This document shows, piece after piece, positions 1 through 64,000 of a stretch of 64,000 bases of DNA (the first letter of the stretch is position 1; the number at the start of each line of letters is the position of its first letter). The notes under the pieces were generated by a model. That model worked only from the letters and a program-made list of their open reading frames with translations. It ran no database searches and was not told the origin of the DNA. A program made the translations under genes and the position numbers. This DNA comes from Polaromonas sp. (lineage in GTDB: Bacteria; Pseudomonadota; Gammaproteobacteria; Burkholderiales; Burkholderiaceae_C). The stretch is from assembly GCF_029945685.1 (NCBI RefSeq), contig NZ_JAQSDA010000020.1, positions 550,044-614,043 of the forward strand, in the 5' to 3' direction.

Positions 1-1
1 G

Positions 2-190
2 GCCGCGCTGTACCCGCATCCCATGCGTGACTTGAACCCGGTATTCCAAGTCGGCGGAAAAACAGTGGTGCTGGACACCGCCGCTCTGGCCGCGTTTCCG
101 GCGCGGGAATTGAAAAAGCGCGTCGCCGGTCTGCAAGACCAGCGTGAACTCATCGTTGCCGCCATGGACTGCCTGTTTGGAGCTTATTAA
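2..190 (+). CDS. CcdB-like toxin, C-terminal part (cut by window start)
   Basis: The last 62 codons of an open frame run from the window edge to TAA at 188. The text ([13 protein letters not shown], then [16 protein letters not shown], ending MDCLFGAY) matches the C-terminal half of CcdB, the gyrase-poisoning toxin of ccdAB modules, which ends in a helix of the form NAINLMFWGI. Family members are about 100 residues, so the N-terminal third and any ccdA antitoxin lie outside the window. The next gene starts 2 bases after the stop. Function is inferred from family resemblance only; the toxin may be inactive. Confidence 0.75.
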
Positions 191-191
191 C

Positions 192-1025
192 GTGTCACCC
201 CGCCCTATCCGCTCCCAGTACGAACACTTCATGCGCCATGTGGACACCCACGGCGTGTTCAAGGCCGACCGCACCGGCACCGGCACCAAAAGCGTGTTCG
301 GCTACCAGATGCGTTTTGACCTCAACGAAGGCTTCCCGCTGGTCACGACCAAAAAGGTTCACCTCAAGTCCATCGTGCACGAGCTGCTGTGGTTTCTGCA
401 GGGGTCCAGCGACAACAACTGGCTGAAAGAGCGCGGCGTGACCATCTGGGACGAGTGGGCGCGCGAAGACGGCAGCCTGGGCCCGGTCTACGGCGTGCAG
501 TGGCGCAGCTGGCCGACACCGGACGGCGGCCACATCGACCAGATCGCCGAGGTCATCCAGACCCTGAAGACCAACCCGGATTCGCGCCGCATCATCGTCA
601 GCGCCTGGAACGTGGCCGAGCTGTCGAAGATGGCGCTGATGCCCTGCCATGCGTTTTTCCAGTTTTATGTGGCGCCGGCCACCGAGCCCGGCGGCAGGGG
701 CAAGCTCAGTTGCCAGCTCTACCAGCGCAGCGCCGACATTTTCCTGGGCGTGCCCTTCAACATCGCCAGCTATGCCCTGCTGACCCACATGGTGGCGCAG
801 CAGTGCGACCTGGACGTCGGCGACTTCATCTGGACCGGCGGCGACTGCCACATCTACAGCAACCACGCCGACCAGGTGGCGCTGCAACTGAGCCGCGCGC
901 CCTTTCCCTACCCGACGCTCCATATCAAGCGCAAGCCGGCATCGGTCTTCGACTACGAGTTCGACGACTTCGAGTTCCTCGAATACGAACACCATCCGGC
1001 GATCAAGGCGCCGGTGGCGGTGTAA
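192..1025 (+). CDS. thyA: Thymidylate synthase
   Basis: ThyA converts dUMP and methylene-tetrahydrofolate to dTMP and dihydrofolate in the cytoplasm. The frame shows [12 protein letters not shown] near the N-terminus, the catalytic cysteine in [14 protein letters not shown] (about residue 152), and the dUMP-binding [21 protein letters not shown] chose GTG at 192 because the following [10 protein letters not shown] aligns with the start of E. coli ThyA; this gives 277 residues against 264. An in-frame ATG at 144 lies inside the upstream ccdB-like gene and is unlikely, and ATG at 231 would cut off conserved residues. folA lies two genes downstream and recycles the dihydrofolate made here, so the cluster is functionally coherent. 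Confidence 0.97.
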
Positions 1026-1030
1026 ACACG

Positions 1031-1279
1031 ATGCTTTTAAACCTGCGCAACCTGGGACCGGCTTCTGAGCGCATGCTTGATCGGGCCGGCATCACCACAG
1101 AGATACAGCTACTCCAGATCGGCTCGGTCAAGGCATATCGCGCCGTGCAGGCCACCGGCCAGAAGCCCTCTCTCAACCTGTTGTGGGCCATCGAGGGCGC
1201 GCTGACTGACCAGTCCTGGCAGGCCATTTCCCAACAGGACCGCCTGTCGCTTTTGCTGGCCTTGGAGCAAACATCGTGA
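1031..1279 (+). CDS. TfoX C-terminal-domain-like small protein
   Basis: An 82-residue protein starting [20 protein letters not shown]. The phrase 'NLGP.SE..L..AGI.T...L..IG' is typical of the TfoX C-terminal domain, a helix-hairpin-helix-like fold in competence regulator TfoX and in stand-alone proteins of this size. It starts 5 bases after the thyA stop, and its TGA overlaps the folA start (GTGA), so thyA, this gene and folA are probably one transcript. Its role beside folate genes is unknown; TfoX-domain-only proteins are poorly characterised. Confidence 0.8.
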
Positions 1280-1776
1280 CCATTGGCATCAACCTCATCT
1301 ACGCCCGCGCGGCCAACGGCGTCATCGGCAAGGACGGCGCCATGCCCTGGCACCTGCCGGAAGACCTGGCGCACTTCAAGCGGCTAACCCAGGGCTGCCC
1401 GGTCATCATGGGCCGCAAGACCTGGGACTCGCTGCCACCGAAATTCCGCCCGCTGCCCGGGCGGACCAACATCGTGATCACGCGGCAAAGCGACTGGCAA
1501 GCCGAAGGCGCGCAGCGCGCCGCCAGCCTGAAAGAAGCCTTGCAGCTGGCCGGCGCCGCCCCCGAGGTCTGGATCATCGGCGGTGCGCAGATTTATGCCC
1601 AGGCCGAGCCCTTGGCGAGCCGCGCCGAGGTCACCGAGATTGCGCAGGATTTCGACGGTGATGCCTATGCACCGGTGCTGGGCCCGCAGTGGACGGAAGC
1701 TGCGCGCGAGGAGCACACAACGTCGGCCGGCCTGAAATTCAGCTTCGTTACCTACAACAAACGCAGGGAGAATTGA
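1276..1776 (+). CDS. folA: Dihydrofolate reductase
   Basis: FolA reduces dihydrofolate to tetrahydrofolate with NADPH and is the target of trimethoprim. The 166-residue protein has the family landmarks: [27 protein letters not shown] (substrate site with the W-H-L-P-E-D acid), [23 protein letters not shown] and the [13 protein letters not shown] nucleotide-binding segment. The start is GTG at 1276, overlapping the previous stop by 4 bases, which implies translational coupling. It works with ThyA, encoded upstream, to keep the folate cycle running. Confidence 0.97.
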
Positions 1777-1777
1777 G

Positions 1778-2362
1778 ATGTCAGGAGCCGGATTTCACGT
1801 GCACGGGCCGCACGACCACGAGCTGGAACACGCCGCGCAGGGCGGGCACGATAAAGGCGGCGGCATGATCGCGCAGATCGCCGTGGTGACTGCCATCATT
1901 GCCACCGTCGGTGCGCTCTTTTCCTACATGGGCGGCGCCACCCAGGCCAACGCCGGCCTGTATAAAAACAACGCAGCGATCAAGAAGACCGAAGCGTCGA
2001 ACCAATGGAATTACTTTCAGTCAAAAAGTACCAAGCAGTCTTTGGCTGAATTTGCGCGCGACCTCGCGCCTGAGGACAAAAAGGCCGCGTACAAGGGCAG
2101 GATTGACCGCTACGAAGCCGAAAAGAACGAGATCAAGGTGGCCGCCGAAAAACTCGAATCCGAAGCGACAGCCTGGGACAAGTCCTCCGACGAGCAATTG
2201 CATTTGCACCATCGCTGGGCGCAGGCGACCACCGTGCTGCAGGTGTCGATTGCCCTGGCGGCAATCGCCCTGCTGACACGCAAGAAGTGGCTGGAGTACG
2301 GCATGTTCGCACTCGCGGGCGTGGGCCTGCTGGTAGGCGCCCTGGCATTGCTCCATATTTGA
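1778..2362 (+). CDS. DUF4337-family membrane protein
   Basis: A 194-residue protein with a His-rich N-terminus (HVHGPHDHELEH), a hydrophobic segment near residues 31-50 (IAQIAVVTAIIATVGALFSYMGG), a soluble charged middle likely to form a coiled coil (residues 65-130), and two closely spaced membrane segments at the C-terminus (about 150-194). This layout matches DUF4337 proteins, whose function is not known. ATG at 1778 directly follows the folA stop with GGGAG upstream. The His-rich head might bind metal, but nothing else supports that. The TGA stop sits inside a dispersed GCTAT/ATAGC-type repeat. Confidence 0.75.
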   Translation: MSGAGFHVHGPHDHELEHAAQGGHDKGGGMIAQIAVVTAIIATVGALFSYMGGATQANAGLYKNNAAIKKTEASNQWNYFQSKSTKQSLAEFARDLAPEDKKAAYKGRIDRYEAEKNEIKVAAEKLESEATAWDKSSDEQLHLHHRWAQATTVLQVSIALAAIALLTRKKWLEYGMFALAGVGLLVGALALLHI

Positions 2363-2403
2363 TAGCTACTCACGCACACAGTCAAAGGGCTGGAACACCA
2401 AAT
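2350..2403 (+). repeat. Dispersed ATAGC repeat, copy 1
   Basis: A short element with a 'tttGATAGCTactcacgc' core, a spacer, GGGCTGGA and an 'accaaat' tail. The same architecture recurs at 3182, 9621, 12429 (minus), 14569, 15252 and 55419. This copy fills the gap between the DUF4337 gene and xth and contains the stop codon of the former. Confidence 0.55.
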
Positions 2404-2405
2404 CC

Positions 2406-3188
2406 ATGAAAATCGCGACCTGGAATGTCAACTCGCTGGCGGTGCGCCTGCCGCAGGTGCTGGACTGGCTGGCCGCCAACCCGGTAGATGCCTTGTGCCT
2501 GCAGGAACTCAAGCTCAGCGACGACAAGTTCCCGCTGGAGGCTTTGGCAGCCGCCGGTTACCAGTGCGCCGTCTTCGGACAGAAAACCTACAACGGGGTG
2601 GCCATCCTGAGCCGCACGCCGCCGCGCGCCATCGTCAAAAACATCAACGGCTTCAGCGACGAGCAGTCGCGCGTGATTGCCGCGACGCTGGACACGCCGC
2701 AGGGCGAGCTGCGGCTGGTCAACGGCTATTTCGTCAACGGGCAGGCGCCCGGTACCGAGAAGTTTGAGTACAAGATGAAATGGCTGGACGGCCTGCGCAA
2801 CTGGCTTCAGGCCGAACTCGCGGCCCACCCCCGGCTGGTGCTGGTGGGTGACTTCAACATCACGATGGACGACCGCGACACCTATGACGCCGAGGGCCTG
2901 CGCGAAACCATTCACCACACGAGCGAAGAGCGTGAGCACCTGAAAGCGTTGCTGGGGCTGGGCCTGCACGACGCCTTCCGCCTGTTCGATCAGCCGGAGA
3001 AAAGTTACTCTTGGTGGGACTACCGCGAGTTCGCCTTCCGCCGCAATCGCGGCCTGCGCATCGACTACATCCTGGTCAGCGACACCCTCAAGCCTGCGGT
3101 GAAGAGCTGCGTGATCGACAAGCTGCCGCGAAAAAACGAGCGGCCCAGCGACCATGTGCCGGTGGTGGCGGATCTCGATTTGCTATAA
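2406..3188 (+). CDS. xth: Exodeoxyribonuclease III (AP endonuclease)
   Basis: A DNA repair enzyme cutting at abasic sites and degrading DNA 3' to 5'. The 260-residue protein has the exonuclease/endonuclease/phosphatase fold motifs in order: MKIATWNVNSL, LCLQELKLSD (metal-binding Glu), VLVGDFNI (catalytic Asp and Asn), SWWDYR, RIDYILVS, and the terminal PSDHVPVVADL with the catalytic Asp-His. Length is close to E. coli XthA (268). The gene appears to be monocistronic, with dispersed repeats on both sides; its TAA stop lies within the downstream repeat. Confidence 0.95.
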   Translation: MKIATWNVNSLAVRLPQVLDWLAANPVDALCLQELKLSDDKFPLEALAAAGYQCAVFGQKTYNGVAILSRTPPRAIVKNINGFSDEQSRVIAATLDTPQGELRLVNGYFVNGQAPGTEKFEYKMKWLDGLRNWLQAELAAHPRLVLVGDFNITMDDRDTYDAEGLRETIHHTSEEREHLKALLGLGLHDAFRLFDQPEKSYSWWDYREFAFRRNRGLRIDYILVSDTLKPAVKSCVIDKLPRKNERPSDHVPVVADLDLL

Positions 3189-3240
3189 ATAACAGAGCTG
3201 CTCACGCCCGTCCCACCTGGGCTGGAAGCCGATTTGATCC
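3182..3240 (+). repeat. Dispersed ATAGC repeat, copy 2
   Basis: GCTATaaataacagAGCTGCTCACGC, then GGGCTGGAAGCC and a GATTTGATCC tail. This is the clearest copy of the family in the left flank. The xth stop codon is formed inside it and the convergent HNH gene ends 2 bases beyond, so it may act as a transcript end for both genes. Confidence 0.6.
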
Positions 3241-3241
3241 T

Positions 3242-3502
3242 TTAATTGCGGGCCACCCGCCCGGGAGACTCGACGGACTCGGCGATCACGCCTTTGGCGT
3301 GTCGCTGGCCGTTGCAGACCTCGTGGCTGATGGCCAGATTCTCCGCGTGGCTGTTGCCGCCCTCGCTCAGCGGCCGAATGTGCTCCAGCGTCGCAGCCGC
3401 CGGCAGCACATGCTGGCCGCAGACCCAGCAAGGCACCTGGCCATGCAGCTGGCGCGCCACGGTTTTATAGATCTTGTCGCGGGTCAGTGCTAAACGGCTC
3501 AT
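3242..3502 (-). CDS. Small HNH nuclease-domain protein
   Basis: An 86-residue protein with a complete HNH/zinc signature: CWVCG near residue 25, then ATLEHIRPLSEGGNSHAENLAISHEVCNGQRH, where H-I, N and H fit the HNH triad and the last Cys completes a CxxC...C set. Such minimal HNH proteins cut DNA non-specifically or act as parts of larger systems. It is convergent with xth, so a repair partnership is only speculative. It is complete but short for the family. Confidence 0.8.
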   Translation of the reverse strand: MSRLALTRDKIYKTVARQLHGQVPCWVCGQHVLPAAATLEHIRPLSEGGNSHAENLAISHEVCNGQRHAKGVIAESVESPGRVARN

Positions 3503-3581
3503 GGCAGGACTTTAAATCACGCGGCGTCATCGAGGCGCTGCGAAACTAACCTCACGGCGCGGGCGGATGCGAGACTCCCCT

Positions 3582-3675
3582 TCAAGCAGGGGCCGCGGAT
3601 CCGGCTTTGCCGGGCCGCAGGCGCAGCGCCCCCTCGGGGGGCAGCGCAGTACGCGAAGCGACAAGCGTGGGGGCT
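3582..3675 (+). repeat. GC-rich dispersed intergenic repeat (type 2), copy 1
   Basis: A GC-rich element reading GGGGCCGCGGATCCGGC, TTTGCC, GGGCCGCAGGCGCAGCGCC, CCCTCGGGGG and ending AAGCGTGGGGGCT. It contains several nested inverted repeats. Related copies occur at 10493 (inverted) and 12541, and looser relatives at 60321. It lies just downstream of ntrC, which reads toward it, and could fold into a terminator-like structure. Confidence 0.7.
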
Positions 3676-3678
3676 CGT

Positions 3679-5217
3679 CTACTCCAGATTGAGCTCCTGG
3701 ATCTTGCGCGTGATGGTGTTGCGCCCTATGCCCAGTTTCTGCGCGGCTTCGATGCGGCGGCCGCGCGTGTTGAGCAGCGCCGTCTGGATCAGCTTGGACT
3801 CGAAGCGCCGCGTCAGCACATCCCACACGTCGCTGCGACCGGTCGCCAGCAAGGCCATGGCCTCGGCCTCGAGCCCGCTTTCCCAGGTGCCGCCGCCGGA
3901 GGCCGGCACGGGCTGGCCGGCAGCTTCGGCGAGCGGCGCCGCTGCGCCGGTGTGCGACACGTCGGGCGCGGCGGCCCGTGGCAACTCGGCCGGGGGGCGC
4001 TGTGGCGCCGTGCCGCTGTCAACCGGCACCGGCGCCCTGCCCGGTTCGGCCACAGCCCCCAGCACCTCGGGCGGCAGGTCCTTGGCTTCGATGACCTGGG
4101 CCGGCGCCATCACGGTCAGCCAGTGGCAGATGTTCTCGAGCTGGCGCACATTACCCGGAAAGCTGAAGGTGCTCAGTTGCTGCAGGGCGGCATCGGAAAT
4201 GCGTTTGGGCTCCACGCCGAGTTGCTTGGCGCTTTGCTGCAGGAAGTGGCGCGTCAGCATGAACACGTCTTCGCGCCGCTCGCGCAGGGCCGGCAGGCGC
4301 AGGCGGATCACGTTGAGGCGGTGGAACAGGTCTTCCCGGAAGCCGCCCTCCTTGACGCGCTGCTCCAGGTCCTGGTGCGTCGCGGCAATCACGCGCACAT
4401 TGGTCTTGACGGCGTTGTGGCCGCCGACGCGGTAGAAGTTGCCATCGCTGAGCACACGCAGCAGACGCGTCTGCAGGTCAAACGGCATGTCGCCGATTTC
4501 GTCGAGAAACAGCGTGCCACCGTCGGCCTGCTCAAAGCGGCCGCGGCGCATGGTCTGCGCGCCGGTGAAGGCGCCACGCTCATGGCCGAACAGTTCGGAC
4601 TCGAGCAGGTCTTTCGGGATGGCGGCCGTGTTGATGGCCACAAAAGGCCCGTTGGCACGCGGCGAATGTTTGTGCAGGGCGCGCGCCACCAGCTCCTTGC
4701 CGGAGCCGGACTCGCCGGTGATCATCACTGTCACCATGCTCTGGCTCAACCGGCCGATGGCGCGGAACACGTCCTGCATGGCCGGTGCCTGGCCCAGCAT
4801 TTCGGGGGTGGCGGCCATGCGCTCTTCGGCCACTTCCTCGCGCTGGCTTTCTTCCACCGCGCGGCGTATCAGCTCGACCGCCTTGGGCAAATCAAACGGT
4901 TTGGGCAGGTATTCAAAAGCGCCGCCCTGGAAGGCCGACACGGCGCTGTCCAGGTCGGAGAAAGCCGTCATGATGATGACCGGCAGGCCGGGCAGTTTTG
5001 CCTTGACCTTTTCGAGCAGGTCCAGGCCCGAACCGCCGGGCATGCGGATGTCGCTGACCAGAATCTGCGGGCCGTCTTCTTCGGTGGCGGTCTCCAGCGC
5101 GCTGAGCACTTCACGCGGGTTGGTGAAACTGCGCGTCGGCAGGCCTTCACGCAGCAGGGCTTTTTCCAGCACAAACCGGATGGACTGGTCATCGTCCACA
5201 ATCCAGATCGGTTTCAT
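3679..5217 (-). CDS. ntrC: Nitrogen regulation response regulator NtrC
   Basis: A sigma-54 activator responding to nitrogen limitation. The 512 residues contain a receiver domain (acidic pocket DDD at 8-10, phosphoacceptor Asp about 56 in VSDIRMPG, Lys in YLPKPFDLPK), an AAA+ domain with Walker A GESGSGKE and the sigma-54 contact loop GAFTGA, and a C-terminal Fis-type helix-turn-helix (RIEAAQKLGIGRNTITRKI). An Ala/Pro-rich linker near residues 395-440 is longer than in E. coli NtrC (469 residues). ntrB lies upstream with a 48-base gap on the same strand. The likely targets include glnA, whose upstream region carries two NtrC palindromes. Confidence 0.97.
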   Translation of the reverse strand: MKPIWIVDDDQSIRFVLEKALLREGLPTRSFTNPREVLSALETATEEDGPQILVSDIRMPGGSGLDLLEKVKAKLPGLPVIIMTAFSDLDSAVSAFQGGAFEYLPKPFDLPKAVELIRRAVEESQREEVAEERMAATPEMLGQAPAMQDVFRAIGRLSQSMVTVMITGESGSGKELVARALHKHSPRANGPFVAINTAAIPKDLLESELFGHERGAFTGAQTMRRGRFEQADGGTLFLDEIGDMPFDLQTRLLRVLSDGNFYRVGGHNAVKTNVRVIAATHQDLEQRVKEGGFREDLFHRLNVIRLRLPALRERREDVFMLTRHFLQQSAKQLGVEPKRISDAALQQLSTFSFPGNVRQLENICHWLTVMAPAQVIEAKDLPPEVLGAVAEPGRAPVPVDSGTAPQRPPAELPRAAAPDVSHTGAAAPLAEAAGQPVPASGGGTWESGLEAEAMALLATGRSDVWDVLTRRFESKLIQTALLNTRGRRIEAAQKLGIGRNTITRKIQELNLE

Positions 5218-5265
5218 GTTCTTGTCCCTTTGGTACTACCGGTTATCTGTGGAAGACAACGGAGT

Positions 5266-6363
5266 TCAAGGCAGAGGTATCAGCAACTTGAAATCCGTGC
5301 GGCCGGGGACGCTCTCGCACTCGATCAAGCCGTGATGTTGCTGAACAAAGGTTTGCGCCAATGTCAGCCCCAGTCCGGAGCCGCCTTCGCGCCCCGAGAT
5401 CAGGGGATAGAAAATACGGTCCTTGATGGAGTCCGGAACACCCGGTCCATTGTCGATAACATGCAATTCCAGTGCCAAGCGATAGCGCTGTTTGCCAAAA
5501 GTTACCTGTCGGGCAATTCTTGTCCTGAAAGTGATCTGCGCATCCCCTGCAGCCACCCGGTCAGCGAGCGCCTGCGCGGCGTTGTGCGCGATGTTGAGCA
5601 CCGCCTGGATCAGTTGCTCGCGGTCACCGCGAAAGTCGGGAATCGAGATGTCATAGTCGCGCATGACACGCAGTCCGCGCGGAAACTCCGCCAGGATCAG
5701 CGAGCGCACCCGTTCGCACACCTCGTGGATGTTGACGTCGCCCACCAGATGCGGCCGGCGGTGCGGGGCCAGCAGCCGGTCCACCAGGGACTGCAGGCGG
5801 TCGGCCTCATGGATGATGACCTGGGTGTATTCGGTCAGTTCCTTGTCGATCTCCATCTGCAGCAGTTGCGCCGCGCCGCGAATCCCGCCCAGCGGGTTCT
5901 TGATCTCGTGCGCCAGGTTGCGGATCAACTCCTTGTTGGCCTGCGCCTGGTCGATCAGACGCTCCTCGCGGTCCTGCTTGGCCTGCTGCTCCAGCGGCAG
6001 CAGCTCCACGATGGCCTCGCCCGGTGTGTCGGTCTGCGCCACCACCACGTGCACGGGCATGGGTTCGCGGTTCAGCGGCTTGAGCCAGGCGTCGTAACGC
6101 AGCGCGGCAAATTCATTGCTGCCAGCGCCTTCGAGTGCGTTGTGCAGGATGGTTGGCTCGGTGAAGCAGTCGGGAAGCTGGGAGCCTTCGATGGTGCGGC
6201 GCGAGGTGCCCAGCGCATCTTCGAGGGCCGCGTTGGCAAACACCACCACACCGTTGGTGCGCACGACAGCCACCAGTGTGGCCAGCAGGTCAAAGGACTG
6301 GAAACGGGGGATGGCCGCAGCAGCGGCGGGTGCAGAAAGAATGGGCTTTTTCAAGCCTTCCAT
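5266..6363 (-). CDS. ntrB: Nitrogen regulation sensor kinase NtrB
   Basis: A cytoplasmic histidine kinase/phosphatase that phosphorylates NtrC under P-II control. It has 365 residues: an N-terminal PAS-like region (LLATLVAVVRTNGVVVFANAALEDALG), the H-box NLAHEIKNPLGGIRGAAQLL with phospho-His about 152, and an ATPase domain with VIDNGPGVPDSI and GGSGLGLTLAQTFVQQHHG. There are no membrane segments, as expected for NtrB. It precedes ntrC as a two-gene operon. The start at 6363 fits the family's length. Confidence 0.96.
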   Translation of the reverse strand: MEGLKKPILSAPAAAAAIPRFQSFDLLATLVAVVRTNGVVVFANAALEDALGTSRRTIEGSQLPDCFTEPTILHNALEGAGSNEFAALRYDAWLKPLNREPMPVHVVVAQTDTPGEAIVELLPLEQQAKQDREERLIDQAQANKELIRNLAHEIKNPLGGIRGAAQLLQMEIDKELTEYTQVIIHEADRLQSLVDRLLAPHRRPHLVGDVNIHEVCERVRSLILAEFPRGLRVMRDYDISIPDFRGDREQLIQAVLNIAHNAAQALADRVAAGDAQITFRTRIARQVTFGKQRYRLALELHVIDNGPGVPDSIKDRIFYPLISGREGGSGLGLTLAQTFVQQHHGLIECESVPGRTDFKLLIPLP

Positions 6364-6379
6364 TCTGACGCAGAACGTC

Positions 6380-6898
6380 TTATTGACGGACGGTGTTTGC
6401 GGGCAAACGGGAAATTTCGCGCTTCAGGCCGGCGATGTCGCTCTCGTGGCGGGCGATGCTTTCCTTCATTTCGGCCACACGGTCGAGGTAGCGCTGGTAG
6501 TTGCGCCCTTCGATGCCCTGCTTCTCCGGCTGGCCGTTGTTGAACTCTTTCTGCTGCTCGGAAAGCCGCTGCTCTGCCTTCTTGAGTTCGGACTCCAGGA
6601 TGGCGCGTGTGTCGCTGTCCCGGGCGCGTTGTGCTTCGTTGCCCGCGGCAGGCGATGCCTGCGCCGCTGCCGCAACACGTACTGCAGGCCGGCTCTGGGC
6701 CAGACCCTGGACCACCGTCACATTGCCGCCTTCAATGAGTCTGCAGCCGCGCGACTGCGCATCCCGGGCATTGTTGATGTACTCAGGCGCTGCGCCTTCC
6801 TTGCCGCCACAGCGGTAGATGCGCTCCTGCGCGAACGCGGCGGACACGCTGCCGGCGAGAAGAAGGGTCGAAATTGAAAGAAGTACTGTAGGTTTCAT
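6380..6898 (-). CDS. Secreted DUF4124-like periplasmic protein with coiled coil
   Basis: A 172-residue protein starting at ATG 6898 with a Sec signal peptide (KPTVLLSISTLLLAGSVSAAFA, cut after AFA). A short Cys-containing domain (ERIYRCGGKEGAAPEYINNARDAQSRGCRLIEG) follows and looks like the DUF4124 family. The rest is charged and heptad-rich (residues 95-160), likely a coiled coil. I rejected the longer frame to 7033 because the signal peptide starts at 6898. It lies between glnA and ntrB on the same strand; the glnA terminator upstream suggests its own promoter. Function unknown. Confidence 0.75.
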   Translation of the reverse strand: MKPTVLLSISTLLLAGSVSAAFAQERIYRCGGKEGAAPEYINNARDAQSRGCRLIEGGNVTVVQGLAQSRPAVRVAAAAQASPAAGNEAQRARDSDTRAILESELKKAEQRLSEQQKEFNNGQPEKQGIEGRNYQRYLDRVAEMKESIARHESDIAGLKREISRLPANTVRQ

Positions 6899-6997
6899 GC
6901 GTAACCCCAAGCGCCTGTTAGGGCAAGGACGGTCTGTCAGTATCCCGCAAAGGTGTGGAAAAGCAAAATCGGCGACAGGATAACCTTGCGGCCCAAT

Positions 6998-7026
6998 GAA
7001 AAAGGACGGCTTTCGCCGTCCTTTTT
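6998..7026 (-). terminator. Intrinsic terminator of glnA
   Basis: On the minus strand GGACGGC-gaaa-GCCGTCC is followed by TTTTT, a 7-bp GC-rich stem with a tetraloop about 20 bases past the glnA stop. The plus strand also carries T residues after the stem, so it could act in both directions. Confidence 0.9.
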
Positions 7027-7046
7027 TGACCACAGACTGTAAAAAA

Positions 7047-8462
7047 TTACAGTGAGTAATACATGTCGAACTCGATCGGGTGCGTGGCCTGGCGCAAGCG
7101 CGTGACCTCCCCCATTTTCAGCTCAATGTAGGCGTCGATCATGGAATCGGTGAACACACCGCCCTTGGTCAGGAAGCTGCGGCCCACGTCGAGGCAGTCC
7201 AGCGCCTGGTCCAGGCTGTGGCACACGGTTGGCACTTTGGCGTCTTCCTCGGGCGGCAGATGGTACAGGTCCTTGGTGGCGGCTTCGCCGGGATGGATCT
7301 TGTTTTCCACGCCGTCGAGACCGGCCATCATCAGAGCCGAGAAGCCGAGGTAGGGGTTCATCAGGGGATCGGGGAAGCGTGCCTCGATGCGGCGACCCTT
7401 GGGGTTGGCGACGTAAGGAATGCGGATCGATGCCGAGCGGTTTTTCGCCGAGTAGGCCAGCTTGACCGGCGCCTCGTAACCAGGCACCAGGCGCTTGTAG
7501 CTGTTGGTGCCGGGGTTGGTGATGGCGTTCAGCGCACGGGCGTGCTTGATGATGCCGCCGATGTAGTACAGCGCAAAGTCGGACAGGCCGGCGTAGCCGT
7601 CGCCGGCAAACAGGTTTTTGCCGTCTTTCCAGATCGACTGGTGCACGTGCATGCCGGAACCGTTGTCGCCAACGATGGGCTTGGGCATGAAGGTCGCGGT
7701 CTTGCCGTAGGCATTGGCCACGTTCTGCACCACGTACTTGAGGATCTGCGTCCAGTCGGCGCGCTGCACCAGCGTGCTGAACTTGGTGCCGATTTCATTC
7801 TGGCCGGCGCCAGCCACTTCATGGTGGAACACTTCGACCGGGATGCCCAGCGACTCAAGAATCAGGGACATCTCGGCGCGCATGTCCTGCGTGCTGTCGA
7901 CCGGGGGCACCGGGAAGTAGCCACCCTTGACGGTGGGACGGTGGCCGCGGTTGCCGCCTTCGAGCTTGGCGCCCGAATTCCAGGGGGCTTCGTATTCTTC
8001 GATCTTGAAGAAGGTGCCCGACATGTCGGTGTTCCAGCGCACGTCGTCGAAGATGAAAAATTCCGGCTCGGGACCGAAATAGGCGGTGTCGCCCAGGCCG
8101 GAGGCCTTGAGGTAGGCCTCGGCGCGCTGTGCGATGGAGCGCGGGTCTCGGTCATAGGCCTTGCCGTCGCTGGGCTCGAGCACGTCGCAGCTCATGAACA
8201 GCGTGGTTTCCTCGAAAAACGGGTCGATATTGGCCGTCTTCGGGTCAGGCATCAACTGCATGTCGGACGCTTCAATGCCTTTCCAGCCGGCAACAGAAGA
8301 GCCGTCAAAGGCATGGCCCGAAGTGAATTTGTCTTCGTCAAAGTGGGACACAGGCACGGTCACGTGCTGCTCTTTGCCCCGGGTGTCGGTAAAACGGAAG
8401 TCAACAAACTTGACTTCGTTTTCCTTGACCATTTTCATGACGTCTGCGACGGTCTTTGCCAT
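7047..8462 (-). CDS. glnA: Glutamine synthetase, type I
   Basis: GlnA forms glutamine from glutamate, ammonia and ATP as a dodecamer in the cytoplasm. I chose ATG at 8462 ([19 protein letters not shown]), which has AGGAG about 9 bases upstream; a longer frame to 8570 runs through the promoter. The 471-residue protein shows the signatures [18 protein letters not shown] and [23 protein letters not shown] near the C-terminus is the adenylylation-site Tyr region, so post-translational control by GlnE is expected. Transcription probably depends on sigma-54 and NtrC through the sites upstream, and ntrBC lies downstream. Confidence 0.98.
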
Positions 8463-8515
8463 CAGAATCTCCTGTTGCTGGATGGTGGTTAAAAAATTGT
8501 TTCGGCGTGGTCGAA

Positions 8516-8531
8516 TGCACTTTTTGTGCCA
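8516..8531 (-). promoter_or_regulatory. Sigma-54 (RpoN) promoter of glnA
   Basis: On the minus strand the site reads TGGCACAAAAAGTGCA. It has the -24 TGGCAC and a -12 GC at the correct spacing (consensus TGGCACGN4TTGCA). It lies 54 bases upstream of the glnA start, with two NtrC-type palindromes about 120-160 bases further upstream, the usual arrangement for an enhancer-driven promoter. Confidence 0.85.
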
Positions 8532-8649
8532 AACCTTCCTCGCGGGTGTTTGCCGGTGATTTAAAGCCAAGCCCCTGATTGTGCCGTCATCCAGCCCCTG
8601 TTTGGGGGGCGGCGGCCGGTCGAGACCTGAAAAGCAGAGAGAAAATTAG

Positions 8650-8692
8650 CGCACCGATAAGGTGCAATCCGGGTTTGCACCTTATAGGTGCA
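8650..8692 (-). promoter_or_regulatory. Two NtrC enhancer palindromes upstream of glnA
   Basis: Two 17-bp palindromes with centres 26 bases apart: CGCACC-gataa-GGTGCA (8650-8666) and TGCACC-ttata-GGTGCA (8676-8692). Both match the NtrC operator form TGCACC-N5-GGTGCA; the second is perfect. Spacing near two and a half helical turns would allow cooperative binding. They lie between glnA and the end of the convergent CinA-like gene. Confidence 0.88.
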
Positions 8693-8697
8693 TTTCA

Positions 8698-9522
8698 TCA
8701 GCGCACCAATTCAGGGCCGAGCTTGGCATTAAAAGTGTGCAGCCCTGCCAGCAGCGCCGGGTAAGCGAGGTTGACGGCTTCAGGCGCACCCTTGACGCCC
8801 AGCTCAATATGCCGGCCGTACTCGGGGTGGTCCACGCTGGGCAGGCTGAACACCTTGACCCCGCTGTGGCGGGCCTCGATGTCAAGCATCAGTGGCGTCA
8901 ACGCGGCTTCCATGGCCCCCATCACGATCACCGACTTTTCCGAATAAGCCAATTTTTGGTGCAAGCCGGCATAGTGCGTATCGAGCAGCCACGCCATCAT
9001 CGGCCAGGCCATGACCGGAAACCCCGGCATGAAATGGACGGCGCCGGCCCCCGCCTGCACACTGAAGCCCGGAATCTTGTTGTAGGGGTTGGGAATGATG
9101 GCGGCGCCTGCCGGGAACATGCCCATGTTCAGGCGGTGAATGTTGTCGTGCCGGTCCGGCTCATAGGGCACACCCTGCTCCCGGGCGATGTCCTGCATGC
9201 GCTCCCGGATCAGGCGCTCGGCTTCGGGGTGCAACGCCAGCTCCACGCCCAGCGCCCGTGCCGCGCACTGGCGGGTATGGTCGTCCGGCGTGGCACCAAT
9301 GCCGCCGGTGCAAAAGACCACATCCCCCGTGGCACGGGCGGCGGCGAAGGCACGCGCCAGCGTGGCCGTGATGCGTTCGGGGTCGTCGCCCACGTAGTCG
9401 GCATAACTGAGCGGCAGGCCGCGTGCCGCCAGCAGTTCAATGACCTTGGGCAGGTGTTTGTCGGCGCGTTTGCCCGACAGGATTTCGTCGCCGACGATGA
9501 TGAGTCCGAAATGTGTGGTCAT
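8698..9522 (-). CDS. CinA-like molybdopterin-binding-domain protein
   Basis: A 274-residue protein of the COG1058 (CinA N-terminal, MoaB/MogA-like) family. It begins MTTHFGLIIVGDEILSGKRADKH and has FCTGGIGATPDDHTRQ, the typical glycine-rich ligand loop. The C-terminal PncC amidohydrolase domain of full-length CinA is absent. ATG at 9522 was chosen because the family motif starts there. In full-length CinA this domain hydrolyses ADP-ribose-type nucleotides in NAD salvage; whether this short form does so is unknown. It ends only 6 bases from the NtrC sites. Confidence 0.88.
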   Translation of the reverse strand: MTTHFGLIIVGDEILSGKRADKHLPKVIELLAARGLPLSYADYVGDDPERITATLARAFAAARATGDVVFCTGGIGATPDDHTRQCAARALGVELALHPEAERLIRERMQDIAREQGVPYEPDRHDNIHRLNMGMFPAGAAIIPNPYNKIPGFSVQAGAGAVHFMPGFPVMAWPMMAWLLDTHYAGLHQKLAYSEKSVIVMGAMEAALTPLMLDIEARHSGVKVFSLPSVDHPEYGRHIELGVKGAPEAVNLAYPALLAGLHTFNAKLGPELVR

Positions 9523-9538
9523 GGGAAGAAAAGGAAAG

Positions 9539-10465
9539 TCAGGGCTGGGAACCGGGTCCGCCACGCGGCGTACCCGGTGTCGGCGCGGGGCCCGCGGGGC
9601 CTGTGAGCAGGAGCTCATCAGCTATCGTTTCAATAGCATCCTGCGCATGAGGGCCGGGGGCCAGGGCATTGTTCTGCTTGCGAAGCTGCTCCAGCGCCGC
9701 CAGGCAGTAGTGGGAAAACCAGAGGGACGAAAAGGCAAACACCAGGGTGTAGATCCAGATCGCCACCGGCACAAGAATGGGCGCCATGGCGATGAACATC
9801 GCGCCCGAGGCCCAGATCAGGCTGGGCGCGGCGCCCAGGTAGCCGCTGAGCACGCCGATGCCCAGCAGGCTGCCGCGGTGGCGACGAAAGAGTTCGCGCC
9901 GTTCTTCGGCACTCGCATGGTCGACCAGCGCGTCGTAGGCCATCACGCGGTAGGTCAGCCAGCCCCAGATCAGCGGCGGCAGGATCAGAATCAGCGGCGG
10001 GACCAGCCACAGCGGCATCGAGACGACCAGCGCGATGGCGGCCAGCAGGGTCGAGCTGAGCGACCAGAACAGGCTGGCGATGAGGGAGCCGCCTTTTTTC
10101 CGCTCCAGCATCGGAAAACGACGCTCGGCCACCAGGGCGACCATGGCCGGCGTCATCAGCAGCGCGACAAACAGCAGTGCGGCGATCACGATCACCGGAA
10201 TCGCCATGAAAAGCAGCAGCGCCGGCGCCAGCACCACCCGCAGGTTGCCCAGCCCCAGGCCCTCGAGCCAGCGCGCCATGGTGCTCAGCAGCTCATAACT
10301 TTCCAGGCCACTGCGCACGGCGGCCAGGGCGTCTGCCCAGAAGAAGTAGCCCACCCCGAGCGAGATGACGACCATGATGATCAGCGGCAAAAACGACAGC
10401 GCAATCACCCGCGGGTGCAGGCAGTACATCGTCGCCCGCCAGAACGAATCGAGGAGCTTGTTCAT
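9539..10465 (-). CDS. EI24-domain integral membrane protein
   Basis: A 308-residue membrane protein starting MNKLLDSFWRATMYCLHPRVI at ATG 10465. At least five hydrophobic segments are visible (about residues 22-45, 75-105, 135-165, 205-240). The N-terminal pattern and the length fit the EI24/CysZ family of inner-membrane proteins; CysZ members transport sulfate, but this one has no sulfur genes nearby. The C-terminus is Gly/Pro-rich and low in complexity, and part of it (9621-9672) is encoded by a dispersed ATAGC repeat, so the tail may be a recent extension. Confidence 0.8.
   Translation of the reverse strand: MNKLLDSFWRATMYCLHPRVIALSFLPLIIMVVISLGVGYFFWADALAAVRSGLESYELLSTMARWLEGLGLGNLRVVLAPALLLFMAIPVIVIAALLFVALLMTPAMVALVAERRFPMLERKKGGSLIASLFWSLSSTLLAAIALVVSMPLWLVPPLILILPPLIWGWLTYRVMAYDALVDHASAEERRELFRRHRGSLLGIGVLSGYLGAAPSLIWASGAMFIAMAPILVPVAIWIYTLVFAFSSLWFSHYCLAALEQLRKQNNALAPGPHAQDAIETIADELLLTGPAGPAPTPGTPRGGPGSQP
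9621..9672 (+). repeat. Dispersed ATAGC repeat, copy 3 (inside a coding region)
   Basis: GCTATcgtttcaATAGCatcCTGCGC, a short spacer, then GGGCCGGGGGCCAGGGC. It follows the family pattern but lies within the last codons of the EI24-domain gene on the opposite strand, so it encodes part of that protein's tail. Confidence 0.55.
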
Positions 10466-10492
10466 GAATGAAGTGTAGCCCCGCTGAATGTG

Positions 10493-10585
10493 GAGCCCCC
10501 ACGCTCCGCCGCTGCGCGGGTCGCTGCCCCCCGAGGGGGCGCTGCGCCTGCGGGCCGGCGGAGCCGGACCCGCGGCCTCTGCTTG
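10493..10585 (-). repeat. GC-rich dispersed intergenic repeat (type 2), copy 2
   Basis: The inverted copy of the element at 3582: GAGCCCCCACGCT, then CCCCCCGAGGGGGCGCTGCG, CCTGCGGGCCGGCGGAGCC and GGACCCGCGGCC. It lies between the EI24 gene and the sterol-desaturase-like gene. Confidence 0.7.
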
Positions 10586-10617
10586 AAAAGAGTGCCTGCG
10601 CGATCGCTCTTTGTTTC

Positions 10618-10645
10618 TCCGTTCGTCCTGAGCTTGTCGAAGGAT
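10618..10645 (+). repeat. Short repeat of the TTCGTCCTGAGCTTGTCGAAGG type
   Basis: The text GTTCGTCCTGAGCTTGTC followed by GAAGGATA belongs to a very widespread short imperfect palindrome found between genes in many bacteria. Only one copy was noticed in this window. Confidence 0.6.
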
Positions 10646-10688
10646 ACCCACCCCACAAAGCCGCTGCGCCTTGAGTCCCTCGCTGGAA

Positions 10689-11657
10689 TCAGGCCCTGCC
10701 GACGAGGCGTTTCAGCCCCAGCCACTGCTGCGACCAGAAACCGCGGCCGTAGTCGCGCGACTGCTCGACCTGGTCGCGTATGCCGGTAGGCTCGTACCGC
10801 CGCTCGAAGTTGGCGGTGCCGAAAAACACGTCCCACCAGGGCAGCAACACCCCGAAGTTGTGGCCCCTGGCGGTGTTGTTGCCCGCCGGCTCATGGCCGG
10901 TGCCTATGCTGTGGTGCATCCGGTGGAAGCGCGGGCTGACCCACAGCCGCTCGCCGACCCGCCCGAACCAGAGCCGCACATTGGCATGCTGCAGGCTTTC
11001 GCTGAGCTGGGTCAGGGCCACGATGGCGATGAACTGGCCGGGCGCCACACCGACCAGCTGCGCGGCCAGCACCAGCAGGCAATCGACCGCGATGTCGTCG
11101 AGCAGGTGGTTGCGGTTGTCGCTCCACATCGTCATCTGGCGCTGGGCGTGGTGCAGCGAGTGCAGGCGCCACCAGACATCCCATTGGTGCTGACCGCGGT
11201 GAATCCAGTAGCCCAGGAAGTCAAACGCCACCAGGTAGATCAGGAAGCTGGCCACCGCGCCATCGGTCACGCCGGGCCAGAGCTGATCCAGGTGAAAAGT
11301 GCCGTAGCCGGCGGTGCGCAGGACACCAAACAGTTCGTCAAAGACCGGTTCCAGCGTCAGGAACAGCGCAATGCGAAACAGGCCGAGCCGGTGGATGAGG
11401 GTGTAGAGGATGTCGGTGCGCACGGTGGCGCGGTCCTGCACCGGCTCCACCGGTCGCCAGCGCTGCAGCGGGCCGAACACCAGCAGCAACACCAGGATCT
11501 GAAGGATGCCGACCATGAACCAGGCCGTTCCCAGAAAGGCGTCTTCCAGAAAGTTCGCCAGCCCGAGCGCAAACAGGGCCGGCTGCACCACGGCCTCGAA
11601 CAGCCATTGCTGCACGGCAGAAAAGGCGTTGCTCACCGGGTCGATCAAGCTGTCCAT
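10689..11657 (-). CDS. Sterol desaturase-family membrane hydroxylase
   Basis: A 322-residue membrane protein of the fatty-acid hydroxylase superfamily. It has several hydrophobic helices and the di-iron histidine clusters HRGQH, HSLHH and HRMHHS in the usual order. Bacterial members hydroxylate lipids; the substrate here is unknown. ATG at 11657 (MDSLIDPVSNAF) was chosen over a longer upstream frame, which is Arg/Pro-rich and lacks a domain. The polysaccharide deacetylase gene ends 4 bases upstream on the same strand, so they are probably co-transcribed, hinting at an envelope role. Confidence 0.85.
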   Translation of the reverse strand: MDSLIDPVSNAFSAVQQWLFEAVVQPALFALGLANFLEDAFLGTAWFMVGILQILVLLLVFGPLQRWRPVEPVQDRATVRTDILYTLIHRLGLFRIALFLTLEPVFDELFGVLRTAGYGTFHLDQLWPGVTDGAVASFLIYLVAFDFLGYWIHRGQHQWDVWWRLHSLHHAQRQMTMWSDNRNHLLDDIAVDCLLVLAAQLVGVAPGQFIAIVALTQLSESLQHANVRLWFGRVGERLWVSPRFHRMHHSIGTGHEPAGNNTARGHNFGVLLPWWDVFFGTANFERRYEPTGIRDQVEQSRDYGRGFWSQQWLGLKRLVGRA

Positions 11658-11661
11658 GGTG

Positions 11662-12498
11662 CTATTTTGCTGCGGGGGGCGCCGTAACGGGCCCGCTGCG
11701 GCCGACCCAGGCCTGGTAGCGCGGGTGCTCGCGCAGGGTCGCAAAACAGAAGCCGCGCTCTTTCAGCCCGACGATCAGTGGCTCCAGCACCGCGGGTGCC
11801 CAGGCGTCCTGGCGCGACCAGATACCCAGATGTGCCAGCAGAATGTCGCCCGGCCGGATGTCCCGCAGCGCTTTTTTCAGCAGCAGGTCGTTGGGATAGG
11901 CGCCGCTGGGCATTTCGTCGCCCAGAAAGCCGGCGGGCGACCAGCCCACATGTTCGTAGCCGCAGACTTTGGCCGCCGCCAGCAAGGCCGGCGAGGTCTT
12001 GCCGCCCGGTGCCCGGAACAGCGGCAGTGGTTTTTTGCCGGTGATGGCCTCCAGTCGCGCGCTGGAACGGCCAACCTCCTCGCAGTACTGCGCGGCCGTC
12101 CAGGTGAATTCCCGGCCCTCGGACGGGCCAGCCGAGGGTTTGATCCTGAACTGCACCGGCCCGCCCGCTGCCGGCTGCACGTCGGCGCGCCAGTAGCTGT
12201 GGTCCCAGGTGTGGGAGGCGAATTCATGGCCCTCGGCGGCGCGTGCCTTCCACCAGGGCGCCCAGGCCGTGCCCAGGCTACCGTCACCGGTTTTGGTCCG
12301 CTCGTTAGCGGCAAAAAAGGTGACCTTGACCTGGTGCTTGTTGAGAATGTCCGCGATCAGCGGCGCCACTTCCATGTGGCCGGTGTCCAGCGTCAGGTAG
12401 ACCGGCTTGCCGGGCTGGCCTTGGGCATCCAAACAGCCGTCAGCCCATACTGGACGTGCGCCAGCAGCTATGAAAAACGTAGCAGCCAGAAACACCAC
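11662..12498 (-). CDS. Secreted polysaccharide deacetylase-family protein
   Basis: A NodB-fold protein (about 278 residues) likely acting in the periplasm. A hydrophobic leader (VVFLAATFFIAAGARPVWA) precedes YLTLDTGHMEVAPLIADIL, then EFASHTWDHSYW (the metal-binding H-x3-D-H region) and LFRAPGGKT. The usual DD pair of motif 1 reads D-T, so the metal site is atypical. The start is uncertain: the frame stays open upstream through a type-2 repeat with no good start, so I give GTG at 12498. The leader is itself encoded by a dispersed ATAGC repeat. Confidence 0.75.
   Translation of the reverse strand: MVFLAATFFIAAGARPVWADGCLDAQGQPGKPVYLTLDTGHMEVAPLIADILNKHQVKVTFFAANERTKTGDGSLGTAWAPWWKARAAEGHEFASHTWDHSYWRADVQPAAGGPVQFRIKPSAGPSEGREFTWTAAQYCEEVGRSSARLEAITGKKPLPLFRAPGGKTSPALLAAAKVCGYEHVGWSPAGFLGDEMPSGAYPNDLLLKKALRDIRPGDILLAHLGIWSRQDAWAPAVLEPLIVGLKERGFCFATLREHPRYQAWVGRSGPVTAPPAAK
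12429..12483 (-). repeat. Dispersed ATAGC repeat, copy 4 (encodes a signal peptide)
   Basis: On the minus strand: GCTACgtttttcATAGCTGCTGGCGCACG, then GGGCTGACGGCTGTTTGG. It has the same layout as the intergenic copies and covers the codons for the hydrophobic leader of the polysaccharide deacetylase gene. Confidence 0.55.
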
Positions 12499-12540
12499 AA
12501 GAGACCGAACCGTGTTGGGCGCCCCGGGGAGGTATTCAGA

Positions 12541-12677
12541 CCAGCCGGGGCCGCGGGTCCGGCTTTGCCGGCCCGCAGGCGCAGCGCCCCCCTCAGGCGA
12601 CAGAAGCGAAGCCTCCGGCGAGCGGCGGCCTGCAAGGTGCGGCGACCCACACGAAGTGAGCAACCGTGGGGGCCTAT
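12541..12677 (+). repeat. GC-rich dispersed intergenic repeat (type 2), copy 3
   Basis: GGGGCCGCGGGTCCGGC, TTTGCCGGCCCGCAGGCGC and AGCGCCCCCCTCAGGC are shared with the copies at 3582 and 10493. This one has an internal extension (GAAGCGAAGCCTCCGGCG and following) and ends CCGTGGGGGCC. It lies between the YncE-like gene and the deacetylase, and the deacetylase frame reads open through it. Confidence 0.7.
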
Positions 12678-13693
12678 CTAGGGGCGTGATCCAGCGTCCA
12701 GACGCCATGAGGGCTCTTTCCAACATTGACCTGGCGCACCACCTTGCGGCTGGCCATGTCGATCACCGTGAGTTTGCGCGCCCAGCGCGACGTGACATAA
12801 ATGAATTTTCCGTCGCGCGAGACATCCATGCAGTCGGGCCCGCCGGGTGCCGGGAAAACGTCCACCACGGCCATGGTCTGCAGGTCGATCTTGCTGATGG
12901 AGTTGCCGACGCGGTTGCTGACCAGCACATGGCGGCCGTCGCCCAGCGCGCGAAAGGCGTGGGCGCCCGCGCCGGTCTTGATGAGGCGGGTGCGCTGCGG
13001 CTGCTTGCCACTCACATCGTAGACCTCGACCGAGTCGCTGCCGGTCAGCGCGACGAGCATGAATTTGTCGTCGGCGGTGCCGAACACGTCGGCAGGCGTC
13101 AGGCCCGTCGGTGTGCGCCACTTGATGGTCTGCGTGGCCAGATCGATCGCGACCAGTTCGTCGCTGTCCTGCATCGACGAATACACGGTGGTGCTTTTGC
13201 TGTCTATCCACAAATGGCTGGGCGTCCGGCCAGTGGGGACGCGCTTGGCCAGCGTGACATCGGCACCGTCCCAGCGGTAGATGTCGATGTGGTTGAGGCG
13301 GTTGGCCGCCGTGACAAACCACTTCATGTCGGGCGAGAAGCGCAGGTGGTAGGGGTCGATGATGCCGCGCACCACACGCTGGACTTCGGCGGTCCGGGGG
13401 TCAATGAAGGTCAGCGTGTCGGACAGCGCGTTGGCCACAATCACCGACTTTTCGTCAGGTGTGAGGTACAGATGGTGCGGCTGCTTGCCGGTCGGGATGC
13501 GCCGGGTTTCCGTCCAGTCGGCCGGATTGATCACGCTGACGCTGTCGCTGAGCGAATTGAGCACCAGCAGGGGCATGGTCGAGGTCGAGGTCGAGGTCGG
13601 CGGCGAATGCGGGCTCGGGGTCTGGGCCAGGACAGCGGCGCCGGCCAGGCAGGTGCCCAGCACGGCGGCAAACAAACGGAAGGGGAAATTCAC
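12674..13693 (-). CDS. Periplasmic YncE/YVTN-type beta-propeller protein
   Basis: A 339-residue secreted protein. After a signal peptide (NFPFRLFAAVLGTCLAGAAVLAQ) and a Ser/Thr/Pro linker encoded by a 6-base microrepeat (STSTST), it holds about seven repeats of the form 'hhVhNxxxDoVohID' (VLNSLSDSVSVINPADW, VIVANALSDTLTFIDPRT, VLVSNRVGNSISKIDLQT, IYVTSRWARKLTVIDMAS), typical of a seven-bladed propeller. Such proteins often accompany metal, quinoprotein or cytochrome systems, but none is adjacent. The start is GTG at 13693 (AAGAAAG upstream); TTG at 13714 is the alternative. Confidence 0.8.
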   Translation of the reverse strand: MNFPFRLFAAVLGTCLAGAAVLAQTPSPHSPPTSTSTSTMPLLVLNSLSDSVSVINPADWTETRRIPTGKQPHHLYLTPDEKSVIVANALSDTLTFIDPRTAEVQRVVRGIIDPYHLRFSPDMKWFVTAANRLNHIDIYRWDGADVTLAKRVPTGRTPSHLWIDSKSTTVYSSMQDSDELVAIDLATQTIKWRTPTGLTPADVFGTADDKFMLVALTGSDSVEVYDVSGKQPQRTRLIKTGAGAHAFRALGDGRHVLVSNRVGNSISKIDLQTMAVVDVFPAPGGPDCMDVSRDGKFIYVTSRWARKLTVIDMASRKVVRQVNVGKSPHGVWTLDHAPR

Positions 13694-13787
13694 GCAGCGA
13701 CTTTCTTCGGACAAGCGGCAAGTTTACCGGCAGGCCTTTATCAACGCGCCAGGGGCCCCGGCCGCTTACATCCCTTACGATCGGGCC

Positions 13788-14567
13788 ATGAATTTTGTCG
13801 AGATTGCCGGCACCCGGCTTGAAATGCAATCCATCGCCGGTTCAGCCGGCCTGGCGCCACTGGTTTTCCTGCACGAAGGCCTGGGTTCGGTCAGTCTGTG
13901 GACCCAGCGCGGCCGCAACTGGCCGCAAGCCGTCTGCCAGGCCACAGGCCGCGCCGGTCTGGTGTATTCGCGGCGCGGTTATGGCCAGTCCGACCCCGTG
14001 ACCGATGTGCGCGGCGCCGGCCGGCTGGCGCCCGACTACATGCACCGCGAAGCCTGGGAAGTGTTGCCGGCCCTGCTGGCCAGCCAGGGCCTCAACCACC
14101 CGGTGCTGCTGGGCCATTCGGACGGCGCGAGCATCGCCCTGCTCCATGCGAGCCGGCACCCGGCGAGTGCCGTCATCGTCATGGCGCCGCACCTGATGGT
14201 CGAGGACATCGCCGTGCAGGCGATTGGCGAAGCCACGGCAGCCTTTGAGTCGGGAGGATTGCGGGAAAAACTGGCCCGCCACCATGCCGACGTGGACAGC
14301 GCCTTCTGGCAATGGAACGACGTCTGGCTGTCGCCCGGCTTTCGCAGTTTTGACATCCGGCCCGACTGCCGGCGCATCAGCGCACCGCTGCTGGCCATCC
14401 AGGGGCTGGGCGACGAATACGGCAGCATGGCGCAACTCGACGAGCTGGCCCTGGCCGCGCCGCAGACCGTGCAACTGCGGCTGCCCGATTGCGGGCATTC
14501 GCCACAGCGCGACCAGCCCGACCGCACGCTGGAAGCGGTGGCCGCCTTCCTGCGGCCGCTGCCGTGA
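13788..14567 (+). CDS. Alpha/beta-fold hydrolase
   Basis: A 259-residue hydrolase. It has the oxyanion region VFLHEGLGSVSLW, the nucleophile elbow GHSDGAS (Ser near residue 110) and a C-terminal catalytic His in LPDCGHSPQRDQPDRTLEAVAAFL. The HEGLGS version (E in place of the more usual HGGPG) is common in a subgroup of esterase/lactonase-like proteins. The substrate is unknown. It is transcribed divergently from the YncE-like gene, with ATG at 13788. Confidence 0.85.
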   Translation: MNFVEIAGTRLEMQSIAGSAGLAPLVFLHEGLGSVSLWTQRGRNWPQAVCQATGRAGLVYSRRGYGQSDPVTDVRGAGRLAPDYMHREAWEVLPALLASQGLNHPVLLGHSDGASIALLHASRHPASAVIVMAPHLMVEDIAVQAIGEATAAFESGGLREKLARHHADVDSAFWQWNDVWLSPGFRSFDIRPDCRRISAPLLAIQGLGDEYGSMAQLDELALAAPQTVQLRLPDCGHSPQRDQPDRTLEAVAAFLRPLP

Positions 14568-14568
14568 T

Positions 14569-14625
14569 GCTATTGATTCAATAGCTGCCTGCGCCCGCTG
14601 CATAGGGGCCGGAGGCAGTTTTTAT
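14569..14625 (+). repeat. Dispersed ATAGC repeat, copy 5
   Basis: GCTATtgattcaATAGCTGCCTGCGCCC, then GGGGCCGGAGGCAGTTTTT. It lies between the convergent alpha/beta hydrolase and rsuA genes, and the hairpin plus the T-rich end makes it a plausible transcription terminator. Confidence 0.65.
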
Positions 14626-14650
14626 CATCAACCTCAGGGGTTTGCGGCAC

Positions 14651-15391
14651 TCAGCCGGCAATGCTGGCCAGGTCCTGCGCCGTCAGCCAGCGCCACTGGC
14701 CGGGCTGGAGGTCGGCCGGCAGGTCCAGCGAACCGATGCGCGAGCGGTGCAGGCCCGCCACGTCCTCCACGCGGTTGCCCACTGCAGCAATCATGCGTTT
14801 GACCTGGTGGTACTTGCCCTCGGTGAGCGTCAGGCGCAAGGTCTGCTCGCCGGTTCTTTCGCAGGCAGCGGCGCGCACCGCTTTGGGGTCGTCGTCCAGC
14901 ACCACGCCGGCCAGCAGCTTCTCGACCTGCTGGTCGTCCACCGGGTGTTTGGCGGTGACCTCGTACACCTTGGGCACATGGTGTTTGGGTGAACTCATGC
15001 GGTGGATGAACTTGCCGTCGTCCGACAGCAGCAGCAGGCCGGTGGTGTCCTGGTCCAGCCGCCCGACGGCCTGCACACCAGCGGCGGCGCCGCCGCCGCG
15101 CTGGCGGATCGGCGCCGGCAGCAGGGTGTAGATGCTCGGGTAGGTGCTGGGTTTTTGCGAACACTCGTAGCCGGCCGGCTTGTGCAGCATCAGGTAGGCC
15201 TTCTCGTGGTACGCCCAGTCCACGCCCTGAACCGTGAATTTCAGCCCTTCCGCTACAAAATCCATAGCTGGCTCCGTACAGGGGATGCCGGCCACAGCCA
15301 CAAAACCCTGTTGAATCAGGCCGGCGCAGACGCGCCGCGTGCCAAACCCCTGGGAGAAAAGAATGTTCTGCAATTGCATGTTTTTTGCCAT
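14651..15391 (-). CDS. rsuA: 16S rRNA pseudouridine(516) synthase
   Basis: A 246-residue RsuA/RluB-type enzyme that isomerises a uridine of 16S rRNA. An S4-like N-terminal RNA-binding segment (LQNILFSQGFGTRRVCAGLI) is followed by the catalytic motif GRLDQDTTGLLLLSDDG (catalytic Asp about 117), then KVYEVTAKHP and the C-terminal LTLTEGKYHQVKRMIAAVGNRV. The linker near residues 30-45 (VAVAGIPCTEPAMDFVAEG) is encoded by a dispersed repeat copy. ATG at 15391 or 15379 could be the start. Confidence 0.9.
   Translation of the reverse strand: MAKNMQLQNILFSQGFGTRRVCAGLIQQGFVAVAGIPCTEPAMDFVAEGLKFTVQGVDWAYHEKAYLMLHKPAGYECSQKPSTYPSIYTLLPAPIRQRGGGAAAGVQAVGRLDQDTTGLLLLSDDGKFIHRMSSPKHHVPKVYEVTAKHPVDDQQVEKLLAGVVLDDDPKAVRAAACERTGEQTLRLTLTEGKYHQVKRMIAAVGNRVEDVAGLHRSRIGSLDLPADLQPGQWRWLTAQDLASIAG
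15252..15300 (+). repeat. Dispersed ATAGC repeat, copy 6 (inside rsuA)
   Basis: GCTACaaaatccATAGCTGGCTCCGTAC, then GGGGATGCCGGCC. It resembles the family's hairpin-plus-tail layout but lies in the coding region of rsuA on the opposite strand. It is the weakest match of the set. Confidence 0.4.
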
Positions 15392-15544
15392 GCGCCTATT
15401 GTCGCCGGGCCGGACAGGGTGCTGACCTACCGCGTGACAGCCCGTCGGCTTTCAGCGATGAACCGGGCGTCTGGATAAGCTTTTCCCGATCGACGCCAGC
15501 GACACTGGCACGCCTTGACCCGCCAGCCCATTTTCCGACCCATC

Positions 15545-16825
15545 ATGAAAAAGACCCGCCCTGTGCTGACCATTCTGCTCACCTTCCTGATCACCGTGGC
15601 CGGCATGCTGCTCGTATTGAATTTCAGCACCGGGGAAAAAAAGGTCAACCGCGAGTTGCCGCGCCTGTACGCCACACAGGACCCCCAGTTCCGGCGCGCC
15701 ATGGGCGCCCTGCTCGGCCCTCCCCTGGTGGGCGGCAACCGGGCCCGGGAGCTGCTCAACGGGGACCAGATCTTCCCCGCCATGCTGCAGGCCATCCGGG
15801 GCGCGCAGAGCAGCATCACCTTTGAAACCTACATCTACTGGTCTGGCGATGTCGGGCGCCAGTTTGCCGATGCACTGGCGGAACGCGCCCGGGCCGGCGT
15901 CAAGGTGCATGTGCTGCTGGACTGGGTGGGCAGCGCCAAGATCGATGACGCGTTTCTGCAGGAAATGGAAGCGGCCGGCGTGGAGATCCGCAAGTTCCAC
16001 AAGCCGCACTGGTACAACCTGGCGCGCATGAACAACCGCACCCACCGCAAGCTGCTGGTCGTTGACGGCAAAACCGGCTTCACCGGCGGTGTGGGCATTG
16101 CGCCCAAGTGGACAGGCGCCGGCCAGGATGCCGACCACTGGCGCGACTCCCATTTCCAGATCGAGGGCCCGGCCGTCGCCCAGATGCAGGCTGTTTTCAT
16201 GGACAACTGGCTGAAAGTCGCGGGCAAGGTGATGCACGGCGAGGCCTACTTCCCTGCCCTGCCGGCAGTCGGCAACAGCGACGCCCAGGTGTTTTCCAGC
16301 TCCCCCTCGGGCGGCAGCGAAAGCATGCAGCTGATGTACCAGCTGTCCATCACGGCGGCCGGACGCAGCATTGACCTGTCGAGCGCCTACTTTGTCCCCG
16401 ACGAGCTCACCACCCGGGCCCTGACCGATGCACTCAAACGCGGCGTGAAGATCCGCATCATCACGCCCGGAGAAATCATCGACACCAACACCGTGCGTGC
16501 GGCCTCCCGCGGCAGTTGGGGCCCGCTGCTGCAGGCCGGCGCGCAGATCCATGAGTACCAGCCCACCATGTACCACTGCAAGGTCATGATCGTGGACCAG
16601 CTGCTGGTCTCGGTCGGCTCGACCAACTTCGACAACCGCTCCTTCCGCCTCAACGACGAGGCCAACCTCAACGTCTACGACGAGATCTTCGCCGCGCGGC
16701 AGACCCGGGTGTTCGAGGACGACCTCAAGCGCTCCCGGCAAATCACCTATGAGGAATGGACCAACCGCCCCCTGAAGGAAAAGGCCATGGAGCGGCTGGC
16801 GCTGCTGCTCGAGTCCCAGCTCTGA
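15545..16825 (+). CDS. Cardiolipin synthase-like phospholipase D protein
   Basis: A 426-residue phospholipase D superfamily enzyme anchored by one N-terminal membrane helix (VLTILLTFLITVAGMLLVL). It has two complete HKD motifs: HRKLLVVDGKTGFTGG (about residue 168) and HCKVMIVDQLLVSVGSTNFDNRS (about residue 350). With two such sites it probably joins phosphatidyl groups to make cardiolipin (ClsB-like). ATG at 15545 was preferred over an in-frame TTG at 15515. The gene is the last chromosomal one before the island and points into the island boundary hairpin. Confidence 0.88.
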   Translation: MKKTRPVLTILLTFLITVAGMLLVLNFSTGEKKVNRELPRLYATQDPQFRRAMGALLGPPLVGGNRARELLNGDQIFPAMLQAIRGAQSSITFETYIYWSGDVGRQFADALAERARAGVKVHVLLDWVGSAKIDDAFLQEMEAAGVEIRKFHKPHWYNLARMNNRTHRKLLVVDGKTGFTGGVGIAPKWTGAGQDADHWRDSHFQIEGPAVAQMQAVFMDNWLKVAGKVMHGEAYFPALPAVGNSDAQVFSSSPSGGSESMQLMYQLSITAAGRSIDLSSAYFVPDELTTRALTDALKRGVKIRIITPGEIIDTNTVRAASRGSWGPLLQAGAQIHEYQPTMYHCKVMIVDQLLVSVGSTNFDNRSFRLNDEANLNVYDEIFAARQTRVFEDDLKRSRQITYEEWTNRPLKEKAMERLALLLESQL

Positions 16826-16895
16826 AGCCGGGGCAGGTTTCTGGCAGTCACAAAACCCCGCCATTGACCGGTCCGGGCTGAGATGGGCCCAAGAA

Positions 16896-16929
16896 AAAGG
16901 CCGCTGACTATCTCTAGTTAGCGGCCTTT
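16896..16929. terminator. Boundary hairpin, probable original ssrA terminator
   Basis: AAAGGCCGCT and AGCGGCCTTT form a 10-bp stem, with inner CTA/TAG pairing. It closely resembles the hairpin after ssrA at 46531-46567 in sequence and in its distance from the ssrA-like end, so it is probably the pre-integration ssrA terminator. It may also terminate the upstream phospholipase gene. Confidence 0.75.
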
Positions 16930-16940
16930 GTCATGCGGTA

Positions 16941-16963
16941 TGGTGGGCTGGGGTCAATTGAAT
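16941..16963. other. Candidate left attachment site (degenerate ssrA 3' end)
   Basis: TGGTGGGCTGGGG followed by TCAATTGAAT resembles the ssrA 3' end at 46579 (TGGTGGAGCTGGGG then GGATTTGAAC): one gap, and a match that fades after GCTGGGG. Together with the paired hairpins on both sides, this marks the far end of the integrated island. Confidence 0.6.
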
Positions 16964-17014
16964 GATCGCTTGAAAGCCCCGTGAAATCTAGAATTCAAAT
17001 CAAGCAACCACTAC

Positions 17015-17040
17015 TTATACCCCCGCTTGTACCCCCGGTT
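17015..17040. other. GTACCCCC repeats, candidate left integrase arm sites
   Basis: TATACCCCC and TTGTACCCCC lie 12 bases apart. GCTTGTACCCCCG (17025-17037) recurs exactly at 46431-46443 on the other side of the island. Repeats of this kind next to P4-type integrases are candidate arm-binding sites. The last codons of the Cro-like gene above overlap them. Confidence 0.6.
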
Positions 17041-17419
17041 TGCAGTCACTATGCGGAGGCCAAGGAAGTCCATCCAAGTCCGACGGCTCCATCTTCCAAT
17101 TTGCCGGCCAGGTGTCCCCGCTGGCCGGGTCTTCGTACCCGATAGAACTCAGTTGAACGTCGCTCACCAGTTCACCAGTATCCATCAGGTAGCGTAGGTA
17201 CATCTCAGGTATCTCATGCCGGTCCACCCAGCCCCATACGCCCGCCTCAGACAAGCCAAAGACCTTGGCGACCTGCCCCACCCCTCCATGCTCTTCCAGC
17301 TTCTCCCAGACCCCGTTTAAGCCTTGGATGATGCGTGGTTGGTTGGTGATTGGATTGGCTTCGACATATTGCTCACCGATCTTGTCCTGTAGAAGTCGCA
17401 GCGTAAATGGGGGGCTCAT
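17015..17419 (-). CDS. Cro-like helix-turn-helix regulator, second of a pair
   Basis: A 134-residue protein with a helix-turn-helix in the middle (GGVGQVAKVFGLSEAGVWGWVDRHEIPEMYLRYL, residues about 46-78), the style of phage Cro/YdaS proteins where W follows the recognition helix. The N-terminal 40 residues and the acidic Pro/Trp-rich C-terminus have no recognised domain. The ATG overlaps the stop of the upstream 65-residue Cro-like gene by 4 bases (ATGA), so the two are translationally coupled. The last codons are formed by the GTACCCCC repeats at the island edge. It may regulate integration or excision; the target is unknown. Confidence 0.65.
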   Translation of the reverse strand: MSPPFTLRLLQDKIGEQYVEANPITNQPRIIQGLNGVWEKLEEHGGVGQVAKVFGLSEAGVWGWVDRHEIPEMYLRYLMDTGELVSDVQLSSIGYEDPASGDTWPANWKMEPSDLDGLPWPPHSDCKPGVQAGV

Positions 17420-17613
17420 CCGCAGCTCCTGAGCTTCTCAAGTTCGATGCCCGAGAGCGCTGAAAGTTGCCTAGCCTTGTCGATATTTGAGATCCGGCCG
17501 GCTCTGATCCACTTATGAACGCATCCGTTCGATACGTTGAGCTGGTTGGATGTATGCGTCGGGCCACCGGCTTTGGTGACGGCCCGTCTTACGTGGTTTT
17601 CTGTGAAGAACAT
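17416..17613 (-). CDS. Small Cro/YdaS-like DNA-binding protein
   Basis: A 65-residue protein with THTSNQLNVSNGCVHKWIRAGRISNIDKARQLSALSGIELEKL, the compact helix-turn-helix of Cro/YdaS-type proteins, where a Trp follows the recognition helix and the 'I.....A..L...SG....L' dimer helix ends the protein. AAGGAA lies about 7 bases before ATG 17613. It is the first gene of a two-gene unit at the island's left end. Its partner downstream carries a similar domain, so they could have arisen by duplication, though similarity outside the helix-turn-helix is slight. Confidence 0.75.
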   Translation of the reverse strand: MFFTENHVRRAVTKAGGPTHTSNQLNVSNGCVHKWIRAGRISNIDKARQLSALSGIELEKLRSCG

Positions 17614-17649
17614 GTGCTTTTCCTTTTAGTTTTGCATGCTCATCAGGCC

Positions 17650-17680
17650 AAAATGGAGACTACCTGATGTCTCCTATTTT
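17650..17680 (-). terminator. Hairpin between the membrane protein and Cro-like genes
   Basis: AAATGGAGAC and GTCTCCTATTT form an imperfect stem with an 8-base loop and a T-rich end on the minus strand. It lies about 40 bases past the stop of the 17719-19260 gene and upstream of the Cro-like gene, so it is probably a terminator; an operator role cannot be excluded. Confidence 0.55.
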
Positions 17681-17718
17681 AGTTCGTCAGCCTCCAGATT
17701 TAGACGCAATTGGCGGTC

Positions 17719-19260
17719 CTACCTGGCTGCTATTACCTCTGCGAGGGCCGATCTAGAGGAAGCGTTTTGACTCTCTACGTCAGTCACGGTTTGTCGAATA
17801 TTTTGAAAGGCATCCTGCATGTTTTTCAACCGCTCCGTATTGGTTGCCATTGCGGTTCCCGGTGCTAATTTCGATGGGTTGGCTTCGATGAACTGATAGA
17901 TCTGCATGAGCTTCTCGACCACGTCTTTCATAGCGCTAAGCTCGGCCAACCTTGCTTCCATCGTTACCATGATTTCTTTGGCGTTGGCTACAACTGCGTC
18001 CCTGTCCCCGATCTTCAATCGTGGCCTGAGAACGTCAATCTTCTCGACCAAAGTCTGATACTTCTTTCCGGACAGCTCACCTTCCTGCTCAAGCTCTAGC
18101 CGGCGGTTTTCTAGTTGTACGGGAGTGAGAGCAGCAAAATCCTCTGTACCCACCGTGGCATTCATAAACTGAGGTTGAACCACAGACGTCACTGGGACCG
18201 GGGCTGGAGCCCTGTCCGGCGAGTTCAGTGCGCCGGCATAATTGAAAATCAAGATAAATACGATGAAGATCCCCCCCAAGATGAGATAGCCGGTCGGTAC
18301 ATTCTCCCCAGGAGTCTTTGGCGTCTTCTCCTTTGGGAGCAAACCGTTCTTTGCCAAAAGCTTTGGCATGAAGGCGGTCACGTCCTGGAGTTGTTTGCCG
18401 TGCACTGTGCAATAGTGACTATTCTTGGCCACGCTCATAGTGCATGTCTGGATGTAGCAACTGTGAGCTAAACAAAAATCCGAGCCCTCGCAGGCCAAGT
18501 TCTCGCACTTGGACAAGACGCCGCCTTGAGTACACCTTAAAGCGGCAAAACCACGCTCGATCTCATCCAGTTTCTGGTTCCCCGCAGTTCTGTCCATTAG
18601 CAAAGCATTCACCGACAGATTCACTGCCTTCTTTGCCTCTGCATAGACCCTGAGCGCTCTATTGGCACCCTCGACGTAGACCGACTCCCGAGCTTTATAG
18701 GCCTGCTTGAAGTCGGCCTGCTTGCTCCGAAGCCAGACCAGTGCGGCATTGAGCTCCGCAATCCCCGACTGATACAACGTCACCCGGTCAGTGACAGTCT
18801 GATTGCCACCGCTTGCCGAATTGACCTGTTGAAGAACTTCCCTCCTGCGATTGAGTACAGGTAAGAGCCAGGTCTCGATATGCTCGATCAGCATTTCGAC
18901 GGTGTCCCAGTTTGGAACCATCTCCGGCTTCTCAGACAAGGCCAATAGTCTTTGTGTGCGGTCGGCCTGCTTGATGGTGTCGAAGCTGTTGATCAGGTCA
19001 ACGCCCATGCCGATGGCCGCACCCGCTACGGCTGCATGGCGTACCCCAGGGATCATTCCGACTATGCCGATTTGCTCATTCGCATCAGCACCCGTTATGT
19101 TTTCGAACTTTTTGCTGTAACCTCCAAGCCAATTGGCAAACGAGTCGGGGTCATTGCCTGAGAGGCGGTCATCGATATCGGCGAGCTCCAAGGTCCAGAC
19201 CTCCGAGAAGGTGCTTAACGACGGTGTCGAATGTGAGTGTTGGTCGAGTACTTCGTTCAT
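17719..19260 (-). CDS. Membrane protein with zinc-finger-like cluster and coiled coil
   Basis: A 513-residue protein of unknown family. A glycine-rich hydrophobic stretch (IPGVRHAAVAGAAIGMGVDLI) lies near residue 70. A helical region to about 240 precedes a dense Cys/His segment (CTQGGVLSKCENLACEG, FCLAHSCYIQTC, HYCTVHG; residues about 243-290) that looks like zinc binding. One clear membrane helix (GYLILGGIFIVFILIFNYAGAL, about 320) is followed by a Pro-rich linker and a C-terminal coiled coil. I chose ATG 19260 over TTG 19278. It is divergent from a repressor-like gene. It may be a membrane-linked sensor or effector. Confidence 0.5.
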   Translation of the reverse strand: MNEVLDQHSHSTPSLSTFSEVWTLELADIDDRLSGNDPDSFANWLGGYSKKFENITGADANEQIGIVGMIPGVRHAAVAGAAIGMGVDLINSFDTIKQADRTQRLLALSEKPEMVPNWDTVEMLIEHIETWLLPVLNRRREVLQQVNSASGGNQTVTDRVTLYQSGIAELNAALVWLRSKQADFKQAYKARESVYVEGANRALRVYAEAKKAVNLSVNALLMDRTAGNQKLDEIERGFAALRCTQGGVLSKCENLACEGSDFCLAHSCYIQTCTMSVAKNSHYCTVHGKQLQDVTAFMPKLLAKNGLLPKEKTPKTPGENVPTGYLILGGIFIVFILIFNYAGALNSPDRAPAPVPVTSVVQPQFMNATVGTEDFAALTPVQLENRRLELEQEGELSGKKYQTLVEKIDVLRPRLKIGDRDAVVANAKEIMVTMEARLAELSAMKDVVEKLMQIYQFIEANPSKLAPGTAMATNTERLKNMQDAFQNIRQTVTDVESQNASSRSALAEVIAAR

Positions 19261-19278
19261 TCCAAAAGCATAAACCAA

Positions 19279-19293
19279 GTTGTTATTAACAAC
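19279..19293. promoter_or_regulatory. Candidate repressor operator
   Basis: GTTGTTA-t-TAACAAC is a perfect 7-bp inverted repeat around one central base. It is placed between the divergent starts of the membrane protein gene (19260, minus) and the repressor-like gene (19341, plus), where an autoregulatory phage-type operator is expected. Confidence 0.6.
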
Positions 19294-19340
19294 AACTATG
19301 CAGTTCCCGCAAAATAGCAGCAGCGTTTCACACTCGCTGA

Positions 19341-19775
19341 ATGCCCGTCGATGACAAAAAAGCGTTCGCCGAAAGACTCAAAACTGCCCTGAAGCGGCTG
19401 CCTAAGTCCATTGAAACGGCTACTGAACTGGCTCATCAGTTCAATCTGAAGCATCAAAACGAGCCGATAACACCCCAAGCTGCCCAACGTTGGCTAAAGG
19501 GAACGGCTTATCCCACGGCAGACAAGCTCCAGACCCTGGCCGACTGGCTCAATGTCTCCGCTCATTGGCTGAAGAATGGCCCGCCCCCGGCACCGAGAAA
19601 GTCGGCATCAGGTAAACGTGGACAGCCAGGACAGCCCGGTCAACTGAACGAGAAGGAAGCCAGGCTACTGGCGAAGTTACGGTTGCTTTCAGAGCACCAG
19701 GTCTACATCGTGGCCGAGCTCATTGACCAGTTGGCACTTGAACGTGAGATCTGGGCAGATCCGTCCGAGAAATAA
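19341..19775 (+). CDS. Phage-repressor-like helix-turn-helix regulator
   Basis: A 144-residue protein. Residues about 10-75 form a CI/Cro-like DNA-binding domain (FAERLKTALKRLP, then ITPQAAQRWLKGTAYPTADKLQTLADWLNVSAHWLKNG), the layout seen in small phage and island repressors. There is no peptidase domain, so it is not a LexA/CI-type self-cleaving repressor. The C-terminus is an amphipathic helix (NEKEARLLAKLRLLSEHQVYIVAELIDQLA), probably for dimerisation. It is divergent from the 17719-19260 gene, with a palindrome between the starts, so autoregulation is likely. Confidence 0.8.
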   Translation: MPVDDKKAFAERLKTALKRLPKSIETATELAHQFNLKHQNEPITPQAAQRWLKGTAYPTADKLQTLADWLNVSAHWLKNGPPPAPRKSASGKRGQPGQPGQLNEKEARLLAKLRLLSEHQVYIVAELIDQLALEREIWADPSEK

Positions 19776-19846
19776 CCGGCAAAAGGTTTCAGGCGTCCCA
19801 CGGTGGCTAAATGCTCGAAAAAATGCCGCTTAAATGGGTTCGGGGC

Positions 19847-20554
19847 CTAGCTTCCGGCGTTACCCGGTAGCCCGCGCAGATACTCCATTGCGGCCCCTTC
19901 CCTCTCAATTTCGGGAAACGCGCGAGCCAGCACTCGAAGCATCTCCTCTTTGCTCTCCAGCACAGCCAGAAGCTGATCGGCAAAGTCATTCGCCACCGCC
20001 GACAAACTGTGCTCCTTCATAAAGTCCTGGATAACCTGAACTTGAGGCGAGTCGGGGAGCACGTAGCGTAAGAATGCCCAGTGCAAACAGACAGCAAGCC
20101 TTCTCTCGCTGTCGGGGATAGCCCGAAGGCCGCCACAGACGTCGGCCATGACCTCTTCCCAGTGGGGCTTACGCTCTGGATGAAGTTCGATCTCCAAGGG
20201 AACAATCACTATGTGTTCTAACGCGTTGTCGATGTCCGTTAGCCTCTCGGCTATGCCCTGATCCCATCTCATCGCACTTGCCAATGCCAGCTTCGGCACG
20301 CGCTGAACATGGAAGCGCTGAATATGAAGAAACTCATGCCTAACCGCCCCGTCCGGAAAGTACCCGTTGGTCGGTACAAACAGTCGAAGTCGCCGGGGTT
20401 CAATGGAAACTTCAAGCCGGCCTTGCCCGAGCGGTCCGGCCACGTTGAGCGCTGAATCCCCAAAGACCTCGACTTGCAAACCAGAGTCTTGCTCTACCTT
20501 GTGGACAAACTCCTGGACGGATTGACTGAGGCGGGCGAGATAGGCAGGCTGCAT
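19847..20554 (-). CDS. Putative HExxH metalloprotease-like protein
   Basis: A 235-residue protein not assigned to a family. GAVRHEFLHIQRFHVQR (about residue 75) contains HEFLH, an HExxH zinc-protease motif, with another His five residues on. A Glu in the following helix region (GIAERLTDIDNALEH) could be the third ligand. There is no signal peptide or membrane segment. It follows the small membrane-protein gene at 20570 with a 15-base gap, so the two look like an operon and may act as a pair. ImmA/IrrE-type metallopeptidases are a possible comparison, but similarity beyond the motif was not seen. Confidence 0.45.
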   Translation of the reverse strand: MQPAYLARLSQSVQEFVHKVEQDSGLQVEVFGDSALNVAGPLGQGRLEVSIEPRRLRLFVPTNGYFPDGAVRHEFLHIQRFHVQRVPKLALASAMRWDQGIAERLTDIDNALEHIVIVPLEIELHPERKPHWEEVMADVCGGLRAIPDSERRLAVCLHWAFLRYVLPDSPQVQVIQDFMKEHSLSAVANDFADQLLAVLESKEEMLRVLARAFPEIEREGAAMEYLRGLPGNAGS

Positions 20555-20569
20555 GATCCGACAGTCAAG

Positions 20570-21013
20570 TTATCTCAGCCCATTGCGAAACGCAGTCGCT
20601 GCCGCATTGACGGCAGACATTACGGCAACGAATAGTCCAGCATAAATCACGAGAAGGCCAAAGAAAGCCTCCAAAAAAACGGTGCGTTTGATCCTCCAGG
20701 TAAGGGCGACCATGCCGCCTAAAACCTTAATGTCAGAGTGTCCGCGAAGCCGCAGCCTTTGCCTTGCTCGGGTCAGATCAAGCGGTGATATGAAACCGTT
20801 GTCCATAAAAGCCGACACGTTGGCCCACATCGACAAGGCCGCCGTTAACGCACAGACGTAGAAGGCTGCAGTCAAGAGCCAGTTACTAAGGTCTATGCGG
20901 CTGAAGTCGAGTTGAACCCAGGCTAGTAGAGAAATCGACACCAGCAAGATCATTGGCGTCAGGTTTCTGAGAAATTCGAGAAAGGCAGCTCGCCCAGGAC
21001 CGAGGATGTACAT
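20570..21013 (-). CDS. Small membrane protein of unknown function
   Basis: A 147-residue protein with about four hydrophobic segments: LTPMILLVSISLLAWVQL (17-35), WLLTAAFYVCALTAALSMW (45-63), a weaker one near 95-105, and FLEAFFGLLVIYAGLFVAVMSAVNAAA (113-139). The loop between the second and third carries ARQRLRLRGHSD, so the positive face is probably cytoplasmic. It is the first gene of a likely pair with the HExxH protein downstream. No family was recognised. Confidence 0.6.
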   Translation of the reverse strand: MYILGPGRAAFLEFLRNLTPMILLVSISLLAWVQLDFSRIDLSNWLLTAAFYVCALTAALSMWANVSAFMDNGFISPLDLTRARQRLRLRGHSDIKVLGGMVALTWRIKRTVFLEAFFGLLVIYAGLFVAVMSAVNAAATAFRNGLR

Positions 21014-21133
21014 GAAGCAAAGTCTAACTTCTTCTATCCATATTACAGACGTAGCTTGTCGATCATTTGGCTATGGAACGAGAGACCTGCTCTGAGACTT
21101 CCGAAAAGTAGCTTCTTATGCCAGACTCCGCCG

Positions 21134-21826
21134 ATGAAACTGAACTCCTACATAGACGCTATTCCGCGTGCCACCCCCACGCTCGCTCTGTACACGGACG
21201 GTGCGAACCTCAAGATTAACTTGGGCGCAGTATCCGAGAGTGGCCGCTGGAGCCTCGCTGAAAATCGCTCATTTTTGAAGGTGCTTATCTACCGCAAGAC
21301 GGATACTGGTGGCGACATCTATGTCGGCGACTTTGTCCGTAAGATCAAGCGGCCACGGACCGATGAATTTTCATACGTGCAGTTCTCCAACACGAAGCTC
21401 GTTGGTAGAACAACCGTAAAGTGGACGGAGTTCACCGACCAACCGAATAGTCGGTCGCAACGCGTTTACTTACCCCGTCCAAGCGCTGTTTGGATAGACC
21501 CTTCAGAGGAAAAAGACTACTTCGAGGGCGCAACCACTTCCGTCGTTGTCAACAAGTACGAACGCGACCCGAAGGCGCGAAAGGCGTGCATAGATCACTT
21601 TGGAGCGAAGTGCCGCGTCTGTGATATGACGTTCAAAGAAAAGTATGGCGCGAAGTTAGGCGGTGAATTCATTCACGTTCACCATGTTGTCCCGCTCTCC
21701 TCAATCAAGAAGACCTACAAGGTCAACCCCCTCAAAGACCTCGTGCCTGTCTGCCCCAACTGTCACGCAATGCTTCACAACGGTAACTTAGGACCAGATG
21801 AATTGCGTCGCCATCTCAAGAAATAA
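21134..21826 (+). CDS. HNH endonuclease, McrA-like
   Basis: A 230-residue protein whose C-terminal 90 residues match HNH restriction-type nucleases: YERDPKARKACIDHFGAKCRVCDMTF (first CxxC), FIHVHHVVPLSSI (the HH of the motif), and NPLKDLVPVCPNCHAMLH (second CxxC plus N and H). The N-terminal 130 residues are probably a DNA-recognition domain that I do not recognise. ATG 21134 was chosen over TTG 21056. Family members of this shape cut modified or foreign DNA. It stands alone, next to hairpin element A and near other defence-like genes. Confidence 0.85.
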   Translation: MKLNSYIDAIPRATPTLALYTDGANLKINLGAVSESGRWSLAENRSFLKVLIYRKTDTGGDIYVGDFVRKIKRPRTDEFSYVQFSNTKLVGRTTVKWTEFTDQPNSRSQRVYLPRPSAVWIDPSEEKDYFEGATTSVVVNKYERDPKARKACIDHFGAKCRVCDMTFKEKYGAKLGGEFIHVHHVVPLSSIKKTYKVNPLKDLVPVCPNCHAMLHNGNLGPDELRRHLKK

Positions 21827-21886
21827 CGGCGTCAAACGGCGATTGAGGACCAGAATCAGCGATCAGCCCATTCGAAGATTGCAGCG

Positions 21887-21985
21887 ACGTACACAAAGTT
21901 CGGCGACTTTGTGTACGTTGACCCGATTCTTTGCCTTTGATTCAAGGCAGTCGGACGACTCAAAGTTTCTTATATATAGATAGAG
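21887..21985 (+). repeat. Hairpin element A (pairs with element B at 39.7 kb)
   Basis: A perfect 13-bp inverted repeat, ACGTACACAAAGT (21887) and ACTTTGTGTACGT (ending 21918), with a 6-base loop. Some 45 bases further comes AAGTTTCTTATATATAGA. The same order and spacing, in the opposite direction, occurs at 39657-39752. It lies in the gap between two convergent genes (HNH nuclease and XRE regulator). The hairpin is not followed by a T run, so a simple terminator is unlikely. Confidence 0.8.
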
Positions 21986-22026
21986 AAATCAGACTGAAAT
22001 CGGCCAAAAACCTGGCCACACCCAGA

Positions 22027-22461
22027 TCACTCCTGGGGCGGGGCCAGCTTCGCCGCAGCCTCTTTCTTGCCCATCTTCCTGAGCGCAGCAATGGCTGGCA
22101 TCTGACTGGCTCTCGGGCGGGTCGTGCCCTGCTCCCACTTATAGACCGACTGATCGGAACAGCCCAAAAGCATCCCAGCCTCAGCCGCAGACAGCCCCAG
22201 CCGCTTGCGTTGAGTGGCCAAACCTTTAGCACTGAACCTGACAACTGATCCAGCCTCTCCAGGGGTAACAACTGGCCCCCTCTTCGGCGAACCCTTGCCT
22301 AACTTCGCCACGAGACGCTCCAGGTCAGCAACACGACGCTTTAAGGCTGCGATGTCTGAGCGATACGCAGCCGAGGACTTCTTCAGGGCTTGAAGCTCCG
22401 TGCGGACCTCCTTGCGTGAGACACGGGAGATCTCGGACTTGAGAATGGTGGCGATGTTCAT
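22027..22461 (-). CDS. XRE-family regulator with N-terminal coiled coil
   Basis: A 144-residue protein. Residues about 10-60 are charged with heptads (ISRVSRKEVRTELQALKK, IAALKRRVADLERLVAKLG), probably a coiled coil for dimerisation. The C-terminal part carries a classic helix-turn-helix: ATQRKRLGLSAAEAGMLLGCSDQSVYKWEQGTTRPRASQM. Proteins of this design are common in proteobacterial islands and plasmids. It is upstream of, and divergent from, nothing obvious; the HEPN gene ends 41 bases above its start on the same strand, so it may be the downstream member of that unit. Confidence 0.8.
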   Translation of the reverse strand: MNIATILKSEISRVSRKEVRTELQALKKSSAAYRSDIAALKRRVADLERLVAKLGKGSPKRGPVVTPGEAGSVVRFSAKGLATQRKRLGLSAAEAGMLLGCSDQSVYKWEQGTTRPRASQMPAIAALRKMGKKEAAAKLAPPQE

Positions 22462-22502
22462 GTGAAAGATACTAGCGAGTTATTTTTAGGTCAAACGGAG
22501 TA

Positions 22503-23411
22503 CTATTTTCCACAAGTTAAACATTGTCCGTCTTGTGAAGAGCAGAGCCTTCCATCGCAGTCTTCTAATGGGCAATCCCTTACAGTGACCAAATATTTCT
22601 CACTGCAGACAACACAGAACAATTCACCACATTCGTGGGACTCTCGTGTTGTAACAGCAAGCCGTTCGTCAAAGCCTGCATCTCTGTTCACAGAGACTAA
22701 GCAATCAGGGCAAAAATATCGTGGTTTTTCCTTATCAAATGCAAAAAGTTTGAGAGTCTGCTCCGGGCTCATCAGATCAACTATTACTTTGGTTTCCACA
22801 CAAAGAGAGAGAAGATACCACTGCCCCTCATCAAGAATCGAATCTGGTGCGGTTTCCATTAAATATCTTCTGACTTGAAGCCAAGGCTTATCAGGAAATA
22901 AGTAGGAGTAAAACTCCAAGGTTGTCTCAACCACCTCAAGAGCTTCGACACCCAAGTTCTTGTCTACCGTGTGAGCAATAGCATTTCTCTTTTTCCTGGC
23001 TGCTTCAAAACGTTTTGCAAACTCACCCGCTACAGCCGTTGACGAAACAGTTGTCAGCAGTTTGACTAAGTCTTGCGCATCGACACTTTTAAAACTGGCA
23101 AAAGCTACTGAATTCCCCTCCTTTATTGCTGGCCACTTAGAAGGGCTATCGGCCAGCAGGAGGAACGGAGAAACCTCGGCAATCTTACTTTTGAGTGCAA
23201 ACTCAACACCTTGTTGAGCCAAAGTCAACGCAGTGGCCAGCCTTCGTCTTGCCGCCAACCAATAGTCACTCTTCACCTCATTTGCATCTTCCAGCCAATC
23301 CTTAGCATCTTCAAAGGCGGTCAGCAAACTGGCAGCAGAGTCCCAAGCCAGATTGAACAACTCTTCAGACGTGTCGCGAAAATCCGCTGCGGTTGGAATA
23401 TCTGTAATCAT
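22503..23411 (-). CDS. HEPN-like protein with C-terminal zinc ribbons
   Basis: A 302-residue protein. The helical N-terminal part (residues 15-180) contains KKRNAIAH at 140-147, the R-x4-H motif of HEPN ribonuclease domains, in a suitable helix after a helical bundle. The C-terminal 70 residues have CPDC (234-237), ECGELFCVVC (261-269) and further Cys pairs to the end, probably two zinc ribbons. HEPN nucleases commonly act as toxins or abortive-infection effectors; the zinc ribbons might sense nucleic acid. ATG at 23411 has AGGA upstream; the longer frame to 23513 reads through the divergent promoter region. It is not adjacent to a visible MNT antitoxin. Confidence 0.6.
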   Translation of the reverse strand: MITDIPTAADFRDTSEELFNLAWDSAASLLTAFEDAKDWLEDANEVKSDYWLAARRRLATALTLAQQGVEFALKSKIAEVSPFLLLADSPSKWPAIKEGNSVAFASFKSVDAQDLVKLLTTVSSTAVAGEFAKRFEAARKKRNAIAHTVDKNLGVEALEVVETTLEFYSYLFPDKPWLQVRRYLMETAPDSILDEGQWYLLSLCVETKVIVDLMSPEQTLKLFAFDKEKPRYFCPDCLVSVNRDAGFDERLAVTTRESHECGELFCVVCSEKYLVTVRDCPLEDCDGRLCSSQDGQCLTCGK

Positions 23412-23528
23412 TCTGGTCCTGTTCTTCCGGGGGTAGGTCTTAGGGCCACCTTGAATACAAGTCAAAAGCTCAATCTTGGCCCTCCTAGTTGGTATAAGAA
23501 ATATACACAACAACCAAGGAACCTCACC

Positions 23529-23636
23529 ATGTCAATCATCCTGCTGGACCTTCTCAAGGTCGCAGCAACTGCAGTAGTCAAAGCCGTCGCTGAGTACCTT
23601 TCAGCTTCGAAGCCAAACGACACCGCCAGCAAGTAA
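23529..23636 (+). CDS. 35-residue amphipathic peptide gene
   Basis: MSIILLDLLKVAATAVVKAV followed by AEYLSASKPNDTASK, a hydrophobic, Ala/Val-rich helix with a polar tail. AAGGAA lies 8 bases before the ATG and a strong terminator 20 bases after the stop, so this is a complete short transcription unit, with TATAAG about 33 bases upstream as a possible -10. It is too small for common gene finders. Such peptides can be membrane-active toxins, leader peptides or small membrane partners. No antisense RNA was identified. It stands in front of the recombination genes. Confidence 0.5.
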   Translation: MSIILLDLLKVAATAVVKAVAEYLSASKPNDTASK

Positions 23637-23656
23637 AAGCCCTTTTCTTTCAATCC

Positions 23657-23694
23657 AAGCCCCTCCACGGTCTCGTGCAGGGGCTTTTCTTTTT
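23657..23694 (+). terminator. Intrinsic terminator after the 35-residue peptide
   Basis: AAGCCCCT-ccacggtctcgtgc-AGGGGCTT followed by TTCTTTTT. It sits between the small peptide gene and the DUF932 gene and would stop most transcription before the latter. Confidence 0.85.
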
Positions 23695-23704
23695 GGAGCT
23701 ACTA

Positions 23705-24655
23705 ATGTCACACGAAATCAACACCATGGCCTACGTGGCTGAAACACCTTGGCATGGCCTTGGTTCAAAGCTGCCCCCTGGTCAGTCTATCGAAGCTTGG
23801 CAAGCTGCCGCAGGAATGTCTTGGTCAATCAAAGAGACTCCGGTCATGTATTCAGTCGGTGCCGAGTCCGAACTGCACTTTCGCACCAGCATGGAGAACA
23901 AGGTTCTCTTCCGCAGTGACACACACGCACCGCTTTCCGTTGTATCGAATCGCTATAAGCCTGTTCAGCCAAGAGAAGTCCTGGAGTTTTTCAGGAGTTT
24001 GGTCAGCGCTGGCGGCTTCGAGCTAGAAACAGCCGGGGCACTCAAGGGCGGCAAGAAGCTTTGGGCACTGGCTAAGACCAACCAGCAGACTGTTCTCAAA
24101 GGCAACGATACGGTCAAGGCGTACCTTCTTCTGGCAACGTCATGTGACGGAACTCTTTGCACACAGGCGTTCTTCACATCGGTCCGAGTCGTTTGCAACA
24201 ACACCTTGCAACTTGCTCTTGGGGAATCTGCCGGCGTTGTGAAAGTCCCTCACTCCACCAGGTTCGATCCGAAGACAGTCAAGGAAAGTCTTGGCTTGGG
24301 CCTCTCAGCCTGGGACCAATTCAGCCGCTCAATGAAATCTCTGGCAAATCGCCCGGTGTCCGAAGTCGAAGCTCGGGCATTCCTGGAAACGGTCTTGGGC
24401 GATGAATTCGAGGACGACGGCAAGGCTCATAGACCCATCCAAACAGTCTATGAGCTGTTCTCTGGCAAAGGTCTTGGTGCCGACATGCAATCCGCCCAGA
24501 ACACTGCCTGGGGGCTTCTGAACAGCCTCACTGAGTACACAGACCACCGAACCAAAGCTCGAAGCCAGGACAACCGTCTGAACTCAGCTTGGTTTGGGGC
24601 CGGTGCGGCTCTCAAGGCGAAAGCATTTCAAGAGGCCATGCTGCTCACCGCTTAA
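23705..24655 (+). CDS. DUF932 phage/plasmid-like protein
   Basis: A 316-residue DUF932 (TIGR03299-type) protein: MSHEINTMAYVAETPWHGLG at the start, SVVSNRYKPVQPREVLEFF, then FFTSVRVVCNNTLQLAL and HSTRFDPKTVKESLGL. This family is frequent in phages, plasmids and islands, usually near single-strand annealing proteins and exonucleases, as here, but its biochemical role is not established. ATG at 23705 has GGAG upstream. Terminators lie on both sides of the gene. Confidence 0.9.
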   Translation: MSHEINTMAYVAETPWHGLGSKLPPGQSIEAWQAAAGMSWSIKETPVMYSVGAESELHFRTSMENKVLFRSDTHAPLSVVSNRYKPVQPREVLEFFRSLVSAGGFELETAGALKGGKKLWALAKTNQQTVLKGNDTVKAYLLLATSCDGTLCTQAFFTSVRVVCNNTLQLALGESAGVVKVPHSTRFDPKTVKESLGLGLSAWDQFSRSMKSLANRPVSEVEARAFLETVLGDEFEDDGKAHRPIQTVYELFSGKGLGADMQSAQNTAWGLLNSLTEYTDHRTKARSQDNRLNSAWFGAGAALKAKAFQEAMLLTA

Positions 24656-24698
24656 ACCTTCTCCCCTCTCCCCGCACCGCTGAGGTGGTGCAAACGTT

Positions 24699-24740
24699 GG
24701 CCCCGGCTGGAATCTGTCCAGTCCGGGGCTTTGTCTTTTT
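24699..24740 (+). terminator. Intrinsic terminator after the DUF932 gene
   Basis: GCCCCGGcTGGA-atctg-TCCAgtCCGGGGC followed by TTTGTCTTTTT. It stands between the DUF932 and annealing-protein genes, although both are transcribed in the same direction. Confidence 0.85.
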
Positions 24741-24758
24741 GAACTCAAGGAAATCATC

Positions 24759-25418
24759 ATGGAACAACAACCCCAAGGGAATTCGTTCGTCCGCCTGAGC
24801 AACATCAACGTCGCAAGCCACGTTGAACGCAAAGGCAACTTCTGCTACCTGTCCTGGCCCTTCGCCGTATCCGAACTCCGCAAGGCTGACCCGCTGGCTT
24901 GCTGGGAAGTCATCCGGTTCAACGGCCTGCCTTACCTGGCAACCGAGACCGGGTTCTACGTCGAGGTAGCTGTGACTGTTGAAGGCGTGACATTGAGCCA
25001 GGTACATCCCGTGCTCGATGCCCGGAACAAGCCCATTCAGAACCCGACCGCGTTTGACATCAACACGTCAATTCAACGGTGCCTGGTCAAAAGTATTGCA
25101 CTGCATGGGCTAGGTTTGAGCGTCTATGCAGGCGAAGACTTGGCGAACCTGGAAACAGCCCCAGCACCTACCGCAGCCGTGAAGGAAAAACCAGCCTCAC
25201 GCCAGGCAGCAAAGGCTCCGGCTACGCCTACCCCACTCCGACAAGTCCCGGCCACGATCGACGCAAAGCAACAGGCTCGCATCCGGGAACTGATTGCAGA
25301 AACCGATGCCGACCTAGCTCGTCTGCTGGACTACTTCTCGGTGGAAAACCTCGGTCAGATCCAGGCGAACCAGTACGACCGGGTGATCCGAAGCCTTGAA
25401 CACAAGAGGGCAGCATGA
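24759..25418 (+). CDS. Sak-like single-strand annealing protein (DUF1071)
   Basis: A 219-residue protein. Residues 25-130 match the DUF1071/Sak family (Rad52-like annealing proteins): FCYLSWPFAVSELRKADP, YVEVAVTVEG and the signature FDINTSIQRCLVKSIALHGLGLSVYAGEDL. After an Ala/Pro-rich linker (135-175) is a C-terminal helical part (IDAKQQARIRELIAETDADLARLLDYF) like that of other phage recombinases that bind the exonuclease or SSB. The YqaJ exonuclease gene overlaps the stop by 4 bases (ATGA), so the two form a classic two-component recombination pair. Confidence 0.85.
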   Translation: MEQQPQGNSFVRLSNINVASHVERKGNFCYLSWPFAVSELRKADPLACWEVIRFNGLPYLATETGFYVEVAVTVEGVTLSQVHPVLDARNKPIQNPTAFDINTSIQRCLVKSIALHGLGLSVYAGEDLANLETAPAPTAAVKEKPASRQAAKAPATPTPLRQVPATIDAKQQARIRELIAETDADLARLLDYFSVENLGQIQANQYDRVIRSLEHKRAA

Positions 25419-26239
25419 CCCGGATCGTCAGACTGATTCAAGGTACTGAGGAATGGCACCAGCACAGAGCTTTGTATCGGAATGCATCTGAAGCTGCGGC
25501 CATGCTTGGGCTGTCTCCCTGGATGTCTCAATACCAGCTTTGGGAGGTCAAGACCCACCGAAGGCGTCAGGAAGTCACATACCCGATGCAGCGCGGCATT
25601 GAGCTTGAGCCTGCAGCAAGAGCGGCTTACGAGACCCACACCGGAATCATCATGCAACCGGTGGTCATGGTGGACGGCGAGTATTCAGCCAGCCTGGACG
25701 GACTGTCACTGCCCGGTGACACGATTCTCGAAGTGAAGTGCCCTATGAAAGGCACGGACAGCGAGACGTGGAAGCTGGCAGAGGCTGGCCAGGTTGAACG
25801 CCACTACCAACTGCAAATACAACAGCAGCTCATGGTCAGCGGAGCCAAGCGTTGCCACTTCTGGGTATTCAACGGAAAGTCAGGGCGAATGGTGGAAGTG
25901 CTGCCAGACCTTACAGACTGGGGAGTCCTTGAGACTGGCTGGGACGCCTTCATGAAGTTCGTCGTCACCGACACCCCACCACCACTGACGCCACTGGACA
26001 CGGTTTACCGGGATGATGACGCCTGGAGGTCGGCGGCTGAGGTCTACATTGCCCGGAAGACTGCTGCAGAGCTAGCACTGGCAAAGGCTGAAGAGGCCAA
26101 GACGGAACTTGTGGAATTGGCCCAGCACAGCAGTGAGCGAGGCTATGGCGTGTCTGTGTGTCGGTTCTGGAAGGGGCGGATGAACTCGAAAGAGGAGGTT
26201 CGGGTCACTTTGACCAAGCAGGAGGTACAGCCATGTTGA
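25415..26239 (+). CDS. YqaJ-type viral recombinase exonuclease
   Basis: A 274-residue PD-(D/E)XK nuclease like lambda exonuclease. It starts MTRIVRLIQGTEEWHQHRALYRNASEAAAMLG, typical of YqaJ, and carries SASLDGL (metal-binding Asp about 93) and ILEVKCP (E-x-K about 105-107), then a Gln-rich helix YQLQIQQQLMVSG. Such exonucleases process double-strand ends to single strands that the annealing protein loads onto. It is translationally coupled to the Sak-like gene. The C-terminal 80 residues are helical and specific to this element type. Confidence 0.9.
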   Translation: MTRIVRLIQGTEEWHQHRALYRNASEAAAMLGLSPWMSQYQLWEVKTHRRRQEVTYPMQRGIELEPAARAAYETHTGIIMQPVVMVDGEYSASLDGLSLPGDTILEVKCPMKGTDSETWKLAEAGQVERHYQLQIQQQLMVSGAKRCHFWVFNGKSGRMVEVLPDLTDWGVLETGWDAFMKFVVTDTPPPLTPLDTVYRDDDAWRSAAEVYIARKTAAELALAKAEEAKTELVELAQHSSERGYGVSVCRFWKGRMNSKEEVRVTLTKQEVQPC

Positions 26240-26343
26240 GCGTGCTGTTTTGGGTAATATTTACACCAGTCCTGCTGATTAGCGTGGCGATGGCTTGGCT
26301 GTGGCTGCTGTCAATGGTGTTCAGAGCCATTTTTCGGGGCTGA
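26233..26343 (+). CDS. 36-residue single-span membrane peptide
   Basis: A small frame overlapping the YqaJ stop by 7 bases: LSVLFWVIFTPVLLISVAMA, then WLWLLSMVFRAIFRG. Nearly the whole peptide is hydrophobic with a basic C-terminus, typical of a single membrane helix. GGAGG lies 6 bases before the ATG. It could be the last gene of the recombination unit or a chance frame. It has no recognisable family. Confidence 0.4.
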   Translation: MLSVLFWVIFTPVLLISVAMAWLWLLSMVFRAIFRG

Positions 26344-26412
26344 GTGACAGAGGAAGAGAATGGGGCCTTAGGGCATTTTTCTCTCGGTGAAAGGCACGAG
26401 GTCGCCATCTGG

Positions 26413-28302
26413 CTAGCTCACGACGGGTCCTGGCCAGATACGCAAAGCAGCAACCCAAAGTGAATTTCCTCGCTGAGTAATCTCGTCTTCACCCCAAACG
26501 CTTGCTGAGAGCAAGCTCCGATTTAAATGTAGGTTCGTGTGCGATAAAAATAAGTCCTTCTTCACTTCAAAACTATAGTTTTTTGCCGCTCGATTTGTTC
26601 CGTAGTGCAATAAGGTGAGGTTTCCGAAAGTAGGGATCAGTTGCTCACGCTTCGCAATTGCCGCTTGTTTAGCCGTTCGTGCATCGGTTGAAATAAACCC
26701 GGAATTAACGTCAACCACCTCTTGTGCCGAAGCTACTGACCCGTCTCCAAGCGGCCAATGCTCAGTCCAGCTTTGCGGCAGCATGTGGTCAATATCCAAA
26801 CTATCAAGCGATGGGGTGATAGGCTCCTCAGATCGCTCAGTTCGCAAGGCGTTCTCCAACTCCACTAGCACCGAACGCATTTTGGCCGTATCCAAGTGTC
26901 CTCCATACATGGGACTACCCACAAAATGGCGCAAAAATTCGTCGTCTCGTGGCCACCGTCCAGCATCCCCTGAAAACGCCTTTAGTGCTTCAGACAAGCT
27001 ACTAGACGTGAGGGGGCTACCCTTAAGATTTCGAAGTACCTGCAAAAATACCTTGTTATAGTTTTTGTTCGTCAACTTACAAATTGCACGTCTTATAAGG
27101 TATGAACCAAGGGTGTTGAACATCTCATTTTGTTCAGCTTCGGAGCCGCCAGACCGTGCAATTGCGAGTGCGAGTACATAAGTCGTACTAGCATCCCACT
27201 GTGCAAAACGCTTACCAAAATGGCCAATCGGGGCCTTCGGATTTCCGTCCAACAGGGCTTCATAGGAGTCGGCATATTCATCCAAGAGATGAAGTTGACC
27301 TTCTGCACTAATTCCCGTAGCTTTCACATATCGCTGATACTCAGCATAAATTCGTCCCTGGTCTACTTCATCCCGCAATTCCGCTTGCAATACAGTTTGA
27401 ACAAACCATTCGGTCCTGGGCCGATTCAGGCGACCCCTGCGTTCGTTGGACTTCCATCCCCTACTTTCATAGCGGCTCCAAAGCTCGGTATATAACGCAG
27501 CAGCATCAGATCCTTCCGCCTCAGCATTCAGAAAAACATAATTTCTAATCAAATCGGTGGCAGTGAGTTCAACCCCGTGCCCATTTAAAGTCTCAAAAAT
27601 TACTTGCGCATCATCCTTCGCATCGAGCGTAATTGCAATTATTACAAGATCGTCCAACACGGCAGACACCAACGCTTCAGATGCCTCGTTTGGCGGACTG
27701 TCAATAGTCTTCATCCAGGCAGTCATCTGCTCTGCGAAATACCAAATAGCTGCGAGTGCTGGCGGGTGATTGATTCCAACTTTTTTCAGTGTCGCTTGCT
27801 GAGTGAAATGCTCAGGAAAATCACGTCGCAGATCGTCAAACGACGTAGATACGATGGCACGCTCATAGGCCCCCCGGTCATAAAACGTTGGCCAAACCTT
27901 AAAAGGCTCAACAGATTTATCGCGCATGTTTCGCAAGTCAGAGTTCTGCAGGCATGTTTCAACTGCCGGAAGGAGCTCAACGCAATCGGTATTACGCAAA
28001 ACGATGGTGAGCGCAGCTAGAGCGAATTGAAGCGTTGTAATCCGTTGTTGTCCATCAATAATGTGAACTTTTTCAACGCCCAGTATCTTCTTGCGCTCTT
28101 GCGGCTCCAAGACTATTGCGCCCATAAAGTGAGGCGTCGGTGGCAAATCAGCCAATCGTGCTTCTGCTTTCTGCTGGATGTCCAACCACAGGCGAGACCA
28201 TTGATCCTGTTTACTCCAAACGTAAGCACGCTGGTAAAACGGAACGCAATACTGGCGCTCAGGTTTAAAGAGTTGATGAACCGAAGTGCGGTCAGAATCC
28301 AT
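26413..28302 (-). CDS. GmrSD-like DUF262/DUF1524 (HNH) protein
   Basis: A 629-residue fusion of the two domains of type IV GmrS/GmrD-style restriction. The N-terminal DUF262 has YCVPFYQRAYVW (18-29) and the nucleotide-binding DGQQR (83-87), which is followed by ITTLQ. The C-terminal DUF1524 has an HNH-type DIDHMLPQSW (503-512) and GNLTLLHYGTNRAAKN (560-575). GmrSD enzymes cleave glucosylated or otherwise modified phage DNA with NTP help. It is the last of four same-strand genes; its start is 41 bases after the GIY-YIG gene, so it probably belongs to that operon. A+T content is higher than in the flanks. Confidence 0.9.
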   Translation of the reverse strand: MDSDRTSVHQLFKPERQYCVPFYQRAYVWSKQDQWSRLWLDIQQKAEARLADLPPTPHFMGAIVLEPQERKKILGVEKVHIIDGQQRITTLQFALAALTIVLRNTDCVELLPAVETCLQNSDLRNMRDKSVEPFKVWPTFYDRGAYERAIVSTSFDDLRRDFPEHFTQQATLKKVGINHPPALAAIWYFAEQMTAWMKTIDSPPNEASEALVSAVLDDLVIIAITLDAKDDAQVIFETLNGHGVELTATDLIRNYVFLNAEAEGSDAAALYTELWSRYESRGWKSNERRGRLNRPRTEWFVQTVLQAELRDEVDQGRIYAEYQRYVKATGISAEGQLHLLDEYADSYEALLDGNPKAPIGHFGKRFAQWDASTTYVLALAIARSGGSEAEQNEMFNTLGSYLIRRAICKLTNKNYNKVFLQVLRNLKGSPLTSSSLSEALKAFSGDAGRWPRDDEFLRHFVGSPMYGGHLDTAKMRSVLVELENALRTERSEEPITPSLDSLDIDHMLPQSWTEHWPLGDGSVASAQEVVDVNSGFISTDARTAKQAAIAKREQLIPTFGNLTLLHYGTNRAAKNYSFEVKKDLFLSHTNLHLNRSLLSASVWGEDEITQRGNSLWVAALRIWPGPVVS

Positions 28303-28343
28303 AATGTCCTTCTTTTTATTGAATGTTGATCGATGCGGCTAGA

Positions 28344-29501
28344 TCAATCTTTCAGAACTACCTGCTCAAGGTCACCGTCATAGTGGTAATGAATAATTTC
28401 GCCATTTATAAGTAGCTGAATCGCCAGTTCAATGCTGGCAATAGGAGCGATGAACCACTCTCTTGGAACATGAAGCTTGCCTTGTCCATCTGTGACCTTC
28501 AGTTCCAGGCAGTGCTTTCCAAAGAATGTGTGAAGCAGGTTCTCAAATTTCTGTGGATTGAGGTTGTAGCACTGGAACGCTGAGACAATTTTTACCGGCG
28601 CCATCAAGTAGGTTGGCTCCTTGGCTGCATTCTTAATACGGTCTTCAACTGAAGTCGTGGCAAAGCCAATCTTGAAGAGGTTGGCGATCTTCTTGACCTC
28701 GGGCAATTCGCTTCTGGACTTCAGGACATAAACATAGCCGGTGGACTGGTCATCCGACTTGATGAGTTCCAGCTCCTCCAATGCCTTGTCGTGGCCGTCA
28801 AGGATACGCCGACCAGATGGGTCCTTGTAGAGTTCTGTCGCAAGGGAGCGAAGCAACATGTTGGACTCAGTGCCATTGTCAAAGATGACTCTGAGCCTGG
28901 CATTTACCTTCTTGTTCTTTACTTCCTTCTCGCCCACTTCTGCCACATAACAAACCACTCCATGCAGTACGAAGAAGTGACCTGGTTTGATCTGCTGTTC
29001 ACCCGTAAAAGCCCTCATTTCCCGCATGCCAGCACTAAGCTCTGCGTGACAAGTGACAAATAGCGGCTCAAATTTTTCAAAGTCCTCACACGGCTTGCGA
29101 GAAGCAATTTTGTCAGGCATTTTCATGGTGGATGGAACGTGGCGAAGCTTAAAGATGCTCTCTTCACCTTCGTCCAGTAGCCCTAGGTCGTCGTCCCCAT
29201 AAATATCATCAACAGTCTCAACAAATTTCCCCAAAAGTTGATGGGTGTCAATGGCTCTCAGTGAATCAGATTTGAGCTTACTTGAACGAATGCCAGCTAG
29301 ACGACTATTGAGCTTGAACTCATGCATGTCTGAATGATTGGGCTGAGGCTCACGTCCATTTTTGACAAAGAATTCCTCAATCTCCTTAAATGACGAAACA
29401 AGACGATGGTCTGCCGTCATGGCACCAGTTGATATCGGCTTAACCTTAAGCAATTCAAGGTCGTCGTCAGCCACCAGCTTGAGAAGGTCTTCCTTCTTCA
29501 T
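28344..29501 (-). CDS. T5orf172/GIY-YIG nuclease-domain protein
   Basis: A 385-residue protein with a C-terminal T5orf172 (MUG113-like GIY-YIG) nuclease fold: TGYVYVLKSRS (254-264), LFKIGFATTSVEDRIKNA (275-292, with the conserved Arg), a Glu/His helix FENLLHTFFG (319-328) and PREWF (346-350). The N-terminal 240 residues include a helical region and a beta-rich segment (GHFFVLHGVVCYVAEVG), perhaps DNA- or partner-binding. The start overlaps the helicase stop by 4 bases (ATGA), indicating co-translation. It is the likely nuclease of the methyltransferase-helicase system. Confidence 0.8.
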   Translation of the reverse strand: MKKEDLLKLVADDDLELLKVKPISTGAMTADHRLVSSFKEIEEFFVKNGREPQPNHSDMHEFKLNSRLAGIRSSKLKSDSLRAIDTHQLLGKFVETVDDIYGDDDLGLLDEGEESIFKLRHVPSTMKMPDKIASRKPCEDFEKFEPLFVTCHAELSAGMREMRAFTGEQQIKPGHFFVLHGVVCYVAEVGEKEVKNKKVNARLRVIFDNGTESNMLLRSLATELYKDPSGRRILDGHDKALEELELIKSDDQSTGYVYVLKSRSELPEVKKIANLFKIGFATTSVEDRIKNAAKEPTYLMAPVKIVSAFQCYNLNPQKFENLLHTFFGKHCLELKVTDGQGKLHVPREWFIAPIASIELAIQLLINGEIIHYHYDGDLEQVVLKD

Positions 29502-31417
29502 ACGCCTTGCTGTCTCCGTTGATTTCGAATGTAGATAAGTGCCTCACCCATACGGACTTCAAGGGCATCGGTAGACTGTGGGTTAGGTGCTCTTCCATTG
29601 ATGCGCGTGAACTCCTTCACCTTTGGCCATAGGAGCAATGCCTCCTCCGGTGTCATAACGATACGGGTTGCTTCAATGGCTTCCTGAATGGTCTTCAACA
29701 CACTTGCTGTGACAGATTTGGATAAGATTTCAAAAGCCGACTGGAACGGGTTCACCTTGTCAATGAGGTCAATATGCAAGTCGTCTATGTTCACAAACTT
29801 ACCAGCCATTTTGATGAATCTGCGATCACCGTCCTCCTTAAATTCTCCACTTTTCAAAACAGAGTCGGCAACGATGTGCTGGCGTACTGTCTCAACTTCG
29901 TCGTCCGTCAAATCTGGATAGCGAAGCTTGATGATTTTGGGGATGAGAATTTTGTTGATGACTTCAGGATCAACATTTCCAGGTATTGCCTTGAGCATGG
30001 TGTCATCTTGAAGAATGACTGCCTTCATATCGTTTAGGTCTGACTCAATGATATCTTTGAGCTTCTTTGTGGATGGCTCCTTGAAACCACCGATCTTTAC
30101 TTCGCCTGGTCCTGCCTTGTCGTCATCATTCAGTTTGGTTTTGAACTTGAAGTTCGGCGCAAGAACCTGCTCCATCAGAAGTGAACAAGTAATGGCCTTC
30201 AACATATTGTTTACGGCAACCTTCACAAGATCGTCATGTGCATCAGGCTGCGCAATCAGGTTCGTGAATTGAGCGTGGGACTTATTGGGACTGTCCCGCG
30301 TGCAACGGCCAATGATCTGGATAATTTCCGTCAAAGAGCCTCTGTAGCCGACAGTCAACGCATGTTCACAGAATGACCAGTCAAAGCCCTCTTTCGCCAT
30401 TCCTAAGGCAATGATGAGATCAAGCTCTTCTGGCGTTTTTATTGTCCTCAGAAAATTGACTATTTTGTCTCTGGCTCTAGGTTCATCGTGAACCAAATCG
30501 GCAACACGGATAATTTTTCCGTCAGTGTGCCTCTTGACTGTGATGACCCCAGTTGCAGGGTCTTGGCTTTGCACGACACCAATGATGTCTAAGATCTCGT
30601 CAACTTCTCGGTACTTGTCCTGGGTAGATTCACCCGACCGAACATGTGGAATGTGAAGGATTGTTTTCTTGTCTGTATCCAGTACTTCACCAATCGCACT
30701 GAGATAACGTCTCTGGTAGAAGTGATAGCCAATACCCAATGACTTCATATAGGTGTAGCCGTTCAACTGCTCGTAGTAGTTGTAAGTCACCTTAGTGAAC
30801 TTGGCCTCATCCTCAGGCAACAGCACGGGGACACTGTCACCACGGAAGTAGCTTCCAGTCATCGCAACAATATGCACCTTTGACTTCTGCATGACAGTGC
30901 GCAGCAGGAAGCCAAGCTTGCTGTCAGCATCTGCTGAGACATGGTGGAACTCGTCAATTGCGAGAACACAACCGTCCAATGCTTCCTCTTCAATGGCTTC
31001 GAATGCGAAGCGAAGAGTTGCATGTGTGCAAATCAGAATGTCGCTGTCGTCCTTCAAGAAATTCTTGAATGCCGTAACTTTGCTTTGATCTCCACCTGGT
31101 GTGCAAAGATTGTTCTCAGGCTTCACCACCCAGTCTGTAAAGAACCCATGCTCTGACAGCGGTGTGGAGGCAAATGACGATCCGATAGACCGCTCAGGAA
31201 CAGCAATGATTGCCTTCTTGATTCCTTGGTAATGAATCTTATCCAAGGCGAGGAACATCAATGCACGACTTTTACCTGAAGCAGGTGGAGCTTTCAGTAA
31301 AAGATACTGCTGATTCCTGGCTTCATAAGCCCGAGCCTGCATCTCCCGCATACCCATGTCGTTGAGCTTCGTGCTCTCACCAGTCTGATGGTAGGTGACT
31401 TCGACTAAATTAGGCAT
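29498..31417 (-). CDS. DEAD/DEAH-box (SF2) helicase of a restriction-like operon
   Basis: A 639-residue superfamily 2 helicase: Walker A LLLKAPPASGKSRAL (39-53), Walker B LAIDEFHHV (about 150), motif III VAMTGSYFRGD, and a second RecA domain with LDLIIALGMAKEGFDW and the Arg-finger motif LTEIIQIIGRCTRDS. A long C-terminal helical region (about 430-639) has no recognised domain. It begins 1 base after the methyltransferase stop and overlaps the GIY-YIG gene, so the three are one unit. By comparison with type I, ISP and type III enzymes it may translocate DNA to drive cutting. Confidence 0.88.
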   Translation of the reverse strand: MPNLVEVTYHQTGESTKLNDMGMREMQARAYEARNQQYLLLKAPPASGKSRALMFLALDKIHYQGIKKAIIAVPERSIGSSFASTPLSEHGFFTDWVVKPENNLCTPGGDQSKVTAFKNFLKDDSDILICTHATLRFAFEAIEEEALDGCVLAIDEFHHVSADADSKLGFLLRTVMQKSKVHIVAMTGSYFRGDSVPVLLPEDEAKFTKVTYNYYEQLNGYTYMKSLGIGYHFYQRRYLSAIGEVLDTDKKTILHIPHVRSGESTQDKYREVDEILDIIGVVQSQDPATGVITVKRHTDGKIIRVADLVHDEPRARDKIVNFLRTIKTPEELDLIIALGMAKEGFDWSFCEHALTVGYRGSLTEIIQIIGRCTRDSPNKSHAQFTNLIAQPDAHDDLVKVAVNNMLKAITCSLLMEQVLAPNFKFKTKLNDDDKAGPGEVKIGGFKEPSTKKLKDIIESDLNDMKAVILQDDTMLKAIPGNVDPEVINKILIPKIIKLRYPDLTDDEVETVRQHIVADSVLKSGEFKEDGDRRFIKMAGKFVNIDDLHIDLIDKVNPFQSAFEILSKSVTASVLKTIQEAIEATRIVMTPEEALLLWPKVKEFTRINGRAPNPQSTDALEVRMGEALIYIRNQRRQQGV

Positions 31418-31418
31418 C

Positions 31419-34046
31419 TCAGCTCATTTCCAAATATTGATTAAAAATATAGCTCAGACGCTCTTCATCATCTGCAAAACCTGAGATTCGGAAGCATTGC
31501 TCCACTGCTATATCAAGCTCATGGTGACTTTTTCGAAGGTCATCAGGCATGTCTTCAACATCGTAAAGATCAGAAAGACTTTTCTCGGAGTAAGCCTCCC
31601 TTATTGAAAGCATTTGCAAAACTTTGGTGCGTACCGCAGCCTTAAAAGATTCTTTTGGACTCGGAAACGGATAGTTGTTGTACACGATATCCTTGGAGTA
31701 TCGAAAGTCCTGCTTTATACGACCACAAACAGCATCCACCCATACCATATGCATTCTTGACATCAATACACCATATAAAAATAAGTCATGACTTGCAATA
31801 ATGAGGCAGCTATTTCCAGCGACATATTTTGGAGTGAATAGACCCATAGGTATATATTCACGTTGCGATGATGAATGGCAGGGAATCAGTATGAAGTTCT
31901 GACCTTTGGGTTGTGTGATCTGCGCAAAAAGGTGAGGTATAGCGGCTAGTTGAGGCCGCGACGACGCTTCACGAATCTTTTTCAGCTCAATTACTCTCTT
32001 TGCAATCACGGCAACATCCATATAGCTCTTGCGATCCACATCCTCCAACCAGATACACCAACGATCCGATCCATTCAAATATTCCTTCGCTGAAAGGAAG
32101 GGCTTTATCCATCGCTCGGCCCTACTGTCGCTTTGAACGACTTCTATTTTTTGCTCTGTGGTCAGCAACAACTTTCCGCCATCCGCGGGCATGTTCCCGA
32201 AGTTCATCTCAGGATAGCCAGCAATCTGCTTCGAACGCGAATGCACATACACCGTTCTTGCATCAGCCAAGTATGGATTTATCTGCTTCGCCTCTTTCGC
32301 ATAGCTGTTCCTGTAGATAATTTTTTTACCGGGTCCGACAGCCTTCACCCCGATAATAATTACGACGACTTTTGCATTCTTCTTGGCACTGTTGGACCAT
32401 ACAAAGCTAGTGTGGGCAAAGAAAATTTCTAGATTTTTTTCTAGCACAAGTGGCCATCCAAGAGCAACTTGCTCACCTTGACAAATTGAGTTGGTCGACA
32501 CAAAGGCAAAGGCCGATGAAGTTCCGGATATGTAGGCTGCAGCTTTAACAAACCACGCAAAAATGTAGTCAACACTTTTATAGTCTTCACCAAATACATG
32601 AATAAGATCTGCCGTCTGTTCCTCACTCTGCCTTCTAGACCCTAGATACGGCGGATTTCCCAGAACATAAATTTCCTCATCTTGTGAAATGGGACAGATT
32701 TGCTTCCAATCGGCGCGAGTCGCGTTGGCACAAACAATCTTTCCGCTCGGTTTCAACGGTAATGTCGGTGTGTTTTTCCCGAATTTTTTCATGAACACCA
32801 TGTTCATTTGGTGCTCAGCCAACCACAATGAAAGCATTGCGATTTCATGTGCAAAGTCATCCAGTTCAATGCCAAAGAACTGACTTAGCTGGATTCCCGT
32901 CAATCCGAAATCAAGTTGATGATTTAGTTCACTTAATCGATTGAAAATATCCATTTCAAGTCTGCGAAGTTCCTTATAGGCAATGATCAAGAAGTTTCCT
33001 GATCCGCACGCTGGATCAAAAACTTTTATTCTTGAAATCCGCCGTTGCAAATCCTGCAATCGTTTTTCGCTATCCCTATTTTTCTGGAGTTCCTCGTAAA
33101 GACCATTAAGAAAAAGAGGCTCGATAACCTTCATGATGTTAGCTACTGAGGTGTAGTGCATCCCCATGCTCCCGCGCTGTTCAACGTCAACAACTGCTTG
33201 AAACATCGAACCAAAAATATCTGGATTTATTTCAGACCAGTTCAGATCAAGACCGCATTTGATTAAAAGGTCACGTGAGCGTTTATCAAATTTCGGGACC
33301 TCAATGTTCTGAGCAAACAATCCGCCATTTACATATGGAAAGTCTTTCATGTAAACGGGCGACTTGTCCCGTTTTTCTTGGTTCAAAACGGAGAAGAGGG
33401 TTTGAAGGTACTCAGTTAAGTCAGTTCCATCTGCTGATGTATGCGACTCAATGCTTTTGCTAAACAGCTTGGCCTTGAAGATTTCTGTGTCTTCAGCGAA
33501 ATAACAAAATAGCAATCTTGAGAGAAATACATTAAGCCTGTGCCGATCCTCAACTGTCTCAACCGGATTTCTATCAAGAATCAGGTCATAAAGCTTTGCC
33601 ATTTTTTCGGCTGCTTTGACATCAGCAGGACTGTCTTCCACCTGCTTTGATTTTTCCATTCCTGCCCACGGGAGGAAAAAGTCAAATTTGCTTCCGAGTT
33701 CAACGAATTCCATTTCCAGGTCTTCACCTGTCTTGGTGTCGTATGCACTTATTTTTTCGTAGTCAGTCGCAAGCAAGAACCTGGGCTTGTGCTTTTTGAC
33801 TCCATCAACCAGCTTCATCTGCTTGAGCAGTTCACTGGGTTTCTGACTGTTGGTGGCACTGAAGAAGACATGGCTCTTCCAAAGAACGGAGGTCTTGTCT
33901 TTGGAGAGGTTGTATTCGCCGGCCGCAAGCCTCGTGATGGAAGCTTTAGGCTTACCGTAGGCTGTCAAAAGATCGTAAATGAAATTGGACTGATCGCTGG
34001 TGAGTAGGACTTGGCGTACGTTTTGCTCAATTTGGGCAATGTTCAT
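31419..34046 (-). CDS. MmeI-like class I DNA methyltransferase
   Basis: An 875-residue adenine-type DNA methyltransferase with the general organisation of MmeI/type IIG and PglX-like enzymes. An N-terminal domain (1-130, including RFLLATDYEKISAYD and EFVELGSKFDFFLPWAG) leads to a helical region, then motif I FDPACGSGNFL (343-353), IELDD (393-397), catalytic motif IV NPPYLG (464-469), and a C-terminal target-recognition region. In MmeI the first domain is a nuclease (D-x9-E-x-K); here, by eye, D50 is present but the E-x-K position reads V-F-F, so the domain looks catalytically dead. It heads the operon with the helicase and GIY-YIG genes. Confidence 0.88.
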   Translation of the reverse strand: MNIAQIEQNVRQVLLTSDQSNFIYDLLTAYGKPKASITRLAAGEYNLSKDKTSVLWKSHVFFSATNSQKPSELLKQMKLVDGVKKHKPRFLLATDYEKISAYDTKTGEDLEMEFVELGSKFDFFLPWAGMEKSKQVEDSPADVKAAEKMAKLYDLILDRNPVETVEDRHRLNVFLSRLLFCYFAEDTEIFKAKLFSKSIESHTSADGTDLTEYLQTLFSVLNQEKRDKSPVYMKDFPYVNGGLFAQNIEVPKFDKRSRDLLIKCGLDLNWSEINPDIFGSMFQAVVDVEQRGSMGMHYTSVANIMKVIEPLFLNGLYEELQKNRDSEKRLQDLQRRISRIKVFDPACGSGNFLIIAYKELRRLEMDIFNRLSELNHQLDFGLTGIQLSQFFGIELDDFAHEIAMLSLWLAEHQMNMVFMKKFGKNTPTLPLKPSGKIVCANATRADWKQICPISQDEEIYVLGNPPYLGSRRQSEEQTADLIHVFGEDYKSVDYIFAWFVKAAAYISGTSSAFAFVSTNSICQGEQVALGWPLVLEKNLEIFFAHTSFVWSNSAKKNAKVVVIIIGVKAVGPGKKIIYRNSYAKEAKQINPYLADARTVYVHSRSKQIAGYPEMNFGNMPADGGKLLLTTEQKIEVVQSDSRAERWIKPFLSAKEYLNGSDRWCIWLEDVDRKSYMDVAVIAKRVIELKKIREASSRPQLAAIPHLFAQITQPKGQNFILIPCHSSSQREYIPMGLFTPKYVAGNSCLIIASHDLFLYGVLMSRMHMVWVDAVCGRIKQDFRYSKDIVYNNYPFPSPKESFKAAVRTKVLQMLSIREAYSEKSLSDLYDVEDMPDDLRKSHHELDIAVEQCFRISGFADDEERLSYIFNQYLEMS

Positions 34047-34121
34047 AGTTTTTATTGATCTAATTTTTGGTTTATGGGCAATGTTGCCTTCCCCATTCGT
34101 GATGATACAGACGCTTGATAC

Positions 34122-34343
34122 TCACGGCCAGACACCGTTCAACATCCTAGCCAACCTAGCCCCAGCCAAGCTCAGCCGTTGCTCAACAACCGGCGTACAG
34201 CGGTCAACGTACACCCCCTCAACCTTGCGGTCTGGATAAAAGCCTGGAGTAGCCACGATGCGGCAAAAGATCTCAAAGATCCCGGCGTCAGCGTTTAAGC
34301 CGGAGATCAATAGAACTCGTAGACACGCCTCCTCATTGAACAA
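34122..34343 (-). pseudogene. Possible S1/P1 nuclease C-terminal fragment
   Basis: A 73-residue open stretch with no ATG start (TTG first). Its end, VYVDRCTPVVEQRLSLAGARLARMLN, resembles the C-terminus of S1/P1-type nucleases, where '...PV.EQ.L..AG.RLA..LN' is usual. The upstream part of such a gene is missing; the beta-flower gene ends 10 bases away. It is probably a fragment left by an insertion or deletion, or else a chance frame. Confidence 0.4.
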
Positions 34344-34352
34344 TCGCTTGAT

Positions 34353-34673
34353 CTAGTACAGACGAAGGGTGAGTTTTCCGGCAATCGCAAGTATTGAAAG
34401 GTCCCCCACTTCGTAAGAATTTGAAGATGTCGCACCATTTTTCGGCTTTATCTTTTGCCCTTCTACAACCCATGTGTTGGAGCTGGTTGCACCGTTCTTA
34501 GGTTTTAGCTCCTTGCCGTCCCACACCCAGGTGTTTGAGGAAGTGGCTCCGTTCTTGGGCTTAATTTCCTTCCCATCCATCACCCAGGTGTTTGAGGATG
34601 TGGCCCCATTCTTTGGTTTCAATTCCCTTCCGTCGCAAACCCAATCTCTCGGTAGCTCAATCTTGTTGCTCAT
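34353..34673 (-). CDS. Four-fold beta-flower repeat protein
   Basis: A 106-residue protein made of tandem 19-residue units of the form W-V-x-D-G-x-E-[LI]-K-P-K-N-G-A-T-S-S-N-T, with W at 11, 30, 49 and 68, ended by YEVGDLSILAIAGKLTLRLY. This matches the small 4-fold beta-flower family found in bacteria and phages, whose function is not known. The corresponding 57-bp DNA repeats are still very similar, so the array is young or kept uniform. ATG 34673 was chosen over a longer frame to 34706. It stands upstream of the restriction-like operon on the same strand. Confidence 0.75.
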   Translation of the reverse strand: MSNKIELPRDWVCDGRELKPKNGATSSNTWVMDGKEIKPKNGATSSNTWVWDGKELKPKNGATSSNTWVVEGQKIKPKNGATSSNSYEVGDLSILAIAGKLTLRLY

Positions 34674-34706
34674 ACCATTTCTCCCATAAACGTTCTTAGA
34701 AAACAC

Positions 34707-34925
34707 TCACCTTATCTGGACTCCATAGGGCCTCTCCAATCCCTGACGTGGCTGAATATCCTCACGAGCAGCAGCTACGTCTGCAGTTCTGAAAACTCTT
34801 TGGGAGCCCCGACATAGTTGTTCGGAGCTTTCAGCTTACTCAGGCATTTGCACCCGGCAGCGGTTTGAATACTGCCGAGAGAGCAGCCGACCCAAGTAGC
34901 CCATCTAGCTCTGGGAATTTGGGTG
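34707..34925. other. Intergenic stretch without recognisable gene
   Basis: About 220 bases between the beta-flower and PsiF-like genes. I see only scattered short inverted repeats and no convincing coding frame, promoter or RNA. Confidence 0.5.
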
Positions 34926-35171
34926 TCACGCCCCTACCGCGTCTTTCACACACTTCTTCGTGAAGCTGTTCTTAGCAGCACCAGCCAACTTCTTGTCCTT
35001 TGCGGTGATGTCGCACTTAGCTGCAGCGTCTTTCTCGCACTTCTTCAGGAACGAGTTTTTGGCAGCACCAGCCAGCTTCTTCTCAGCGGCGTTCGCCGCG
35101 CAGGTTGCATCCTGGGCGAATACCGAGCCAGTGAACGTGAGAGCGGCGATCAAGCAAATTTTCTTCAGCAT
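34926..35171 (-). CDS. PsiF-repeat secreted small protein
   Basis: An 81-residue protein: a signal peptide (LKKICLIAALTFTGSVFAQ) followed by two PsiF repeats, C-x3-A-x-EKKLAGAAKNSFLKKCEKDA and C-x3-A-x-DKKLAGAAKNSFTKKCVKDA, each with two cysteines. PsiF was named from a phosphate-starvation-induced E. coli gene; its function is unknown. The repeats are close to identical at protein and DNA level. PsiF genes are usually chromosomal, so this may be cargo picked up by the island. Confidence 0.9.
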   Translation of the reverse strand: MLKKICLIAALTFTGSVFAQDATCAANAAEKKLAGAAKNSFLKKCEKDAAAKCDITAKDKKLAGAAKNSFTKKCVKDAVGA

Positions 35172-35270
35172 GAAATTCTCCGTTGAGTGGGGACATCCCG
35201 AGGGCAGTTTAGCGAGATGCAGTGAATTCTGGAACAGGTTTGTTGCTCGTGGGCGAAGTTTTGGGGAAAT

Positions 35271-35909
35271 TCATGGTTTCACATCGACTTCCAGCGCTTC
35301 GTAGATCGTGTTCTGGTCAAGTGCCCCACCGGCATACCGAGTTACCCAAGTGCTACGCACGTAGCGTTTGGCTATGGGTGAGTACCACACAGTTTCAACT
35401 GCAACCCCCGAAGATCCCGAGCTGCGATTTTTCCAAACACCTTTTCCTTCAATCTTCACTGTTTCGTAAGTTCCAGCCGGAACCGTGATTCGCTCCGTGC
35501 CAGCGACTGTGTAGGTCATTTCAATTTGACCCTCACGCCCCCGGCTATTAATCCAATTCCAAGATGCGCTCCACGTCTTCCCGAGCACAAGGGGGAACGC
35601 ATATCGTTGTTCCTTCTCAATTCTCCCCTTGACATCACTTAGCCTGTTCCAATCGAGGTCATAGAGATATGACTCACTCGGAGTGCCATCGGTCTTCCGG
35701 GTTGTTGAAATACTGTCGATGCCGACTAAAGCAACAACCTCCTCCCGCGATCCGGTTGCTACCTTGGAAAAACCATCAAGTGCTGAGGCTTTCCAGCGAT
35801 CTCCGACCTGAACTGCTGGGCGATCAACAGGGAAAGTTATCTGACCATGCGCGAGTTGCGCGTAAAGAGCGACAACCACTACGAGCAGGCTATTTAGGCG
35901 AATGTTCAT
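35271..35909 (-). CDS. Secreted beta-rich protein of unknown function
   Basis: A 212-residue protein starting at ATG 35909 with a signal peptide (NIRLNSLLVVVVALYAQLAHG). The mature part alternates strands with phrases such as YTVAGTERITVPAGTYETVKIEGKGVWKN and ETVWYSPIAKRYVRSTWVTR, resembling the beta-sandwich proteins of the DUF3108-like type found in periplasm or outer membrane. No catalytic residues are obvious. A longer frame to 36095 overlaps the nuclease gene above and lacks a start signal. Confidence 0.6.
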   Translation of the reverse strand: MNIRLNSLLVVVVALYAQLAHGQITFPVDRPAVQVGDRWKASALDGFSKVATGSREEVVALVGIDSISTTRKTDGTPSESYLYDLDWNRLSDVKGRIEKEQRYAFPLVLGKTWSASWNWINSRGREGQIEMTYTVAGTERITVPAGTYETVKIEGKGVWKNRSSGSSGVAVETVWYSPIAKRYVRSTWVTRYAGGALDQNTIYEALEVDVKP

Positions 35910-36040
35910 TCGAGTCCCCCGGTTGGGTTGAACTGCTACCACTCCAAAGCGATTATTGGAGATGGTCCAACGATTTTGCAACGCTCGTGCCCACCCCACA
36001 CCCTCCAATTGGGGGAGACGTGTAAATCTTTGGAGTTTTA

Positions 36041-36547
36041 CTACCGCCTTTGCTTCCGCCATTCCCATGGCGGCGTCGGCTCTCGATCCATCCAAAGCCC
36101 CTTCCGAGCCTCCCTGGCACGCTCTTCAGCGTGGGTGTATGCCAAGCGGTCAGCTCCGGATTGCTCTCGCTGGTAAGCCTTGTAGTGCCAAGCAAATCCC
36201 GCCTCGACCTGAGCCAGGTTGGCGTCCAGGCCTTCAACGAGGACTTTGCCAACGTTTCTGCCGTAGCGGTCAAGCTTGGTCGTTTCAACGGTCACTTCCT
36301 TGCCGGCAACCATGTCTGAGAGGTTGTCCTTGGACTTCTGACCGAAAGGCATGCCCTTTTCGGGAGCGTCGATACCGGAAAGGCGGATCTTGTGCTGGGT
36401 CTTGGACTGATCGAGGACCGTGATCGTGTCGCCGTCGCTGACTCGTACAACTTTGCCTTCGATGGTCTCACCGGCAGCAATCCCATGAGCGAGAACCATC
36501 AAGCACAGACCCACGACGCACCTAGATATCACACGCCGGCCTTTCAC
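36041..36547 (-). CDS. Secreted thermonuclease (SNase-like)
   Basis: A 168-residue nuclease of the staphylococcal nuclease family with an N-terminal signal sequence (CVVGLCLMVLAHGIAAGE). The OB-fold motifs are KVVRVSDGDTITV, HKIRLSGIDAPEKGMPFGQKSK (catalytic Arg and Asp), TKLDRYGRNVGKV (catalytic Arg) and GFAWHY. It probably degrades extracellular or periplasmic DNA or RNA. GTG at 36547 is my start, 5 bases after the stop of the 64-residue gene upstream; ATG 36499 is an alternative but would shorten the signal peptide. Confidence 0.85.
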   Translation of the reverse strand: MKGRRVISRCVVGLCLMVLAHGIAAGETIEGKVVRVSDGDTITVLDQSKTQHKIRLSGIDAPEKGMPFGQKSKDNLSDMVAGKEVTVETTKLDRYGRNVGKVLVEGLDANLAQVEAGFAWHYKAYQREQSGADRLAYTHAEERAREARKGLWMDREPTPPWEWRKQRR

Positions 36548-36552
36548 AGCGT

Positions 36553-36747
36553 TCAAGGGGGCGGAGTCGTAACGACTGGACGTAACCAAGTCGTGGCGGC
36601 CTCGTCCGGTGACATAGAGCGCAGCTTTGTGTCCTGCCAAATGACCACAGCAACCTCCTCCAACTGGGCAGGCTGAACTGTTTGCCAACGCTCATGCAGC
36701 TTCTCGCCGCACTTGGCAATCCATTGGCTGGGGGTCAACTCGTCCAT
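36553..36747 (-). CDS. Small protein of unknown function
   Basis: A 64-residue protein, MDELTPSQWIAKCGEKLHER followed by WQTVQPAQLEEVAVVIWQD, with a C-terminal PVVTTPPP. It is soluble, mixed helical and Trp-rich. It is directly upstream of the SNase gene with a 5-base gap, so probably co-transcribed. No family was recognised, though the layout of a small W/H-rich protein in front of a nuclease could suggest a partner or inhibitor. Confidence 0.55.
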   Translation of the reverse strand: MDELTPSQWIAKCGEKLHERWQTVQPAQLEEVAVVIWQDTKLRSMSPDEAATTWLRPVVTTPPP

Positions 36748-36835
36748 GACTCAAATATACTGTATATAAACACATATTGTCCAGTACAATTGCGGGAATC
36801 GACAGCAGCCTTTGAGACAAGCACTGGAGAGCCAA

Positions 36836-37771
36836 ATGACCTTTGCCGACAGCGAATCTTCCAAAAGTGAGCCATCTAATGAGGCTCAAAAGCCAATGGA
36901 AAGTAAAAGGCTCCTACGATTCGAAACCGCTGAGGAGTTTCGATCACGTCCTAACTACTGTGCCGATTTAGAACCCGAAAAAGACAAACCGCTACAAATA
37001 TTCGGTGGGTATGGATTCAAGAAAGGTGCGTATGTTCACTGCGGCCTTGTAGGCTGCAAGCAATACCACGGAGCCGGCTTTAATGTGGTGAACGCCATTG
37101 GTAAAGAGACAAATATCGGGAGGTGTTGTGGCAAGACTCGCCTGGGAGCCGAATGGGCTGAGATGGAGGCAAGATTCCAAAAACAAACCACATTGCAGGC
37201 GCTTCAAGATGTCCTAGCCGAAGCAATGCGCAAACGTCAAGAGACTCTAGCAAACGCCAGAAAATTATCTTCCCTCGTTGAAGCTGCGCACAGGACCGTG
37301 GACACAATAATCGCTGCGATAGCTTCGGACAGGCCTCTACACAAAGCCTTCCTAAGCTGCCAGAAAGATCGCGGTAGATTGAGCTATTTCAGAAAATTAG
37401 ATGCGGATGAGCGTGCGTTGTATCCAGGCCAAAGCACCGTCCGTACACCTATGGGCTACATCGATGGGATCAATGCCGCAAGCGTTAGTCCCAAGCTCAT
37501 AAGAGAGTTAAAGTTCAAAATAATTGTTCCATTGGAGGAGCTAGAAGATGATAGTTTGGCCCTTCTATCTCACAAAGCACTAGCTGCCAAGTCACTTGAG
37601 TTCGGAGCTATGGGCGGCCTATTACAAACTGCAGAACTTTTTATCGCTGACGCTGAAAAGTTGTCCCGGCAAAAGAACTGGGAGAACTTTGAAAATTTCT
37701 GCGTTGCGTCTCAGGTCAATATGAGCGCAAATGCTCACCGAATTTTGCGCGGACTTGCCGGGACCTTGTGA
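36836..37771 (+). CDS. Hypothetical protein with a Cys/His N-terminal region
   Basis: A 311-residue protein not recognised. Residues about 55-95 hold HCGLVGCKQYHGAGF and NIGRCCGK, a possible zinc site. A helical, charged middle (about 105-180) follows, and then alpha-helical repeats without clear motif. ATG at 36836 has GGAG 7 bases upstream and is preferred over TTG 36812. It is divergent from the small SNase-partner gene and is A+T-rich, like the defence block. Confidence 0.55.
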   Translation: MTFADSESSKSEPSNEAQKPMESKRLLRFETAEEFRSRPNYCADLEPEKDKPLQIFGGYGFKKGAYVHCGLVGCKQYHGAGFNVVNAIGKETNIGRCCGKTRLGAEWAEMEARFQKQTTLQALQDVLAEAMRKRQETLANARKLSSLVEAAHRTVDTIIAAIASDRPLHKAFLSCQKDRGRLSYFRKLDADERALYPGQSTVRTPMGYIDGINAASVSPKLIRELKFKIIVPLEELEDDSLALLSHKALAAKSLEFGAMGGLLQTAELFIADAEKLSRQKNWENFENFCVASQVNMSANAHRILRGLAGTL

Positions 37772-37844
37772 CAAGTCACTGCGCGGTCAATTCTTGATGT
37801 CCAACCTTTAAGCGAGTTGATCCAAACCCAATTTGGTCGCATGG

Positions 37845-38821
37845 ATGAATATGCAGAAAAAGCGACACCACTACGTTCCCAAAGCCTACTTAAGTGCTTT
37901 CTGTGATGCAGAAGGTCGGATATGCGTTTACAGAAAGGACAGAGCTGAGACGTTGCTTCGCGTTAAACCTGATGCAACTCAATTTCGTGGCTACTACTAT
38001 TCTCAACCTATACCCGAAGGGGGTACAGACAACAACACGCTAGAAGATTTATTCTCGACTATCGAAGGCCCGTGGCCAGAAACGGTATCAAGACTTCAGC
38101 GACGAGAAAACGTCAACGACAGGTTGGAGAATATCTTTGAGTTCATGGCACTGCAACGAGCGCGGGTTCCAGCGAGCCGCGATGGAACAGAAGCAGCACT
38201 CTCTGAAAAAGTTAGAGCGACTATGGTCGACATGTTGCAGAATGGAAAGTTGCCCCTCCTCCCGCAGGTTTAGAGAACATCGTTGACGATGTTCAGATTT
38301 CCATAGACCCGCATCAAAGCATTCACGCCATGGCCAAGGTAATGCAAGCCATGGGATCGATCTTCAATGAAGTGGGGCTTGCGGCAATACATAACACCTC
38401 ACCACTTCCGTTCTTAACGAGTGACAACCCCGTTGCCTGGCTTAATCCAGCAACTCCGTTCGAACAGCAGCAGCCCTACGCTTTACAGCCTAACAGTCCA
38501 ATCCTTCTCATGTTCCCCGTGAGTCCGAACGTACTCCTTTTGGGATCAACGGAATATCGGGAAAGTTTCGGCGCCCATGGTCTCTTGCATAGCGAAGTGA
38601 AAGATCCCGAATGGGTCGAGGTCATAAATGCCCAAACCTGCAGATTTGGCTATGAAGCTGTAATTGCGCAAAGTCCAGGTCAAGAGGATCTGATCAAACG
38701 ATATGCCTCGATATCTCCAATATATAAACAGACAGGAGGATATGTAGGCCAACACCTCTTGCCACTACCTGACTATATTTTCGGAACTCGAACTCCAAAG
38801 CCAAAATGGCATAGCAAGTAG
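37845..38821 (+). pseudogene. DUF4238-family protein interrupted by a frameshift
   Basis: The first frame starts MQKKRHHYVPKAYLSAFCDAEG, the DUF4238 hallmark, and runs to a TAG near 38273. The second frame continues from about 38250 (PPPAGLENIVDDVQISIDPHQSIHAM, then LPFLTSDNPVAWLNP) to 38821. Together they make one full-length DUF4238 protein of about 325 residues. The shift falls in a C-rich run (GCCCCTCCTCCC) around 38250, where a 1-base change restores the frame. It may be a real inactivation or a sequencing error. DUF4238 proteins are common in islands; their function is unknown. Confidence 0.75.
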
Positions 38822-38852
38822 GCCCATCGGAGTCGAAAAGCCGCCCCTTCCC

Positions 38853-39554
38853 ATGTGCTCCAACTACCGCCCAGTAACCCGTTCAGATCGGATGCTGACG
38901 TTTTTTGGTATTGAACGGGCCAAAGACGAAGCTCCAGTCGACGTTTGGCCTCTGGGGCTAGCCCCGTTCATCCGACTGGCCGAAGATGGCTCAGGCAACA
39001 AAGTCGTTGACGATGGAATTTTTGGTCTCCTCCCCCACTTCGCCGAACTCGCTGCGGGCCGGAAGACCTACAACGCCAAGTCGGAGACAGTGGCTAAGCT
39101 GCCCAGCTTTAGAGAGTCCTGGAGCAAAGGCTGGCGGTGCATCATTCCGGTCGAATCGTTCTATGAACCCAACTGGGAAACCGGCAAGGCCGTTCGCTGG
39201 TTGATCCAGCAGCCAGGTGAAGTTCCGATGGGACTAGCGGGGATCTACCGAAAGTGGCGACATCCAGACGGTCGGGAACAGCTTACATTTGCGATGCTGA
39301 CGATCAACGCAGACGGCCATCCTGTGATGCAGCGGTTTCACAAGCCTGGCGACGAGAAACGAATGGTGGTGATCCTGGATCCCAAGGACTATGGGGAATG
39401 GCTGTCGTGTCCCGTGAAGGAAGCCCCGAAATTCTTCAAGCAATGGACTGGGCCGTTGGAAGCATTTGCTGCACCGCTACCTCCTAGAGCTCCTAAGGCT
39501 AGCAGTGTGAGAACTGTCAGAGTGCTGCCGCCTGAGGATCCGGGGCTGTTTTGA
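38853..39554 (+). CDS. SOS-response-associated peptidase (SRAP/YedK-like)
   Basis: A 233-residue SRAP protein, which forms a covalent link with abasic sites in single-stranded DNA. The essential Cys2 is in MCSNYRPVTRSDRM, with the Asn in TYNAKSETV, the Glu in VESFYEPNW and the active-site His in MQRFHKPGDEKRM. YedK/HMCES protects abasic sites at replication forks. Phages and islands often carry one; here it lies between the frameshifted DUF4238 gene and the primase-helicase gene, suggesting a link to element replication. Confidence 0.93.
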   Translation: MCSNYRPVTRSDRMLTFFGIERAKDEAPVDVWPLGLAPFIRLAEDGSGNKVVDDGIFGLLPHFAELAAGRKTYNAKSETVAKLPSFRESWSKGWRCIIPVESFYEPNWETGKAVRWLIQQPGEVPMGLAGIYRKWRHPDGREQLTFAMLTINADGHPVMQRFHKPGDEKRMVVILDPKDYGEWLSCPVKEAPKFFKQWTGPLEAFAAPLPPRAPKASSVRTVRVLPPEDPGLF

Positions 39555-39656
39555 GACTGCATGCGTATGGGTCAAAGGTCACTTCTGGCGAAGCCTTCCA
39601 AATTGACTTGAAGCAATTCGGTCTCGACAGCTCAGCTTCTCGTCTTGATTCTTTCC

Positions 39657-39752
39657 TTCTATATATATAAGAAACTTCAGACTCACCGAAGCCCTGTGAA
39701 ATCGACAAGTCCCGAGAATCGACGTACACAAAGTCCACTGACTTTGTGTACG
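39657..39752 (-). repeat. Hairpin element B (pairs with element A at 21.9 kb)
   Basis: A 13-bp perfect inverted repeat CGTACACAAAGTC (39723) and GACTTTGTGTACG (ending 39752) with a 4-base loop, and, 45 bases away on the minus strand, AAGTTTCTTATATATATAGA. It duplicates element A in reverse orientation with the same internal spacing. It lies between the convergent SRAP and primase-helicase genes, its hairpin ending 6 bases from the latter's stop codon. Confidence 0.8.
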
Positions 39753-39758
39753 AGCGCA

Positions 39759-42700
39759 TCAAGCTGACAGCAAACGCGTAGGCATTGCGTAGAAGTCTTC
39801 GCACTCCATCGGCGCATCAAAATCTCGTTCAAGGCCCAACTCAGTCCAATCGATGTGATGCTCAAGTGCGCAACACTGCGCATCAAAAAACCGGCACGTT
39901 TGGCATCTACCCACCGGCGACGATTGCATGCCACGGCCTGTCAAGCTACGACCAATTCTGTCCACGCCTGTTGGCAACGACTCAAGCAAGACCTTGCGGC
40001 GCTTTAGGCGAAGCACCATCTCGTCCAGGTTCCAACCCACTGGGACCTCTGACTGAGAGAAATCTGTCGTTTTCTCTCGACCAGTGCCAATGACGGGAAA
40101 GAAGACGCCCAGCGGCTCCAGCAAGTCTTTTGTCATGCCAAGCGCAAAACTGTCCGCAGCAGCCTTATTTTCATTGGACCCACTGACGCGGACCTTCTCA
40201 CGCAACGTCGCCAGCATGTTGAGCTCATTGGTCAGTTTGACCAACTCTCCCTCGGAGATCACCAAGGCCTTCAACCCCTCCTGTAATGCCTTATCCTGAT
40301 TCAGCTTTTTCGAAAAGCCGATGCCATTCATCGCCCCACTCTGCATTCTCTGAAGCACCCGAAGGACTGGGATCAACTTCTCCGTCTTTTCAGCAGCTAC
40401 CTGCGCCCAGGTCGAGCACTTTGAAGGCGTGAATAGATCAGACAACCAAGGCTCACGGTCACCGAACAACGACTGCAGTTTTCTGTAGCTGACCTTCCGG
40501 CCTTTTACCGGGTCTGTCAGACCACACAAGTGCATCAATACCGCGTGCTGCTCGTCAGCAATCTCACGATCCTTTCGCTCTTCAGCCTGGCCGTAGCTCC
40601 GCCGTTTTTCATCAGCCAACGAACGTAACCGCCAGAAATGAACATCTGGAACATCATGTCCACGACCCGGCATTAAAGCCAAGATTCGATCATCGTAATA
40701 GCGAGCTGCATCTCTCTGAGCGCGTTGAAACTGCTCCGTCGCTTGCTTCTTGACCTTGGCTGTAGACTTATCAGCGATTGAAGCGGCCAGCGGTTCAACT
40801 ATCTGGTAGTTCTGGAACGAATCGTCCCGGATGAGTTGTCCCACGGCCTGGTTCTGCCTGCTCTCGATCTCCCTGTAGCTCCTGTAGGCCGACAGATCCA
40901 GGATTTGAGGCAAGTCATTTCCGTTGTATCCACCGCTGTACTCGTCAGCGAGGGCTTGCTGGACACGCTCAATGACGTCAGAACGTGGCGGGAAGTAGAA
41001 CGGATCCATGTTCACCTCGCCCACATACACGCGTACTTCACAGGCGAGATCACCACGGTTTGCCCGGTTAATGGTCTGGATGATGCGACTGGTGTCAGCG
41101 GGAATCTTGTCGAAGCGGCAGTACAGGATCTCTAGCTGCCGGACGAAATTGAGACCAATCGAGAATATCGGACTGGCCACCAGAATAGGCTTTGACCCGA
41201 TTCGGGCCTCCTCGACTTCTTCGTGAAGTGCTTCCTGGCGGGAAACAACATAGCATTGGTCCTCCAAGCCGAACTCTCGCAGCAAAATTCTGTAAGGCTC
41301 CATCTTGGAAGTGCTGATGGCCAGCATCACCTTCGGTAGTGGCCGCCCCTCATCTAGGGCCTGTTTCAAGCGTTTGAACAGCTCGATCACATCGGGACGA
41401 AAGTTATCCAGGGGATGGATGTGCAAGGGGTTGCGTTTGACCGGTTCGAACTCGTAGCAGCAATACCGGCTATCGACCAATGTTCCACCTTCAAGCTTCG
41501 TCAAGGTTCCGGTCAGCATAAGCCGCTGGATGTCCGTCAGCGTTCCAGTCATAAAGATGACAGACCTGGCCCTCGTGATGGCGTCCTTGAAGTAAGTGAA
41601 CTTGGTACTGTTTTTACAGAAGTCGTCCAACGCGACGTGAAATTCGTCAATGACCAAGTGATACGGCGTCAAGGCCGCACGCTCCATCAACTTCAGGATT
41701 TTGGGCAGTGATTCGTTCGTTGTCACAAACGTACCGCTGCTGGGCGTGTACCGGTAGTCGAATGTTTGATAGTGGAACGACTCCACACCCTGTGCCAGCA
41801 GGTCTTGGTGCATTTGGGAGACCAAGGGGATCGTCTGTGCAACGTAAATGACCACGCCCACCTTTGCCTTTTCCCGAATCCACTCGATCACTGCTTGAGT
41901 CTTGCCAGAACCTGTCGGGGCCTGGACCAGGGCGTACTTTGAAGCGATGAAGCTGGCGAACGGGGGGACGTAGCCTGCGCTGGTGAGGGTCATGGTGCGG
42001 TGCGGAATCTCCTCAAACCACTTCAAGCCGTCACGAACATAGGCATATGCATCCTCAGACAACTCTTTCAGCGGAATGACAATGCCATCGCCGTGGCGTC
42101 TAGCGAACTGAGGCTGGAACTTGCTGACGTAGTAGGAGCCTGGTGTTCCCTCGTCGGCCAAGAATAGCTGGCAGAAGGCTTCATCTCGCAATACCGCGTT
42201 GACCAGCGACCGCCCCCCTCTGGGCGTACCCGAAGGCGGAACAAAATATTCAGCAGTCACTACCCCTGTGTTGGTCTGAAGCTGGATTTTCTTCTTTGCA
42301 TAGCCATTGGCGACTTGCCAGTCGTGTCTTAGCCGTGACCGGCTCTGGTTGGCTTGTCGGATCATCTCCGGCAACAGCTCAGGCACATTGACCTCATCCC
42401 GGACACCCTGGATCAAGCCTTGACGGTTCTGCTCCTGCAGCAAGCACTGAATTCCTGCGTCAAAGATGGGGTTAGCTACGAAGTGAAGTTGAACAGACGA
42501 GACGATAGGAGCCGGGTCGATCCCGTAAACAAGCTCGGCCACACCTCGCTTGTTGGCGTGGATGTGAAAAAATCCGCTGTCCGTACAAAACTGCCTGAGA
42601 TAAGCCCCGATCAGCCCCCCGCGGATGCGACGGTCTAAAAAGAAGAACAGGTGGACTCGTAGGCCGGGTTTAAGCAATTCGCCCTGAGCGTTGAGCACGC

Positions 42701-43232
42701 CTGAGCTGCCGCTGAACTGGTAGTGGCAAGTCACGTCTCGAAACTCGGCGGGCAGCTTTTCAGCGATGAGCCATTTGATGGCGTCTACAGACACGACCGA
42801 GATTCCGTCCGGGACTTCTAGGCCGTCGAAGTCCATCATGACCCAGTGTGTCCCGTCTGGGTGTTCCGGGAAGTTTTCCTTCAGTCTTTGGCAAGGCATC
42901 ACGAGTCCAGGTGTACCGATGCCTCGGATCAATGCGGCTCGTGAGTTTCGGGAGAAATGCGTGATCAATTCACTCATCTCACGGATACCACTAACCGTAA
43001 ACGTTTTTGCCAAGTAATAGAACGCGTTACCGTAGTTTTGCCGCTGTACCGAACCGTCTTCGTCGATAGTAAAACGCTTCGTGAGTGGCTTATCCTTTGC
43101 GAGCAAAACTGTAACGGTGGGCATGCCCGCAGGTTGCCCTTCCTCGGCCTTTTCATTTTTTGAATGAGTCATAGTATTTAACCTGGCTAAGCGGTGCAAC
43201 CCGTCTTTAATAAACAGGTTGCACTTACTCAT
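39759..43232 (-). CDS. Archaeo-eukaryotic primase / SF2 helicase fusion
   Basis: A 1157-residue replication protein. The N-terminal part has a primase-polymerase (AEP) core: VMMDFDGLEV (D134, D136), SGSSG (174-178) and LRVHLFFFLD (191-200, His of motif 2). Residues about 400-760 form an SF2 helicase: Walker A QAPTGSGKT (437-445), LVIDEFHVALDD (526-537), SVIFMTGTLTD, and IIQTINRANRGD (717-728). The C-terminus has a Cys cluster (CQTCRFFDAQCC) that could hold zinc or an iron-sulfur group. It probably starts at ATG 43232, 3 bases after the previous stop; ATG 43172 is possible. It would let the element replicate by itself. Confidence 0.82.
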   Translation of the reverse strand: MSKCNLFIKDGLHRLARLNTMTHSKNEKAEEGQPAGMPTVTVLLAKDKPLTKRFTIDEDGSVQRQNYGNAFYYLAKTFTVSGIREMSELITHFSRNSRAALIRGIGTPGLVMPCQRLKENFPEHPDGTHWVMMDFDGLEVPDGISVVSVDAIKWLIAEKLPAEFRDVTCHYQFSGSSGVLNAQGELLKPGLRVHLFFFLDRRIRGGLIGAYLRQFCTDSGFFHIHANKRGVAELVYGIDPAPIVSSVQLHFVANPIFDAGIQCLLQEQNRQGLIQGVRDEVNVPELLPEMIRQANQSRSRLRHDWQVANGYAKKKIQLQTNTGVVTAEYFVPPSGTPRGGRSLVNAVLRDEAFCQLFLADEGTPGSYYVSKFQPQFARRHGDGIVIPLKELSEDAYAYVRDGLKWFEEIPHRTMTLTSAGYVPPFASFIASKYALVQAPTGSGKTQAVIEWIREKAKVGVVIYVAQTIPLVSQMHQDLLAQGVESFHYQTFDYRYTPSSGTFVTTNESLPKILKLMERAALTPYHLVIDEFHVALDDFCKNSTKFTYFKDAITRARSVIFMTGTLTDIQRLMLTGTLTKLEGGTLVDSRYCCYEFEPVKRNPLHIHPLDNFRPDVIELFKRLKQALDEGRPLPKVMLAISTSKMEPYRILLREFGLEDQCYVVSRQEALHEEVEEARIGSKPILVASPIFSIGLNFVRQLEILYCRFDKIPADTSRIIQTINRANRGDLACEVRVYVGEVNMDPFYFPPRSDVIERVQQALADEYSGGYNGNDLPQILDLSAYRSYREIESRQNQAVGQLIRDDSFQNYQIVEPLAASIADKSTAKVKKQATEQFQRAQRDAARYYDDRILALMPGRGHDVPDVHFWRLRSLADEKRRSYGQAEERKDREIADEQHAVLMHLCGLTDPVKGRKVSYRKLQSLFGDREPWLSDLFTPSKCSTWAQVAAEKTEKLIPVLRVLQRMQSGAMNGIGFSKKLNQDKALQEGLKALVISEGELVKLTNELNMLATLREKVRVSGSNENKAAADSFALGMTKDLLEPLGVFFPVIGTGREKTTDFSQSEVPVGWNLDEMVLRLKRRKVLLESLPTGVDRIGRSLTGRGMQSSPVGRCQTCRFFDAQCCALEHHIDWTELGLERDFDAPMECEDFYAMPTRLLSA

Positions 43233-43235
43233 ACC

Positions 43236-43700
43236 TCAAACGGCCTTCTTGAATTTGCCTTTCTTGAGCACTTTGGTACCCTTCATGAAGCGCCAATACC
43301 CCAGTTCGTCAGGCACAAGGCCCGTCGTGACGACTTCCGACCTGTTGAGAATCGGGTTAACCGCCGCAAACGCCGCTTTGGCTACGGCTGTGGTCAGTTT
43401 TCCCTTAAGACCAAAGGCAACGGCCCAGAGCCCAGAAGAGATACTGACCTTGGTTACCGCACCAACCTCGGAAGCTGACTGAAGCGCTTCAACAACCGTC
43501 AGAACCCGTGCGTATTCCGCTGAGCTTCCATGCGAAGACCCGGCAGGCAGGAATATCGTGTACGTGCCACTACCAACATCGGTTGTCTGGTCGTCTTCAG
43601 ATTCGCCTGGAAACTCGATGTCGTCGAGCTGAATGGTCTCTTGCTCTTCAAGTTTGAGTGTCTCGTCATCTGTGGACGAGGTTGCATCATTTTTAGACAT
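43236..43700 (-). CDS. Hypothetical protein with acidic N-terminus
   Basis: A 154-residue protein of unknown function starting MSKNDATSSTDDETLKLEEQ. The first 50 residues are acidic and low in complexity. Residues 55-110 read YTIFLPAGSSHGSSAEYARVLTVVEALQSASEVGAVTKVSISSGLWAVAFGLKG, an alpha/beta stretch, and the C-terminus is basic (GTKVLKKGKFKKAV). It is directly upstream of the primase-helicase gene with a 3-base gap and is probably co-expressed. An acidic N-terminus and basic tail suggest a DNA-associated accessory, but that is inference. Confidence 0.55.
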   Translation of the reverse strand: MSKNDATSSTDDETLKLEEQETIQLDDIEFPGESEDDQTTDVGSGTYTIFLPAGSSHGSSAEYARVLTVVEALQSASEVGAVTKVSISSGLWAVAFGLKGKLTTAVAKAAFAAVNPILNRSEVVTTGLVPDELGYWRFMKGTKVLKKGKFKKAV

Positions 43701-43834
43701 AGCTATCTTTCTGCGGCGATGCCGCATGAATTTTTAAACGTTTGATTTCGATTGAAAGCGTTGCGGCCGCAACGACTTTCGGTTGTCGGCCTGCAGAAGC
43801 TACTTGCAGCCGAAATATTGATGGGGAAACTAAA

Positions 43835-44047
43835 TTAGCTGCTGACGGCAGGGCCGGACCGGTTTTGGATCCAGGCCTGGATTTCATGCGCCAGCCATGC
43901 AACGGCTCGGGTGGCAAGCTTGTGTTGGCGCGGAAACAGTCCCCGCTTAATCAACGCGTAAAGCGTGGACTTCTTCAGGCCAGTCAGCTGCATAACAGCC
44001 TTGAGGCGTAAGAGCTTGAGAGGCTCGGGTTCATTTTTTCTATCCAT
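43835..44047 (-). CDS. AlpA-family regulator
   Basis: A 70-residue MerR-like excisionase/regulator with PLKLLRLKAVMQLTGLKKSTLYALIKRGLFPRQHKLATRAVAWLAHEIQAWIQNR, a near-canonical AlpA (CP4-57-type) domain. AlpA proteins activate integrase or excision functions of P4-like islands. ATG 44047 has AAGGTG upstream; the longer frame to 44074 is less likely. It lies between the integrase and the replication genes, as in other P4-type elements. Confidence 0.92.
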   Translation of the reverse strand: MDRKNEPEPLKLLRLKAVMQLTGLKKSTLYALIKRGLFPRQHKLATRAVAWLAHEIQAWIQNRSGPAVSS

Positions 44048-44208
44048 GAAGACACCTTTAAGAGTAAGTTGCACGTTCGCGGTGAACGTGTGTGTGTATC
44101 TTCAATGTTGTCGAAAACAATGCCCAGATTTGTACCTAGAAAACTACTTAGGTGTAGTTAGCATCCTTCATAAACGTCACTGATTTTCACTCTCAATGAC
44201 GGCAAAAA

Positions 44209-44889
44209 TCATTTTTTGCGCTTTGGTGAAATAAGTTTAGGGTAGGCGTCTCGAATCCACGTCTGAATGGTGCTTGGCTGGACTTTTTTTTGCTCAATCT
44301 CCGTCAACATATCGTGGATGTCGTTCCAGATGTCGAAATGCTTGCTCCAACGCCCGTACTTGAGTTTTTGTTTTGCTGAGCGCCTTAGACCGGCGAATGC
44401 AAACTTCAACACCCTCTTCTTCACCGGGTCAAAATTTTCACTGCGTTTGGTTCCCCCAGCCTTGCCAATCTTGCTGCGGACGGCCTTTGCCCCGCTCTCG
44501 ACGACTAGGTGTTGGGAGTCATAAAGAACCCAATACCGGTGTGACAACTCCGTGAAAGCCACGATTTCTGCGACAAACGCAGACTGCTCTCTCGAAACGT
44601 CTGATGGCGTTTCAGAGTCGTTTTCCGTAGGGCATTTGTCGATTTCGCTTAGCCCTAATGTTGCAAGGAGTTCAAGTTCGTCCGACAAGGGAGTGTTAGG
44701 TGAGTCGATTCTCGGCATCAGCGCTCGTAGAAGGCGACGAAGAGGCGTGTCAAACGAGGTGAGCTGTGGAGTTGATTCCAATAACGCGGCTAGTCGATCA
44801 AATGATTGTTGTTGGCTATTTAAAGTTTGACGACTAGTTCTCCAGCGTTCGAATCTGGTTTTGTATATTGGGGATACTAGAAAGTGCAT
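44209..44889 (-). CDS. Hypothetical protein near the integrase
   Basis: A 226-residue protein with no recognised domain. Residues about 95-226 are basic and helical: TKRSENFDPVKKRVLKFAFAGLRRSAKQKLKYGRWSKHFDIWNDIHDML, then TIQTWIRDAYPKLISPKRKK, which looks like a DNA-binding C-terminus. It begins just downstream of the truncated integrase fragment and precedes AlpA on the same strand. It may be a regulator or replication accessory of the element; function unknown. Confidence 0.5.
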   Translation of the reverse strand: MHFLVSPIYKTRFERWRTSRQTLNSQQQSFDRLAALLESTPQLTSFDTPLRRLLRALMPRIDSPNTPLSDELELLATLGLSEIDKCPTENDSETPSDVSREQSAFVAEIVAFTELSHRYWVLYDSQHLVVESGAKAVRSKIGKAGGTKRSENFDPVKKRVLKFAFAGLRRSAKQKLKYGRWSKHFDIWNDIHDMLTEIEQKKVQPSTIQTWIRDAYPKLISPKRKK

Positions 44890-44898
44890 CCAATTCTT

Positions 44899-45102
44899 TC
44901 AAACGTTAGTACGGCGATGTACGCATTCGTCCAAGTGGTCCGACCAAGCCTGCATCATGACCCGCCGCTGCTTCAAGTACGTTGCGTGGTTATACGCCGC
45001 ACTGACCTGGTCCCGTGGCAGGTGGGAAAGCTGCAGCTCAATGTGGTGGTGATCGAACCGAGCCTTGGGGAGGCTAAGGTACTCAGCCCTCCGCTGTATC
45101 AT
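44899..45102 (-). pseudogene. Truncated second integrase (C-terminal remnant)
   Basis: A 67-residue frame whose body, FDHHHIELQLSHLPRDQVSAAYNHATYLKQRRVMMQAWSDHLD, matches the catalytic C-terminus of the intact integrase next to it (IEAQLAHAVKDANGRAYNRTQYLQHRTVMMQSWADYLD), including the AYN tyrosine region. The N-terminal two thirds of such a gene are missing. It is a leftover of a different but related P4-type integrase, showing earlier recombination or stacking of elements at this site. Confidence 0.75.
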
Positions 45103-46343
45103 GCGGCCCGCTGAGACAGATCAATGATGTCTGCCCCCTTGCGCAGCTTATCCAGGTAGTCCGCCCACGATTGCATCATGACAGTCCGGTGCTGCAAGTA
45201 TTGGGTGCGGTTGTAGGCTCGGCCATTGGCGTCTTTCACGGCGTGGGCAAGCTGTGCCTCAATCACCAGAGGGTCGCAATCCAGACGTTCTGCCAACATG
45301 GTTCGTGCCGTCGCTCTGAAGCCGTGCCAAGTGTGCACGTCTGGCGTGTAGCCAAGCGTAATCAAAGCCGTTCGGACTGAATTTTCAGATATTGGGCGAT
45401 CATGATTACGCTCACCAGGAAACACCAACACCCCATGGCCAGTCAGGGGGTAAAGATTGCTCAGAATTTCCAAAGCCTGACGAGAGAGCGGAACTTGGTG
45501 AGGGTTGCCGTTTTCCTTACCATCCTTACCGCGTTTCATACGGGCGGCTGGGATTGTCCATAGCGCGTTTTCCAGGTCAATTTCTGCCCAGGCCGCAGCA
45601 CGTAGTTCACCAGGTCTTTGAAACAGCAGCGGAGCTAACTGCAACGCAGAACGGACAATGTGGCCGCCCTTGTACGCCTGAATTGCCCGCAGCATCTCCC
45701 CCAACTTCACTGGGTCAGTGATGGCCGCAAAATGTTTGCCACGGTAGGGAGACAACGCACCTTTCAGATCCGATGTGATATCACGATCTACCCTCCCGGT
45801 AGCTACACCGTAACGCCAGACTTGCCGCGCAAGCATGAGGCCGCGATCAGCAGTTTCGATTGCACCTCGCTCCTCTACTTTGCGAAGTGTTGCAAGCAGC
45901 TCCACCGGCTCGATTGTCTTAAGTCGCCGATCACCTAACCTTGGGAACAAATCACGCTCAAACTGGCGCAATGATCGCTCAGCATGAGCCGTGCTCCATT
46001 GCGACAATTGTTTGCCGTACCACTCCAGGGCAACAACCTTAAAGGTCTCGCCCGCTGGATTGGTTGCTTTGAGCTTCGCGGCCACACGGACCTGAACAGG
46101 ATCGTGGCCTTCAGATTTTTGCAATTTAGCCACGTCCCGAGCACGTCGCGCCGCTGTCAGACTAACGTCTGGATAGCTCCCCAGTGCCATTTGTTTTTCA
46201 ACACCGGCAATTCGGTACTTCCAAAACCAGCGCTTCGAACCGGCTGGGCTGATTTGAAGGTATAACCCGCCGGAATCGCTAAATCGCGCTTGCTTCTTGT
46301 CCGATGGGCACTTGGCGTTTCTACATTGAGCATCGGTCAGCAT
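45099..46343 (-). CDS. P4-type tyrosine integrase
   Basis: A 414-residue site-specific recombinase. It has an N-terminal arm-binding DUF4102 domain (FSDSGGLYLQISPAGSKRWFWKYRIAGVEKQMALGSYPDVSL), a core-binding domain, and catalytic residues Arg243 (FQRPGELR), His340-Arg343 (WHGFRATART), His367 (QLAHAVKD) and Tyr377 (AYNRTQYL). It is oriented away from ssrA, with its start 236 bases from the ssrA 3' end, the usual place for an integrase that uses the tmRNA gene. GTACCCCC-type repeats in between are candidate binding sites. Confidence 0.95.
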   Translation of the reverse strand: MLTDAQCRNAKCPSDKKQARFSDSGGLYLQISPAGSKRWFWKYRIAGVEKQMALGSYPDVSLTAARRARDVAKLQKSEGHDPVQVRVAAKLKATNPAGETFKVVALEWYGKQLSQWSTAHAERSLRQFERDLFPRLGDRRLKTIEPVELLATLRKVEERGAIETADRGLMLARQVWRYGVATGRVDRDITSDLKGALSPYRGKHFAAITDPVKLGEMLRAIQAYKGGHIVRSALQLAPLLFQRPGELRAAAWAEIDLENALWTIPAARMKRGKDGKENGNPHQVPLSRQALEILSNLYPLTGHGVLVFPGERNHDRPISENSVRTALITLGYTPDVHTWHGFRATARTMLAERLDCDPLVIEAQLAHAVKDANGRAYNRTQYLQHRTVMMQSWADYLDKLRKGADIIDLSQRAA

Positions 46344-46455
46344 TGGGGTACAGCTCCAGCATGGGGGATAAAAAAGCGCTTTTTAAGCAGAAAATGGGGG
46401 TACAAGTCCCAGAAAAATAACTAAAAATTTGCTTGTACCCCCGTTTGTACCCCCT
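46344..46455. other. Right attachment region with GTACCCCC arm-site candidates
   Basis: The integrase upstream region carries GGGGTACAGCTCC (46345), GGGGGTACAAG (46396) and GCTTGTACCCCCGTTTGTACCCCC (46431-46454, given here as adjoining units), that is, at least four copies of G5TAC or its complement. GCTTGTACCCCCG is shared with 17025-17037 at the far end. Confidence 0.65.
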
Positions 46456-46530
46456 CTTTAAACAGGCTGTCAATGGACCTTAGCGCACCTGCATAGACAG
46501 TCAAACCTCATAACTAATTGATTTACAAAG

Positions 46531-46567
46531 AAAAAAGGCCGCTTACTGGATGTCAGTAAACGGCCTT
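46531..46567 (-). terminator. ssrA transcription terminator
   Basis: On the minus strand AAGGCCGTTTACTG-acat-CCAGTAAGCGGCCTT followed by TTTTCTTTG forms a long stem 12 bases past the ssrA 3' end. A related hairpin occurs at 16896-16929 at the opposite island end. Confidence 0.85.
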
Positions 46568-46578
46568 GGACGTTATAG

Positions 46579-46601
46579 TGGTGGAGCTGGGGGGATTTGA
46601 A
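46579..46601. other. Candidate right attachment site in the ssrA 3' end
   Basis: TGGTGGAGCTGGGG then GGATTTGAA is the complement of the tmRNA 3' end (T arm and CCA). The similar TGGTGGGCTGGGG at 16941 is the presumed partner. The exact crossover cannot be fixed by eye because the left copy has diverged. Confidence 0.65.
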
Positions 46602-46965
46602 CCCCCGTCCGCAAGCCTTGTTCGGGCAGATCTACATGTTTAGCGGTCTGATTTGAGTCTCGCCACCTGTGTCGCGCAGTCGCACGCTACACAGGACGCC
46701 AGCACCCTATTTTCTTGCCCCGGGTTAAGGTACCCAGCCCGGAGCCAGCCGATGAAATTATCTTTACAGCCGGGAGCATTTAACTTGCGTCAAACACCCC
46801 TTGCCCAGCCCATCGGCCTGCTGTTGTAAAGCTCACTGGCAATTAAGCAGCGAGTGCGAAACGTTCGTCGTTTGCAGTTAGTTTGTTTGAATCAGTTTTA
46901 CGAGCACACTCAGCTCGACATGCACCACACCGCGTCCGAACCCACGTCGAAACCAATGCAGCCCC
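46579..46965 (-). ncRNA. ssrA: Transfer-messenger RNA (tmRNA)
   Basis: A one-piece tmRNA of about 387 bases that rescues stalled ribosomes and adds a degradation tag. The 5' end GGGGCTGCATTGGTTTCGACG pairs with the 3' end CCCCCAGCTCCACCA (7 bp with one G-U), and the T arm contains GGGGGTTCAAATCCCCC. The tag reading frame (46843-46875) is GCAAACGACGAACGTTTCGC and onward, giving ANDERFALAA and a TAA stop, a beta-proteobacterial-type tag. The gene's 3' end is the island's integration target and remains intact next to the integrase. Confidence 0.97.
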
Positions 46966-46977
46966 AAGCCAAGTAGT

Positions 46978-47652
46978 TTAAGCCATCCGCAGCAAATTCA
47001 AGAGGGACGACGGCGAAACAATGGTGGCGTCGGCCTTCCAGTGCCGGGTATCGGCCAGCGCACCGAGGTAACCGTAGGCTGCGGCCACGGTCGGCATGCC
47101 GGCCGCGCGACCGGCGACGATGTCCCGCTCGTCATCCCCGACATAAATGCAGCGCCCGGGCTGGAGCTGGAGCTGGCGGGCAGCTTCGAGCAACGGCGCC
47201 GGATGCGGCTTGGCGTGCGGCGTGGTGTCGCCGCTGATGATGGTCTGCGCGGAGCCAAACAGCGGCATCCTGCGTGTCAGCGGCAGGGTAAAACGCGCCG
47301 ATTTGTTGGTCACCACGCCCCACTTGAGCCCGGATCGGTCAATGTGTGCGATCAGCTCAGCCACGCCGTCGAAGGCATAGGTGCGCTCGGTCATGCAGGC
47401 TTCGTAATTGGCGAAAAACTCTTCTTTCAGGTCGCCGTAACCGTCATCGTCGGGGCTGAGGCCGAAAGCAATGCCAATCATGCCGCGCGCACCCGCACCG
47501 GCCATGGGCCGGTAATCTGTCAGCGGCAGCGACGCCAGACCGCGGTCGGTGCGCATCTTGTCGGCGGCTGCGCCCAGGTCGGGCGCACTGTCGATCAGGG
47601 TGCCGTCGAGGTCGAACAGCACGGCCTCAATATCGTTGAATATCGGCTCCAT
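46978..47652 (-). CDS. gph: Phosphoglycolate phosphatase
   Basis: A 224-residue haloacid-dehalogenase enzyme removing 2-phosphoglycolate. The HAD motifs are VLFDLDGTLIDSAPDL (nucleophile Asp about 14), VVTNKSARF (motif II), KPHPAPLLEAA with Lys (motif III) and YVGDDERDIVAGRAAGMPTVAAAYGY (motif IV). It is directly downstream of ubiG on the same strand (stop of ubiG at 47656, start of gph at 47652), and the pair is common in proteobacteria. It originally sat next to ssrA. Confidence 0.93.
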   Translation of the reverse strand: MEPIFNDIEAVLFDLDGTLIDSAPDLGAAADKMRTDRGLASLPLTDYRPMAGAGARGMIGIAFGLSPDDDGYGDLKEEFFANYEACMTERTYAFDGVAELIAHIDRSGLKWGVVTNKSARFTLPLTRRMPLFGSAQTIISGDTTPHAKPHPAPLLEAARQLQLQPGRCIYVGDDERDIVAGRAAGMPTVAAAYGYLGALADTRHWKADATIVSPSSLLNLLRMA

Positions 47653-47655
47653 CGG

Positions 47656-48363
47656 TCACGGTTTCTGCGTGGCCAGCATGTAATTGACGCTGGTGTCGGC
47701 GCTGAGCCAGTAATGCCCGGACAGCGGGTTGTATTCCATGCCTTTGGTCTGCTGCAGCTCAAGCCCCGCACGGCGGCAATAGGCGGCCAGTTCGCTGGGT
47801 TTGATGAATTTGGCGTATTCGTGGGTGCCGCGCGGGAGCAGGCTCAACACATACTCGGCCCCGACAATGGCAAACAGAAAGGCCTTGGCATTGCGGTTGA
47901 TCGTGGAAAAGAACACCTGGCCGCCCGGCTTGACCAGCGTCGCGCAGGCCCGCACCACGGAGGACGGGTCGGGCACGTGTTCGAGCATTTCCATGCAGGT
48001 GACGACATCAAAGGTCCCCGGCTGCTCGGACGCCAGTGCCTCGGCACTGATCTCGCGGTACTCGACGCCCTGGGTATTGGCCTCGAGCGCATGAAGCTGC
48101 GCCACCTTGAGCGCCTTGGTCGCCAGGTCGATCCCCAGCACCTGCGCGCCCCGGCGGGCCATGGCATCGGCGAGAATGCCACCCCCGCAGCCAATATCGA
48201 GGACGCGCTTGCCCTGGAGCGGCGCCAGACCCTCAATCCAGCCCAGCCTCAGGGGATTGATCTGGTGCAGGGGGCGGAATTCGCTCTCGGTGTCCCACCA
48301 GCGGTGGGCCAGATCGGAAAATTTGGCCAGTTCGGCCGGGTCTGCGTTTTCAGTGGTGTGCAT
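47656..48363 (-). CDS. ubiG: Ubiquinone biosynthesis O-methyltransferase
   Basis: A 235-residue SAM-dependent methyltransferase carrying out both O-methylation steps of ubiquinone synthesis. It has [31 protein letters not shown], the typical UbiG start, the SAM-binding [31 protein letters not shown], and [10 protein letters not shown]. The start at 48363 is about 20 bases from the ompA terminator hairpin, so its promoter must overlap that hairpin region or transcription reads through from ompA. Confidence 0.96.
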
Positions 48364-48384
48364 GGATCTGATTATCGCCCGCCC

Positions 48385-48415
48385 ATAAAAAAACCGCGCC
48401 GTAGCGCGGTTTTTT
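48385..48415. terminator. Bidirectional terminator after ompA
   Basis: AAAAAACCGCGC-cgta-GCGCGGTTTTTT: a 6-bp GC stem extended by A-T pairs, with T runs on both strands. It lies 18 bases past the ompA stop and just upstream of ubiG. Confidence 0.9.
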
Positions 48416-48432
48416 AAGTGATCCTTGAAGGA

Positions 48433-49068
48433 TTACTTGTTGGCGCGGGTGCCAACCACTTCGATTTCCACGCGACGGTTCTTGGCGCGGCCTTCAGCAG
48501 TCTTGTTGTCAGCAACTGGCTGTTTCTCGCCTTTGCCTTCAGTGTAGACACGGTTTTTCTCAATGCCCTTGGACACCAGATAAGCCTTGACAGACTCAGA
48601 GCGGCGAACCGACAGCTTCTGGTTGTAGGAGTCGCTACCCACTGCATCGGTGTGACCGACAGCAATGATGACTTCCAGGTTGATGTCCTTGATCTTGCCG
48701 ACCAGATCGTCAAGCTTGGCTTTGCCTTCAGGCTTGAGCACAGACTTGTCGAAGTCAAAGAACGCGTCAGCGGCGTAAGTGACTTTGGTGGCTGCGGGAG
48801 GAGCTACCGGTGCGGGTGCAGGACTGGCGGCAGGTGCTGCAGCAGCAGGTGCGGGAGCCGGTGTAACGACAGGGACAATAGCACCGTCGCAACCTGGAGC
48901 GGCAGTAGCCGGGGTCCAGTTGGCATCGCGCCAGCAGTATTCGTTGGTGCCGTTTTTCCAGACCAGCTCATTGGTGCCGTTTTTCCAGTTGTCAATTGTT
49001 TGTGCACCAGCGGCGGTTGCAAGCGCTGCGGAAGCAAACAACATTGCCACTTTGTTGAGTTTCTTCAT
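48433..49068 (-). CDS. OmpA-family outer membrane/peptidoglycan-binding protein
   Basis: A 211-residue secreted protein with a signal peptide (MKKLNKVAMLFASAALATAAGA), a short N-terminal domain with a duplicated unit (WKNGTNELVWKNGTNEYCW), a Pro/Ala-rich linker (VTPAPAPAAAAPAASPAPAP), and a C-terminal OmpA domain (FFDFDKSVLKPEGKAKLDDLVGKI, VGHTDAVGSDSYNQKLSVRRSESVKAYLVSKGI and NRRVEIEV) that binds peptidoglycan. It lacks the 8-stranded barrel of E. coli OmpA and is the short form typical of this group. It is placed upstream of gyrA, divergently, as in many Burkholderiales. Confidence 0.93.
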   Translation of the reverse strand: MKKLNKVAMLFASAALATAAGAQTIDNWKNGTNELVWKNGTNEYCWRDANWTPATAAPGCDGAIVPVVTPAPAPAAAAPAASPAPAPVAPPAATKVTYAADAFFDFDKSVLKPEGKAKLDDLVGKIKDINLEVIIAVGHTDAVGSDSYNQKLSVRRSESVKAYLVSKGIEKNRVYTEGKGEKQPVADNKTAEGRAKNRRVEIEVVGTRANK

Positions 49069-49321
49069 GGTTCTCCTCTAGAGAAAAGCCGCAGACTTGC
49101 TGCGATTGGATACACGCCGTGAGTGACCATCACTCAAAGCGTTACAGTTATTGTGCCATAGCTCATTGACCGTTCAAGCGCGCTAGCGGCTTCGTCTGAC
49201 ACAGAATCGAGATTCTTTGTTTTTTGTTGCGGACTTGCCACACCCCGATCAAGCCCAAGTCAGGCCTTAAAATCAGCAGGCTTATCTCCTTGCGCGTTGC
49301 ATTATCCTTTTCAGGCCTCTC

Positions 49322-51982
49322 ATGACCCAGTTTGCCAAAGAAACCCTGCCCATCAGTCTTGAAGAGGAGATGCGGCGCAGCTACCTGGATTACGCGATGA
49401 GCGTGATCGTGGGTCGCGCCCTGCCCGATGCGCGCGACGGTCTCAAGCCGGTGCACAGGCGCGTCCTGTTTGCGATGCATGAGCTCAACAACGACTGGAA
49501 CCGGCCTTACAAGAAATCGGCCCGTATCGTCGGCGACGTAATCGGCAAGTACCACCCGCACGGCGACCAGTCGGTTTATGACGCGATTGTCCGCATGGCC
49601 CAGGATTTTTCCATGCGCCACATGCTGGTGGACGGCCAGGGCAACTTCGGCTCGGTGGACGGTGACAGCGCCGCGGCCATGCGTTACACCGAAGTGCGGC
49701 TGTCCAAGATCGCCCAGGAGATGCTGACCGACATCGACAAGGAAACCGTCGATTTCGGGCCCAACTATGACGGCAGCGAGAAAGAGCCGCTGGTTCTCCC
49801 CTCCCGCATACCGAACCTGCTGATCAATGGCTCCGGCGGCATTGCCGTGGGCATGGCTACCAACATTCCACCGCACAACATCAACGAGGTCGTGGATGCC
49901 TGTCTGCACCTGCTGAAAAACCCCCAGGCCAGCATCGACGAGCTGATGGAAATCATCCCGGCGCCCGACTTCCCCACCGCCGGCATCATTTACGGCATCA
50001 ACGGTGTCAAGGACGGCTACCGTACCGGCCGCGGCAAGGTCGTCATGCGCGCGCGCTGCCACTTCGAGGACATCGACAAGGGCCAGCGCCAGTCCATCAT
50101 CGTGGACGAGCTGCCCTACCAGGTCAACAAGAAGACGCTGCAGGAGCGCATGGCCGAGCTGGTCCACGAGAAAAAGATCGAGGGCATCAGCCACATCCAG
50201 GATGAAAGCGACAAGTCCGGCATGCGCCTGGTCATCGAGCTCAAGCGCGGCGAAGTCCCCGAGGTCGTGCTGAACAACCTGTACAAGCAGACCCAGCTGC
50301 AGGACACCTTTGGCATCAACATGGTGGCCCTGGTCAACGGCCAGCCCAAGCTGTGCAACCTGAAAGACCTGATCCAGGTGTTCCTGTCGCACCGCCGCGA
50401 GGTGGTCACACGGCGCACAGTGTTCACACTGCGCAAGGCGCGCGAGCGCGGCCATGTCCTGGAGGGCCTGGCCGTTGCGCTGGCCAACATCGATGATTTC
50501 ATCGCGATCATCCGCAATGCGCCGACACCGCCGGTCGCCAAGGCCGAGCTGATGCTGCGCCCATGGGACAGCAGCCTGGTGCGCGAGATGCTGACACGCA
50601 CCCGCGCGGACGGCGGCGTGGTCAATGCCGACGACTACCGCCCCGACGGGCTGGAGAAGGACTTCGGCATGGGCAGCGACGGGCTGTACCGCCTGTCTGA
50701 AACCCAGGCCCAGGAAATTTTGCAGATGCGCCTGCAGCGCCTGACCGGCCTGGAGCAGGACAAGATCGTCGCCGAGTACAAGGAAGTCATGGCGGAAATC
50801 GACGACCTGCTCGACATCCTGGCGCGTCCGGAACGCGTCTCCACCATCATTGGCGAAGAACTCGCCGTCATCCGCCAGGAGTTCGGCCAGTCCAAGCTGG
50901 GCCTGCGGCGTAGCCAGGTCGAGCACAGTTCGTTCGACCTCAGCACCGAAGACCTGATCACGCCGACCGACATGGTGGTCACGCTCTCGCACACGGGTTA
51001 CATCAAGAGCCAGCCGCTGTCCGAATACCGCGCGCAAAAACGCGGCGGTCGCGGCAAGCTGGCGACGGCCACCAAGGAAGACGACTGGGTGGACCAGCTC
51101 TTCATCGCCAATACGCACGACTACATCCTGTGTTTTTCCAACCGTGGCCGGCTCTACTGGCTCAAGGTATGGGAAGTACCCGCGGGTTCACGCGGCTCGC
51201 GCGGCCGGCCCATCGTCAACATGTTTCCGCTGCAGGAAGGCGAAAAAATCACGGTGGTGCTGCCGCTGACCGGGGAAAAACGCAGCTTCCCGGCGGACCA
51301 GTATGTGTTCATGGCCACCAGCATGGGCACCGTCAAAAAGACACCGCTGGAGGACTTCAGCAACCCGCGCAAGGCCGGCATCATTGCCGTGGACCTGGAC
51401 GACGGCGACTACCTGATAGGCGCCGCGCTGACCGACGGCAAGCACGACGTGATGCTGTTCTCGGACGGCGGCAAGGCGGTGCGTTTCGATGAAAACGACG
51501 TGCGACCGATGGGCCGAAATGCCCGCGGCGTGCGCGGCATGATGCTTGATGAAGGCCAGGGCGTGATTGCCATGCTGGTCGCGGAAGACGAAGCCCAAAG
51601 CGTTCTGACGGCCACCCAGAACGGCTACGGCAAACGCACCTCCATCCAGGAATACACGCGCCATGGCCGCGGTACCAAGGGCATGATTGCCATCCAGCAA
51701 AGCGAGCGCAACGGCAAGGTCGTCGCCGCCACCCTGGTACATACGGACGATGAAATCATGCTGATCACCGACAAGGGCGTGCTGGTTCGCACCCGGGTCA
51801 GCGAGATCCGGGAGATGGGCCGCGCCACCCAGGGCGTCACACTGATCGGCCTTGATGAAGGCTCCCAGCTCAGCGGCCTGCAGCGCATCGTGGAAAACGA
51901 TGCCAGCCTGGACGACAATGACACGGACACGGACACAGACACTGACTCAGGCGCAACCGCCTCCAACCCGGAAACGAATTGA
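49322..51982 (+). CDS. gyrA: DNA gyrase subunit A
   Basis: An 886-residue gyrase A subunit that cuts and reseals DNA to introduce negative supercoils. It has the N-terminal [24 protein letters not shown] region, catalytic Tyr in [10 protein letters not shown] (about 122), and C-terminal beta-pinwheel repeats including a GyrA box (QKRGGRGK). The quinolone region reads [17 protein letters not shown], so the position equal to E. coli Ser83 is Gln; Asp87 is conserved. The acidic tail contains a DTDTDTD repeat. It ends with a TGATG overlap with the next gene. Confidence 0.98.
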
Positions 51983-52569
51983 TGAAAAAACTGCTCACCA
52001 CCCTCCTGATTGCCGGCTACGCCTTTTCGGCCGGAAGTCAAGCCCAGACGGTCGACCCCAAGCTCGAATGGGCCACCCGGCTGGTAGCCCTGCAGCAGGG
52101 TCCGGATCTGGACAGCCTGGTCGAACAGCTGGCCGGCGGCGCCACCCAGGACCTGATCGCCGGCTGGGAATCCAGGCTGGAAACCTCCGTTCCCGCCGCC
52201 CGACAGGCCAAGGTCACCGAAGACCTCAACGCCGAGCTTGCCAAGTTCGCGGCAGACGCCAACAAGATCATTGCCAGCAAGGTGAGCCAGGCCAACCGGG
52301 ATGCCCTGGTGCCGGCCTACATGGACCGTTTCACACTGGAAGAACTCAAGCAACTCACCGCTTTTTTCGACTCCCCTGCCGTGAAAAAATACAAGGCCTC
52401 CACCCCCGATCTGGTGGGCGTTTTCGTCAATAAACTGGTGGAGAGTTCCAAAACCGAGATCCAGGCCCGCGCCAAGCAGTTCAATGAAACCGCCACCAAA
52501 ATCGTGGGTGTGGCACCAGCGGCCAAACCTGCGGGCGCCGCACCAGCGGCCAAACCCGCGAAAAAATGA
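51982..52569 (+). CDS. Secreted DUF2059-family protein
   Basis: A 195-residue protein with a signal peptide (KKLLTTLLIAGYAFSAGSQAQ), and a central DUF2059 domain (YMDRFTLEELKQLTAFFDSPAVKKYKASTPDLVG, including the F..EEL..L..F..S..G/A form), ended by two identical AAKPAG/AAKPAK-type repeats. Function in bacteria is unknown; it is periplasmic. ATG overlaps the gyrA stop, so it is co-transcribed with gyrA. In many relatives serC follows here; it is absent. Confidence 0.8.
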   Translation: MKKLLTTLLIAGYAFSAGSQAQTVDPKLEWATRLVALQQGPDLDSLVEQLAGGATQDLIAGWESRLETSVPAARQAKVTEDLNAELAKFAADANKIIASKVSQANRDALVPAYMDRFTLEELKQLTAFFDSPAVKKYKASTPDLVGVFVNKLVESSKTEIQARAKQFNETATKIVGVAPAAKPAGAAPAAKPAKK

Positions 52570-52660
52570 CGCGGGGTCGCTCCGCCCAGCCGGCGTGCCG
52601 GCGCCCAACTTTCCACCCATGCGGCGCCCTCCCGACCGCCTGGCTTGAGACGCCTTATCC

Positions 52661-53743
52661 ATGACCCAAAGTCTTCAGCAACTTCGCGTAAAAATCGATT
52701 CGGTCGACCAGCAACTGCTGGCGCTCCTGAACCAGCGCGCGGCGCTGGCCAACGAGGTCGGCGAGATCAAACGCCAGGACGGTTCGCCGGTCTTCCGGCC
52801 GGAACGTGAGGCCCAGGTCATCCAGGGGCTGCAGGCGGCCAACCCCGGACCGCTCAAAGGGGACAACATCGCCCATATCTGGCGCGAAGTCATGTCGGCC
52901 TGCCGCGCGCTTGAAGCGCCCCAGCGCGTGGCCTACCTCGGTCCTGCCGGTACCTTCAGCGAGCAGGCTGCCGTGCAGTTTTTCGGCTCCAGCATCGAAC
53001 ACGTGCCCTGCGCCAGTTTTGACGAGGTGTTTCGCGCCGCGACGGCCGGCACCGCCCAGTTCGGCGTTGTTCCGGTGGAGAACAACACCGAAGGCGTGGT
53101 GACACGCACACTGGACCTGTTCCTGAATTCGCCCCTGCACGTGGTGGGCGAAACCAGCCTGTTGGTACGCCACAACCTGCTGCGCCTGACGGCATCGCTC
53201 GACGGCATCAAGGTCGTGCTGGCCCACGCACAGGCCCTGGCGCAATGCCAGGGCTGGCTCACAACCCATTTGCCCGACGCCGAGCGACGCGCAGTCTCCA
53301 GCAATGCCGAAGGAGCGCGCCTGGCGGCCAGTGACACCGCGTGGGCCGGTATCGCGAGCGAGCGTGCCGGGGCCGAATTCGGCCTGCACATTGCGGCCCA
53401 TGCGATCCAGGACGACGCCTTCAACCGAACCCGCTTTGCCGTGATCTGCCTGCCGCAGGTGCTGGGCGCGCCACAGGCATCGGGCAAGGACTGCGTCAGC
53501 CTGATTGTGTCGGTTCCCAACAAGCCGGGCGCTGTCCACGACATCCTGGTCCCCCTGAAAACCCATGGCGTGTCCATGACGCGCTTCGAGTCGCGCCCTG
53601 CGCGCTCGGGTCAGTGGGAATACTTTTTCTACATCGACTTGCAGGGTCACCCTTCGCAGCCCAACGTGGCAGCGGCCCTGAAAGACCTGCAGCAGCTTTG
53701 CGCCTTCTACAAAGTGCTGGGCACCTATCCGGTCAGCGACTGA
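52661..53743 (+). CDS. pheA: Chorismate mutase / prephenate dehydratase
   Basis: A 360-residue bifunctional enzyme making phenylpyruvate for phenylalanine. Residues 1-85 are an AroQ-type chorismate mutase (LRVKIDSVDQQLLALLNQRAALANEVGEIK), 90-270 a prephenate dehydratase (VAYLGPAGTFSEQAAV, then VPVENNTEGVVTRTLDLF with the TRF region as NRTRFAVI), and 275-355 an ACT regulatory domain (SLIVSVPNKPGAVHDILVPLKTHGVSMTRFESRPARSGQWEYFFYIDL), the Phe-sensing ESRP site. Upstream is a 91-base gap without strong terminator. Confidence 0.97.
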   Translation: MTQSLQQLRVKIDSVDQQLLALLNQRAALANEVGEIKRQDGSPVFRPEREAQVIQGLQAANPGPLKGDNIAHIWREVMSACRALEAPQRVAYLGPAGTFSEQAAVQFFGSSIEHVPCASFDEVFRAATAGTAQFGVVPVENNTEGVVTRTLDLFLNSPLHVVGETSLLVRHNLLRLTASLDGIKVVLAHAQALAQCQGWLTTHLPDAERRAVSSNAEGARLAASDTAWAGIASERAGAEFGLHIAAHAIQDDAFNRTRFAVICLPQVLGAPQASGKDCVSLIVSVPNKPGAVHDILVPLKTHGVSMTRFESRPARSGQWEYFFYIDLQGHPSQPNVAAALKDLQQLCAFYKVLGTYPVSD

Positions 53744-53781
53744 AACCATGACGCAATTGCAAGCAACCACGACCCCCCGAC

Positions 53782-54660
53782 ATGTTTGAACAACTGGGAT
53801 TGATAGGCTGCGGCCTGATGGGGGGCTCCTTTGCGCTGGCGCTCAAACGTGCAGGTCTGGTCAAGCGGGTGGTGGGTTACAGCAAATCGCCGTCTACCAC
53901 CGAGCGGGCTCGCCAGATGGGCGTGATCGACGTGGAGGCGCCTTCGGCACTGCTGGCGGTCTCCGGGGCCGACATCGTGCTGCTGGCCGTGCCGGTGTCC
54001 GCCACCGAGGCCACCTTCAAGGCCATCCGCCACCTGGTGACCCCCACAACGCTGATCATGGACGTCGGCTCCACCAAGCGCGATGTCGTGGACGCAGCGC
54101 GCCGGGTGCTGCGCGACCACCTTGGCTGTTTCGTGCCGGCCCATCCGATCACCGGCAAGGAAGTCTCGGGTGTCGAACATGCCGATGCGGACCTGTACAC
54201 CGGAAAACAGGTCATCCTCACGCCAATCGAGCGCACCTTCACCGTCCAGTTGCAGAAGGCGGTGGATGTCTGGACGGCGCTGGGCTGCGACGTCCTCAAG
54301 ATGTCGCCCCAGTCGCATGACGCCGCGTATGCCGCCGTCAGCCATCTGCCGCACCTGATTGCGTTTGCGCTGATCAACAGCATCTCCGGCCAGGCTCAGG
54401 GCAAGGATTACCTGTCGCTGGCCGGCCCGGGATTTCGCGACTTCACCCGCATCGCGGCAAGCGATCCCAAAATGTGGCGGGACATCCTGATTGCCAACCG
54501 GGAAGAGTTGCTGGAGCAATCAAAAATTTTCCAGGCCACCCTGCATTCGCTTGAAAAACTGATCAGCAGCGGCGACGGCGATGCGCTGGAAGCAGGGATC
54601 GACCACGCCAGCCATACCCGCGCCAACTGGCGGATCACCCCCCTCAAAGCCCTCAAATAG
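53782..54660 (+). CDS. tyrA: Prephenate dehydrogenase
   Basis: A 292-residue NAD-type TyrA producing 4-hydroxyphenylpyruvate for tyrosine. The Rossmann motif [21 protein letters not shown] opens the protein; [35 protein letters not shown] and [19 protein letters not shown] (catalytic His) follow. No chorismate mutase domain is fused. It lies 38 bases after pheA and 10 before aroA-cmk, so pheA, tyrA, aroA/cmk form an aromatic operon. hisC, often between pheA and tyrA, is missing here. Confidence 0.95.
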
Positions 54661-54670
54661 GCGCGGGGCC

Positions 54671-56653
54671 ATGTTCGATACCGAGTTCCTGGACATTCCA
54701 GCACTGACGGGTGCCGGTGGCAGCGTGCAACTGCCCGGCTCCAAAAGCATCTCCAACCGGGTCCTGCTGCTCGCCGCGCTGAGCGAAGGCCGCACCAAGG
54801 TGCATGACCTGCTCGCTTCCGACGACACGGCCGTGATGCTGGCCGCCCTGCGCCAGCTCGGCTGCACGGTGGTGCAAAGCGGCAACAGCGCCGTCATCGA
54901 AGGCCTGGGCGGCCAGCTGGCGCAAAGCCAGGCCAGGCTTTATCTCGGCAACGCCGGCACCGCCATGCGGCCGCTGACGGCGGCGCTGGCGCTGCTGGGT
55001 GGCGACTTTGAACTGGCGGGCGTGCCACGCATGCACGAGCGTCCGATTGGCGACCTCGTCGACGCACTGCGGGGCCTGGGTTGCGCCATCGACTACCTGG
55101 GCGAAGAGGGTTTTCCGCCGCTGCGCATCCGCACCGGGCGGCTGAAGCTCGATGCCCCGATCCGCGTGCGCGGCGATGTCTCCAGCCAGTTCCTGACCGC
55201 CCTGCTGCTGGCCCTGCCCCTTGTCGCCACGCGGGATATTTCCATCGATGTCGTCGGCGAGCTGATCTCCCGTCCGTATATCGAAATCACGCTGAACCTG
55301 CTGGCGCGCTTTGGCATCACCGTCCAGCGCGAGGGCTGGCAGCGTTTCACTATTCCGGGTGGCAGCCGCTACCGCTCGCCCGGCGAGATCCATGTCGAAG
55401 GGGACGCCTCGTCTGCTAGCTATTTCATAGCGCTTGGCGCAATAGCAGCGCCGACTGAAGGCCAAAATGGCATAGAGATTCAGGGCGTGGGCGCGGACTC
55501 CATCCAGGGCGATATCCGCTTTGTGGAAGCAGCGCAGATGATGGGCGCCCGCATCGACAGCTCGCCCAACACCTTGCGCATTTCGCGCGGCGCCTGGCCG
55601 CTCAAGGCCATCACCCTGGACTGCAACCACATCCCCGACGCGGCCATGACGCTGGCCGTGATGGCGCTGTATGCCGACGGCACCACCATGCTGAGAAACA
55701 TCGCCAGCTGGCGCGTCAAGGAAACCGACCGCATCGCCGCGATGGCCTGTGAGTTGCGCGAGCTGGGCGCCAACGTGGAGGAAGGTGCCGATTACATCCG
55801 CATCACGCCGCCGATCCGGTGGCAAACGGCCGCCATCCACACCTACGACGATCACCGCGTGGCCATGTGTTTTTCGCTGGCGGCCTTCAACCCGGCAGGC
55901 CTGCCGGTGCGCATCCTGGACCCGAAATGTGTCGCCAAGACCTTTCCGGACTACTTCGAAGCCCTGTTTTCGGTGTCGGTGACCGAGCGCCGGCTGATTC
56001 CGGTGATCTGCGTGGACGGCCCCACCGCGTCGGGCAAAGGCACGCTGGCCGCCCTGGTGGCGCATCGCCTCGGCTACCGCTATCTCGACTCGGGCGCCCT
56101 GTACCGCCTGACGGCCTTTGCCGCCGGCCGTGCCGGCGTGGCACTCGATGACGAAGCCGGCGTCGCTGCCGTTGCGCGCACCCTGCCGGTGCGTTTTCAG
56201 GGCGATCAGGTCTTCCTCGGCCAGGAAAACGTCTCGGACGCCATCCGCAGCGAAGCCGCCGGCATGGCCGCCTCCCGGGTGTCGGTGCATCCTGGCGTGC
56301 GCGACGCCCTGACCGAGTTGCAGCGGGGCTTTCGTCAGCTGCCAGGGCTGGTGGCCGACGGGCGGGACATGGGCACCGTGATCTTTCCTGACGCCACGCT
56401 GAAAATCTTCCTGACGGCGAGTGCCCGGCACCGGGCGGAACGGCGCCATAAGCAATTGATTTCAAAGGGAATTCCGGCTACAATCAAAGCGATTGAGCAG
56501 GATTTGGAGGCAAGGGACGCGCGTGACATGTCACGGCAATCCGCCCCTTTGAAGCCCGCTGATGATGCCAGGCCACTGGACAACTCCGAGCTGTCGATTG
56601 AAGAATCGGTAGCCCGGGTGCTGGACTGGTGGCAAGGCAGCCGGCCCTTCTGA
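54671..56653 (+). CDS. aroA: EPSP synthase / cytidylate kinase fusion
   Basis: A 660-residue fusion. Residues 1-440 are AroA (3-phosphoshikimate 1-carboxyvinyltransferase): [69 protein letters not shown] and [11 protein letters not shown]. Residues 440-660 are Cmk (CMP kinase): [65 protein letters not shown]. It is known that aroA and cmk are fused in some Burkholderiales; the neighbouring order tyrA-aroA-cmk-rpsA is conserved. A dispersed repeat copy lies in the aroA part. ATG 54671 starts 10 bases after tyrA. Confidence 0.96.
55419..55470 (+). repeat. Dispersed ATAGC repeat, copy 7 (inside aroA)
   Basis: GCTATttcATAGCGCTTGGCGCAATAG then, after a spacer, GACTGAAGGCCAAAATGG, the hairpin, spacer and tail typical of the family. 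It lies in frame within aroA and encodes [15 protein letters not shown], where E. coli AroA has a shorter stretch. Confidence 0.55.
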
Positions 56654-56791
56654 CACTCAACGCACGCCAGTGCACGGTCAGCGGGATCATTTAACTTAAC
56701 CGCGGGTCACCCGCACACAACCGCCGCAGTCAGCTCTAAAAACGATAGCAATGGTGCCGTCGGAAACCTGCTCTGTGGACTAGGAAAATCA

Positions 56792-58477
56792 ATGTCTGAA
56801 TCTTTTGCCGCCCTCTTTGAAGAATCGCTGAAACGCTCCGAAATGCGTACGGGCGAAGTCATTACCGCCGAGGTAGTGCGTATTGATCACAACCACGTGG
56901 TTGTGAATGCCGGACTCAAATCCGAGGCTTATGTCCCCCTCGAAGAATTCAAGAACGACCAGGGCGAACTCGAAGTCCAGGTCGGCGACTTTGTCTCCGT
57001 GGCCATCGACTCGGTCGAAAACGGTTACGGCGACACCCTGCTGTCCCGCGACAAGGCCAAGCGCCTGGCTTCGTGGATGAGCCTGGAAAAAGCCCTGGAA
57101 TCGGGCGAATTCGTCACTGGCCAGACCAGCGGCAAGGTCAAGGGCGGCCTGACCGTCCTGGTCAACGGCATCCGTGCTTTCCTGCCCGGCTCGCTGATCG
57201 ACACCCGCCCCGTCAAGGACTTGTCTCCGTACGAGAACAAGACCATGGAATTCAAGGTCATCAAGCTCGACCGCAAGCGCAACAACGTCGTGCTGTCACG
57301 TCGTGCGGTGGTCGAAGCCTCGATGGGCGAAGAACGCGCCAAGCTGATGGAAACCCTGAAGGAAGGCTCTGCCGTCAAGGGCATCGTCAAGAACATCACC
57401 GAATACGGTGCCTTCGTTGACCTGGGCGGCATCGACGGCCTGCTGCACATCACCGACATGGCATGGCGCCGCGTGCGTCACCCGAGCGAAGTGGTGACGG
57501 CTGGCCAGGAAATCGTGGCCAAGATCCTGAAGTTCGACACCGAGAAAAACCGTGTCTCCCTGGGTCTGAAGCAGATGGGCGACGACCCATGGATGGGCGT
57601 GAACCGCCGCTACCCGCAAAGCACCCGCCTGTTCGGCAAGATCACCAACATTGCCGACTACGGCGCGTTTGTGGAACTCGAGCCTGGCATCGAAGGCCTG
57701 GTCCACGTGTCCGAAATGGACTGGACCAACAAGAACGTGGCCCCGAGCAAGCTCGTCAACCTCGGCGACGAAGTTGAAGTCATGGTTCTGGAAATCGACG
57801 AAGACAAGCGCCGCATCAGCCTGGGCATGAAGCAGTGCAAGGCCAACCCCTGGCAAGAGTTCGCGCAGGACACCAAGCGCGGCGACCGCGTCAAGGGCCC
57901 GATCAAGTCGATCACCGACTTCGGCGTCTTTGTGGGCCTGGCTGCCGGCATCGACGGCCTCGTGCATCTGTCCGACCTCTCGTGGAATGAACCCGGCGAA
58001 GCCGCCGTTCGCAACTACAAAAAGGGCCAGGAAGTCGAAGCCATCGTGCTGGCCGTTGACGTGGACCGCGAGCGTATCTCCCTGGGCATCAAGCAGCTCG
58101 ATTCCGACCCGTTCACCACCTTCGTGTCGATCAACGACAAGGGTGCAGTTGTGACCGGCAAGGTCAAGACGGTTGACGCCAAGGGCGCCGAGATCGATCT
58201 GGGTGAAGACATCATCGGTTACCTGCGCGCCAGCGAAATCAGCCGTGACCGCGTTGAAGACGCGCGCAACGTGCTCAAGGAAGGCGACGAAGTCTCCGCA
58301 GTGGTGGTGAACGTGGATCGCAAGACCCGCAACATCCAGCTGTCGGTCAAAGCCAAGGACAACGTTGACCAGCAGGAAGCCATGGCGACCCTGAGCCAGC
58401 AGTCCTCGCGCGAAAGCGCCGGCCTGACCAACCTGGGCGCCCTGCTGCGCGCCAAGCTGGACAACAACGAGAAGTAA
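56792..58477 (+). CDS. rpsA: 30S ribosomal protein S1
   Basis: A 561-residue protein with six S1 repeats that binds mRNA for translation initiation. The first is degenerate ([28 protein letters not shown]); the later ones follow G-x-V-x-G-I-V-K-x-I-T-[ED]-[YF]-G-A-F-V-D-L-x-G-I-x-G-L-L-H-I ([24 protein letters not shown] and equivalents). Length matches E. coli S1 (557). It is followed by ihfB, as usual in proteobacteria. Confidence 0.98.
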
Positions 58478-58493
58478 ACCGGACTTCCGAGAC

Positions 58494-58530
58494 ATGGCGT
58501 GCCCGCTCCCCGGAACGGCACGCCATTTCT
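58494..58530 (+). terminator. Hairpin between rpsA and ihfB
   Basis: ATGGCGTGCC-cgctccccggaac-GGCACGCCAT followed by TTCT, a perfect 10-bp stem 16 bases past the rpsA stop. It probably ends or attenuates rpsA transcription before ihfB. Confidence 0.75.
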
Positions 58531-58546
58531 CTGTCCCCTGATTTTT

Positions 58547-58858
58547 ATGACCCGAAGCGATCTTGTCGAGGAACTGGCTGCACGTTTCAGCCAGCTGACC
58601 CACCGCGATGCCGAATATGCCGTCAAGACAATTCTTGACGCCATGAGCGATGCGCTGGTGCGTGGGCACCGCATAGAGATTCGTGGTTTTGGCAGTTTTT
58701 CGATCAACCGCCGACCGCCGCGCATGGGCCGTAACCCGCGCTCCGGCGAAAGCGTGGCGATCCCGGAAAAGCGTGTTCCCCATTTCAAGCCGGGCAAGGC
58801 CCTGCGCGAAGCGGTGGATACCCGGACCGAAGAAATGCTGGCACCTCCTGTCAAATAG
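58547..58858 (+). CDS. ihfB: Integration host factor beta subunit
   Basis: A 103-residue DNA-bending protein forming a heterodimer with IhfA. The sequence [90 protein letters not shown] (here in parts) follows the HU/IHF fold, with the arm motif [20 protein letters not shown] and the intercalating Pro. ATG 58547 follows the rpsA hairpin. IHF could also aid NtrC-sigma-54 promoters and the element's integrase. Confidence 0.97.
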
Positions 58859-58910
58859 CAGCGTCCCGCCTGGTGCTGGCTACAATTGCCGGACCACAAG
58901 GGGACCTGCA

Positions 58911-59183
58911 GTGAAATACCTCATGTGGCTGCTCAAGGCAGCCATTTTTTTTACGCTTTTTGCGTTCGCGCTGAACAACCAGCAAGCCGTTTCCGTGTAT
59001 TTCTTTTTCGGCACGCTCTGGCAGGCGCCCCTGGTGCTGGTCGTGCTGGTCACCTTTGCCTGCGGGCTGGCCACCGGCATCCTGATGATGATGCCGCGTT
59101 GGTGGAAAAAGCGCAGAAACGTGCGGGCCAGCCAGCAGAGCCAGCTCGGCGAGCACCCCTCCACCATGCACCATGGACTTTGA
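58911..59183 (+). CDS. lapA: LapA-domain membrane protein
   Basis: A 90-residue protein with two membrane helices (YLMWLLKAAIFFTLFAFAL and APLVLVVLVTFACGLATGILMMM) separated by NNQQAVSVYFFFGTLWQ, the LapA (YciS) pattern. LapA works with LapB and FtsH in controlling LpxC and lipopolysaccharide assembly. The start is GTG at 58911. The next gene, lapB, overlaps its end by 11 bases. Confidence 0.88.
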   Translation: MKYLMWLLKAAIFFTLFAFALNNQQAVSVYFFFGTLWQAPLVLVVLVTFACGLATGILMMMPRWWKKRRNVRASQQSQLGEHPSTMHHGL

Positions 59184-60318
59184 TTTCACCTGGGTTCTGC
59201 TCGGGTTTCCGGTTGCCTTCACCCTGGGCTGGCTGGCGTCACGGCTGGACCTGAGACAACTCCGGATCGAAAACCGGCAGGCGCCCAAGGCCTACTTCCG
59301 CGGCCTCAATTTCCTGCTCAACGAGCAGCAGGACCAGGCGATTGACGCCTTCATCGAAGCCGTCCAGAACGACCCCGACACCTCCGAGCTGCATTTCGCG
59401 CTGGGCAACCTGTTTCGCCGCCGTGGCGAGTACGAACGGGCCGTTCGAGTCCATGAGCACCTGATGTCGCGCGGTGACCTGACCCAGACCGAGCGCGACC
59501 GGGCGCAGCACGCGCTGGCGCTTGATTTTCTCAAGGCCGGACTGCTGGACCGCGCGGAGGTGGCGCTGCGAAAGCTCGAAGGCACGACTTACGAGGAAGA
59601 AGCCCGGCTGGCCCGGCTGTCGATTTACGAGCGCTCGCGCGACTGGGCCCATGCCACGGAAATCGCCGGCAAGCTTGACAGCGCCAGCCATGGCAGCTTC
59701 AGCGGCCGTCAGGCTCACTACCTGTGTGAGCAGGCCCAGGCTGCCTTCGCGTCCGGCGACACGGCGCAGGCGCTGGACACGCTGCAACAGGCGGTCAAGC
59801 TGGCACCGGCTTCACCGCGCCCGCTGATCGACCTGGCCAAACTGCAAAACCAGCTGGGCCGGCACCAGGATGCTTTCGAGACCCTGCTCAAACTTGAAAA
59901 AACCGCGCCGCAGGCCTTGCCACTGGCGGCAGGACTGCTGAGCAACCTTGCGCAGCAAGGCGGCCAGCAACAAAAGGCCGTTGACCTGCTGCAGGCCAGT
60001 TATGCGAACACGCCATCCATTGACGTGGTTGAAGCCATCATCAAGATCGATACCCAACCCGGCGAACCACGCGACCGCTATGTGCAGCACCTGGAGCGCG
60101 AGGCCTCGCTGGTAGCTGCCGCCAAATGGCTTGCAGGTGAAAAGTTCGGCGACGATCATCAACGCGTCCTGGTTCAGCGTGCGCTGGACAAAGCCACCAA
60201 ACCCCTGATGCGTTACCGCTGCGCCGCCTGCGGGTTTGAGGCGACCCAGCATTTCTGGCACTGCCCCGGCTGCCAGGCCTGGGACAGCTATCCGGCCCGC
60301 CGGATCGAAGAGTTATGA
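59173..60318 (+). CDS. lapB: Lipopolysaccharide assembly protein LapB
   Basis: A 381-residue inner-membrane-anchored TPR protein (YciM). An N-terminal membrane helix (FTWVLLGFPVAFTLGWLASRL) leads to tetratricopeptide repeats (for example YFRGLNFLLNEQQDQAIDAFIEAVQNDPDTSELHFALGNLFRRRGEYERAVRVHEHLM) and a C-terminal rubredoxin-like metal site (YRCAACGFEATQHFWHCPGCQAW, CxxC twice). LapB recruits FtsH to degrade LpxC and coordinates LPS production; the heptose genes downstream belong to the same pathway. Confidence 0.95.
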   Translation: MDFDFTWVLLGFPVAFTLGWLASRLDLRQLRIENRQAPKAYFRGLNFLLNEQQDQAIDAFIEAVQNDPDTSELHFALGNLFRRRGEYERAVRVHEHLMSRGDLTQTERDRAQHALALDFLKAGLLDRAEVALRKLEGTTYEEEARLARLSIYERSRDWAHATEIAGKLDSASHGSFSGRQAHYLCEQAQAAFASGDTAQALDTLQQAVKLAPASPRPLIDLAKLQNQLGRHQDAFETLLKLEKTAPQALPLAAGLLSNLAQQGGQQQKAVDLLQASYANTPSIDVVEAIIKIDTQPGEPRDRYVQHLEREASLVAAAKWLAGEKFGDDHQRVLVQRALDKATKPLMRYRCAACGFEATQHFWHCPGCQAWDSYPARRIEEL

Positions 60319-60320
60319 AC

Positions 60321-60483
60321 ACCCCCGTCGGATGCTCACTTCGTGTAGCACCTTCCCCCCTTGCAGGGGGCGACACCTGCGGCCTGGCAGAGCCGATGTC
60401 TAAGTACACCCCCGTGGCTTCGCTTCGCTGCGCCCTCCCCCTTGCAGGGGGCGACACCAGCGGCCCGGCAAAGCCGGTTCCAC
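60321..60483 (+). repeat. GC-rich dispersed repeat with internal tandem (type 2-like)
   Basis: Two tandem blocks with a CCCTTGCAGGGGGCGACACC hairpin and GGC.TGGCA.AGCCG: first at about 60350-60395, again at about 60433-60480, separated by GTGGCTTCGCTTCGC. It lies between lapB and hldE1. It shares the style (short palindromes, CCCCCTT/GGGGG) but not the exact sequence of the type-2 copies at 3582, 10493 and 12541. Confidence 0.6.
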
Positions 60484-60512
60484 GGTGCCCGCTAGTGTAA
60501 GAATCCATACCC

Positions 60513-61460
60513 ATGACAACACATACAACTCTGTCCCGCGAACAGCTTGCCCAGGCGCGTGTGCTGGTGGTCGGTGACGCCATGCTGGACCGCTACTGGT
60601 ACGGGGCGGTGGACCGCATCTCGCCTGAAGCGCCTGTTCCCGTGGTGCGGGTCACGCGCCAGGAAGAACGCATGGGCGGCGCGGCCAACGTGGCCTACAA
60701 CATCGTGACCGTGGGCGCGCGCGCCTCGCTGCTCAGTGTGGTCGGCGACGACGAAGCCAGCCATCAGCTCGAGGCCCTGGTGGCCGGCTCGGGCATCACA
60801 CCCTGCTTCGGCCGCGACCCGCAGCTCAAGACCACGGTCAAGCTGCGCGTGATCGGCCGCCAGCAGCAGCTGCTCCGCCTGGATTTCGAAAACACGCCCG
60901 AAAACGAGGTGCTGGCCTCGCAGTCAGCCGAGTTCCAGAAACTGCTGCCGGCGCATGACACGGTTCTGTTCTCCGATTACGGCAAAGGCGGGCTGGCGCA
61001 CATCGGCCTGATGATTGCGCAGGCCCGCGCCGCCGGCAAGGTGGTGCTGGTGGACCCCAAGGGCTCGGACTACTCACGCTACCAGAACGCCACGGCGATC
61101 ACACCGAACCGCGCAGAACTCGAGCAGGTCATCGGCCCCTGGCAGGATGAAGCCGATCTGCAGCACAAGGTGCAGAACCTGCGCGAGCAGCTCCAGCTGC
61201 AGGCCGTGCTGCTGACACGCAGTGAAGAAGGCATGACACTGTTTGATGCCCAGGGCCAGCTGCATGTGCCAGCGCTGGCGCGCGAAGTTTTCGACGTCAC
61301 CGGAGCCGGCGACACCGTGATCGGCACCCTGGCCGCCATGGCCGCCGCCGGCCTGAGCCTGCGCGAAGCCGTCCCGGTGGCCAACCGCGCCGGCGGCATC
61401 GTGGTCGGCAAATTCGGCACCGCGACGGTCAGCTACGGCGAGCTGTTTGCCGCGCCCTGA
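60513..61460 (+). CDS. hldE1: Heptose 7-phosphate kinase (HldE domain I / RfaE1)
   Basis: A 315-residue PfkB-type kinase making heptose-1,7-bisphosphate for LPS core: [46 protein letters not shown], and the anion hole/catalytic [24 protein letters not shown]. Only the kinase domain is present; the adenylyltransferase domain of E. coli HldE must be encoded elsewhere. hldD follows 16 bases later in the same unit. gene name hldE1/rfaE1 is by domain, not proven specificity. Confidence 0.93.
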
Positions 61461-61476
61461 AAGACAAGGAACAAGC

Positions 61477-62493
61477 ATGAAAATCGTGGTTACCGGCGCA
61501 GCGGGGTTTATCGGCGCCAACCTCATCAAGGGGCTGAACGCTCGCGGCATCGACAACATCATTGCCGTCGATGACCTGACCGACGGCGACAAGTTCCGCA
61601 ACCTGGCCGACCTGCAGATCGCCGACTACATCGACGCCGACGATTTCTACGAGCTGTTTGCCGAATCCGCCTTTGGCAATGTCGAGGCGGTTTTCCACGA
61701 GGGCGCCTGCAGCGACACCATGGAGCCCGACGGCAAGTACATGATGGACAACAACTACGCGCTGTCCTGCGACCTGTTTGCGGCCTGCCAGGAGCAACGC
61801 ACCCGGCTGCTCTATGCCTCCTCGGCCGCAACCTATGGCGGTTCAAGCACCTTCCGCGAGTCGCCCGAGTTCGAAAAACCGCTCAATGTCTACGGCTACT
61901 CCAAGCTGCTCTTCGACCAGCGGCTGCGGCGCGAACTGGGGGCCGACTTTTCCGGCACGGCCACCCAGGTCGCGGGCTTTCGCTATTTCAATGTGTACGG
62001 CCCGCGCGAACAGCACAAGGGGCGCATGGCCAGCGTCGCCTTTCACCAGTTCAACCAGTTCCGCGCCGAAGGCAAGGTCAAGCTGTTCGGCGAGTACGGC
62101 GGTTATGGCCGGGGCGGGCAGATGCGCGACTTCGTCTTCATCGACGACGTCGTGGCCGTCAATCTCTGGTTTTTTGACAACCCCGGGAAGTCCGGCCTTT
62201 TCAACCTCGGCACCGGCCGCGCACAGCCCTTCAACGATGTGGCGCTCGCCGTCGTCAACACCCTGCGCCAGCAACAGGGCGATGCGCCGCTGACCCTGGA
62301 AGAAGCGGCCCACGGCAGCCTGATCGACTACATCGACTTCCCGCCCGCGCTGGTCGGCAAGTACCAGAGTTACACCCAGGCCGACCTGACGACCCTGCGC
62401 TCGGCCGGCTGTCAGCATGCCTTTGCCGATGTGCAGACCGGTGTGGCGGCCTACATGCGTGCCTTGACCGAGGGCGAAGCCGCCAAAGCCTGA
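61477..62493 (+). CDS. hldD: ADP-glyceromanno-heptose 6-epimerase
   Basis: A 338-residue extended short-chain dehydrogenase converting ADP-D,D-heptose to ADP-L,D-heptose. It starts [25 protein letters not shown] (NADP-binding), and has the catalytic [10 protein letters not shown] (Tyr-x3-Lys), with [18 protein letters not shown] 61477 has AAGGA upstream. It forms an operon with hldE1. Confidence 0.96.
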
Positions 62494-62515
62494 ACTGCCT
62501 GCGACCGGATCGCCG

Positions 62516-62866
62516 TCAGCGCGGGTATCCCGGTGCGCTGGCGTCTGCCGTCGAAGCGCCATCGGCCTGCGGCTCGGGGAAACGGTAATACAGGGTGTTG
62601 AGGTAATGCGCCACGTCGGTCACGTCCTCCTCGCGCCAGCCCAGCCCCGAGGTGTTCTGCCAGCGCTCGACTTCGGCCTTGAGGCTGGCCCAGTTGCTGG
62701 CCGCCTTCCTGTCGCGCCAATGAAGCTGGCTGTTATGGCAGCCAATGCAATGGGTCGAATACAACAGTTCGCCGCGCAGGGCGTCGGTTTTTGTCCGGGC
62801 AGACACAGGCCCGGCAAGGCCCCAGAGAACGACCACAAGAAAAACAAGCCACTTCTCAACCATCAT
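62516..62866 (-). CDS. Small periplasmic cytochrome c
   Basis: A 116-residue protein with signal peptide (VEKWLVFLVVVLWGLAGPVSA) and a single haem-binding CIGCH (residue about 40), followed by a distal region (WREEDVTDVAHYLNTLYYRF) like class I c-type cytochromes of the electron-transfer type, though the usual axial Met is not obvious. It is convergent with hldD and 10 bases downstream of the CBS gene on the same strand. Confidence 0.85.
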   Translation of the reverse strand: MMVEKWLVFLVVVLWGLAGPVSARTKTDALRGELLYSTHCIGCHNSQLHWRDRKAASNWASLKAEVERWQNTSGLGWREEDVTDVAHYLNTLYYRFPEPQADGASTADASAPGYPR

Positions 62867-62876
62867 GGGGTTCTCC

Positions 62877-63329
62877 TCATGCGCTCTGCTCGAATTCCCG
62901 GTCCCTGGCGCCGATCACTCCGGCGGCCAGATCGGCCAGTTCCCGCGTCAGCAGCTCCAGGATGTCCTCCATCGTGACAACGCCCGTCAGCCGGCCCGCC
63001 TCATCGACGATGACCAGCCGGCGCAGCCGGTGCCTGCGCATCAGTGCCACCGCGTCCATCGCATCCATCTCCGGGGTCACCTGGACAAGCTCAACGGACA
63101 TGACGTCGCCAGCGGTGAAGACCTCGGGGTCCAGCCCTTCGGCCATCAGGGCGAGCACGAGGTCCCTGTCGGTCAGGATCCCGACTGGCCGGCTCTTTTC
63201 CGCCGCATCAACGACAACGAGCGCGCCAACATGGTGCTTGCGCATCAGCTGGGCGGCCACCAAGGCCGAAGTCTCGGGCTCGACCACAGCCACCACAACG
63301 GTTGCAAAGTCTTTCAAACGAGTGGTCAT
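62877..63329 (-). CDS. Paired CBS-domain protein
   Basis: A 150-residue protein made of two CBS domains: FATVVVAVVEPETSALVAAQLMRKHHVGALVVVD with RPVGILTDRDLVLAL, and DVMSVELVQVTPEMDAMDAVALMRRHRLRRLVIVDEAGRLTGVVTMEDIL. Such stand-alone pairs usually bind adenine nucleotides. Its end lies 10 bases from the cytochrome c gene, so they could be one unit. ATG 63329 is preferred; the longer frame upstream is Pro/Cys-rich and lacks a domain. Confidence 0.9.
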   Translation of the reverse strand: MTTRLKDFATVVVAVVEPETSALVAAQLMRKHHVGALVVVDAAEKSRPVGILTDRDLVLALMAEGLDPEVFTAGDVMSVELVQVTPEMDAMDAVALMRRHRLRRLVIVDEAGRLTGVVTMEDILELLTRELADLAAGVIGARDREFEQSA

Positions 63330-63526
63330 TTTCAGCTCCTTTGGGCTGCCTGGAGGCTTCTTTGTGGCGATACTGCAGCTTATGCCTTTCCCGGCGCCGG
63401 CATCGTTGATCCAGCGCAAATACCCGGGCCGGTCAACCCGGCTGCCGCAACAGCCGTTAAATGCGGGACATCCTGGTTCACGGGAGGGATCACCCGCTTC
63501 AACCATCCATTTTGAGGAGCTTCCTG

Positions 63527-64000
63527 ATGTTCAAGAAACTGCTGGCCTTCGTGGCCACCATGTATGTTGCCATGGCCTTTGCCGCCGTCGACGTCAACAC
63601 CGCCACAACGGCCGAACTCGACAGCATCAAGGGCATCGGCCCCGTGAAATCCGCCCTGATCATGGCCGAGCGCAAGAAGGCGCCGTTCAAGGACTGGAAT
63701 GACTTTGTGACCCGCGTCAAGGGCGTGGGCACCGACAGCGCCGCCAAGTTTTCCGCCGATGGCCTGACCGTCAACGGCACCAGCTACAAGGCCGGCGGCA
63801 AAGCCGGGGTCAAGGCTGATGTGAAGGCCGACAAGCCGGTGACTGAAAAAGCCAAGGATGCCGCGGTTGCCACCAAGGACGCCGTCAAAGGCGCGGCCAT
63901 GGCCACCAAGGATGCGGCCAAGGAAACCGCCAAGGACGTCAAGGCCGCCGTGACCCCCAAAGCCGACACCAAAGCCGAAGTCAAGGCCGACGTGAAGGCG
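63527..64000 (+). CDS. ComEA-like helix-hairpin-helix protein with Lys/Ala-rich tail (cut by window end)
   Basis: A secreted protein beginning MFKKLLAFVATMYVAMAFA (signal peptide) followed by a ComEA-like HhH domain (VDVNTATTAELDSIKGIGPVKSALIMAERKKAPFKDWNDF, then VKGVGTDSAAKFSADGLTVNG). The rest is a Lys/Ala/Asp-rich tail with repeats such as VKADVKAD, AKDAA and ATKDA, similar to histone-H1-like or AlgP-type tails. The stop lies beyond the window (158 codons seen). ComEA proteins bind DNA during uptake; the tail could bind DNA or cell-wall polymers. Confidence 0.8.
   Translation, partial: MFKKLLAFVATMYVAMAFAAVDVNTATTAELDSIKGIGPVKSALIMAERKKAPFKDWNDFVTRVKGVGTDSAAKFSADGLTVNGTSYKAGGKAGVKADVKADKPVTEKAKDAAVATKDAVKGAAMATKDAAKETAKDVKAAVTPKADTKAEVKADVKA

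Follow-up and report, generated by a model that had tools for sequence, protein, structure and literature searches.

A DnmA-YeeB-YeeC-type gene trio followed by a GmrSD-like gene in Polaromonas: a probable restriction-modification system with methylation, motor and cutting on separate proteins

We have analysed a block of four genes within a 64,000-nucleotide stretch of Polaromonas sp. DNA (hereafter the window). The first three genes probably make up a DnmA-YeeB-YeeC-type restriction-modification system, which resembles types I and III and is built of separate chains, and the GmrSD-like fourth gene is probably independent, mobile cargo. Judged from the sequences, the trio is best read as an ATP-dependent, type-I-like system whose motor and nuclease are separate proteins, with an independent type IV enzyme beside it. 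Two proposals of a preliminary description of this DNA are supported in this way: that a restriction-modification-like system is split here into methylation, motor and cutting polypeptides, and that a type IV-like GmrSD gene adjoins it.

The four open reading frames, with the coordinates and spacings given in that description, are confirmed on the minus strand (Table 1). The methyltransferase and helicase genes are separated by 1 nt, the helicase and nuclease genes overlap by 4 nt, and the GmrSD-like gene starts 41 nt after the nuclease gene. Pfam matches cover the MmeI_N, hel, Mtase, TRD and C domains in the first protein, DEAD and ResIII above the cut-off and Helicase_C under it in the second, MUG113 and T5orf172 (GIY-YIG type) in the third, and GmrSD_N and GmrSD_C in the fourth. 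The expected motifs are also present: DPACGSG and NPPY in the methyltransferase; APPASGKS, DEFH, MTGS and QIIGRCTR in the helicase; GYVYVL, FKIGF, EDRIKNA and KFENLLH in the nuclease; DGQQR (DUF262) and DIDH (DUF1524, HNH-type) in the GmrSD-like protein, where a pattern search for the later asparagines of the nuclease domain gave no match. A ribosome-site-like sequence, AAGAAGGA, lies 5-12 nt before the ATG of the GmrSD-like gene, and no terminator-like site was found on the operon strand between this gene and the nuclease gene, so a single transcript for all four genes is possible.

Table 1 The four genes of the block, with their positions in the window and the evidence for each assignment
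Feature	Position	Strand	Evidence
MmeI-family adenine DNA methyltransferase (DnmA/YeeA-type), 875 aa	31419..34046	-	Pfam, PADLOC, MmeI 5hr4 alignment, motifs
SF2 helicase / putative DNA translocase (YeeB-type), 639 aa	29498..31417	-	Pfam, motifs, conservation, SF2 fold
GIY-YIG / T5orf172 nuclease (YeeC-type), 385 aa	28344..29501	-	Pfam, invariant residues, motifs
GmrSD-like (DUF262 + DUF1524) type IV-type endonuclease, 629 aa	26413..28302	-	Pfam, PADLOC, motifs; accessory, outside conserved core

Relatives of the helicase are numerous. The search of plasmids gave 263 records, and in 153 of these a single place covers at least 80% of the query; the scan of species genomes gave at least 558 confirmed relatives; IMG/VR contributed 43; and 34 of the 399 genomes of the order have a match, own genome included, one of which is weak (G383, E 2.9e-5). 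We have compared 165 loci (8 plasmid, 80 genome, 43 viral and 34 whole-genome), a set in which near-copies were kept (L134 and L142, for example, are alike) and in which the 80 genome loci are a non-random choice, namely the best 80 of the at least 558 relatives. According to phmmer calls with the window proteins, by which divergent methyltransferases, nucleases and GmrSD proteins may be missed, a methyltransferase gene lies upstream of the helicase in 141 of the 165 loci and a GIY-YIG gene downstream of it in 159. This fixed order rules out chance adjacency of the trio. The neighbourhood comparison, suggested earlier as a check on four-gene synteny, speaks for the trio and against the fourth gene, which has a counterpart at the same place in 1 of the 165 loci.

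The window has the dnmA-yeeB-yeeC layout, that is, a methyltransferase without nuclease motif, an SF2 helicase and a T5orf172/GIY-YIG gene on the same strand. The trio had been thought unplaceable among known layouts, but it is this published arrangement, and the best 80 genome loci of the at least 558 relatives come from no fewer than 16 named phyla, including an archaeal one (four loci carry no phylum label).

Among the 24 loci where no upstream methyltransferase was detected, 14 have at most 552 nt there, nine have 853-2388 nt, and one (L201) has 6958 nt; in the ten loci with at least 853 nt, the methyltransferase may be absent or set apart. The L201 locus holds the helicase and GIY-YIG genes with no methyltransferase detected in these 6958 nt. 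A rotated order, with the helicase, the GIY-YIG gene and then the methyltransferase downstream, is seen in L050:1126-7013. As for the six loci without a downstream nuclease, L090, L135 and L204 end at the edge, and L113, L144 and L145 do not.

Across 64 sequences, the residues of the helicase motifs show little or no variation, and G255, Y258, G279, R288 and E320 of the nuclease are invariant in 92, which indicates strong selection on both proteins. Neither had a solved relative that a sequence search could find. The predicted helicase model (pLDDT 79.5, pTM 0.67) matches SF2 proteins generally, with HsdR only at rank 33 among its structure matches. The predicted nuclease model (mean pLDDT 88.9, pTM 0.49) gave no fold match in the PDB at E 0.001 or better; its weak matches are to what we take to be SH3-barrel-like proteins. 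PADLOC also matches the two proteins weakly, with E values of 4.3e-7 for the helicase and 8e-5 for the nuclease. In Proteus (L015), Acinetobacter (L016 and L054) and a viral contig (L110), the GIY-YIG gene is matched as two open reading frames of about 290 and 915-960 nt, and in L061 it is also split, at another place.

According to the accessible text of PMC7261158, DnmA of Bacillus subtilis places m6A at the 3' adenine of GACGAG and is one of the MmeI homologues that lack a nuclease motif and have yeeB- and yeeC-like genes on their flanks; the suggestion of a type I-like system is older (Morgan 2009, as cited there). The accessible part of PMC9973331 adds that the dnmA-yeeB-yeeC cluster is conserved in other species, that deletion of dnmA, yeeB or yeeC in B. 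subtilis left the susceptibility to three phages unchanged, and, in a study it cites, that deletion of the dnmA and yeeB homologues in V. crassostreae led to higher sensitivity to some phages. Plasmid uptake was also unchanged in the B. subtilis dnmA deletion, and the authors have called the cluster a relic (PMC7261158 and PMC9973331, as far as their accessible parts go). One may ask, then, whether the window copy is likewise a relic with an orphan methyltransferase, in which genes 2 and 3 have ceased to restrict and the locus is kept for a role of its methylation in gene regulation, the proposal made for B. subtilis. The deletion tests just cited, with their lack of effect on phages or plasmid uptake in that species, favour this explanation. 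On the other hand, all three window proteins keep their motifs, the active-site residues of the nuclease and the helicase are invariant across the aligned relatives, and the V. crassostreae proteins contain stretches that are missing from YeeB and YeeC of B. subtilis (PMC9973331, accessible part). Overall, we regard a relic as an unlikely explanation of the window copy, and a working restriction system as the preferred one.

The fourth gene is a different matter. Its product is matched by the PADLOC mREase_IV model (E 1.1e-190) and has the marks of the GmrSD type IV family, a DUF262 domain with DGQQR and a DUF1524 domain with HNH-type residues. Members of this family cut DNA with modified cytosines, according to the available portions of PMC4619093 and PMC11411939. 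Among the 165 loci, a co-directional GmrSD gene follows the trio only in L057, of Flavobacterium xueshanense, and its product is 26% identical. Two further loci have the DUF262 motif: in L141 it lies upstream of the methyltransferase, and in L202 it follows the nuclease but is on the other strand. The sequence reaches at least 1.5 kb beyond the nuclease in 138 loci; in 42 of them a co-directional open reading frame of 110 aa or more begins within 150 nt, and GmrSD_N matches one of these 42. Seen from the other side, none of ten GmrSD relatives has a core gene of the trio nearby, with flanks of 1.5 to 6 kb or more compared and two of the ten beginning at a contig or record end. The seven on plasmids have other surroundings: a solitary place among plasmid genes, a region of phage genes, the vicinity of type I genes, or a position opposite a helicase and a kinase.

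These counts bear directly on the claim that the four genes are one unit, with the GmrSD-like protein working together with the trio. The claim can draw on the shared strand, the 41-nt spacing, the ribosome-site-like sequence and the missing terminator-like site between genes 3 and 4, on the similarly low GC of all four genes compared with six other island genes, and on the second, distant GmrSD directly after the trio in L057. Set against it are the single co-directional case among 165 loci, the different placement of the DUF262 motif in L141 and L202, the absence of core genes near the ten GmrSD relatives and the settings of the seven on plasmids. We have therefore rejected four-gene synteny as a conserved unit, and consider an integrated four-gene system quite improbable. 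Judged from gene neighbourhoods, the GmrSD-like gene is a rare add-on, separate from the conserved trio.

Attachment of such genes to other systems is known. The available portions of two papers place the DUF262 gene RloF in type I loci (PMC4619093), and, for V. cholerae, TgvAB within a type I locus, with BrxU assigned to BREX and HEC-06 to Hma (PMC11411939). A joint attack on unmodified and modified phage DNA, which the preliminary description suggested as a possible ability of the four genes, has already been proposed for the GmrSD-like TgvAB (PMC11411939). Since the gene is rare beside the trio, and GmrSD-like genes attached elsewhere have been published, gene 4 is a familiar kind of accessory at a new location.

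The block lies inside a low-GC island, at about 17-46.5 kb of the window, with a tyrosine integrase beside a tmRNA gene at its end; the integrative element is placed at about 17000-46965. A Pfam scan has found among its other genes a Sak annealing protein, YqaJ, DUF932 and SNase, and these look phage- or plasmid-derived. The element also has a 1157-aa protein with a helicase domain. The GC of the four genes (0.436-0.485) is lower than that of six other measured island genes (0.538-0.585) and of two genes outside the island (0.624-0.642), a contrast that fits the four genes being a cargo block. Just upstream of the block, a 117-aa open reading frame at 34353-34706 on the minus strand has four near-identical repeats of the PKNGATSSNTWV type; its GC (0.475) is similar to that of the four genes, and it has no Pfam match. 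It was rejected as a conserved upstream partner, the repeat motif being absent from the open reading frames of the relatives' loci then compared. We have also searched 149 genomes for relatives of two island proteins. The YqaJ protein has matches in 12 genomes besides the own one, at most 38% identical, and the 1157-aa protein has one weak match besides the own genome; these genomes thus offered no near relative of the island from which to read the borders of the cargo. A search for the left end of the island, with up to three mismatches allowed, gave no second copy of the 3' end of the tmRNA, and the comparison of 46300-47000 with 14000-46200 gave a single exact match of at least 13 nt, which is 13 nt long.

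The methyltransferase deserves a closer look, as its class depends on its N-terminus. Residues 84-874 align to MmeI (PDB 5hr4) with an E value of 3.9e-174 in phmmer, and the MmeI_N profile matches residues 1-158, which assigns the N-terminal domain to the MmeI family. No D-x(8-11)-E-x-K nuclease motif occurs in the first 115 residues, the loss of the active site being judged by this motif since phmmer left residues 1-83 unaligned to the MmeI N-terminus. Such a string is present in 8 of 64 methyltransferase relatives, at unconserved places. By the MmeI alignment and the missing motif, the window protein should methylate and not cut. The view of gene 1 as a classical single-protein enzyme of type IIG/IIL, with genes 2 and 3 as chance neighbours, as the naming by PADLOC would have it (REase_MTase_IIG, E 1.6e-294, besides the MmeI_N match), is hardly credible given that the nuclease motif is missing, in DnmA as well (PMC7261158, accessible part), and that genes 2 and 3 accompany the methyltransferase in nearly all relatives compared. 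Since the PADLOC type IIG model matches a methyltransferase without nuclease motif, defence catalogues may miscall the class.

Motif IV reads NPPY, NPPF or NPSY in 62 of the 64 relatives. In our reading of the 5hr4 alignment, K778 and D780 of the window protein correspond to MmeI residues 806 and 808, and the equivalent of residue 645 is M619. In the recognition code given in the accessible part of PMC4833311, K and D at 806/808 specify G at position 6, and M at 645 shifted position 2 of the MmeI site to A. G at position 6 is accordingly what K778/D780 would predict for the window enzyme, and M619 would predict A at position 2; with A at position 5 as well, the predicted m6A motif would end in AG. 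The 806/808 pair is KD in 31 of the 64 relatives, ER in 23 and another pair in 10. In addition, conservation among the 64 is lower in the TRD (0.391) than in the methyltransferase domain (0.515). The variable recognition positions and the less conserved TRD are what one would expect if target sites differ between relatives. In two viral contigs (L116:5336-7981 and L128:5365-7965), the methyltransferase of the trio lacks motif I (LNPDSSSG there) and motif IV (NTQY), with the helicase and GIY-YIG genes still present; this type is possibly a methylation-free variant.

If the preferred reading is right, the MmeI-like protein would provide both site recognition and methylation, and would mark one adenine in an asymmetric host site of about 6 bp. 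At an unmarked site, it would recruit the SF2 helicase and the GIY-YIG protein. The helicase would drive ATP-dependent movement along the DNA, and the GIY-YIG protein would cut, probably when two complexes meet. Type III enzymes offer the analogy for cutting by two convergent complexes. Such a need should exist here, since only one strand of the site would have the target adenine, so that replication leaves one daughter unmarked. The GmrSD-like protein would act independently on DNA with modified bases, as mobile cargo that joined the window copy.

The relatives have revealed a further feature, an insertion slot between the methyltransferase and helicase genes. The gap between these two genes exceeds 300 nt in 54 of 141 loci, compared with 1 of 159 for the helicase-nuclease gap (Fisher p 9e-20, ignoring relatedness), and gaps are understated, being measured between stop-to-stop frames. 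Slot loci occur among the relatives L026-L111 and L204-L230 and some others, and the slot of the window is empty. In 44 of the 54, the operon strand has an open reading frame of 120 aa or more, four have one on the other strand only, and six have none; these are counts of reading frames, which alone are not proof of genes. Among the 76 slot proteins scanned, the most frequent matches are to HATPase_c_4 (RecG C-terminal, 13), SLFN_AlbA_2 (12), RhuM (10), DUF1016_N (7), YhcG_C (6) and Fic (5), with single matches to AbiJ, Abi_C, FRG, PIN and AAA_13. Genes of a defence type, such as Schlafen/AlbA, RhuM, YhcG and Fic, are therefore frequent occupants of the slot. An OLD-like match in the L030 slot is not significant (E 0.026) and was left out of the counts. 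On a 138-row helicase tree made with FastTree, with long branches flagged, 33 changes between an occupied and an empty slot are required, and 24 of these changes are forced by well-supported branches. Such slots are present in 20 of 32 Bacteroidota, 14 of 31 whole-genome and 10 of 34 viral loci.

Our literature search, which was broader than this topic and covered few subscription journals, found no report of the slot, so it is possibly new. Type I loci are already known to have accessory genes within them (available portions of PMC4619093 and PMC11411939). We would tentatively propose, as an idea that may well prove wrong, that DnmA-YeeB-YeeC systems are a distinct ATP-dependent restriction class in which the slot between the methyltransferase gene and the closely linked helicase-nuclease pair has repeatedly, in different lineages, taken up a second defence effector (Schlafen/AlbA, RhuM, the YhcG nuclease, Fic and a partner, or genes of the Abi or AAA type) that might step in when restriction is blocked, and that the back-up of the window, GmrSD, sits at the 3' side instead.

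The trio is a documented but under-studied restriction-like system, and a common one, both in the order (34 of 399 genomes) and across the at least 16 phyla noted for the best 80 of the at least 558 relatives. With its motifs intact, the window copy is a good test case for restriction by a split motor-plus-GIY-YIG design. The slot in relatives would connect the DnmA-YeeB-YeeC class with type I loci and their R-linked accessory genes.

Compared with known systems, the trio shares parts with several. The likeness to the type IIL enzyme MmeI extends over residues 84-874 of the methyltransferase. In MmeI, as far as the sources at hand describe it, the endonuclease motif is in the same chain, as belongs to type IIG/IIL enzymes; the motif search found none in the first 115 residues of the window protein, and helicase and nuclease genes follow instead. 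Type I systems, like the trio, combine methylation, motor and nuclease, and the sources at hand also place DUF262 genes (RloF) in their loci. The trio differs from them in having recognition and methylation on one chain, motor and nuclease on two, and a nuclease of the GIY-YIG type. The type I subunit set is not present, as Pfam gave no match to Methylase_S or HSDR_N in the four proteins, and N6_Mtase matches gene 1 barely above its cut-off (22.9 vs 20.4 bits). In type III enzymes, Res fuses the nuclease to the helicase; ResIII does match helicase residues 22-188 (E 9.2e-5), but the window nuclease is a separate GIY-YIG protein, which sets the trio apart from that type. BREX has PglZ and BrxC as hallmarks, and DISARM has DrmA, DrmB and DrmC. 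The listed matches of the four proteins include none of these, nor does the Pfam scan of ten other island genes, and the likeness of the four proteins to BREX and DISARM is limited to methyltransferase-level similarity to DrmMI and PglX. The literature that we searched gave no restriction type of its own for the trio.

For the fourth gene, the comparison is with TgvAB, BrxU and HEC-06, in which, by the partial sources above, a GmrSD-like enzyme is attached to a methylation-based system, as here; P0004 matches the HEC-06 model (E 3.4e-53). TgvAB differs in being two proteins encoded inside an operon, and the host systems in these cases are type I, BREX or Hma. For the trio itself, dnmA(yeeA)-yeeB-yeeC of Bacillus subtilis agrees in all three families and in their order (accessible parts of PMC7261158 and PMC9973331). 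The B. subtilis copy has toxin-antitoxin genes beside it and no restriction shown in those parts, whereas the window copy has a GmrSD gene after the trio.
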